Below, in pieces: positions 1 through 34,320 of a stretch of DNA of 34,320 bases (its first letter is position 1; the number at the start of each line of letters is the position of its first letter). The notes below the pieces were generated by a model. The model ran no database searches. It was not told where the DNA came from and worked only from the letters and a program-made list of their open reading frames with translations. Origin of the DNA: Prevotellaceae bacterium. Lineage in GTDB: Bacteria > Bacteroidota > Bacteroidia > Bacteroidales > UBA932. The position numbers were made by a program, and so were the translations under genes. The stretch covers positions 1 to 34,320 of the forward strand of contig JAITFU010000068.1 in assembly GCA_031281125.1 (NCBI GenBank), given 5' to 3'.

Positions 1-694
1 TGTGCCGATGCGCCTCCAACTCATACAAAAAAGAGGAGGGAAGAGAGGCGCCGCTTATGCGTACAAATCGCTCTAACTGACTATAATGAGTGATCGGCAA
101 AATCCCCGGAATAATGGGACATCCAATACCTGCTGCCCTTGCCCGAGCCACAAAGTCAAAATACCTGTCATTGTCAAAAAAGAACTGAGTGATGAGAAAG
201 TCGCAACCGGCATCCACCTTCCTCTTTAAGTGAAGCATATCTGCTTCCATGGAGGCTGCCTCGGGATGCTTTTCGGGGTAAGCGCCGCCGCCAATCGCAA
301 AGTCATTACCAAATAGCGAGCGGGCAAACGCTATCAAATCAGAAGCATACGAGAATCCATCCTTTGGCGCTTCAAACCGCTGTTCCCCCTTTTGCGGATC
401 GCCCCTAAGCAACATCAGCCGATCGATACCCATGGCGCGCAGGGCCAAAAGGTCTGCCTTGATCTTATCACGAGAAGCCTCAACACAAGTATAGTGCGCT
501 GCTGTTGTAAGCCCCACTTTGTTGTGTAAATAGTCCACCAAGGCAAAGGTACGCTCGCGGCTTGTACCGCCCGCTCCGTAGGTAACGGTCACAAACGAAG
601 GCCTAAGGCGCAGCAGTCGGCCTATATTGATCCCAAAATCAACGGCAGAAATCTCATCCTTAGGGGGGAAAAATTCAAAGGAAAATGTACGCAT
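1..694 (-). CDS. metF: 5,10-methylenetetrahydrofolate reductase, truncated by the left window edge
   Basis: Open minus-strand frame from ATG at 694 to the edge (absent from ORF track because no stop): MRTFSFEFFPPKDEISAVDFGINIGRLLRLRPSFVTVTYGAGGTSRERTFALVDYL...; FEFFPPK and VTYGAGG are MTHFR hallmarks; adjacent to metH. Confidence 0.95.
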   Translation of the reverse strand, partial: MRTFSFEFFPPKDEISAVDFGINIGRLLRLRPSFVTVTYGAGGTSRERTFALVDYLHNKVGLTTAAHYTCVEASRDKIKADLLALRAMGIDRLMLLRGDPQKGEQRFEAPKDGFSYASDLIAFARSLFGNDFAIGGGAYPEKHPEAASMEADMLHLKRKVDAGCDFLITQFFFDNDRYFDFVARARAAGIGCPIIPGILPITHYSQLERFVRISGASLPSSFLYELEAHRH

Positions 695-697
695 CAC

Positions 698-1105
698 CTA
701 TGAGCAAGAGTGTCTAATATCATGAATAAATTTCCGAAAAAGAGGCAGTTTGTTCTTTAATATGGAATAGACAATCTCAAGATCGATCTTTTCGTATCTA
801 TGCACAATAAAATTTCTAAATCGAACCATCTCCATATAATCTTTATCCTCAGAAATCATACCCATCTCCTGCAAACGACTGAGTACAGAAGAAGAGGTAG
901 TGGCAGGCTCTTTTTCAAGTGCCAAAATACGCTCACCTGTATCGATAATCGCTTCAATAATAACTTGTAAGGCCCTCTCTACTGCATTTTGCAACAAACT
1001 GCTTGCTTTAAATGTGGAGAAAGAGTCAATTTGCCAACTCTCGATTTCGAGTAACTTCTCCTCAACAACCCTAAGTTTGGCTTCAATCACTCCATTGTAC
1101 TTCAT
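698..1105 (-). CDS. hepT: HepT-like HEPN toxin (DUF86 family)
   Basis: 135 aa helical protein with RNFIVHRY = R-X4-H-X-Y motif typical of HepT; overlaps an upstream MNT nucleotidyltransferase. Confidence 0.9.
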   Translation of the reverse strand: MKYNGVIEAKLRVVEEKLLEIESWQIDSFSTFKASSLLQNAVERALQVIIEAIIDTGERILALEKEPATTSSSVLSRLQEMGMISEDKDYMEMVRFRNFIVHRYEKIDLEIVYSILKNKLPLFRKFIHDIRHSCS

Positions 1106-1487
1106 AACCTCTATATGCTAATTGTTTTTTCATCCAAAAGATTTGATCTTCGTACTTACGACACGTCAAGGTGTAAAAATGCAGGTAACAATCCATTGCC
1201 TCAGGCCTGACAAAAAGCAGCTTACTCCTTATGGCTTCAAAGGATAAAATGGGATCGGCTTTTTTAAGTTCCACCAGATCAAAAATCAATCCGGGCAAAA
1301 CCTTTTCCAACGCTTCTGCAACCTTAAACCTAATAAAAATATCATTTCCTGTATAATACAACGCAACATCTACATCTGAGCCCTCTTTTACAACCCCCTC
1401 TTTTGCCGAACCAAACAGATAAGCAAAGGCAATATCGGGGAATTGGGCCAAAAGGCAGGAGGACAATCTATCTATCTCAAATGGCAT
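1083..1487 (-). CDS. mntA: MntA-like minimal nucleotidyltransferase antitoxin
   Basis: 134 aa with YLFGSAKEGVVKEGSDVDVAL = GSX10DXD motif; 23-nt overlap with the HepT ORF. Confidence 0.9.
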   Translation of the reverse strand: MPFEIDRLSSCLLAQFPDIAFAYLFGSAKEGVVKEGSDVDVALYYTGNDIFIRFKVAEALEKVLPGLIFDLVELKKADPILSFEAIRSKLLFVRPEAMDCYLHFYTLTCRKYEDQIFWMKKQLAYRGYEVQWSD

Positions 1488-1510
1488 GGCGAATGGTCAA
1501 AGATGAGCCA

Positions 1511-1518
1511 CAAAGGTA
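1511..1518 (-). promoter_or_regulatory. Bacteroidetes-type -7 element (TACCTTTG) upstream of mntA-hepT-metF
   Basis: CAAAGGTA on + strand, 24 bp upstream of mntA ATG (1487) and just downstream of the metH stop (1527). Confidence 0.55.
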
Positions 1519-1526
1519 GTGTTTTT

Positions 1527-4500
1527 TTATATGCGAAAATATCGCGCCTGCGGATGGGCAAAATAGAGACCGCACACAGCAGATACAGGCTGCAACATAT
1601 AATTTTGGGTAAGGGTGAGGCCGATTCGATTTTCCGCTTCCAACAACCTGAGTACATCTGCTTTAGGCGCATGATCGGGACAAGAGGGATAGCCAAATGC
1701 AGGGCGGATCCCCTCTCCAATGCCGTACCCCCACCACTCGCTCTGTACTTTTTGATGCAGTTTGGCAGAAGCGGCTTCTGCCAAACGATCGCATAAAGAG
1801 CGCAATAGGAGGCTCCGGTAGGTATCGCCTGCGGTGCGCCATGTTTCAATCTGTTTTTCTACTTGAATGGGCGACGCGTTGATGGCAAATAGTCCAATGT
1901 AGTCTTTTACAGATGATTGTGGCGCAATAAAGTCAGCCAGACAAAGGTTGGCAGAGCCATCTTGTTGACGGTCTAATTGCCTCGGAAACACAAATGTGTG
2001 CGCCACTTCTGTACGATTTTCATCAACAAACAACGCTATTTTCTCTTTTCCATCCGAATGGGCCGGAAAGAAGCCAACAAGACCTTTTATCACACCAAAT
2101 TCACCTGTTTCAAAGCGATTGATCAGCAATTCTGCATCGTGTTGTAAGGACTTCTGCTGCGCCAACATTGCCAACCCTCCCACCTCCCAAAGCCCATACA
2201 ACGCTTTCCAATTGACCAACGGGCGTAATTCCGATACAGACATTTCTATCTCCCTAACATTCAGCCATGTTGGAACAGCCAAACCATGTGGAGGAGTATC
2301 AAACAGATACTTATTCTCGCGTGCTTCCTCCACCGTAGCGTACTTTTTTATGGCGGTTGCAACATCGTGTGCGGCACGAATCCGGGCATACTCTTCTTTC
2401 ACCTCTTTGACAAGCAATTCGCGTTGTTTGGCCAAAAACCAACGTGATAGATAGTTTGAAGCAGAAGAGGCGTCCGGACAATGCAGTATCAAACCACTGT
2501 ATAAAGACTCCATACAGATAGCGATGTACTCTTTGGAGGTAGTGGCTCCACCCATCAACAACGGGATCTTTACACCCGCTGCCTCTAATGCCTCTGCCAC
2601 TCTGCACATTTCGTCCAAAGATGGGGTAATCAATCCACTTAACCCTACAAAATCGGCATGATGCATAACTACTTTCTGCACAATCAATTCCAAAGGGACC
2701 ATCACTCCTAAATCTATCAACTCATAATTATTACACTCCATTACCACCGCTGCAATGTTTTTGCCAATGTCGTGCACGTCTCCTTGTACCGTAGCAATCA
2801 CCCCTTTATGTCTCCGGCCTATTTCACTCCCCTCCTTTTTGAGCAACAATGGCTGCAGTTTGGCTACCCCCTGTTTCATCACCCTTGCCGACTTTATCAC
2901 CTGCGGCAAAAACATCTTTCCCTCCCCAAAAAGCGTCCCGACTCGTTGCATCCCCTCCATCAGCAACTCCTCAATTATGGCTACAGGCGCATATCCCGCC
3001 GCCATTGCTTCTTGAATATCCTCCTCAAGCCACTGCGTATCTCCCTGAATCACCGCTTGTGCCAAGCGACTTGCCACCGATTCTCTACACCGCGCCTCTT
3101 TTTCAGGGGCCATCCTCTGCTCCTGCACACCCTCAACACCCAACGCCAACTCCGTCAAGCGACCCGTCGCCCCTCCATCCCTATCCAACACCACATCCTC
3201 CGCCGCCTGCCGTAAAGCAAGCGGAACCTCCCCGTAAGGAATCATGGTTGCCGGATTCACAATCGCCATATCCAATCCCGCTGACACCGCGTGATGGAGA
3301 AAAACCGAATGCATTACCTCTCGCACCATGTTGTTGCCCCTAAAAGCAAACGACAAGTTGCTCACCCCACCGCTCACCAAGGCTCCTGCAAGATTACGCT
3401 TGATATAGCGCACACTCTCAATAAAATCAACGGCAAAGGAGCGGTGCTCCTCCATACCGGTACCAATGGTCAACACATTGGGATCAAATATAATATCATG
3501 TGGAGATATCTTTACCTCTTGCGTCAAAATGCGGTACGCTCTGCTGCATATTTCCATTCTTCGTGACAAAGTAGTGGCCTGACCCTCTTCATCAAAAGCC
3601 ATCACCACCATCGCTGCCCCATATTGACGGATTTTGGCCGCCCGGGCTTTAAACACCTCTTCACCTTCTTTTAAGCTAATGGAGTTGACTATCGATCTCC
3701 CTTGTACACAAGCCAATCCTGCCTCCAACACCTCCCATCGCGAAGAGTCGAGCATTACAGGCAACCGAGCAATCTCCGGCTCCGCAGCTAAGAGGTTCAA
3801 AAACTTCACCATCGCTTTTGGCGCATCAATCAGAGGGTCATCCATGTTAATATCAATGATAAACGCCCCTGCACGCACCATCTCTCCAACCACCTCCAAC
3901 GCCTCTTCATAACGATCCTCCCTAATTAGACGGGCAAATTTTTTTGAACCGGCCACATTTGCGCGCTCCCCAATCAACGTTACACTTTTGGGATCACGCA
4001 ACTCTAACATATCCAACCCACTAAAACAAGGCTTTTGTTCCGGCTTTACCCTGCGACGCCCACTCTCGCATCTTTGCACCATTTGGGAAATCGCCGCTAT
4101 ATGCTCCGGCGTCGTTCCGCAACACCCGCCCACCAAGTCAACCAACCCCTCCTCCACCAAAGGCCGTAACTTGGCCGCCATCTCATTGGGCTGCTCCACA
4201 TACCTCCCGTACGCATCGGGCAGCCCCGCATTGGGGTGAATACTCACCAAACAACGCGCTACTTGGGACAACCTTCGCACAAACGGTGTGATCATCTCAG
4301 CCCCAAACGAACAGTTGATCCCTATACTCCACAACGGAAAATGAGAAACCGACGCCGCAAAAGCCTCTACGCTCTGTCCCGATAACAACCGTCCCGACAG
4401 GTCTGCGATCGTGGCCGAGAGCATCACAGGCAGAGTGCCATACACGCCCCGTCTGCACAATACCTCCTCAGCGGCAAAGAGCGCCGCCTTTGCGTTGAGT

Positions 4501-4964
4501 GTATCAAAAACGGTCTCAATCAGCAACATATCCACACCGCCATCTAATAACGATTCTATCTGCTCTCTGTACGTTTCTTCCAACATCTTAAATGTCACCG
4601 ATCTAAAGCCCGGATCTTCTACCTTGGGCGACACCGATGCCGACTTGTTTGTGGGGCCAATCGATCCGGCAACCCTACATATTCGCTCGGGATGGCTCTC
4701 TGTAAAATGGGTACACACCTCCTTAGCCATTCGCGCAGCGGCCATATTGATCTCACGAACCATGTTGGGCGTGACGTTGTTGGATAACGAGATGGCGTTG
4801 GCGTTAAAAGTATGGGTACAAATAATATCGGCACCCGCCTCAAGGTAGGCTTGGTGAATCCCTTGGATCAATCGTGGGTGGGTCAGGCACAGGAGGTCAT
4901 GATTCGATTCGGAGGGATTGGCGCGTTGGATCATTGTGCCCATTGCGCCGTCTAAGATGTACAT
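1527..4964 (-). CDS. metH: Cobalamin-dependent methionine synthase, all four modules
   Basis: 1145 aa; zinc-binding GINCSFGAEM/GGCCGTTPEHI, cobalamin motif GDVHDIGKNI, activation-domain RPAFGYPSCPDH. Confidence 0.98.
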   Translation of the reverse strand: MYILDGAMGTMIQRANPSESNHDLLCLTHPRLIQGIHQAYLEAGADIICTHTFNANAISLSNNVTPNMVREINMAAARMAKEVCTHFTESHPERICRVAGSIGPTNKSASVSPKVEDPGFRSVTFKMLEETYREQIESLLDGGVDMLLIETVFDTLNAKAALFAAEEVLCRRGVYGTLPVMLSATIADLSGRLLSGQSVEAFAASVSHFPLWSIGINCSFGAEMITPFVRRLSQVARCLVSIHPNAGLPDAYGRYVEQPNEMAAKLRPLVEEGLVDLVGGCCGTTPEHIAAISQMVQRCESGRRRVKPEQKPCFSGLDMLELRDPKSVTLIGERANVAGSKKFARLIREDRYEEALEVVGEMVRAGAFIIDINMDDPLIDAPKAMVKFLNLLAAEPEIARLPVMLDSSRWEVLEAGLACVQGRSIVNSISLKEGEEVFKARAAKIRQYGAAMVVMAFDEEGQATTLSRRMEICSRAYRILTQEVKISPHDIIFDPNVLTIGTGMEEHRSFAVDFIESVRYIKRNLAGALVSGGVSNLSFAFRGNNMVREVMHSVFLHHAVSAGLDMAIVNPATMIPYGEVPLALRQAAEDVVLDRDGGATGRLTELALGVEGVQEQRMAPEKEARCRESVASRLAQAVIQGDTQWLEEDIQEAMAAGYAPVAIIEELLMEGMQRVGTLFGEGKMFLPQVIKSARVMKQGVAKLQPLLLKKEGSEIGRRHKGVIATVQGDVHDIGKNIAAVVMECNNYELIDLGVMVPLELIVQKVVMHHADFVGLSGLITPSLDEMCRVAEALEAAGVKIPLLMGGATTSKEYIAICMESLYSGLILHCPDASSASNYLSRWFLAKQRELLVKEVKEEYARIRAAHDVATAIKKYATVEEARENKYLFDTPPHGLAVPTWLNVREIEMSVSELRPLVNWKALYGLWEVGGLAMLAQQKSLQHDAELLINRFETGEFGVIKGLVGFFPAHSDGKEKIALFVDENRTEVAHTFVFPRQLDRQQDGSANLCLADFIAPQSSVKDYIGLFAINASPIQVEKQIETWRTAGDTYRSLLLRSLCDRLAEAASAKLHQKVQSEWWGYGIGEGIRPAFGYPSCPDHAPKADVLRLLEAENRIGLTLTQNYMLQPVSAVCGLYFAHPQARYFRI

Positions 4965-4967
4965 TCT

Positions 4968-5240
4968 CTACTTGGTCAATTCGCTGATTTTCAAAAACAA
5001 CGCATCCACGCCTTCTAACAACTCCTTATTAACTGCTTTGTAGTACTCCCTCTTAGGATTCTCCTGCGGGTTGTTTACTTGGGCATAGAGCTTGTTTCTC
5101 AACTCAATAGCATCTTCGATAATTTGGATCGACTCTTCTCGTTTTTTATCGGGATAGACGTACATAAAGGTGCAGCAATCTGAGATCACCTCTTGGACCA
5201 AAAAGTCGATATCCTTTTTTAAATTTCTTATACTTGCCAT
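4968..5240 (-). CDS. Conserved small hypothetical protein (90 aa)
   Basis: Compact ORF with 3-6 bp spacing to both neighbours on the same strand; acidic/basic helical composition; no family named with confidence. Confidence 0.8.
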   Translation of the reverse strand: MASIRNLKKDIDFLVQEVISDCCTFMYVYPDKKREESIQIIEDAIELRNKLYAQVNNPQENPKREYYKAVNKELLEGVDALFLKISELTK

Positions 5241-5245
5241 AATTT

Positions 5246-6382
5246 CTATAATTTAATGATTCCTATTCCCGGTTTGTCGTCGAGTGTGATTTTGCCATCG
5301 ACAATCTTCATGCCGCTGTAACAATCGTTGCCAATCAACAAATTGCCATCCAAGTCGGCCCAATCCATTTTTGGCGCCAATTGGGCGGCGGCGGAGATGG
5401 CGCATGAGGTTTCTGTCATACAACCAATCATTAGCTTCATACGTAGGGCGTTGGCTAAACTCACCATTTCGCGTGCTTCACGTAACCCGGTGCATTTCAT
5501 TAACTTGATGTTAATACCGGTAAAGGCGCCTTTGAGTTTAGGTACGTCTGTGAGCCTTTGGCACGATTCGTCTGCCACTACAGGTAGGGGGCTTCGTTCG
5601 GTTACCCATGCCGACTCATCCAACCACAACTTGGGCATGGGCTGTTCTATCATGTTGACTCCACGCTCTTTAAGCCAATATATCATATCCAAAGCATAAT
5701 GCTTGTCGTGCCACCCCTGGTTGGCGTCCACGGCAATCACTGTATCGGTGACAGAGCGTATGGTGTTGATCATCATCTTGTCGGTCGCTTCGTCAATCCC
5801 TAACTTCACTTTGATCACTTTGAAGGGAGAGGCCTCTTTGGTCTTTTCCCGCACCACCTCTTCTGTATCTAAACCGATTGTAAATGAAGTGTTTGGTGTT
5901 GTATTGGGATTAAAGCCCCAAATCTTCCACCAAGGTTGTCCCATAATTTTACCCATCAAATCGTGCAAAGCAATATCGACGGCACATTTTGCGGCGGTAT
6001 TGTTGGTGGAGAGTCCCTCTAAATATGTCATAATATCTTCGATCTCAAAAGGAGAACTAAATCGACTCAGATCGACACGTTTTAAAAATGCGATTACTGA
6101 ATCCTGATTTTCACCTAAATAGGGCGGCATGGCCGCTTCTCCGTAACCGGTATATCCATCGTAAGTGATTTGCGTAAGCACAAGCGGAGTGGTACTCCGG
6201 GAAAAGTTGGCGATGGTAAATACGTGGCGAAGTTGCGCATCGTAAGGCCAAAACGTCAACTCCATCTTTTTGGATGCTGCCGGACTTTTGCGGATTTGGG
6301 AGAACAATTTTGGGGGATTGGTGACCGCAGAAGCAGCGATGGCCAATGCGCCGGTTTTAATAAAATTTCTTCTTGTAAACAT
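5246..6382 (-). CDS. Dipeptide epimerase (enolase superfamily, L-Ala-D/L-Glu epimerase type), Tat-like signal
   Basis: FKVIKVKLG, VDANQGW, EQPMP, VADESC motifs of muconate-lactonizing-type enolase superfamily; N-terminal MFTRRNFIKTGALAIAASAV twin-arginine signal. Confidence 0.9.
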   Translation of the reverse strand: MFTRRNFIKTGALAIAASAVTNPPKLFSQIRKSPAASKKMELTFWPYDAQLRHVFTIANFSRSTTPLVLTQITYDGYTGYGEAAMPPYLGENQDSVIAFLKRVDLSRFSSPFEIEDIMTYLEGLSTNNTAAKCAVDIALHDLMGKIMGQPWWKIWGFNPNTTPNTSFTIGLDTEEVVREKTKEASPFKVIKVKLGIDEATDKMMINTIRSVTDTVIAVDANQGWHDKHYALDMIYWLKERGVNMIEQPMPKLWLDESAWVTERSPLPVVADESCQRLTDVPKLKGAFTGINIKLMKCTGLREAREMVSLANALRMKLMIGCMTETSCAISAAAQLAPKMDWADLDGNLLIGNDCYSGMKIVDGKITLDDKPGIGIIKL

Positions 6383-6400
6383 ATTTGTACGAATGATTTT

Positions 6401-7618
6401 TTAAGTATACCACGGATGCTTTGAAATGGAAACAATGTCTTTATCCTTATCAATCAAATGAATATATCGTTTGACACGAATCAGACTCTCCGCTGTCTTG
6501 GTGTAGTCGGGTTGATCGGGAAGTAAACTCTCAATAGTTACACTCGCCCACGTTCCGTTGGAGTGGATAAACCGACCATTTCCAATATACATCCCCACGT
6601 GGGTAATGCGCTCAGGAGCATCGTCTTTGGCCTTTGATCCAAAAAAGACGAGGTCGGCAGGTTGTAAATTTTCTACGATGTTGCTGATATCGACCTCTTC
6701 TCCCGCCCTAACCTGTTGTGAGGCGTCTCGTGGAATAATCACTCCGTTCAGGTAAAAACAACTCTTTACAAAACCGCTGCAATCAACTCCTTTGGTCGAA
6801 GTACCGCCCCACATATAAGGGAATCCCACAAATTGTTTTCCGGTAGCTATTAAATTTTGGGCATTTGGGTCTCGTTGATTGAGCCATTCTTCAAACTTTT
6901 GGGCATCTGTTTTGGGAACGTATGCCGATTTTCCGTCCGGCAAGCGCACCTTAAAGTAGTCGCCTTCTTCTCCATCCGCTTTGGCTATGCACCCCCATAC
7001 CCCTTCGCGTACCACCGCTGCCGATGGCTCAGGTTGCGCCCTAAAAAGGGTGTAGTGTGTGGTAATGACAACCTTGTCGGCCTTATTCCACTCGGCTACC
7101 TCCTCTTTTGTCATCAACTCGGCGCCAATGTGCATCCATGAGATGTACCCTTCTGGGGTGACCACTCTTGCCCAAGTGCCTCGTTTTTCGAGGATCCGCA
7201 ACGGCATACCCATGAGCGTTTGTGTATCCATTTCGGCAGAATGGCTCGGCGAGCTGCGTACAAAAGTGGTGCCCAAACTCGTGATTCCAAAGATTTTGTC
7301 TCCCAACGCTGAGTCGGGCAATAACTTGACGCTATCAACAAGTGTAATCCCCTCATTTGCAGCAGCAGCCAACAGGGCTTCTTTGGCATCCACCTCTGTG
7401 GTAACGCCTTTGACCACATATACAACGCCCTCTTCCGCAGCGTTTGCTTTAAAGGTCACTTCAAATAAGCGGGAGCGCCGATCGGGGGCGTGATTTTGTT
7501 TTACAGTATTTGACAACTCTTTAAGTTGTACAATCTTGGAATCTTCTTGGGCGGAGATGGGCATACTTGTGCCCGCAAGGAGCAGAAGAAAGGTTAGCAA
7601 CAAAATAGTCTTTTTCAT
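6401..7618 (-). CDS. Secreted SH3-domain NlpC/P60 peptidase (dipeptidyl-peptidase VI type)
   Basis: Signal peptide, SH3-like repeats, MWGGTSTKGVDCSGFVKSCFYLNGVIIPRDASQQ and HVGMYIGNGRFIHS: Cys/His core of NlpC/P60. Confidence 0.93.
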   Translation of the reverse strand: MKKTILLLTFLLLLAGTSMPISAQEDSKIVQLKELSNTVKQNHAPDRRSRLFEVTFKANAAEEGVVYVVKGVTTEVDAKEALLAAAANEGITLVDSVKLLPDSALGDKIFGITSLGTTFVRSSPSHSAEMDTQTLMGMPLRILEKRGTWARVVTPEGYISWMHIGAELMTKEEVAEWNKADKVVITTHYTLFRAQPEPSAAVVREGVWGCIAKADGEEGDYFKVRLPDGKSAYVPKTDAQKFEEWLNQRDPNAQNLIATGKQFVGFPYMWGGTSTKGVDCSGFVKSCFYLNGVIIPRDASQQVRAGEEVDISNIVENLQPADLVFFGSKAKDDAPERITHVGMYIGNGRFIHSNGTWASVTIESLLPDQPDYTKTAESLIRVKRYIHLIDKDKDIVSISKHPWYT

Positions 7619-7655
7619 AGAACAGTTTGATTTAAAATTAATAATTGTATGTCTT

Positions 7656-7663
7656 CAAACATA
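7656..7663 (-). promoter_or_regulatory. Possible -7 element (TATGTTTG) upstream of NlpC/P60 gene
   Basis: CAAACATA on + strand 38 bp upstream of ATG; no convincing -33. Confidence 0.35.
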
Positions 7664-7708
7664 AGTTTACCAATAGAAGTGTAGTGTTTGGGGTTAAATA
7701 AAGTTTAT

Positions 7709-8476
7709 TCATTTGATATATTTTTCAAACGGTTTAACGAACTTTGTAATCATGTCATCTGCCCGCCTTTTGGCTTGCGTTACGAAATGTTTCAAATACT
7801 CCCTTGACCATTCTTCGCGTTCGCTTTTGAATGTTTGATCTAAATCACAGACATGAAACTGAATTTGCATCGCTGCTGCCCAATTTATGTATAGGTCAGT
7901 TGGGTTTGCATTGAATAGACAACCAAAATGAGCATTTTGGCAACTCAATTTATCATTTTCTAGTAACCAATCAATCTCAAAATAGTTGATTGTGAAATTG
8001 TCAAATTCTTTGTTGTCAAGCATTTTAGCACAAAGTTGAGCAAGTTTGTATGCCGAAATGATGTTAGGAGGTTGTGCCGATTTGGAAATATTACGAGTTT
8101 TTATATCTATAAGTTCGTAGAATTTGTCTTTAACTACCAGAATATCAGCGGTGTCATTTTGTTTTTCTTCAAACGGATTTTCAGTACTCCATTTGTCTGT
8201 GGCGTTTTTTCCTCGACTTAACATAAACAGAACAGTAGGGGAATTAAACAATTCTTGTCGTGCGTCAAAGCCAATAATATCAGGATTTTTGCTGTACAAA
8301 TCATTCAAGTATTCGTACTGCCGAAATGTGTTTTTGGGAAACTGGTTTCTGATTGCAGCGTAAACGTGTTTGTCAAATGGTTCACCTGCTGCATGTCCCG
8401 ACAAAGTGCCTGACAGTGGCTTTGGAACCGAAGTCCCCTTGATTTTCTTTATCAAACCTTGGTAATTGACAATCAC
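7709..8476 (-). CDS. HincII-like type II restriction endonuclease (predicted GTYRAC)
   Basis: Strong recalled similarity to HincII: KPLSGTLSGHAAGEPFDKHVY, FEEKQNDTADILVVKDKFYELIDIKTRNISKSAQPPNIISAYKLAQ, LYINWAAAMQIQFHV; GTG start overlaps stop of the methylase (GTGA). Confidence 0.93.
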   Translation of the reverse strand: MIVNYQGLIKKIKGTSVPKPLSGTLSGHAAGEPFDKHVYAAIRNQFPKNTFRQYEYLNDLYSKNPDIIGFDARQELFNSPTVLFMLSRGKNATDKWSTENPFEEKQNDTADILVVKDKFYELIDIKTRNISKSAQPPNIISAYKLAQLCAKMLDNKEFDNFTINYFEIDWLLENDKLSCQNAHFGCLFNANPTDLYINWAAAMQIQFHVCDLDQTFKSEREEWSREYLKHFVTQAKRRADDMITKFVKPFEKYIK

Positions 8477-10074
8477 GTGTTTATGAGTTGATTAACCGAA
8501 TAATTTATTTTATTTAACAAAGCGTTTTCCTTTTTTTCAATGTATTGACGTGTAAGTGTTGTGATTCGGTTGTGTAACTCAACTTCTTCTGATTGTCCCC
8601 AATTTATAGGTCTGAATGGAATACTCGAAATTGGTTTTTCCGAAAATTCTACAATATTACCCTTGACAATACCATTGCATTTCAACCAATCGAAAATGCT
8701 TGAATTGTTTAAGTATGCTACAATATATTCTAAACTTTCGCGAGTTTTGGGCTTTTTAAAAATTGCCGTAACATCTTGCGTTGGGTATATCTTTTTATCA
8801 ACCAACGAAAAACGGAAATGATTTTTATTTGAAATACGCTCTTTGCAAGGCACAAATATTCGTTTCTCGTCCTTGCTAAACAGATTGAAATTCCTTAAAA
8901 ACACCCATTCCCAAAAGTTTATTTTTCGATTGTATTGATAACGCTTTTCTAAATCGTGTCTAAAAGATGAAAAATGCTTATAAAAATGCGGATATTTTTC
9001 TTGCACCTCTTCCAAAGACAAACCTTCAGGGATGTAAATATACGAGGTGTATTTATTTGGAAAATACGGATTTAGGTCTTTTGCCTTAATTACTTCTATA
9101 ATTGCTTGTTTTTCAAAATCATTTAGTGGGTCACCGTTTACCTGAAATGCTTTGTCAAGTCCGCTAACCAAACCGTTGCCAATATCGCAATACTCGCCAA
9201 TAGTGTGAAATTCAGTTTTGTTTTCGTCATCAAACAAGGCAAAAAGATTACTCGTTTTCTGAGCTTTACGACAATTCTTTTCAAAATTTTTAAGTTCTTT
9301 TTGAATTTCCGCCGTTTGCAATATCCACCTTTCATTTTGCTTGAATTGTGGAATTTCAATAAAATCTGCGTCTTCAAATGGTTTTCGATCTTTCAGTTTA
9401 TCTAATACCTCAACTGTTAATTTTTGATTTACATAGTATTTTGCAACTTTTATTCTTTCTGCTTTTTTTCGACTTTTTATGTATTTGAAAATGACGGTCG
9501 AAACGGTTACTTTGTCAAAAATCGGTGTTTCGTTGAAATGATATATTATTTCAAAAAAACCGTTTGCAACCATACAGTTACGCAACGAAACAGAATGAGT
9601 AGTGTTCATCCAATATTCAGGGCAAATGAAAATCAACTGTCCATTATCATTCAGTAACTCAATAGATTTGAGAATGAAAATATAGAGATAATCACACAAC
9701 GAATTGCAGTATTTGCTCCAAAGGGGATTTGTTACAAGTTCCTGTTTTAGATTGTCTTCGAGGTTTTTCCAACGAATATACGGTGGATTTCCAATGATTA
9801 AATCGTATTTTTCTTTGATATTTGCCGTTACAAAACTTTCGTATTTTACATTAGAAAAATTGGTAGCCAACCCCGTATCTATTTCATAAGCAGTAACATT
9901 ATCAAATCCTTTTTTCAGAAACAAATCAAGAAAAATTCCTTCACCACAACTTGGTTCTAAAATATTTGAATCAGGTGCAATATCTGCCAAATCAATCATA
10001 AAATCGGCAACTATTTCAGGTGTGAAATACTGCCCAAACTTGTTTTTCATCTGCTGTTTGCCTGATTTGATCAT
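8473..10074 (-). CDS. N6-adenine DNA methyltransferase of the HincII-like system
   Basis: KFGQYFTPEIVADFMIDL, ILEPSCGEGIFLDLFL, IIGNPPYIRW (NPPY). ORF-track start 10110 lies inside the putative -7 element, so ATG 10074 (or 10050, MKNKFGQYFTPE) is preferred. Confidence 0.92.
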   Translation of the reverse strand: MIKSGKQQMKNKFGQYFTPEIVADFMIDLADIAPDSNILEPSCGEGIFLDLFLKKGFDNVTAYEIDTGLATNFSNVKYESFVTANIKEKYDLIIGNPPYIRWKNLEDNLKQELVTNPLWSKYCNSLCDYLYIFILKSIELLNDNGQLIFICPEYWMNTTHSVSLRNCMVANGFFEIIYHFNETPIFDKVTVSTVIFKYIKSRKKAERIKVAKYYVNQKLTVEVLDKLKDRKPFEDADFIEIPQFKQNERWILQTAEIQKELKNFEKNCRKAQKTSNLFALFDDENKTEFHTIGEYCDIGNGLVSGLDKAFQVNGDPLNDFEKQAIIEVIKAKDLNPYFPNKYTSYIYIPEGLSLEEVQEKYPHFYKHFSSFRHDLEKRYQYNRKINFWEWVFLRNFNLFSKDEKRIFVPCKERISNKNHFRFSLVDKKIYPTQDVTAIFKKPKTRESLEYIVAYLNNSSIFDWLKCNGIVKGNIVEFSEKPISSIPFRPINWGQSEEVELHNRITTLTRQYIEKKENALLNKINYSVNQLINT

Positions 10075-10107
10075 TGTTGCTATTCTATATAATATAATTA
10101 TCTCGCA

Positions 10108-10115
10108 CAAAGGTA
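10108..10115 (-). promoter_or_regulatory. -7 element (TACCTTTG) for the RM operon
   Basis: CAAAGGTA on + strand, 34 bp upstream of ATG 10074, just past the M28 stop. Confidence 0.5.
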
Positions 10116-10122
10116 ATATTTT

Positions 10123-11763
10123 TTATGGTCTCGAATACAAACTCTCTTCTTGAAGGTTGTGCGCCCCGCGAACAGTAACGGCAGGGTTAATATCTAACTT
10201 CAACAACTCCTTTCTGTTACCCACTTCCATAATGGTCAGATAGGCCAATTTGGTTGCCTTATAAAATTTTTCAAAATCAACAAACTCTACTGCATCTCTA
10301 TAGGTGTGATAATCAGGGGTAAATCCGCAAAAAATCCATACAGAAGGGATTCCAAACCGAATAAATGGGTAGTGGTCGCTCCTGAAATAGACGCGCTGAG
10401 GGTGCAGCACATCGGAGTAGCTGTAATCAAACCCAAACCGCACGCCGGAGGTGCTGTTTGCTTTGTGGATGGCATTGTCTAACTCGGAGCTAAGCATATC
10501 GGAGGCAACCAAATAGAGCGAATCGGTGTGGTTGCGTCCCAACATATCTAAGTTGATACAGGCCGATATTTTTTCGATGGGAACGGGGCAATTATTTACA
10601 AAATAGTGCGAACCGTGCATCATTTGCTCCTCGCCGCACATCCAGGCAAGGATCACTGAGCGCTTGGGTTTATCCACCAACAACGCCTTGGCAATCTCAA
10701 ACATAGCCACTACGCCGGTGAGGTTGTCGTCGGCGCCGGGGATCACTTCCCCGTCGTCAATCCCCCTGCCATCGTGATGACTGCTCACCACCACGTACTC
10801 GTTCTTTAACACAGGATCAGAGCCTTCTATCAAAGCCACCACATTGGGTGCGGTTGCTTTATATGTATCGATAGACACATCTAACCGTGCAAAGAGATTT
10901 GGGTAGAGAATCGGCTCAAGCGTTTTTCCCATTCGTTGATCGGTAAAGAGGGCGGTTACTTCTTCCTCGCTAATGCCCATCAACACAGCGGCAAGCCGGT
11001 GGTCAATCTCAACAGCGCCAAAAGGGGAGGGCGGACGTTGAAAGGAAGAACGATTTGACGGTGAGGATAATGTGACATTGGGTGCGCGTTGCGTTTCGTA
11101 AGAGAACGACAACCGTCCGGTGGGGGCATAGTCATAAAATCCTGATGGTATAGAGATTCGATCTAATTTTTCCGGACTGACCACGTTAAAAACAGCAGAA
11201 GCTCCTCGCTCTCGTAAAAATGCCCATACCAACTCAAGGCGGGTACTTCGCCAGGGGCTTGGTACGCTTCCGTCTAATGCAAAACAGTCATCGTCCAAAA
11301 TAACCACCATCTTGCCCCTTACGTCCACCCCTTCAAGCGCGTCCATACCGGAACCGGCAAAGAGTACATCTCCAAAATAAGATCCGCCGGTGGTGAAATT
11401 GGCGCCAAAAGAGTGGCCAAAATACCATACCGACTCCACCCCGTCTCTCTTTACCGTCAATTGTGTCCCGTGCGGAGAAACAGAGGTAACGTCAAGCGGT
11501 ACATATTGATAAAAAGAGCCATCGGGCATCGCCGACTTAAGACCATGGTGTTTAGCCCAATTGGCAATGTAGAGCGATACAATCGAAAGTTCCGAAGAAG
11601 GCGTTTCTCTTCCCCTGAATTCCTTAGCGCCAAGAAAATCGAGATGATACCTCATCTCTTCTTTGTCAATGATTTTAAGGCCTTTTGATTGGGCAAAAAG
11701 TCCCGTAGAGAGGACGCCGACAACACAGATTGTGAAGGCCGATTTTTTTAAAAGTGGAGTCAT
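10123..11763 (-). CDS. Secreted M28-family Zn metallopeptidase
   Basis: SSHHDGRGIDDGEVIPGADDNLTGVVAMFEIA, GEEQMMHGS, NLDMLGR, FTPDYHTYRD; signal peptide begins at ATG 11763 (MTPLLKKSAFTICVVGVLSTGLFAQ). Confidence 0.92.
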   Translation of the reverse strand: MTPLLKKSAFTICVVGVLSTGLFAQSKGLKIIDKEEMRYHLDFLGAKEFRGRETPSSELSIVSLYIANWAKHHGLKSAMPDGSFYQYVPLDVTSVSPHGTQLTVKRDGVESVWYFGHSFGANFTTGGSYFGDVLFAGSGMDALEGVDVRGKMVVILDDDCFALDGSVPSPWRSTRLELVWAFLRERGASAVFNVVSPEKLDRISIPSGFYDYAPTGRLSFSYETQRAPNVTLSSPSNRSSFQRPPSPFGAVEIDHRLAAVLMGISEEEVTALFTDQRMGKTLEPILYPNLFARLDVSIDTYKATAPNVVALIEGSDPVLKNEYVVVSSHHDGRGIDDGEVIPGADDNLTGVVAMFEIAKALLVDKPKRSVILAWMCGEEQMMHGSHYFVNNCPVPIEKISACINLDMLGRNHTDSLYLVASDMLSSELDNAIHKANSTSGVRFGFDYSYSDVLHPQRVYFRSDHYPFIRFGIPSVWIFCGFTPDYHTYRDAVEFVDFEKFYKATKLAYLTIMEVGNRKELLKLDINPAVTVRGAHNLQEESLYSRP

Positions 11764-11779
11764 GGTTTGCGATTTTGTG

Positions 11780-11787
11780 CAAAAGTA
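11780..11787 (-). promoter_or_regulatory. -7 element (TACTTTTG) for M28 gene
   Basis: CAAAAGTA on + strand 17 bp upstream of ATG 11763; inside the longer ORF-track ORF, which argues for the shorter start. Confidence 0.45.
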
Positions 11788-11811
11788 CAAAAAACGAATC
11801 GATCAATCTCT

Positions 11812-11819
11812 TAACTTTG
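11812..11819 (+). promoter_or_regulatory. -7 element (TAACTTTG) for radical SAM gene
   Basis: TAACTTTG 20 nt upstream of TTG start at 11839. Confidence 0.5.
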
Positions 11820-11838
11820 CAAAAAAATTATTACGACT

Positions 11839-12795
11839 TTGGATTTATTGCATCCCATATTTCCACAAGGCAAACGTTATCACTCCTTTGCCGCACAAAT
11901 CAAGGAGAGGTTCGGCGGACGGCTTCAAAAGGTGGTGATCGATTTGGGGTTCAACTGCCCCAACAGAGACGGCACGTTGGGAACGGAGGGTTGCACCTAT
12001 TGCCTCAACGCCGCCTTTCATCCCGCCTACAGCCGTCCCGACGTAGAGTTGTTTCGCCAGATAAACGAGGGCATTCTCTTTCATCAAAGACGATATGCCC
12101 GCGCAAAAGGGTACTTAGCTTATTTTCAATCGTATTCAAATACTTACGCTCCGTTGGAACGCCTCAAAGAGGTGTATGAACAAGCGCTTACACATCCCAA
12201 CATCTGTGGCTTGGTGATCGGCACCCGTCCCGACTGTGTAGATGCAGAAAAGTTAGACTACATAGCGGAGCTTTCCCTCAAAAGCAACATCATTATTGAA
12301 TTTGGTGTTGAATCTTGCCATGACCGCACCCTGTTACGTATCAAACGCGGCCACACCTTTACGCAAGCTCGTGAAGCGGTGATTCAAAGTGCACAACGCG
12401 GATTGCAGACGGGTGCCCACTTTATCTTTGGCCTTCCCGGTGAATCAAAAGAGGAGATGATGCGTAATGCAGCTATTATCAACACACTGCCGCTCACTTC
12501 CGTCAAGTTTCATCAGCTCCAGATTATCAAAGGCACAGCAATGGAAAAGGAATACCTTAAATATCCCAACGACTTTGTAACCTTTACTTTACCCGATTAT
12601 ATCGACTTTTTTATCGACTTCTTGGAGTTACTCCACCCAAAGATCGCTATTGAGCGCTTTGCCGGCGAGGTTCCGCCTCGATTTGTGTCGCATACGCCGT
12701 GGGGGTTGGTACGCAACGTTGATTTAATCAGGATGTTGGAGAAGCGATTGGCGGAGAGAAATAGTTGGCAAGGACAAAAGTTGGTAATGGGTTAA
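11839..12795 (+). CDS. TIGR01212/YhcC-type radical SAM protein
   Basis: DLGFNCPNRDGTLGTEGCTYCLNAAF (variant radical SAM Cys cluster), YFQSYSNTYAPL, GTRPDCV, IEFGVES; start appears to be TTG. Confidence 0.92.
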   Translation: MDLLHPIFPQGKRYHSFAAQIKERFGGRLQKVVIDLGFNCPNRDGTLGTEGCTYCLNAAFHPAYSRPDVELFRQINEGILFHQRRYARAKGYLAYFQSYSNTYAPLERLKEVYEQALTHPNICGLVIGTRPDCVDAEKLDYIAELSLKSNIIIEFGVESCHDRTLLRIKRGHTFTQAREAVIQSAQRGLQTGAHFIFGLPGESKEEMMRNAAIINTLPLTSVKFHQLQIIKGTAMEKEYLKYPNDFVTFTLPDYIDFFIDFLELLHPKIAIERFAGEVPPRFVSHTPWGLVRNVDLIRMLEKRLAERNSWQGQKLVMG

Positions 12796-12815
12796 TGGTA
12801 TCTCGGTTTTTTTTG

Positions 12816-12823
12816 TACCTTTG
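12816..12823 (+). promoter_or_regulatory. -7 element (TACCTTTG) for guaB
   Basis: TACCTTTG 25 nt upstream of ATG 12849. Confidence 0.5.
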
Positions 12824-12848
12824 CGGGTTAATAAATACTCATTTGCTC

Positions 12849-14312
12849 ATGAACACCAACCGAATCGTTTTTGAGGGACTCACTTTTGACGATGTGTTAC
12901 TTTTACCTGCTCATTCTCAAGTGCTTCCAAGGGAAGTCTCTATTCAGACCCGTTTTTCAAAAAACATTACACTCAGCGCGCCCTTGGTTTCTTCTGCCAT
13001 GGACACGGTAACAGAGGCAGAGATGGCGATTGCAATGGCGCGGGAGGGAGGTATTGGCGTGATTCACAAAAATATGCCAATCGACCGACAGATGGAGCAG
13101 GTGCGCAAGGTAAAACGTGCGGAGAATGGAATGATATATGATCCGGTGGTGATTCACAAAGACGGATGCGTGGGAGATGCGGTGCGATTGATGACCGAAA
13201 ATCATATCGGGGGTATTCCGGTGGTGGACAAAAATCGAAAACTCATTGGGATTGTCACTAACCGCGACCTTCGTTTTCAGGACAATATGTCCATTCCAAT
13301 TACTGAGGTGATGACCTCTGAGCACCTCATTACCACCCAAAAAGGCGACGACCTACACAGCGCCACACAGTTATTAAAAAAATACAAAATCGAGAAGCTG
13401 CCTGTGGTGGACGAAAATAATGTACTCGTTGGTTTGCTGACCTATAAAGATATTACCAAAATTAAAGACAACCCCAACGCAAGTAAAGACGAAATGGGGC
13501 GCCTTCAGGTGGCCGCTGCCGTAGGTGTAAACGCCAACACCTTGGATAGTGTCAATAAATTGATTGTGGCGGGAGTAGATGCGGTAGTAATAGATACGGC
13601 GCACGGACACTCTCAGGCGGTATTACAGATGGTGCGCTCTGTAAAAAAGGCATATCCAAACTTAGAGGTATTGGCAGGTAACATTGCCACAGCAGCAGCC
13701 GCCAAAGCGCTTGTTGAGTGCGGTGTGGACGGCATTAAGGTGGGAATTGGCCCCGGATCGATCTGTACCACACGGGTGATTGCGGGTGTGGGCGTACCTC
13801 AATTTAGTGCTATTCTTCATGTTGCAGAGGCAATTCAAGGTTCCGGCGTGCCCATTATTGCAGACGGAGGCATCCGTTACTCCGGAGATATTGTAAAAGC
13901 CTTAGCAGCAGGAGCCGACACCATTATGGCCGGATCGCTCTTTGCCGGAGTAGAAGAGTCGCCCGGAGAAACCATTATCCTTAATGGTCGTAAGTTCAAA
14001 TCATACAGAGGAATGGGATCCTTAGAGGCAATGCAGCAAGGGTCCAAAGACCGATACTTTCAGGATATGGAAGAAGATGTAAAAAAATTAGTTCCCGAAG
14101 GTATTGTGGCCCAGGTTCCTTTTAAAGGAGCCCTTTCAGAAGTGTGTTATCAACTGATTGGGGGACTGCGCGCAGGTATGGGTTATTGCGGTGCACTCGA
14201 TCTAAAGGCGTTACGTTGCGCTCAATTTATCCGTATCACTTCTGCCGGTATCATCGAAAACCATCCCCACGACGTCTCCATCACGCGCGAAGCGCCCAAC
14301 TACAGCAGATAA
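12849..14312 (+). CDS. guaB: Inosine-5'-monophosphate dehydrogenase
   Basis: [23 protein letters not shown], two CBS domains, [20 protein letters not shown] active-site loop; ATG 12849 preferred over upstream ORF start. Confidence 0.97.
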
Positions 14313-15169
14313 TGAACAGATTCTCCCTCTTTTTAATCGCCGTACTTCTAACGACCGCCTGTTCGCTCTTCTCCTCCAAGTCTAATATAGGAGTGATCGC
14401 AGAAGTGAATAAAAAACAATTGCTTATATCCGATGTCGTCTATTTAATTCCAACGGGACTGCCCGCTCAAGACAGCATTGCCCTTTTGCGTCAATATATA
14501 AACACTTGGGCATTAGCACATTTGATGGAAGCAAAGGCCTTAAAGGAGCTTCCAAAAGAGCAACGAGATGTAAGTCAAGCCATTGAAGAGTATCGCCGCT
14601 CTCTGCTTGTTTTTCAGTACGAAAAAATGTTTGTTGAGACAAGGATTGACACCTCAATTACCCTTAACGACCTGACAAAGACCTATCAAGAGAACAGTGC
14701 GCTCTTTACCCTCTCCGAGCCGATTGCCAAAGTGCGCCTCATCAAGATCTCTCTTGACTCTCCCTATTTAGAAATGGTCCGATCTTTGTATCGTACAAAG
14801 TCAATAGAAGAAACCAATAAATTAGAAGAGATGATTAGTAGTTCGGCAGAAAAGTACGAAACATATAATGGGCAATGGATCGGCGCATCCAATCTTTCAA
14901 AAGAGTTGCCTGTCTCTACTGAGGAGGTGATTCGCTCCATTCCACGCGGTTATTTGGAGTGTATAGATAACTTTTTTGCCTATTACACCGCTTTTATTGA
15001 GGTGATTCCGGCCAACTCAATCGGTCCGATCGATTACGCGGAGACGTCGATCCGAAGCATTATTTTGGGCAAACGAAAACAGCAATTGTTAAAAAATTTA
15101 GAAAAAGAGGTGTTGGAAGAGGGGTGGAAAAACAACCAACTAAAAGTATATATTAATGAAAATGAATAG
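14312..15169 (+). CDS. Lipoprotein, SurA/PpiC-like chaperone relative lacking an obvious parvulin domain
   Basis: Lipobox LTTAC; start codon shares the A of the guaB TAA; followed directly by surA-like gene. Confidence 0.75.
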   Translation: MNRFSLFLIAVLLTTACSLFSSKSNIGVIAEVNKKQLLISDVVYLIPTGLPAQDSIALLRQYINTWALAHLMEAKALKELPKEQRDVSQAIEEYRRSLLVFQYEKMFVETRIDTSITLNDLTKTYQENSALFTLSEPIAKVRLIKISLDSPYLEMVRSLYRTKSIEETNKLEEMISSSAEKYETYNGQWIGASNLSKELPVSTEEVIRSIPRGYLECIDNFFAYYTAFIEVIPANSIGPIDYAETSIRSIILGKRKQQLLKNLEKEVLEEGWKNNQLKVYINENE

Positions 15170-16553
15170 GATTCTTCTTTGGACAGCCACTCTTTGCCTG
15201 TCTCTCCCTCTAAATGCCCAAAGGTATAATGATGGCCTTATAGACAAGGTGATCGCGACCGTGGGAAACGAAATCGTCCAACTCTCCACATTAGAAACCG
15301 AAGTGAGTCAAATGATCCTTATGGGAGTGGTATCTGACCGAAATATCCGCTGTCGAGTACTTGAAAGTATTCTAATGCAAAAGTTGTTACTCAATCAGGC
15401 TAAATTAGATAGCCTTGAAGTGAACGAAAGCAACGTAGAGATGGAGTTAGAAAACCGTATTCAGGAATGGAAAACTCAGGCCGGAGGAGAAAAGGCGTTA
15501 GAAGACTACTTTAAAAAGCCACTCTTTAAAATCAGGCAAGAGATGAGAGAACAACTTAGGGAACAAATACTAACCATGCAAATGCGCAATAAGTTGCAAT
15601 CCGATCTTCCCTCATTGACCCCAAAAGAGGTAGAAAGGTTCTTTCTTCAAACCGATAAAGACAGCCTTCCCATTATCCCTATTCAGTATCAACTACGTCA
15701 GATTGTTCTCTATCCATCAAAAGAAGATGCGGTGATGCAGGTGAAGGAGGAGTTGCTCACATTTAGGGAGAGGGTAATCAACGGCGAAAACTTTGGCGCA
15801 TTGGCTGCTCTCTACTCACAGGACCCCGGATCTACCATGCGCAGGGGAGAATTGGGAATGGCAGCCAAACAGATCTTTTATCCCGCATTTAGCGATGCCG
15901 CCATGGCGCTCAGGCCGGGACAGGTGTCGCAAATTATTGAGACACCGGACGGTTTTCACATCATTCAACTTATAGAGAAAGAAGGAGATATGTTTAATGC
16001 CCGTCACATTTTACGCAAGCCTCAGTTTGGCAGCGATGTGCGTCAAAAGGCATTTAATAAACTCGACAGTCTTAAAAATCAGATTTTAAGCGACAGCCTC
16101 ACCTTTGATATTGCTGCTACGCGTTACTCAATGGATCCAAAATCGAGCCGTAACAGTGGGCTGCTCTCTGACGAAAACAGCGGCTCTACCTACTTTGAAA
16201 AAGACCAACTTAGCCCTACAGACTATCGGGCGATCAGCAATCTTAAGCCGGGTCAAATATCTGATCCATACGAGTCAACAGACTTTGGAAGCGGAGTAAG
16301 CGTCACTTCGGGAAGACCAAATGACGGAAAATCAGGAAATATCGTTTATAAAATCATCAAGTTAGAGAAGATTTTACCGGCCCATCCTGCCAACCTGAAA
16401 GACGACTATCCCGTTATCCTCAATCATGCAGAAGGTCAACGTATGAATGGTGTAGTGGAAAAATTTGTAACGGAAAAACAAAAAATCACATATATTGTTA
16501 TTGACCAACTATTTAGAGAGTGTCCCTTTGAACGGTCAGGCTGGGTCAAGTAG
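15156..16553 (+). CDS. SurA-like periplasmic peptidylprolyl isomerase
   Basis: Signal peptide, IDKVIATVGNEIVQLSTLETE, parvulin repeats (FGALAALYSQDPGSTMRRGELGMAAKQIFYPAFSDAAMALRPGQVSQIIETPDGFHIIQL). Confidence 0.93.
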   Translation: MKMNRILLWTATLCLSLPLNAQRYNDGLIDKVIATVGNEIVQLSTLETEVSQMILMGVVSDRNIRCRVLESILMQKLLLNQAKLDSLEVNESNVEMELENRIQEWKTQAGGEKALEDYFKKPLFKIRQEMREQLREQILTMQMRNKLQSDLPSLTPKEVERFFLQTDKDSLPIIPIQYQLRQIVLYPSKEDAVMQVKEELLTFRERVINGENFGALAALYSQDPGSTMRRGELGMAAKQIFYPAFSDAAMALRPGQVSQIIETPDGFHIIQLIEKEGDMFNARHILRKPQFGSDVRQKAFNKLDSLKNQILSDSLTFDIAATRYSMDPKSSRNSGLLSDENSGSTYFEKDQLSPTDYRAISNLKPGQISDPYESTDFGSGVSVTSGRPNDGKSGNIVYKIIKLEKILPAHPANLKDDYPVILNHAEGQRMNGVVEKFVTEKQKITYIVIDQLFRECPFERSGWVK

Positions 16554-16554
16554 T

Positions 16555-18924
16555 ATGACAAAAGGGGGTTACATATCATTTTTTCTTTTTCTGCTCATTT
16601 TGGCGCCTTGCTCTTTGTGTCGTGCCCAAATTGATCAGAAAACCGATGTGATTCACCTTTTAAAGGCAGAAGTAAGGGCTGAGCATTATGTGGAAAATGG
16701 AATCACTTATAGACGGGTTATTGGCCCTGCTAAATTTTTGCACAACAACACCTATATCTTGTGCGACACCGCCCTTTGGAATACCCAAAACCGTACGCTC
16801 GATGCCACCGGAAATGTACGCGTGCTCCAAGATCAGACCCAGTTAACGGGAGAGACCCTTCACTATATCCAGGACCTCAATTTGGCACAAGTGCGGGGCA
16901 AAGTGGTAGAGTTATTTGATAATAAGAACAATCACCTCCGTACCCAAAACTTGGACTTTAACACCAAAGACAGTATTGGCACCTTTTTTGGCGGAGGAAG
17001 TATGATGGACAGCGACGGAAACGTTCTTGAAAGCCTCTATGGTCGCTATTTTTCTAAGGAAAAGCTCTTTACGTTTGAGCAGAGAGTGGCCATGTATGCC
17101 GATACGGTGACCATCAAAGCCGATTCTGCTTTTTACCGAACAGATACCAACATCGCCACATTTCGTGGAAACATTAACGCTTGGCATACAGATGGATACC
17201 TACGATCAAGTCGCGGTCAATATGAACGGGATCTCGATTATTTTCACTTTAATAGAAATGTGTATCTAAAAACAGACGATAATGAGGTTTGGGCAGATAC
17301 CCTCAATTTTGATCGACAAAAGGGGACGGGAACTCTTTACGGAAACATACAAATCCTCGATACCACTCAACACGTTATCTTGTTGGGAGATGTGTGTCAC
17401 TTTTGGAATGATCCACAAAAGATTCGCCTTACCAAGAACCCCGTTTTTATTGCCTACAAACTTGAGGAAGATGCCACTGACTCACTCTTTGCACGTGCAG
17501 ATACCCTGCTCTACCAAGTACTTCCCAAGTATCAGGTGGATAGTTCTGAAGTGGTAAGGGCAGAGGCCCGCTTACGTTACCTCAAGCCGGCCAAACCTGT
17601 TGACTCCCTGCCTCAGCCTGTCCCCCAGTCTGTTGACTCCCTGCCTCAGCCTGTCCCCCAGCCTGTTGACTCCCTACCTCCGACCATCTCTCCACCTATT
17701 GACTCTCTGCCTCCGACTGTTCCTCCACCTCTTGATTCCCTGCCTCCGCCAATCCCTCAACCTCTTGACTCCCTGCCTCCGCCTGTCCCTCAGCTTGTTG
17801 ACTCCCTGCCTCCACCCCCACCCTTAGACACTACGTCTATCCGTCTCTTGTATGCGTGGCACAACGTAAAAGCATTTAGAAACAATGCCCAAGGTATAGC
17901 CGACTCCCTCATTTTTCACACAATTGATTCTACTGCAAGACTTTACGGAAAACCTGTGCTATGGAACGACAACAATCAGTTTTCCGCCGACAGCATCCAG
18001 TTCTTTTTCTATCAAGATAAAATCCATCGCGCCGACCTCTTCTCTACGGCCTTTGTGGTATCCCAGGAAGATGTCCGTCTCTTTAATCAAATCAAAGGAA
18101 AAGATATGATCGCCTACTTTCGCGACAACGATATTTACCGATTTGATGCCATTGGCTCCGCTGAGGCCATCTTTTGCATTCGCGAAGACAGCCTTGTCTC
18201 CTCAATCAATCGAAAATCGAGCAAAGAATTATCTATATCGCTCAAAGAGAGACAAGTACAGCGCATCACCTATAAAGAAAGTATCAAAAGCAATCTCTAT
18301 CCACTGCTTGACCTAAGTATTAAGGATCGTGAACTCCCCAATTTCAGATGGATGGACAGTTTGCGTCCAAAAGATCGCTATGCCATCACCTCCAGAGCTA
18401 TACGCCCTTCTATTGCCGATCAGTCCCAAACCGTCCAACCGCCTTCCTTTCCTTACACCCAACAATTCTTTCCCGGACACATCAAACCCATTGAACTAAA
18501 GCCCAAGAAGTCCGATACGCCACCTCTCCTTACCGACACCCTCCCAACGGTTTCTACGATTATTCCTAACATCGATTCTATCAAAATCAATCTGCTCTCA
18601 GGGCTTTTTCGCAATCTCAACAGAGACTCACTCCAAAGATCAGAGACACCACCTCCCGACACCATATTGCCACTACATCCTCCAATTATAGTCGATGCAC
18701 CGCCCCCACCATCCGATACATTAGTGCCTCCTATCCAAATCATTGGGGATCCTACCGATCCCAAAGTGCAGGAAGTAACGCCCTACACTCCCACAAAAAA
18801 AGAGCTTCGCGTCCAACGAAGAGCAGAACGGAGAGAGCTTCGCGCCCAACGAAAAGCGGAGCGGAGAGAGAAGGCCGCGCTCAGAAGGGCAGAACGAAAA
18901 GCTAAGGCAACACAAAGAAGATAA
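16555..18924 (+). CDS. OstA/LptA-like LPS transport protein with proline-rich repeat insert and basic tail
   Basis: IDQKTDVIHLLKAEVRAEHY...LDATGNVRVLQDQTQLTGETLHY, repeated OstA-type beta motifs; ATG 16555 begins signal peptide directly after surA stop. Confidence 0.87.
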   Translation: MTKGGYISFFLFLLILAPCSLCRAQIDQKTDVIHLLKAEVRAEHYVENGITYRRVIGPAKFLHNNTYILCDTALWNTQNRTLDATGNVRVLQDQTQLTGETLHYIQDLNLAQVRGKVVELFDNKNNHLRTQNLDFNTKDSIGTFFGGGSMMDSDGNVLESLYGRYFSKEKLFTFEQRVAMYADTVTIKADSAFYRTDTNIATFRGNINAWHTDGYLRSSRGQYERDLDYFHFNRNVYLKTDDNEVWADTLNFDRQKGTGTLYGNIQILDTTQHVILLGDVCHFWNDPQKIRLTKNPVFIAYKLEEDATDSLFARADTLLYQVLPKYQVDSSEVVRAEARLRYLKPAKPVDSLPQPVPQSVDSLPQPVPQPVDSLPPTISPPIDSLPPTVPPPLDSLPPPIPQPLDSLPPPVPQLVDSLPPPPPLDTTSIRLLYAWHNVKAFRNNAQGIADSLIFHTIDSTARLYGKPVLWNDNNQFSADSIQFFFYQDKIHRADLFSTAFVVSQEDVRLFNQIKGKDMIAYFRDNDIYRFDAIGSAEAIFCIREDSLVSSINRKSSKELSISLKERQVQRITYKESIKSNLYPLLDLSIKDRELPNFRWMDSLRPKDRYAITSRAIRPSIADQSQTVQPPSFPYTQQFFPGHIKPIELKPKKSDTPPLLTDTLPTVSTIIPNIDSIKINLLSGLFRNLNRDSLQRSETPPPDTILPLHPPIIVDAPPPPSDTLVPPIQIIGDPTDPKVQEVTPYTPTKKELRVQRRAERRELRAQRKAERREKAALRRAERKAKATQRR
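17596..17823 (+). repeat. 33-bp tandem repeat, ~7 copies, encoding PVDSLP(Q/P)PVPQ-type units
   Basis: Units start at 17596, 17629, 17662, 17695, 17728, 17761, 17794 (last shortened); first two differ at one base. Confidence 0.97.
18801..18866 (+). repeat. 33-bp imperfect tandem duplication in basic C-terminal tail of OstA-like gene
   Basis: agagcttcgcgtccaacgaagagcagaacggag / agagcttcgcgcccaacgaaaagcggagcggag. Confidence 0.85.
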
Positions 18925-18957
18925 GTGTTTCTTTTATGGTTATTTGGAATGCTGTAT

Positions 18958-18987
18958 TAAGGTTTACAATAAATTCAAAAATTTTAC
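18958..18987 (+). repeat. Direct repeat copy 1, upstream of lipoprotein gene
   Basis: TAAGGTTTA---CAATAAATTCAAAAATTTTAC; last 21 nt match copy 2 at 20/21. Confidence 0.8.
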
Positions 18988-19010
18988 CGAAAAATATCAG
19001 AATTATTTGT

Positions 19011-19018
19011 TACCTTTG
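19011..19018 (+). promoter_or_regulatory. -7 element (TACCTTTG) for lipoprotein gene
   Basis: TACCTTTG 44 nt upstream of ATG 19063. Confidence 0.5.
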
Positions 19019-19062
19019 TCGGCAATTACGTAATAATCTATTAATCACTTAAGTTTGCATTT

Positions 19063-19986
19063 ATGAAAAAACTATTCTTTGTACCATCTGCTCTCATGGT
19101 GATGGCTTTGGTTACCGGCTGCCCTCCCTGCATGGATTACATTCCTGAAAACCCCTTCTCCATCGTCCCTGTCACCGACGTTTCATTATGCCTAAAAGAC
19201 TCCACCACACGTGCGCCCGGCTCCATTTTTACCATGAATTATTCTGTTTTTCCTACTGACGCCACCAACAAAGCAGTTACTTGGGAGAGCAGCGATGAGA
19301 GCGTAGCTACTGTTTCTAACGGAACAGTCACCGTTACAGGTGCAGGCGGAACCCGCTGCACCATTACGGTCACCACCGTTGACGGTGGTGAAACGGCAGT
19401 ATGTAAAGTTTTTGTTGCAGAAGAGCTTAGTACCGACGCACCCGGTTGGGGCGCAAGCCTTGGCACCGTTAGTTTTGCTTCGGACAAAACGTGGACCGTG
19501 GGTAACCAAATTTGGTCGGATGTGGTCATCTCCTCCGCCTGCAACAAGGAGAGCTATAACGGTGGCGAGTCACCCAACTTCCTTGCAGACGGTCGCAACA
19601 ACCCCGGCTACCCCGGCACCCTCTTTTCTTGGGCAGCTGTTGTCCGTTATCAAGACCAGCTTTGTCCCTGTCCTTGGCGCGTTCCCACCTATCAGGATTT
19701 TATAGATTTAGACATTTCTTTGGGTGGAAACGGCATAAACAGAAGCGGTCAAACGGCATTTATCAACAGTACCTATTACGATCCCTCGGTTTGGGGTGGC
19801 GACTTAGTTAAATACTGTATCGGTAACGGCCTTGTGTTATCTATGTTCGACATTGCGTTCTACTGGTCACAAACCGATGGTAAGATATACTGGGGGAATT
19901 GCTTTCAGTTCACAGCCGATGGATGGGTCCAAATGCACCTCTATTACCAAAAGTATTACGGAATCACTCTACGTTGCGTTAAGTAA
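19063..19986 (+). CDS. Lipoprotein with BIG2 Ig-like domain and FISUMP-like C-terminal domain
   Basis: Lipobox LVTGC; BIG2: FPTDATNKAVTWESSDESVATVSNGTVTVTGAGGTRCTITVTTVDGG; C-terminal CPWRVPTYQDFIDL...YYGITLRCVK. Confidence 0.82.
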   Translation: MKKLFFVPSALMVMALVTGCPPCMDYIPENPFSIVPVTDVSLCLKDSTTRAPGSIFTMNYSVFPTDATNKAVTWESSDESVATVSNGTVTVTGAGGTRCTITVTTVDGGETAVCKVFVAEELSTDAPGWGASLGTVSFASDKTWTVGNQIWSDVVISSACNKESYNGGESPNFLADGRNNPGYPGTLFSWAAVVRYQDQLCPCPWRVPTYQDFIDLDISLGGNGINRSGQTAFINSTYYDPSVWGGDLVKYCIGNGLVLSMFDIAFYWSQTDGKIYWGNCFQFTADGWVQMHLYYQKYYGITLRCVK

Positions 19987-20016
19987 GGATTATTCCAATA
20001 TATTCAAAAATTTTAC
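19984..20016 (+). repeat. Direct repeat copy 2, spanning lipoprotein stop and 3' end of amidohydrolase
   Basis: TAAGGATTATTCCAATATATTCAAAAATTTTAC; encodes C-terminal VKFLNILE of the minus-strand amidohydrolase. Confidence 0.8.
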
Positions 20017-21069
20017 TGCATTGTCGTGTGCAATTTTCATGTAGGACTCCTCTCCCAAGCCCATCCGCACGTTCATGCTAAACCAGCGCTCATTCCGCTC
20101 TAAGTTAGACATATAATAATCGGAACCAAACAGCACCTTGTGGCTCACTTCCCGATCGTGCAACAGGGCGCTGAACAAGGCTAATAAATCCATATCGGCT
20201 CCGGCGTAAGAAATGTCGGAGTATGTATGGGGGAATGATCGTAACATCTTGAGTACTTTAACAAACCAATTGTTCTGAATCTCTATCGGATCGTTACTTT
20301 TGTAGTATTTGATACATTGTGCATCCCCGCCAAAATGGGCAAAACACAACTTGAGCTGGGGAAAATCTTTAAGGAGCCACAGATAGTTATCGGGATCGGT
20401 ATAGTGGTCGCCAAACTGTTTTTTGGAAGAGTAGTTCATCACCTCTTGAGTTTTAGGATGTATTCGCTCTTTTGGGGGTGGGATGTTTCTGCCAAAAACA
20501 GGGCCTGATGCCGAACAGTGGGTCGTCACCGGAAGATTATACTTTTGTGCATATTCATACAGAGGATAGAGGCGCTCGTCAAAAGGGAAAAACCCTAAGG
20601 AGGGGTAGAGCTTAATGCCTGTAAAGTTCTCTTCTTCAATATATCGACGAAACAGTTCAAAGAGATCGGGCCGTCTGGGATCGGCACAGAAAAAAGGATA
20701 CAATTTTTGGGGAAATTTTTGCTTGAGCAAAGCCAACTCACTCAACTGTTGAGTAAAAGGCTTTGGCGCTTTACCTGCGCCCATGTAATCAAAATCGATG
20801 GAATGGACGGCAAAACGGGCATCCGAAGGGTAAAACATACACAAACGACTAAATACTTCCTCCTGAGAAGCCACATTTCCATTGGTCAAAAAAACGGCCA
20901 ATCGATCTAATTTTCCATCGTCTTTCCAAGGAATTAGCTTATGTAATACCCGTGCTAACCTCACCCTTCCGGCCGTTGTCGAAGCCAACAGCCGCTGGCC
21001 GGTAATAAACTTTACCGGAACGTGATTAAAAGTAAACAAATGTGTATGGCAGTTGATTATGCACGGCAT
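19990..21069 (-). CDS. Amidohydrolase family (metal-dependent hydrolase)
   Basis: MPCIINCHTHLF (HxH), TGIKLYPSLGFFP, VTTHCSASG, CFAHFGGDA, VLFGSDYYMS; start at 21069 preferred to 21093, which overlaps glyA stop. Confidence 0.87.
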   Translation of the reverse strand: MPCIINCHTHLFTFNHVPVKFITGQRLLASTTAGRVRLARVLHKLIPWKDDGKLDRLAVFLTNGNVASQEEVFSRLCMFYPSDARFAVHSIDFDYMGAGKAPKPFTQQLSELALLKQKFPQKLYPFFCADPRRPDLFELFRRYIEEENFTGIKLYPSLGFFPFDERLYPLYEYAQKYNLPVTTHCSASGPVFGRNIPPPKERIHPKTQEVMNYSSKKQFGDHYTDPDNYLWLLKDFPQLKLCFAHFGGDAQCIKYYKSNDPIEIQNNWFVKVLKMLRSFPHTYSDISYAGADMDLLALFSALLHDREVSHKVLFGSDYYMSNLERNERWFSMNVRMGLGEESYMKIAHDNAVKFLNILE

Positions 21070-21086
21070 AATGCGCTGCTTATCAG

Positions 21087-22367
21087 TTACCAAGAAAAGA
21101 GGGGTAAACCGCTCATCATAGACTTAACCTGCCCCTTTACCGCAGCAATCTCCTTTTCGTGTTCGGATTGACTCAATACCTTGTCAACCAAATGTACAAT
21201 CGGCTCCATATCTTTCTCTTTGAGGCCCCTTGTGGTGATGGCCGGAGAGCCAACCCTTATGCCTGAAGTTTGAAACGGAGAGCGGGAGTCAAAGGGCACC
21301 ATGTTCTTGTTTACGGTTATATCGGCCTGTACCAATACCTTTTCTGCCATTTTGCCGGTCAGTTCGGGGAATTTGCTGCGCAAGTCTATCAACATCACGT
21401 GATTGTCCGTTCCGCCGGATACTACTTTATATCCTCTCTCGTTAAAGGCGGTAGCCATTGCCAAAGCGTTCTTCTTTACTTGCTCCTGATATACAGCAAA
21501 TTCCGGTTGCAACGCTTCGTAAAACGACACCGCTTTTGCAGCTATAATGTGCTCTAAGGGACCTCCTTGAATACCGGGGAATACGCTCGAATTGATCATG
21601 GCCGACATCATCTTGGTCTCTCCTTTGGGCGTTTTTACGCCCCACGGATTTTCAAAGTCTTTGCCAATGATAATCAATCCGCCGCGTGGTCCGCGTAACG
21701 TCTTGTGGGTGGTAGAGGTGACAATGTGGGCATATTTAACGGGATTGTCCAAAAGTCCCACTGCAATCAATCCGGCAGGATGGGCCATATCGACCATAAA
21801 GAGGGCGCCAATCTGATCGGCAATGGCGCGCATACGGGCGTAGTCCCACTCTCTTGAGTAGGCCGAGGCACCGCCAACAATCAGTTTTGGTTTATATTCC
21901 AACGCCTTGCGCTCCATATCGTCATAATCGACACATCCGGTATCCTCTTTTACTTGATACCCAACTGCATTATAGAGAATTCCGGACATATTTACCGGTG
22001 AACCGTGCGTGAGGTGGCCGCCATGCGCCAAATCTAAACCCATAAAGGTGTCGCCGGGTTTGAGGCAAGCCATAAATACCGCCATATTGGCCTGTGCACC
22101 GGAGTGGGGCTGCACATTGGCATACTCGGCATCAAAGAGTTGGCACAATCGGTCAATCGCTAACTGTTCCGATTGGTCAACAATTTCGCATCCGCCGTAA
22201 TAACGGGCACCCGGATAGCCTTCTGCATACTTATTGTTCATCACAGACCCCATAGCCTCAAGGACTTGGGGACTTACAAAATTTTCTGAGGCAATCAACT
22301 CTATTCCGTTCTGCTGTCGTGCTTCCTCCTTACGAATCAATTCGATAATTTGTAAATCTTGTTTCAT
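21087..22367 (-). CDS. glyA: Serine hydroxymethyltransferase
   Basis: [56 protein letters not shown] lysine motif. Confidence 0.98.
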
Positions 22368-22384
22368 CTCGTTACATATCAGGG

Positions 22385-22837
22385 TTACTCTTCTCCTACA
22401 ATCTCTACTTTAATGTTTGCCTTAATCTCTCGATATATTTTGATTACAGCTTCATACTCGCCTACCTCTTTGATGTGGCCCTCTCCGGCCAAAACAATGT
22501 TGCGACGGTCGATTTCAAATCCTGCAGCAGCCAATACGTCTGCCACTTGAATATTATTAACGGAACCAAATATTTTTCCGGTGCTGCTCACCTTGGTGGC
22601 TAATTTAAACTGTTTTCCGTCTAATTTGGCCGCCAAATCGGTGGCATCCTTACGGATCTTGGCCTCCTTGTGGGCACGTTGCTTGAGGTTCTCGGCCAAT
22701 ACTTTTTTTGCCGAAGAGGTTGCCATAATGGCATATCCCTTGGGAATAAGATAATTTGCTCCGTATCCGTTTTTTACGGTGACTAGGTCGTCTTTATGGC
22801 CTACATTAGGCACGTCTTGTTTTAAAATGATTTCCAT
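22385..22837 (-). CDS. rplI: 50S ribosomal protein L9
   Basis: [36 protein letters not shown]. Confidence 0.97.
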
Positions 22838-22855
22838 GGTTTCTTCTCCTCTACG

Positions 22856-23125
22856 CTATTTTAACAAATCGGTTACATAAGGAAGCAACGCAAGGTGACG
22901 GGCACGTTTAACGGCCTGAGAAACTTTACGTTGAAACTTTTGAGAAGTTCCTGTAAGGCGACGGGGCAAAATTTTACCCTGCTCATTTAAAAAGCGTTTC
23001 AAAAATTCTGCGTCCTTATAGTCTATATAGGTAATTCCCGTCTTTTTAAAACGGCAATATTTTTTCTTTTTCACCTCCACGGCAAGGGGGTTGAGGTAGC
23101 GGATTTCGTTGTTTTGTGTTGGCAT
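22856..23125 (-). CDS. rpsR: 30S ribosomal protein S18
   Basis: [58 protein letters not shown]. Confidence 0.97.
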
Positions 23126-23138
23126 GATTCTCTCCTCC

Positions 23139-23495
23139 TTATAGTTGTGGTGTTTGAATGGGTTCTACCTTTTTGTCATGTCGTTTGGTGGCATACGCAA
23201 CGGCATGCTTGTCCATACTAAAAGTGAGAAAACGAATGATTCGCTCGTCACGACGATACTGAAGCTCGAGCTTGGCAATCAACGTAGGGTCTGCCTTAAA
23301 TTCGAACAGGTGGTAAAATCCTGTTGTCTTTTTTTGGATAGGATAGGCCAATTTTCGCAGGCCCCAATCCTCTTCGTGCACCATCTCACCCTGATTTTCG
23401 GTGATATAGTCACGGTACTTGCTTACCGCTTCCTTCATCTGAGTATCAGACAAAACGGGAGTTGCAATGAAAACGGTTTCGTACTGTTTGATCAT
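23139..23495 (-). CDS. rpsF: 30S ribosomal protein S6
   Basis: [27 protein letters not shown]...[23 protein letters not shown]. Confidence 0.96.
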
Positions 23496-23524
23496 AATTT
23501 GTATTAATTGTTAAAAAATGGGCT

Positions 23525-23532
23525 GCAAAGGT
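23525..23532 (-). promoter_or_regulatory. -7 element (TACCTTTG) for rpsF-rpsR-rplI
   Basis: CAAAGGTA on + strand 30 bp upstream of rpsF ATG. Confidence 0.55.
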
Positions 23533-23536
23533 AAAC

Positions 23537-23588
23537 AAAAAAATGGTAGGGGTGAAAAATTTTTCGCCCCTACCCCATTTTTTTTGAT
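23537..23588 (-). terminator. Intrinsic terminator of pepD, symmetric hairpin
   Basis: GGTAGGGGTGAAAAA/TTTTTCGCCCCTACC 15-bp stem (one G-T wobble) at 23545-23574, flanked by A-run and T-run. Confidence 0.85.
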
Positions 23589-23593
23589 CTTTG

Positions 23594-25051
23594 CTACCGT
23601 GTCGGCGCATTTTTTAGCACCTCCACCAAAAAGTCCCACCACTTCTCCACCGTTGGAATCAATGCCCTTTCATCGGGCGAGTGGGGAGAGCGCAGGGTGG
23701 GTCCGCAGGAGATCATGTCCCAATGGGGATAGTTTCCACCCAAGATGCCGCACTCTAATCCGGCATGGATCGCTTTTACCTGAGGCTCCACACCAAACAT
23801 TTTTTGGTATATCTCTTTCATTTTCTTGAGAATAGGCGAATCCATATTGGGACGCCATCCCGAATATCCGCCGCTAAACTCTGTGTTGGCGCCTGCAAGT
23901 GCAAAGGTGGCACCCAAAGTTTGGGCCAATTTTTCTTTTGCAGAATCGACAGAGCTGCGCATGAGGCACTTAATCCAAATCTTTCCATCTTCTGATTTTA
24001 CAATGGCTAAATTATTGGAGGTCTCAACTAAACCGGGCATACTGTCACTCATGCGGAATACGCCGTTAAAGGCTGCAATCACAGAGCGTACCGCAGTAAT
24101 GGCCGTAGCTGCATCCATCACAAAAGCGGGGGGTGTCGATTCGGCAACCAACGCCACTTGAACATCCGGATCTGCGATGGAGAGTTCGGCTTTTGCGGCG
24201 GCGGTTATCGTTTTGATGTGTGCTTCTACATCTGTAATCTTGTCTTTGGGAACCACAACCTTGGCAAACGCTTCGCGAGGGATGGCATTTCTAAGACTGC
24301 CCCCTTCGATTGAGGATAAACGCACGCCAAACTTGGTGAGCAAAGGTAATAACAAACGTGTAATCAACTTATTGGCATTACCTCTGTAGAGTACGATGTC
24401 CATTCCGGAGTGGCCTCCTTTGAGTCCCGTTACATTGAGGCTGTATGGTGCCATATTGGCGGGAACGGGTTCCTCTTTGTATCCAAAGGTAAAGGTGCCG
24501 TCCAATCCGCCGGCGCATCCTACATAGAGTTCGCCTTCATCCTCAGAGTCAAGGTTAATGAGGATATCGCCTTTGACCACACCTCCCTTTAGTTCGCGGG
24601 CGCCCGTCATTCCGGTCTCCTCCTCTGCGGTAAAGAGCGCTTCTATAGGCCCATGTACCAAATCTTTGGCTTCTAATACCGCCATGGCGGCGGCCATACC
24701 CAAACCGTTATCGGCACCCAAAGTGGTGCCGGTGGCATATACCCATTCGCCCACAATACGCGGTTCAATCGGGTCTTTTTCAAAATCGTGTACCTTATCG
24801 CTGTTCTTTTGTGGCACCATGTCAAGGTGCGCCTGAAGGATAATGCCACAACGCCCCTCCATGCCGGAGGTGGCCGGTTTGCGAATAATCACATTTCCTG
24901 CATGGTCAACAATGGTTTCAAGTCCAAGGTCTTCTCCAAATTTTTTAATAAAAGTTACCACTTTTTCCTCATGTCCTGAGGGGCGTGGGATTTGGGTGAG
25001 TGCATAAAAATGTTTCCACACTCGTTTGGGGTTTAAATCTGCAATCGTCAT
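23594..25051 (-). CDS. pepD: Cytosolic non-specific (Xaa-His) dipeptidase, M20 family
   Basis: MTIADLNPKRVWKHFYALTQIPRPSGHEEKV; LQAHLDMVPQKN; GADNGLGMAAAMA; FTAEEETGMTGA; HAGLECGILG. Confidence 0.96.
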   Translation of the reverse strand: MTIADLNPKRVWKHFYALTQIPRPSGHEEKVVTFIKKFGEDLGLETIVDHAGNVIIRKPATSGMEGRCGIILQAHLDMVPQKNSDKVHDFEKDPIEPRIVGEWVYATGTTLGADNGLGMAAAMAVLEAKDLVHGPIEALFTAEEETGMTGARELKGGVVKGDILINLDSEDEGELYVGCAGGLDGTFTFGYKEEPVPANMAPYSLNVTGLKGGHSGMDIVLYRGNANKLITRLLLPLLTKFGVRLSSIEGGSLRNAIPREAFAKVVVPKDKITDVEAHIKTITAAAKAELSIADPDVQVALVAESTPPAFVMDAATAITAVRSVIAAFNGVFRMSDSMPGLVETSNNLAIVKSEDGKIWIKCLMRSSVDSAKEKLAQTLGATFALAGANTEFSGGYSGWRPNMDSPILKKMKEIYQKMFGVEPQVKAIHAGLECGILGGNYPHWDMISCGPTLRSPHSPDERALIPTVEKWWDFLVEVLKNAPTR

Positions 25052-25071
25052 ATATGTAATGTTTTAAATGT

Positions 25072-26151
25072 TTATCTGCCCGTGGAGACATTGATTGGGA
25101 AACTGAGTATTTGGCCCAACTGATAGATCAATACACGCGACTGCGTTAGCAACTCCTGTCCGTCACTAAGCAAAAGTTGCATGGCTAACGGTTTGCGATA
25201 GAACAACTTAACGGCGCTCTTGCCGGAGTCGGGAGTTACAAAAGGCATCTGAGGTTGGGAATCGTCTGCTTTAAGTTCCAATACAATCGGACGACCGCTC
25301 ACATTAGAAGCGGGCACCAATCCTTGGGTATCGGAGAGTCTAAAGGCAATATAGACCTGTCTTGGAGAGGAGGCAACGGGCTGTACATCAAATTGCATCG
25401 ATTGGGTACGGAATACCGATTTGCCTAAAAAGAGGCTCAAATACTCCTCCTCAATGCGCGTCATCTCTTTGACGGCATCGCCCAAAGCGGCCCCGCTAAA
25501 GGTGGCATCGGTATCGCCGGTGATGATCTCCATTCGCTTGTTTCGAATCTTAAATATCAATGCAGCTGCTTCCTCTGCCCTCTTTTCGACGCTCTTTTCT
25601 ACCGTTTGGCTTTGAGGAACGGCCACTCGGTTGATCCCCGATGCGCTCTGCTCGGCGCGGTAGAGGGTAATTTGCTCCTGAGTGAGGTGGGAAGAGACGC
25701 CTTTATCAATAAAAGCTGCTTTTGCCTGAGAGGTAAAACGCGAATTTGTTTCCATTCCCAAATTACTGTCGGATAACACAATCAATCCCTGAGCACTAAA
25801 CTGAAAAAAGTTAGCAATGGCACTCTTTACCCCTGTGAGGTTTACCATATAGGTAAACGCCGGATCGGCCTCTAAATAGGGACGAACCTGCACTTCTGTG
25901 ATTCGCACTTGCGCCTGATTCTCTGTACGGGCCTCCAATCCAAGATACTTTTGGGCAAACCGAGCATAAGGGCCGGCAGTAAAGACTTCTCGCTCTGCCT
26001 CCACATTAATATGTAATGTAGTCATGGGCAACGAATAAACAACGGCTCCATCAGGAATCAACCCCTCCGGTCTCAACTCCTGAGCAAAAGCGGAACTTGC
26101 TGAAACAAGGCTGCCAACCAATAAGGATAGGCAATAAAATCTTCTATTCAT
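25072..26151 (-). CDS. DUF4831-family secreted protein
   Basis: Signal peptide; IPDGAVVYSLPMTTLHINVEAERE...GPYARFAQKYLGLEARTENQAQVRITEVQV pattern. Confidence 0.78.
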   Translation of the reverse strand: MNRRFYCLSLLVGSLVSASSAFAQELRPEGLIPDGAVVYSLPMTTLHINVEAEREVFTAGPYARFAQKYLGLEARTENQAQVRITEVQVRPYLEADPAFTYMVNLTGVKSAIANFFQFSAQGLIVLSDSNLGMETNSRFTSQAKAAFIDKGVSSHLTQEQITLYRAEQSASGINRVAVPQSQTVEKSVEKRAEEAAALIFKIRNKRMEIITGDTDATFSGAALGDAVKEMTRIEEEYLSLFLGKSVFRTQSMQFDVQPVASSPRQVYIAFRLSDTQGLVPASNVSGRPIVLELKADDSQPQMPFVTPDSGKSAVKLFYRKPLAMQLLLSDGQELLTQSRVLIYQLGQILSFPINVSTGR

Positions 26152-26187
26152 GTCATTTAATCAATATAGTATCTATTCATAATCTTG

Positions 26188-26195
26188 CAAAGATA
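26188..26195 (-). promoter_or_regulatory. -7 element (TATCTTTG) for DUF4831 gene
   Basis: CAAAGATA on + strand 37 bp upstream of ATG. Confidence 0.45.
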
Positions 26196-26200
26196 GTCAA

Positions 26201-27106
26201 TTATCTTCTTATCTCCTTTTCCACATCTCTTTTCCAACGCCTGTGGCTCCAAAGCCAAATATCGGGCTGTTCGTATATATTTGATTCTAAGAGTTTTACG
26301 TATTTCAATGTGATTTCGCCTTCGGCAAGTTCGTCGGGATGGTTGCAGATATGTTGTACGGTAATTAAGTATCGACCCCGCCCCACCTTGTTCATTTTGT
26401 AGTAAGCCACCGCACAGTTCATCATCCGCGCCAACTGCTCCGGTCCATTCATCATCAAGGTTTTCTGATGTAGGAAATCGACACAATAGCGCGATCCGGG
26501 AGGCGGCGATTGATCGGCAACCAAGGCATAGAGCCAAGGCTCGCGGCGGTGTTTGGCAATAAAGCGGGCAACCTGTTTAGACTCCACCAACGCGCCAAAA
26601 CGATGTTTTTTCCGCACGGAGTAAAAGAATTTCTCCATCACCGCATTTGTCAACTCCTTATATACCATTGCCATATTCTCTTTTGGATAACCTGCCCATC
26701 CCAAATCGGCAAATACCGAAGTGGATAAAAAGTACTCCCAATTGCCCAAATGTCCGCTTAGCAATAAGACGCTTCTATCATGCTCATAATGAGCCTTTAA
26801 TAGTTCCGCATCTTCTAAACGTACCCGTTTTGCCAACTGTTTGGGGGTGGCCGCCACATACCAAATCATCTCGGCAGCCAAGTCGGCAAAATGACGGTAA
26901 AATTTACTGGCCAACACCTCAATCTCTTTGTACTTCAGATGGGGAAAAGAGCGGGCCAAATTGATATATATAGTTGATTTTCTGTAACCAACAATGCGAT
27001 AGACAAAAAAGTAAAAGATATTTGAAAAAACGTAGTGAACCCTCAGGGGCAACAGACTTACAGGGTACAGCAAACCATAGAGCAGATAGAAGATACACTT
27101 TTTCAT
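26201..27106 (-). CDS. Lipid A biosynthesis acyltransferase (LpxL/HtrB-like)
   Basis: VLLLSGHLGNWEYF (acyltransferase H-X4-E), ALVADQSPPPGSRYCVDFLHQKTLMMNGPEQLA. Confidence 0.9.
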   Translation of the reverse strand: MKKCIFYLLYGLLYPVSLLPLRVHYVFSNIFYFFVYRIVGYRKSTIYINLARSFPHLKYKEIEVLASKFYRHFADLAAEMIWYVAATPKQLAKRVRLEDAELLKAHYEHDRSVLLLSGHLGNWEYFLSTSVFADLGWAGYPKENMAMVYKELTNAVMEKFFYSVRKKHRFGALVESKQVARFIAKHRREPWLYALVADQSPPPGSRYCVDFLHQKTLMMNGPEQLARMMNCAVAYYKMNKVGRGRYLITVQHICNHPDELAEGEITLKYVKLLESNIYEQPDIWLWSHRRWKRDVEKEIRR

Positions 27107-27111
27107 ACCGA

Positions 27112-27119
27112 CAAAGTTA
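27112..27119 (-). promoter_or_regulatory. -7 element (TAACTTTG) for lpxL-like gene
   Basis: CAAAGTTA on + strand only 6 bp upstream of ATG 27106. Confidence 0.45.
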
Positions 27120-27162
27120 CAAAAAATCTTTTCACCAATTGGTCTTTATATCTTTTTATCCT

Positions 27163-27170
27163 TATCTTTG
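27163..27170 (+). promoter_or_regulatory. -7 element (TATCTTTG) for POT transporter, with TTG at 27139-27141
   Basis: TTG-N21-TATCTTTG, 30 nt upstream of ATG 27201. Confidence 0.55.
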
Positions 27171-27200
27171 TCAAAATTAAAAAATCTTAAAACTTATATT

Positions 27201-28730
27201 ATGTTTAAAAATCACCCCAAAGGACTACTTGGAGCGGCGCTCTCGAATATGGGCGAACGCTTTGGCTTTTACATTATGATGGCGATTCTGATACTTTTTC
27301 TCGAATTTAAGTTCGACTTTGTAGGAACGCCTTATGGAGGACTCATCTATTCTATCTTTTATGCGCTGATCTACGTTCTTGCTCTCGCAGGCGGTTTTAT
27401 TGCCGACAGAACCAAAAAGTACAAAGGCACCATTACTATGGGGCTTATACTCATGATGATCGGATATCTGATTATTGCATGGCCAACGCCAACCCCTGCC
27501 CCTCAAAAAACCTTGACGTTAGTTATCACCTGCTTTGGTCTCTTTGCCATTGCGTTTGGTAATGGTATGTTTAAAGGAAATCTTCAGGCAATTGTTGGTC
27601 AACTCTATGATAATAACCCTCAGTATGAAGAGAGACGTACAATTGGATACCAAATCTTCTATATGTTTATCAATGTAGGCGCCATGTTTGCTCCCGTCTT
27701 GGCCGTGGGTCTTAGAAACTGGGTGGTATCTTCTCAGGGATACGCATTTAATTCAGACCTTCCCGCCCTGTGTAACGAATTTATTTCCAATAGCGCTGCC
27801 ATGACGCAGGAAGCATTGGCAAGATTTTCGGCTCTTGCCGTAGAAGTAGGAAATAAACTCCCCGGACTTAACGAATTTGCCCACGACTATCTTAGTGTGT
27901 TTGTTAGGGGGTATCACTACTCTTTTGCCATAGCCATTTTTGCCATGATGATCTCCTTTGTGATATTTATGGCAAACAAAAAGAAGTTTCCCAATCCGTC
28001 CAAAAAGGTAAAAAGTGCAGATACCCGCGATATGGATATTGCAGAGATCAGGCAGCGTATTTATGCCCTTTTTGCCGTATTTTTTGTTGTTATCTTTTTC
28101 TGGTTCTCTTTTCACCAAAACGGCGTAACCTTGACCAAGTTTGCCAACGACTATACACAACTTGACGGTATGGTTCTTGACTTGGGCTTTACTCAATTAA
28201 AGGGTGCGGAATTGTTTCAATCATTTAATCCTCTGTTTGTTGTCTTTCTGACTCCCATCATCATCGGCTTTTTTGGCTGGTTACGGGCAAAAGGAAAAGA
28301 GCCCTCTATTCCCAGAAAAATCGGTATCGGTATGGGAATCGCGGCGTGTGCCTTTATTGTTATGGCCATCTTTTCTTACGGACTTCCCTCAACTGCCCAA
28401 AGAATGGCAGAGGGTGGTTTGGACTCCGCGTTACGTGTAACTCCGTGGTTACTCATTGGAACCTACTTTATTCTTACGGTTGCAGAACTCTTTATCAGTC
28501 CGTTAGGATTGGCATTTGTTTCTAAAGTGGCTCCTCCAAATATGCAGGGGGTGATGCAGGGTGCATGGCTAAGCGCCACAGCAATAGGTAATCAACTGCT
28601 TTTCATTGGGACAATCTTCTATAATAGCCTCCCCATTTGGGCTACCTGGACGTTGTTTGTAGCAGCCTGTCTGATCTCTATGGGAACCATGCTTGGAATG
28701 GTTAAATGGTTGGAGAGGGTCACTAAATAG
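27201..28730 (+). CDS. POT-family (proton-dependent) peptide transporter
   Basis: FKNHPKGLLGAALSNMGERFGFYIMMAILILFL (ExxERFxYY-like); GNGMFKGNLQAIVGQLY; multiple TM segments. Confidence 0.93.
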   Translation: MFKNHPKGLLGAALSNMGERFGFYIMMAILILFLEFKFDFVGTPYGGLIYSIFYALIYVLALAGGFIADRTKKYKGTITMGLILMMIGYLIIAWPTPTPAPQKTLTLVITCFGLFAIAFGNGMFKGNLQAIVGQLYDNNPQYEERRTIGYQIFYMFINVGAMFAPVLAVGLRNWVVSSQGYAFNSDLPALCNEFISNSAAMTQEALARFSALAVEVGNKLPGLNEFAHDYLSVFVRGYHYSFAIAIFAMMISFVIFMANKKKFPNPSKKVKSADTRDMDIAEIRQRIYALFAVFFVVIFFWFSFHQNGVTLTKFANDYTQLDGMVLDLGFTQLKGAELFQSFNPLFVVFLTPIIIGFFGWLRAKGKEPSIPRKIGIGMGIAACAFIVMAIFSYGLPSTAQRMAEGGLDSALRVTPWLLIGTYFILTVAELFISPLGLAFVSKVAPPNMQGVMQGAWLSATAIGNQLLFIGTIFYNSLPIWATWTLFVAACLISMGTMLGMVKWLERVTK

Positions 28731-28735
28731 CGTTT

Positions 28736-29773
28736 GTGTTTACCGCAATTGTTATCCTCAACTGGAATGGAAAGGCCTTTTTGGAGGCCTTTCTCTCTCC
28801 ATTGTTGGATAGTATTGCTTTGTTGGAAACGGAGGTGATCATTGCCGACAACGGCTCCACCGACGGGTCGGTTGACTTTTTAAGGGAACACTATCCGCAA
28901 CTCCGTCTGATCCTTTTTGAGCAGAACTTAGGTTATACCGGCGGGTATAACCGCGCTTTGGCGCAAATCGAAGCCAAATATTATGTTTTGCTCAATTCCG
29001 ATGTACAAGTGGATGTAAACTGGCTGCCGCCGTTACTCGCCTTTATGGAGTCCCATCCGCAGGCGGGGATTTGTATGCCCAAAATCCTTTCTCAAAGCCA
29101 ACCCGACTTTTTTGAATACGCCGGGGCGTGCGGAGGTTTTATTGACCGCTACGGCTATCCCTTTTGTCGCGGCAGGATTCTTTCCTATGTGGAGTCCGAC
29201 AACGGCCAATACAACACGCCGATGGAGATATTTTGGGCAAGCGGTGCTTGTTTATTGATTCGTGCAGCTCTTTTTCATGAGTTAGGGGGATTTGATGATC
29301 GATTTTTTGCCCACATGGAGGAGATTGACCTGTGCTGGCGAGCCAAAATCAAGGGGTTTCAGGTGTGGGTGGTTCCGCAGTCTCAGGTGTTTCATGTGGG
29401 CGGCGGTACGCTACCCAACGACTCCCCGCAAAAACTCTACCTCAATTATCGGAACAACCTTTGGATGCTCTACAAAAACCTCCCTCCCAAAAGACGTTAT
29501 CCCCTCTTGTTCCCAAGAATGTTGTTGGATGGGTTGTCGGCCTTTGTCTATCTGATTCAGGCCAAACCAAAACTGTTTGCCGCCGTAGTAAGGGCGCACC
29601 GCCATTTTTGGAAAGGACGCAAACAATTAACACCCAACACAACGGAAACAATCGACCCAAACGTCCTGACTTTTATCCGACAAACCATCTGGAACAAAAG
29701 CATCGTATGGAACTTTTTCCTGCACCGGAAAAGGCTTACCTTTGAAAAATTATCCCATATTCACCCTTTTTGA
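28736..29773 (+). CDS. Family 2 glycosyltransferase (rhamnosyltransferase-like)
   Basis: AIVILNWNGKAFLEAFL, IIADNGSTDGS, LLNSDVQVDVNWL, FWASGACLLIRAALFHELGGFDDRFFAHMEEIDLCWRAKIKGF; GTG start 5 nt after POT stop. Confidence 0.93.
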   Translation: MFTAIVILNWNGKAFLEAFLSPLLDSIALLETEVIIADNGSTDGSVDFLREHYPQLRLILFEQNLGYTGGYNRALAQIEAKYYVLLNSDVQVDVNWLPPLLAFMESHPQAGICMPKILSQSQPDFFEYAGACGGFIDRYGYPFCRGRILSYVESDNGQYNTPMEIFWASGACLLIRAALFHELGGFDDRFFAHMEEIDLCWRAKIKGFQVWVVPQSQVFHVGGGTLPNDSPQKLYLNYRNNLWMLYKNLPPKRRYPLLFPRMLLDGLSAFVYLIQAKPKLFAAVVRAHRHFWKGRKQLTPNTTETIDPNVLTFIRQTIWNKSIVWNFFLHRKRLTFEKLSHIHPF

Positions 29774-29802
29774 GCCGATTATTTGTTTTATTTGGCTCAA
29801 AA
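29768..29802 (+). terminator. Hairpin overlapping GT2 stop, probable terminator
   Basis: TTTTGAGCC-N17-GGCTCAAAA, 9-bp perfect stem; no strong downstream T-run. Confidence 0.45.
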
Positions 29803-29805
29803 GTG

Positions 29806-29813
29806 TATCTTTG
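29806..29813 (+). promoter_or_regulatory. Orphan + strand promoter-like element TATCTTTG with TTG at 29783-29785
   Basis: TTG-N20-TATCTTTG; no + strand gene follows. Confidence 0.35.
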
Positions 29814-29847
29814 CGCCGAATAATCCTTAGATTCGGCTCATACATTA

Positions 29848-31311
29848 TCAAATCTCCAACCTCCCCTCTGAGGGCTCTTTGTAGGCGTTTGCTAATTTTA
29901 GATAGTTGTTGATTTTATCAAAGTCAGAACCAATGATGTGGGTTGAAAAGTGTTGGAGTTTATCCATGACACGAATAAAGGCGTCCGGCTCTTTTTGGTT
30001 GGTCAATTTTTTAAGAGATAGAAGGTAATCTTCTCTGTAAACGGTGGGTACAATAATGCGCGTTTGTCCGCTTTTAAAGAGTTCTGCGTTCCCCATCAAA
30101 CGCGATACCCTTCCGTTACCATCTGTAAAGGGGTGAACTTCAGATACCAAAAACATCATAAAGATCGCTTTTGACATGGGGTCACTCAGGGCTGCATAAT
30201 ACTTAAATCCCTGCCTTAATGTTCCTTCGACTAAGGTGTAATCGGTAAATTCCGTGTTTCCTGCTCTGTTGTTTTGGGTTTTAAAGACTCCTGCGTTCAC
30301 CTCCTCCGCCCTGCCGGCCATCATGATTACATGGCGGCGTTTTAATATTTCAATCAGATTATCTGCGGTTACAGGAGTGGTGCTCATCTCAAAGCTATTG
30401 GATACAATCTCAAATGTTCCTAAGATATCGTGAGAATCCTTTATCCTTTTGGGAAGGGCAAGGCCGGTATCGACAATCTTCTTGGCCTCTTCAACAACAA
30501 ACTCCGTACCCTCTATGTAATTAGAAAAATAGGCTTCAAAAAAGGAGAACAAGCGAAAAGAGGCCTCCGACCTGTTGTTATCCGGCCGCTCCGGAAAATA
30601 GGCGTTGCATAACTTATCATACAGAATTTCAAACAGTTCGACTCGTTTTGGGTCGTATGGCACTCCCGCGGCCCTGGCTTTGGCAGAATCAGAACTTAAT
30701 ACGTATGCGGGGCGCGTCTTTAACAAAGCCGATATTATGCCGTTTAGCTTGTCAAATTCTTGATTAAGATTTAGCTGAAAAGCAATCTCTTTTGCTTTAT
30801 CTCTGAATCTATTGATGCCTTCTTCTCCTTCTCGGATAATGATTTTTTCTAACCTCTCTTCGATAAATTCGATGGGGAAATTTTTGGATTCGCTGCCCTT
30901 CTTCCTCGAAATTTGCATATTTTCGAGCATCCACCTCCACTCTGACGAAACATGGAGTCCTCCTATGTTTATATCGGATTCCAATGGAGGTTTTCCTTCC
31001 ATTACGTTGAGTATAATTCCTTTAAAATTGGTTATTCTTTTTGAATAATGATCGGTTATAAAAAAGTGTCCCGACTCCGTTGGCCTCAATTCCAAGGCGC
31101 TCCGATGGCTGATGACCGCGTGTGGAAATCGCCATTTGAGGATGTCAAAAAAATGACGTTTAATGATATGCTCCGCACTATCCAATAAATTGGTAGTATA
31201 TATTTTAGGTGCTATTTTTTTTATTTTACCTTCCTTTTCTGCCCTACTGATTTGATTAGAGATGCTTTTATCCGAAGAGGCGAAGATGATTTCCTGTGGA
31301 ATTTTTTCCAT
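29848..31311 (-). CDS. Fic-domain protein with AbiEi-like winged-helix N-terminal region
   Basis: HPFTDGNGRVSR Fic core; FSNYIEGTEF = (S/T)xxxE(G/N) inhibitory motif; N-terminus ISNQISRAEKEGKIKKIAPKIYTT...AVISHRSALEL resembles AbiEi-type antitoxin wHTH. Confidence 0.9.
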   Translation of the reverse strand: MEKIPQEIIFASSDKSISNQISRAEKEGKIKKIAPKIYTTNLLDSAEHIIKRHFFDILKWRFPHAVISHRSALELRPTESGHFFITDHYSKRITNFKGIILNVMEGKPPLESDINIGGLHVSSEWRWMLENMQISRKKGSESKNFPIEFIEERLEKIIIREGEEGINRFRDKAKEIAFQLNLNQEFDKLNGIISALLKTRPAYVLSSDSAKARAAGVPYDPKRVELFEILYDKLCNAYFPERPDNNRSEASFRLFSFFEAYFSNYIEGTEFVVEEAKKIVDTGLALPKRIKDSHDILGTFEIVSNSFEMSTTPVTADNLIEILKRRHVIMMAGRAEEVNAGVFKTQNNRAGNTEFTDYTLVEGTLRQGFKYYAALSDPMSKAIFMMFLVSEVHPFTDGNGRVSRLMGNAELFKSGQTRIIVPTVYREDYLLSLKKLTNQKEPDAFIRVMDKLQHFSTHIIGSDFDKINNYLKLANAYKEPSEGRLEI

Positions 31312-31381
31312 GATAACGACTATTTGGGCGCAAAAATAGGAATTTTTTCCATTATAGCCCTATTTTTGTGGAATTTTTTCC
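31298..31381 (-). promoter_or_regulatory. Three-box operator-like array GGAAAAAATTCC at fic start region
   Basis: Identical 12-mers (GGAATTTTTTCC on +) at 31298-31309, 31339-31350, 31370-31381; the first covers fic codons 1-5. Confidence 0.7.
31331..31338 (-). promoter_or_regulatory. -7 element (TATTTTTG) for fic
   Basis: CAAAAATA on + strand 20 bp upstream of fic ATG, abutting operator-like box 2. Confidence 0.45.
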
Positions 31382-31382
31382 T

Positions 31383-32642
31383 TTATAACACATCCAACAC
31401 CTGCTCCAAGCGTTTCCCTCGAGATCCCTTTATCAAAATGGTGGCGCCGGTCAAAGGATGCTCCAATAGATAATTCCTCAACTTTTCGACTGTATCGAAT
31501 GTATTCCCCAACCTTGTCCCAACCAAAAACGCCTGCCCAATCACCCCATTTTTCTGTAACGACACCAATCGCTCCACCAAGATCCGATGCTCTCGCTCCG
31601 AATCGAGACCAAGCTCCAACATATCGCCAAGAATCACCACCTTATTTTCTGCTTGAAGCTGTTCAAAATTATCCAAGGCCGCCGCCATACTGGTGGGGTT
31701 AGCATTATAAGCGTCTATAATCAACGTATTTTTTCCCGTTTGTTTCCACTGAGAACGGTTATTGGAGGGTACATAACCACTAATGGCAACCGCTGCCGCC
31801 TTGTGATCCACACCAAAAACAGCCCCCACCGCCAACGCCGCCAATACGTTGTCGGCATTATAAGCGCCCACCAATTGGGTTTCGATCAACGGATATCCCG
31901 GTACAGAAATCCGCAAAAAAGGAAAAGCGGAGTCAACCGGAAGAACAGAGGCCTTTTGGTGATTTAATCCGTAGAAATGTCTCTCTTTTTGCCCTCCCCT
32001 CTCTTTGGCCATTCCACACAAAAGGGGATTGTCGGCATTTACAAAAAGCGTTTGGGCAACCTCGTAGAGGGCGCCTTTGGTTTGCATTACCCCTTCTAAA
32101 GAGCCAAATCCCTCAAGGTGCGCTTTCCCTACATTGGTAATCAAGCCGTAGTCGGGCCAGGCGATGGCCGCCAACTGGGCAATCTCTCCCGGATGGTTGG
32201 CACCCATCTCTACCACCGCCACCTCTGTGGCCGTATCCATACGCAACAGGGTCAACGGAACGCCAATATGATTGTTCAAGTTGCCCGACGTAGCGCACAC
32301 CTTATAACGAGTCGATAACACTGCAGCAATCAACTCTTTAGTCGTTGTCTTTCCATTGGTGCCGGTGAGCGCCACCACGGGAAGACCCAGCGCCTCCCTG
32401 TGCCGGCTTGCCAACTGTTGCAGCGCCTCCAACACATCGGGAACCAAAATAAACCGCTCTCCCTTTGCCACCGGCCTGTCAATCACTGCATACGCAGCGC
32501 CGGCCTCAACAGCTTTTTGTGCTTTGTCTTTGCCGTCAAAGTTGTCTCCTTTGAGGGCAAAAAAGATGTCGCCGGGTGTAACGTTTCGGCTATCGGTCGA
32601 AACAGAGAGATGCTCCAAAAAAATATTGTATAAATCTTTCAT
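31383..32642 (-). CDS. murF: UDP-N-acetylmuramoyl-tripeptide--D-alanyl-D-alanine ligase
   Basis: VALTGTNGKTTTKELIAAVL, NLNNHIGVPLTLL, EMGANHPGEIAQL, IIDAYNANPTSM. Confidence 0.97.
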   Translation of the reverse strand: MKDLYNIFLEHLSVSTDSRNVTPGDIFFALKGDNFDGKDKAQKAVEAGAAYAVIDRPVAKGERFILVPDVLEALQQLASRHREALGLPVVALTGTNGKTTTKELIAAVLSTRYKVCATSGNLNNHIGVPLTLLRMDTATEVAVVEMGANHPGEIAQLAAIAWPDYGLITNVGKAHLEGFGSLEGVMQTKGALYEVAQTLFVNADNPLLCGMAKERGGQKERHFYGLNHQKASVLPVDSAFPFLRISVPGYPLIETQLVGAYNADNVLAALAVGAVFGVDHKAAAVAISGYVPSNNRSQWKQTGKNTLIIDAYNANPTSMAAALDNFEQLQAENKVVILGDMLELGLDSEREHRILVERLVSLQKNGVIGQAFLVGTRLGNTFDTVEKLRNYLLEHPLTGATILIKGSRGKRLEQVLDVL

Positions 32643-32666
32643 GATTACGGTTTTAGAACCTGTTTC

Positions 32667-33098
32667 TTATTTTCCGGTTGACCCAAATCCCCCCGCCCCC
32701 CGCTCCGTTTTGCTCAGTTCTTCCACCTCATTCCACTCCACCCTAACGTGCGTGGAAACTACCATCTGGGCAATGCGTTCGCCCGGATTTAACACAAACG
32801 GAGTGTCGGACAAATTGACCACAACCACTTTAATTTCGCCTCTGTAATCGGCATCCACCGTACCGGGGCTGTTGACCACCCCAATCCCATGTTTGATGGC
32901 CAAGCCGCTTCGGGGACGAATCTGCGCTTCAAATCCCACCGGAAGCTCAATATAGAGGCCCGTAGGCACTAAGCAACGTTGCAATGGGTTCAAAACTACA
33001 GATTCGGGAATGTGGGCATACAAATCCATACCTGCAGCGCCGGGGGTGGCATATTGCGGAGAGGGATAGGGTGAGGTATTTACAATTGGGACTTTCAT
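32667..33098 (-). CDS. dut: dUTP diphosphatase
   Basis: [55 protein letters not shown]: trimeric dUTPase motifs I-V. Confidence 0.98.
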
Positions 33099-33124
33099 GG
33101 GGCTATATTCTCGATTTAACCATG

Positions 33125-33132
33125 CAAATATA
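33125..33132 (-). promoter_or_regulatory. -7 element (TATATTTG) for dut
   Basis: CAAATATA on + strand 27 bp upstream of dut ATG. Confidence 0.45.
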
Positions 33133-33156
33133 AAACTAAATTTTAAAATTGCATAC

Positions 33157-34320
33157 TTATTCGCCTATTTTTTCCCTTTTCCAAACAAAAACAACGTACC
33201 CTAAAATGAGTAGGGTGTGCAGGGATAGTTTTATCCAAAGCGACACAACAGGAAGGAGAAGTGTCCCGCCCCAAATTGCCAATCCAACAACAATATAGCT
33301 TGTTACGCGCCCCCACTGGTACGGTACGCGGTAAAACTTTTGTCCAAGCAGCACGTTCATTCCCAAAATCATGGCATAACTTGCCAAGTGCGCCCAGGCG
33401 GCTGCCATATAACCAAAACGCGGCATAAACAAGATGTTGATAATCAGCGTTACTATCAAACCGGCGCACGTAATGTAAAGGGCATAAGAGGTCTTTTCGG
33501 TGATTTTGTACCAGATGGACAAGTTAAAACTCAACCCCAGCAACACAGCCCCAAAGAGCATGATAGGCACTACGCTAAGCCCTGCCCTAAACGACGGCCC
33601 AATGATCAGCCCAATCACGTCAATGTAGAGCATCACCCCCAAAAAGATCAACATACAAAAAGCGGTGAAGTAGTTTAACACTCTGGCATATAACTGAGTG
33701 CCCTGCTTCTCTTTTGCCTGCGCAAAGAAAAATGGTTCGGCGGCAAAGCGAAACATCTGGATAAAGAGGTTCATCAGCACCGTGATCTTTACTCCCGCCT
33801 GAAAAATCCCCAACTCCGATTGCCACACCTTGCCTGCGGGGGTAAAAAATCGGAATAAAATTCGGTCGCTAAAGTCGTTAAGGATACCCGGAAGGCCTGC
33901 CAACATCAAGGGAAAGGAGTAGAGCATCATCTTTTTCCAAAGTGAGGCATTAAACCCGATCACCCCCTTTTTGCACAGTTGCGGAACAAACAAAAGCAAA
34001 GAGATAAAGCAGCTTAAAAAGATGGCAAAGAGCACATAGCTAAAATCGGGGACGGGAGAGACAAAGCGCAACAATAATGATTGGGGATGATGTTGGAGGT
34101 ACGAAGGCAGCGCTAAGAATAACAGTAGGTTAAATCCTAGTTCGCATGAAATTTTCACCACCTTAAAGAGGGCAAATTGCAACGCCTTATGCGCATAACG
34201 AAGCCGTGCAAAGAGGATCGAGGTAAAGTTATCAATGGCCAAAATAGCGCACAAATAGACTATACACTTACCATACCCCTGATAGCCCAACAGCAAGGCA
34301 AATGAGTTACCAAAAAGTAG
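33157..34320 (-). CDS. Oligosaccharide flippase / polysaccharide biosynthesis (MATE-MVF-type) membrane protein, truncated by right window edge
   Basis: Multi-TM protein; frame stays open through 34320, so ORF-track start at 34296 (TTG) is not the true start. Confidence 0.88.

Follow-up and report, generated by a model that had tools for sequence, protein, structure and literature searches.

A predicted AbiEi-like module joined to a class II Fic domain in one chain, with an operator-like three-site array at the start of its gene

CccR of Yersinia pseudotuberculosis, a Fic protein with a C-terminal helix-turn-helix (HTH), represses its own gene (PMC9755527), so that repression of its own gene by a Fic protein is already known. 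In CbFic2 of Coxiella burnetii, which belongs to class II and has an HTH, both AMPylation and deAMPylation are stimulated by DNA (PMC10628234). Class II Fic proteins have an inhibitory helix whose glutamate keeps ATP from binding productively (PMC3667792), and AbiEi proteins act as repressors of their operons, binding to repeats in the promoters (PMC7319586). Here, a gene of a Prevotellaceae bacterium is described in which an AbiEi-like module and a class II Fic domain share one chain. The gene lies in a stretch of 34,320 nucleotides (positions 1 to 34,320 of contig JAITFU010000068.1, assembly GCA_031281125.1), referred to below as the window.

Domain architecture of the fic product

The gene and the parts of its product are as follows.

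29848..31311, minus strand: fic gene, 487 aa, AbiEi-like module and class II Fic domain (open reading frame; Pfam Fic; full length kept in about 60 relatives)
31186..31311, minus strand: shortened winged-helix part of the N-terminal module, residues 1-42 (AF2 model; PADLOC AbiEi models; VIA-align to 6y8q over 1-194)
30697..31185, minus strand: domain like the C-terminal (nucleotidyltransferase-like) domain of AbiEi, residues 43-205 (VIA-align)
30508..30525, minus strand: inhibitory-helix motif SNYIEG (S263-G268), class II (conservation in 60 sequences)
30085..30348, minus strand: Fic core, residues 322-409 (Pfam PF02661; fold of FICD)
30100..30135, minus strand: Fic motif HPFTDGNGRVSR, residues 393-404 (sequence and conservation)

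The open reading frame starts with ATG, and it and the motif strings quoted for it in an earlier note on this DNA are all present. Fic is the sole Pfam domain in the protein (E 3.4e-10, residues 322-409). Among PADLOC models, PDC-S04 (a candidate defence family; E 4e-21) and SoFic (E 1e-14) match the Fic part, and several AbiEi models hit the region of residues 10-84 (E 1e-4 to 1e-2). The AF2 model of the whole product, built from 37 relatives, has a pLDDT of 91.7.

The earlier note had proposed an N-terminal winged helix of the AbiEi type, and structure prediction bears this out: residues 1-205 modelled alone (AF2) reach a pLDDT of 92, and the best solved match in VIA-align is the Streptococcus agalactiae AbiEi 6y8q (Z 9.8, 159 residues over 1-194), followed by MenT1 8an5 (Z 7.4) and Rv2827c 1zel (Z 6.3). 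The best solved match in Foldseek is likewise S. agalactiae AbiEi (E 4e-3). Because of these Foldseek and VIA-align matches, the module is taken to contain both AbiEi domains, an N-terminal winged HTH and a C-terminal AbiEi domain within residues 1-194, and not a winged helix alone; the note was thus right about the presence of an AbiEi-like module and understated its extent. The winged HTH is short in the model, consisting of a strand (8-10), one helix (15-26) and wing strands (31-39) within residues 1-42, with the first helix not evident. Likeness at the level of sequence is weak, also to the AbiEi-like proteins of the same genome: one AbiEi model is matched by 13/37 family members, Pfam AbiEi_4 is matched weakly by 4/37, and the module profile gave only chance-level matches against the sequences of solved structures. 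Residues R70, D113, R126 and E130 of the module are invariant in 60 aligned sequences, and in 394 Bacteroidota genomes its profile was matched solely in Fic-carrying frames, fragments in three genomes (G044, G248, G319) excepted.

A class II inhibitory motif in the same chain as the Fic core, also proposed earlier, is well founded. The (S/T)xxxE(G/N) motif stands N-terminal to the Fic core, and the core carries HxFx(D/E)GNGRxxR. Across the 60 aligned sequences no substitution occurs at S263, E267 and G268 in the inhibitory motif or at H393, N399 and R401 in the Fic motif, and conservation of R404 is 98%, indicating that the two motifs are not chance strings and fitting class II Fic proteins. 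The Fic part of the AF2 model aligns with FICD (Z 22.8). The SoFic model matches all 37 family members scanned (37/37), but the NCBIfam SoFic equivalog cut-off is not reached (18.9 bits vs 550), and no HTH match was found C-terminal of the Fic core in Pfam or in the AF2 model of the full protein. Taken together, the models predict a putative DNA-binding antitoxin module of AbiEi type fused N-terminal to a self-inhibited Fic enzyme in a single chain.

Distribution and genomic setting

Full-length relatives occur in about 60 fetched loci from Bacteroidota, Pseudomonadota, one actinobacterium and one Marinimicrobia MAG, and relatives, some of them fragmentary, in 43/395 genomes of the phylum. Those in 31 named contigs belong mostly to Bacteroidales MAGs and also to Ferrovum, Azoarcus, a Solirubrobacterales MAG and a Marinimicrobia MAG; plasmid-borne relatives are found in Bacteroides, Hymenobacter, Novosphingobium, Rhizobium, Variovorax and Alteromonas. 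Where annotation is present it reads only 'Fic family protein'. The AbiEi-Fic fusion is thus a common and widespread architecture and not a one-off case. Phage records gave no match to the fic product, and viral contigs one partial relative.

In the window, fic sits among housekeeping genes, between a glycosyltransferase gene and murF. Within the genus its distribution is patchy: 2/3 congeners carry fic, on contigs other than that of their murF, and in one congener the glycosyltransferase gene and murF are directly convergent, 10 bp apart, at the position occupied by fic in the window. The window fic is an accessory insert. The same place (window 29774-31382) holds a different insert in the congener G396 (L095, about 600-1520); this seems to be a nucleotidyltransferase/HEPN-like pair, with a copy of the murF 3' end (CTTTCCTTTACAATAATTCCAGCGCC) on either side. 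The 3' end of murF has the look of a hotspot at which toxin-antitoxin genes insert. At 29774-29847 of the window, between the glycosyltransferase gene and the fic stop, the plus strand contains a -7-like box, TATCTTTG, and GAGCCGA/TCGGCTC repeats point into the fic 3' end, an arrangement reminiscent of an antisense transcript or of what is left of a promoter.

The neighbours of the relatives are mixed, with some toxin-antitoxin, integrase and defence genes among them (DUF6088 in 4/105, HipA, BREX ATPase), counts that come without a background rate, so that these genes are context and not proof of a role in defence. In L038, L039, L042 and L078 the fused gene has a DUF6088 gene nearby, AbiEi-like and free-standing, and on a plasmid of Variovorax sp. 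WDL1 (L086) a HipA-domain gene and an SOS-response peptidase gene stand between two Fic genes.

No conserved partner emerged from this comparison. Neighbour clustering over 60 loci found no gene family common to more than five of them, and no small open reading frame recurs among the loci as a hidden antitoxin would, in keeping with the earlier proposal that the system has no separate antitoxin gene. No AbiEii match, and hence no adjacent AbiEii toxin gene, was found on the contig that carries fic (C96). The same assembly (G000) contains four AbiEi-AbiEii pairs, on contigs C8, C97, C131 and C151, the AbiEii match on C97 having an internal stop; its AbiEii genes pair with these other AbiEi genes and not with fic.

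An operator-like array upstream of fic

Upstream of fic, and reaching its start codon, three similar sites and a candidate promoter box were recognized.

31370..31387, minus strand: operator-like site 1, TATAAAGGAAAAAATTCC (direct repeat)
31339..31356, minus strand: operator-like site 2, TATAATGGAAAAAATTCC, 31 bp downstream of site 1 (spacing conserved)
31331..31338, minus strand: TATTTTTG, candidate Bacteroidota -7 promoter box directly after site 2 (sequence; same offset in 16 Bacteroidota loci)
31298..31315, minus strand: operator-like site 3, TATCATGGAAAAAATTCC, 41 bp downstream of site 2, overlapping the start codon (spacing conserved)

The sites are direct repeats and not inverted repeats of the kind that form AbiE operators. 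The arrays of relatives have the same spacing and other site sequences, e.g. TTATAATGGAAAAAATTT, TTAAAnCCCGAATnTTTA or ACACGACAA, the site sequence changing by clade while the spacing stays constant. The spacing statistics rest on 27 loci of less than 75% identity. In these, self-match at lags 31, 41 and 72 gave z values of 13.7, 9.4 and 6.2; over 200 shuffles z never exceeded 4.2 at any lag, and in six control regions it stayed at or below 1.1 at both lag 31 and lag 41. The pair (31, 41) ranks first of 2,116 spacing pairs (Z 21.1) and keeps that rank when only the 10 loci from outside Bacteroidota are taken (Z 8.8); (31, 40-42) is among the top three pairs in 20/27 loci. The array is missing or degenerate in L067, L078 and L083-L085. 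An apparent further copy of the site lies upstream of fic in L012, L013 and L044, and the array may be extendable.

Since 31 and 41 bp are about 3 and 4 helical turns, the sites would lie on one face of the DNA. A TAnnTTTG box starts 18-21 bases from the start of site 2 in 16 loci, all of Bacteroidota (a count without a chance rate), and from this position site 2 would overlie the promoter. An exact copy of the 12-base core GGAAAAAATTCC occurs at one other place in the assembly, near-matches to the site elsewhere in the genome are few, and no second array was seen. Five AbiEi-like genes and a further two of Fic type from this genome served as controls; none shows all three lags 31, 41 and 72. 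Co-variation of the site with the winged HTH gave a partial correlation of 0.25 given the Fic part, and with the Fic part 0.49 given the winged HTH.

Conservation of the three-site spacing in distantly related bacteria suggests that the fic product may switch off its own gene; both binding of the array and repression are inferred here from sequence. Autorepression would be the simplest reading by analogy, because AbiEi proteins (PMC7319586) and CccR (PMC9755527) are autorepressors, and the idea of a built-in repressor, which the earlier note had put forward with no mention of this promoter element, gains independent support from the element's conservation. The array, and not the fusion as such, is the surprising part.

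Proposed function and comparison with known systems

The explanation that we favour, and consider fairly probable, is that the gene, mobile and without a partner, encodes a Fic AMPylase that is held back at two levels by parts of its own single polypeptide. At the first level, the AbiEi-like N-terminal module would bind the three sites over the promoter and start codon, keeping transcription low; at the second, the inhibitory helix (S263-E267-G268) would hold the Fic active site in an unproductive state. Once repression or inhibition is lifted, the Fic domain would modify a cellular target and, like other bacterial Fic toxins, would probably slow growth. Against this reading stand the shortness of the winged HTH, the direct orientation of the repeats where known AbiEi operators have inverted ones, and the loci in which the array is missing or degenerate. 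Here AMPylation and toxicity, and with them the trigger, the purpose and any role in defence, are what we infer.

The role in defence or stress suggested by the earlier note is not supported in the form in which it was proposed, and the window fic lies among housekeeping genes. That the protein is nonetheless an anti-phage effector of the SoFic/PDC-S04 kind is a real possibility, albeit one we lean against: both PADLOC models match it, SoFic throughout the family, and some relatives adjoin defence or toxin-antitoxin genes, but the NCBIfam score falls short of the cut-off, the C-terminal HTH is lacking, and the location beside murF and the mixed neighbours of relatives do not single out defence. 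The N-terminal module could instead serve mainly to bring the enzyme to DNA or to dimerise it there, and so control catalysis, with autorepression secondary. CbFic2 (PMC10628234) is a class II precedent with an HTH; this alternative seems unlikely, as an array of conserved spacing at the gene's own promoter in distant loci, with few near-matches and no second array seen elsewhere in the genome, points to specific binding at that promoter.

Two further alternatives would take the protein or the array out of this frame. The protein could be a regulator like FICD and no toxin, its inhibitory glutamate serving an AMPylation/deAMPylation switch on one client protein; the invariance of that residue agrees with this, and among solved Fic cores those of FICD and its homologues come nearest in both sequence and fold, but the patchy distribution and the plasmid and accessory locations fit a mobile effector better than a core regulator, and we consider it quite improbable. 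Very improbable, in our estimate, is that another host regulator binds the repeats, or that they form a composite promoter, and that the N-terminal module serves only for inhibition or substrate docking. It is true that site 1 and the unit TATAAT look like promoter elements, and site similarity tracks the Fic part as closely as the winged HTH; against this, the array accompanies fic in unrelated hosts and insertion sites and the other AbiEi-like and Fic-type genes of the genome lack its three lags, and constant spacing combined with a clade-specific site sequence is not expected from a host regulator.

The favoured explanation, of an AMPylase held at two levels, also admits a bolder form, offered tentatively and regarded as rather doubtful: a toxin-antitoxin system of one gene and broad spread, whose Fic toxin has come under the control, in cis, of a co-opted AbiEi antitoxin module, with operator geometry fixed across phyla and the recognition sequence drifting. 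If this is true, activation of Fic could dislodge the protein from the DNA and end repression of the gene in a single step. In either form, AbiEi regulators and class II Fic enzymes, both of them well studied, are joined in a widespread architecture that comes with a putative operator. Should the fic product read this operator, promoter occupancy would be a simple readout of what turns class II Fic enzymes on, and the constant spacing with drifting site sequence would offer a natural series on change of winged-helix specificity.

Among open-licence papers, a scope in which a description may be missed, none was found on an N-terminal AbiEi-Fic architecture. SoFic/EcSofic (PMC12249575) shares the class II Fic domain, there a toxic effector in phage defence, and differs in having a C-terminal domain instead of the AbiEi module and a small downstream antitoxin gene, AS1, whose counterpart was not found at the fic loci. 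FICD/HYPE provides the closest solved Fic core, with the same inhibitory glutamate, but is a eukaryotic enzyme acting on BiP and is without an AbiEi module. The AbiEi antitoxins (6y8q, 1zel) share the two-domain fold of residues 1-194 and a multi-site promoter element; they are free-standing and paired with an AbiEii nucleotidyltransferase toxin, whereas here the module is fused, and their operators are 23-bp inverted repeats (PMC7319586) as against three direct repeats at 31 and 41 bp. CbFic2 likewise combines a class II Fic protein with a DNA-binding domain, but its HTH is C-terminal and of DeoR type, DNA stimulates its activity, and no array at its own promoter is reported in the available part of the source (PMC10628234). 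CccR resembles the AbiEi-Fic protein in having Fic and a DNA-binding domain in one chain and in repression at its own promoter, which is proposed for the present gene; it differs in its C-terminal HTH, in the absence of an AbiEi module, in being type VI secreted and in an operator of two inverted 10-bp repeats 26 bp apart (PMC9755527). What is new here is the AbiEi module at the end opposite to the CccR HTH, together with a different putative operator.

Follow-up and report, generated by a model that had tools for sequence, protein, structure and literature searches.

A gene of the Bacteroidota that fuses an AbiEi-like DNA-binding module to a Fic domain is typically preceded by three or more direct repeats, or boxes, which we read as the operator of that same gene, bound by the fusion protein to repress its own synthesis; judging from the sequences, we put the probability of this reading at roughly 0.86. 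The boxes are conserved, their spacing is fixed, they are in register with the promoter, they are linked to one protein family, and their letters co-vary with a residue of that protein. Because the spacing is fixed and the letters change with one residue of the protein's own helix, this Fic enzyme is very probably self-binding and self-repressing. An oddity of one sequence thereby becomes a regulatory module found across the phylum, with a recognition code that can be read, and regulation would be defined for a widespread, uncharacterised one-gene Fic family whose PADLOC match is that of a phage-defence candidate only (PDC-S04).

The features concerned lie as follows in the window, by which we mean the whole 34,320-nucleotide stretch of DNA that was analysed.

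29848..31311, minus strand: fusion gene of 487 aa, with an AbiEi-like DNA-binding module (residues 1-146, predicted), a helical linker and a Fic domain
30109..30135, minus strand: Fic active-site motif HPFTDGNGR, codons 393-401, intact
30508..30525, minus strand: class II Fic inhibitory motif SNYIEG, codons 263-268, fitting (S/T)xxxE(G/N)
31024..31068, minus strand: beta-hairpin, codons 82-96, whose tip (88-91) shows a weaker, suggestive co-variation with box positions 8 and 12
31234..31269, minus strand: predicted recognition helix, codons 15-26, in which Lys15 co-varies with box positions 20-21 (ATTCC versus ATTTG)
31296..31319, minus strand: downstream box (box 1), 24-mer TCGTTATCATGGAAAAAATTCCAC; the ATGG inside it holds the fic start codon
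31331..31338, minus strand: putative Bacteroidota-type -7 promoter element TATTTTTG (TAnnTTTG), abutted by the middle box
31337..31360, minus strand: middle box, GGGCTATAATGGAAAAAATTCCTA, in the promoter spacer immediately 5' of the -7 element
31368..31391, minus strand: upstream box, GTGTTATAAAGGAAAAAATTCCAC, which runs across the murF stop codon

An earlier sequence-only reading of the window had described three identical same-strand 12-mers, and exact matching reproduces their positions: GGAAAAAATTCC occurs on the minus strand at 31298-31309, 31339-31350 and 31370-31381, in steps of 41 and 31 bp. The relations to neighbouring features that it reported also hold, as the start ATG lies inside 31298-31309, TATTTTTG at minus 31338..31331 adjoins the middle box, and the upstream box starts 2 bp past the murF stop (31383-31385), its extended form TTATAAAGG running into the final murF codons. 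Under a mononucleotide model, GGAAAAAATTCC is expected 0.36 times per 2.19 Mb genome and the chance of two more same-strand copies within 100 bp is ~1e-10; the triple array is not a product of chance. The assembly (2.19 Mb, 200 contigs) holds 4 copies, the three described here and one within a 638-aa open frame on another contig. Of the further sites that a genome scan had been proposed to look for, that single coding-frame copy is what was found in exact form, and a 19-letter degenerate box showed no enrichment genome-wide (31 sites, compared with 37 for a reversed control pattern). The array is therefore local and dedicated, with no regulon motif; we rejected a regulon on the grounds that degenerate boxes are unenriched and that extra exact sites in relatives occur singly. 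A one-mismatch site at 29709 was likewise set aside as a further box, being inside a glycosyltransferase reading frame and at about chance expectation. The middle box is also flanked by an inverted repeat, CAAAAATAGG...CCTATTTTTG (31331-31368), that includes the -7 element.

Homologues were collected from the host's family, order and class and from 85,462 species genomes, and their loci lie in Bacteroidales, Flavobacteriales, Cytophagales and Saprospirales, with many Bacteroidales MAGs among the nearest named relatives. Conservation beside homologues had been named as a check on the array, and it is borne out: after removal of near-identical proteins, at least three same-strand boxes precede the same AbiEi-like/Fic fusion gene at 87 of 94 distinct homologues. 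The other seven have no clear triple, and some of those upstream regions end at a contig edge. With no spacing assumed, direct repeats of at least 13/16 identity were counted upstream of the gene in 107 loci: 76 loci have them 31 bp apart, 51 have them 41 bp apart and 45 have them 72 bp apart, with minor companion spacings of 32, 42 and 73 bp, and shuffled DNA gives ~0.3 loci per spacing. Among the 87 loci, the triples are spaced 31/41 (48 loci), 31/31 (14), 31/32 (7), 31/42 (7) and 32/42 (3); with values such as 41 and 31, the second spacing therefore shifts by a whole helical turn. When spacing is left free, the best-triple mismatch score has a median of 14 before this gene; the median is 26.5 at the starts of 156 other genes from these loci and 26 in shuffled DNA. 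Four to six boxes are present in 30 of the 87 loci, often as a second 31/41 triplet upstream. At L012, L061, L112, L127, L128, L138 and L173 this second triplet is complete (31/41 or 31/40) and separated from the first by 25, 34-36 or 45-46 bp, gaps that depart by about half a helical turn from the register kept inside each triplet.

The array belongs to this fusion gene in particular. Of 15 loci around other Fic-domain matches (L020-L034), those that could be scored show no 31/41 array, and none was found at stand-alone AbiEi-type genes of the same order; we accordingly rejected the array as a general trait of either Fic or AbiEi genes. Nor was a conserved partner gene found, as no neighbour is common to more than 5 of the 87 loci.

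The letters of the boxes vary from locus to locus: TATAATGGAAAAAATTCC here, forms ending ATTTG in close relatives, and elsewhere TTTAATCGACAAAATTTG, CTTATTCTGAAAAATTTG, TTTAATCGATGTTTTTTT and others. Agreement between boxes is 79% within a locus and 64% between loci. In 157 pairs of homologues whose proteins are 70-93% identical, identity is 82% in the boxes and 45% in the spacers. What relatives share is an asymmetric, directly repeated unit of ~17-20 bp, longer than the 12 bp originally delimited. The palindromic GGAA/TTCC arms that had been proposed did not survive comparison: GGAAAAAATTCC falls short of a perfect palindrome, and relatives (GGAAAAAATTTG and others) do not keep the arms. Because box letters vary between loci, we regard the palindrome as an accident of one lineage. 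The letters change and the strict 31/41 bp register does not, which implies a higher-order complex of defined and solvable geometry.

The sequence TAnnTTTG is the Bacteroidota -7 promoter element. In 46 of 87 loci its first base falls at middle-box offset 22 or 23; the corresponding offsets in the other boxes rarely have it. Given this register, the middle box fills the spacer 5' of the -7. Of 87 loci, 33 have their start ATG as part of the downstream-box ATGG and 22 have it directly after that box, and the window shows both the -7 and the start-codon register, with TATTTTTG at 31338-31331 and the ATG within the downstream box. The ATGGAAAAAATTCC common to box 1 and the middle box makes a local duplication imaginable, and the boxes might on that account be slippage products, such as a duplicated start-codon region, or an mRNA element, with no operator role. 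We give this almost no credence: the upstream box lies 5' of the inferred transcription start, the exact helical spacing with boxes 82% and spacers 45% identical speaks against recent duplication, and neither an RNA element nor slippage would explain why box letters co-vary with a residue of the protein.

The Fic half of that protein is readily identified, the Fic domain being the one Pfam family detected (PF02661, 41 bits). Residues 393-404, HPFTDGNGRVSR, conform to HxFx(D/E)GNGRxxR, a motif found in 105 of 107 homologues. The class II inhibitory motif is defined as (S/T)xxxE(G/N) (PMC3667792); SNYIEG has this form in a helix N-terminal to the Fic core, and its S263, N264, I266, E267 and G268 are invariant in 60 homologues. 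By their residues, the active site and the class II inhibitory motif are both intact, and across 60 homologues they vary little or not at all.

The N-terminal module matches no Pfam family, and a sequence search of the PDB returned no match for it. PADLOC gives PDC-S04 and SoFic as best matches, with a weak AbiEi match over residues 11-84 (E 1e-4). SoFic and BtFic (3eqx, 3cuc) share the Fic core with our protein, as does PDC-S04, but differ in the N-terminal domain, and we know of no operator array for any of the three. AlphaFold2 modelled the full protein, with 60 homologues, at pLDDT 91.5; in this model residue 15 opens a helix (15-26) that is followed by a two-stranded wing hairpin. Because Foldseek with the full model returned the Fic core only, the N-terminal module was modelled alone (pLDDT 89.7), and S. 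agalactiae AbiEi (6y8q) then provided the first two matches of 350,542 chains, with probabilities of 0.96-0.98 but E ~0.01 and TM <=0.39. Rv2827c appeared further down the same list, and an hhalign profile comparison with stand-alone AbiEi was marginal. Since this predicted resemblance is weak in absolute terms, we call the module AbiEi-like rather than AbiEi. Among the matches listed by the searches of order and class, the module is part of a ~500-aa Fic fusion frame with a single exception, the 58-aa open frame of L183, which spans module residues 4-54 only and is a gene remnant.

To relate the protein to its boxes, protein columns were compared with box positions by mutual information and then by Pagel's correlated-change test, for which the tree was inferred from residues 200-484, a region that excludes the N-terminal module. 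Lysine at residue 15 coincides with C at box position 20: 18 loci have both, 3 have Lys without C, 1 has another residue with C and 65 have neither (Fisher 1.3e-14). Lys15 thus pairs with ATTC (ATTCC) and other residues with ATTT (ATTTG). Pagel's test gives LR 54.8 (p 3.6e-11, ~10 changes), compared with LR 18 for the runner-up residue for C20, with the reservation that the test may overstate support where changes cluster. The changes fall in at least five separated clades (L066; the L112-L145 group; L125; L149; a termite-gut group, which parsimony scores as several changes). The association holds with one representative per identity cluster (80%, p 6e-7; 70%, p 1e-4), and masking the tested bases leaves the box phase unchanged. 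Among loci added later, C occupies at least two of three boxes at both that have Lys15 (L223, L238) and at no Bacteroidota locus with another residue there. The exceptions, L014-L016, have Lys15 without C20, and their spacing is 32/42. In separate lineages, one or two bases of the operator can therefore be predicted from a single residue, and because residue 15 tracks the box letters, the fusion protein probably reads its own boxes. Residues 88-91 also co-vary with box positions 8 and 12 (LR 19-26), a signal that fails correction for ~12,000 residue-base combinations. Because positions 8-12 and 20-21 are about one turn apart, one protomer could plausibly grip the box at two points, which we offer as a suggestion. 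Mutual information alone had also linked box positions 10-12 to residues scattered over the whole protein; these links were discarded, most having disappeared under the tree-aware test.

This co-variation bears on whether a different regulator, such as a global or defence-island repressor, might bind the boxes and count this gene among its targets. A fixed spacing proves merely that something binds, and a three-box operator would suit any phased regulator. However, the boxes are absent elsewhere in the genome, flanking genes have no such array, the array travels with the gene through unrelated neighbourhoods, and the letters vary between lineages with residue 15 of the fusion protein itself, so that we consider an outside regulator very improbable.

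Autoregulation by the N-terminal winged helix-turn-helix of the Fic protein, as first proposed from the window, is thus supported by the arrays at 87 of 94 homologues, the -7 element locked to the middle box and the co-variation of residue 15, and from these we infer that the protein physically binds the boxes, cooperatively and with one protomer on each, and that it represses rather than activates. Each box of ~17-20 bp would be read by one AbiEi-like module, the recognition helix (from residue 15) touching the 3' part of the box and the second beta-hairpin (88-91) probably touching the 5' part, about one helical turn off. Three protomers, 31 and 41 bp apart, would then line up on one face of the double helix and bind cooperatively. 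Occupancy of the middle box would block the promoter spacer and the -7 element, the upstream box would cover the region upstream, and the downstream box would cover the start of transcription or translation; with all three regions occluded, we propose, the Fic enzyme represses its own synthesis.

The protein might instead bind its boxes and activate, or toggle between activation and repression according to occupancy. An upstream box ~45-60 bp 5' of the inferred start is a possible activator site, and 30 loci have four to six boxes, often with an extra 31/41 triplet upstream. On the other hand, the middle box fills the spacer 5' of the -7 and the downstream box lies over the start region in most loci, and binding over a promoter spacer or start region is normally repressive. 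The known relatives AbiEi (PMC7319586) and CccR (PMC9755527) are also repressors, and we judge activation improbable.

Autorepression would make the Fic fusion protein work like these two systems, from which it differs in construction. AbiEi, from S. agalactiae abiE and as Rv2827c in M. tuberculosis, is a proven autorepressor, a two-domain winged helix-turn-helix protein whose repeated ~20 bp sites cover its own promoter (PMC7319586). Its structure 6y8q is the top fold match of our N-terminal module, and autoregulation from repeated promoter sites would be common to both systems. Its sites, however, are closely spaced pairs of inverted repeats (23 bp repeats 3 bp apart; in Rv2827c, two pairs with 13 bp gaps; PMC7319586), whereas at least three direct repeats at 31/41 bp are found here, and it is a separate antitoxin gene beside the AbiEii nucleotidyltransferase toxin, whereas here the module is fused to Fic with no conserved partner. 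CccR of Yersinia pseudotuberculosis is a Fic-family protein and a proven autorepressor near -35/-10, a negative autoregulation that our protein would share, but it binds through its C-terminal part (201-380) at a pair of inverted 10 bp repeats separated by 26 bp (PMC9755527), in contrast to the N-terminal AbiEi-like module and same-strand boxes described here. A literature search on Fic with AbiEi, direct repeats or operators, covering papers outside subscription, returned no description of this module.

A third comparison concerns activity. According to the accessible part of its report, CbFic2 of Coxiella burnetii is, as predicted for our protein, a class II Fic enzyme with a DNA-binding domain, and DNA binding changes its AMPylation/deAMPylation activity (PMC10628234); that part describes a C-terminal helix-turn-helix and a DUF4172 N-terminus and mentions no gene-specific operator, whereas our protein has an N-terminal module and an operator array. 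Because DNA binding can alter Fic activity in CbFic2, we tentatively entertain a one-gene, self-gated system, though we think it unlikely: the triple operator would be a scaffold for three Fic protomers, binding would alter both transcription and AMP-transferase activity, and lost occupancy, for example when foreign DNA or replication shifts the operator-to-protein ratio, would free active enzyme, making toxin and DNA-tethered antitoxin one chain with a species-specific code in residue 15. The family is a naturally occurring case in which to ask whether Fic activity is gated by DNA binding.

The gene also occurs on plasmids (L215-L222) of Bacteroides, Phocaeicola, Hymenobacter and several Pseudomonadota, and from carriage in such varied hosts we conclude that it moves widely. 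No homologue was found in phage records, and one viral contig carries one (L184). In the distant plasmid-borne homologues of Pseudomonadota (33-40% identity), repeats with very different letters are visible by eye at 31-32 and 41-42 bp; Variovorax L221 has several AAAACACGACA-like boxes 5' of the Fic gene, the last over the start codon, alike in layout and unrelated in letters. At L013/L126 the homologue has a disrupted recognition-helix region and only two recognisable boxes, possibly a joint decay of helix and boxes.
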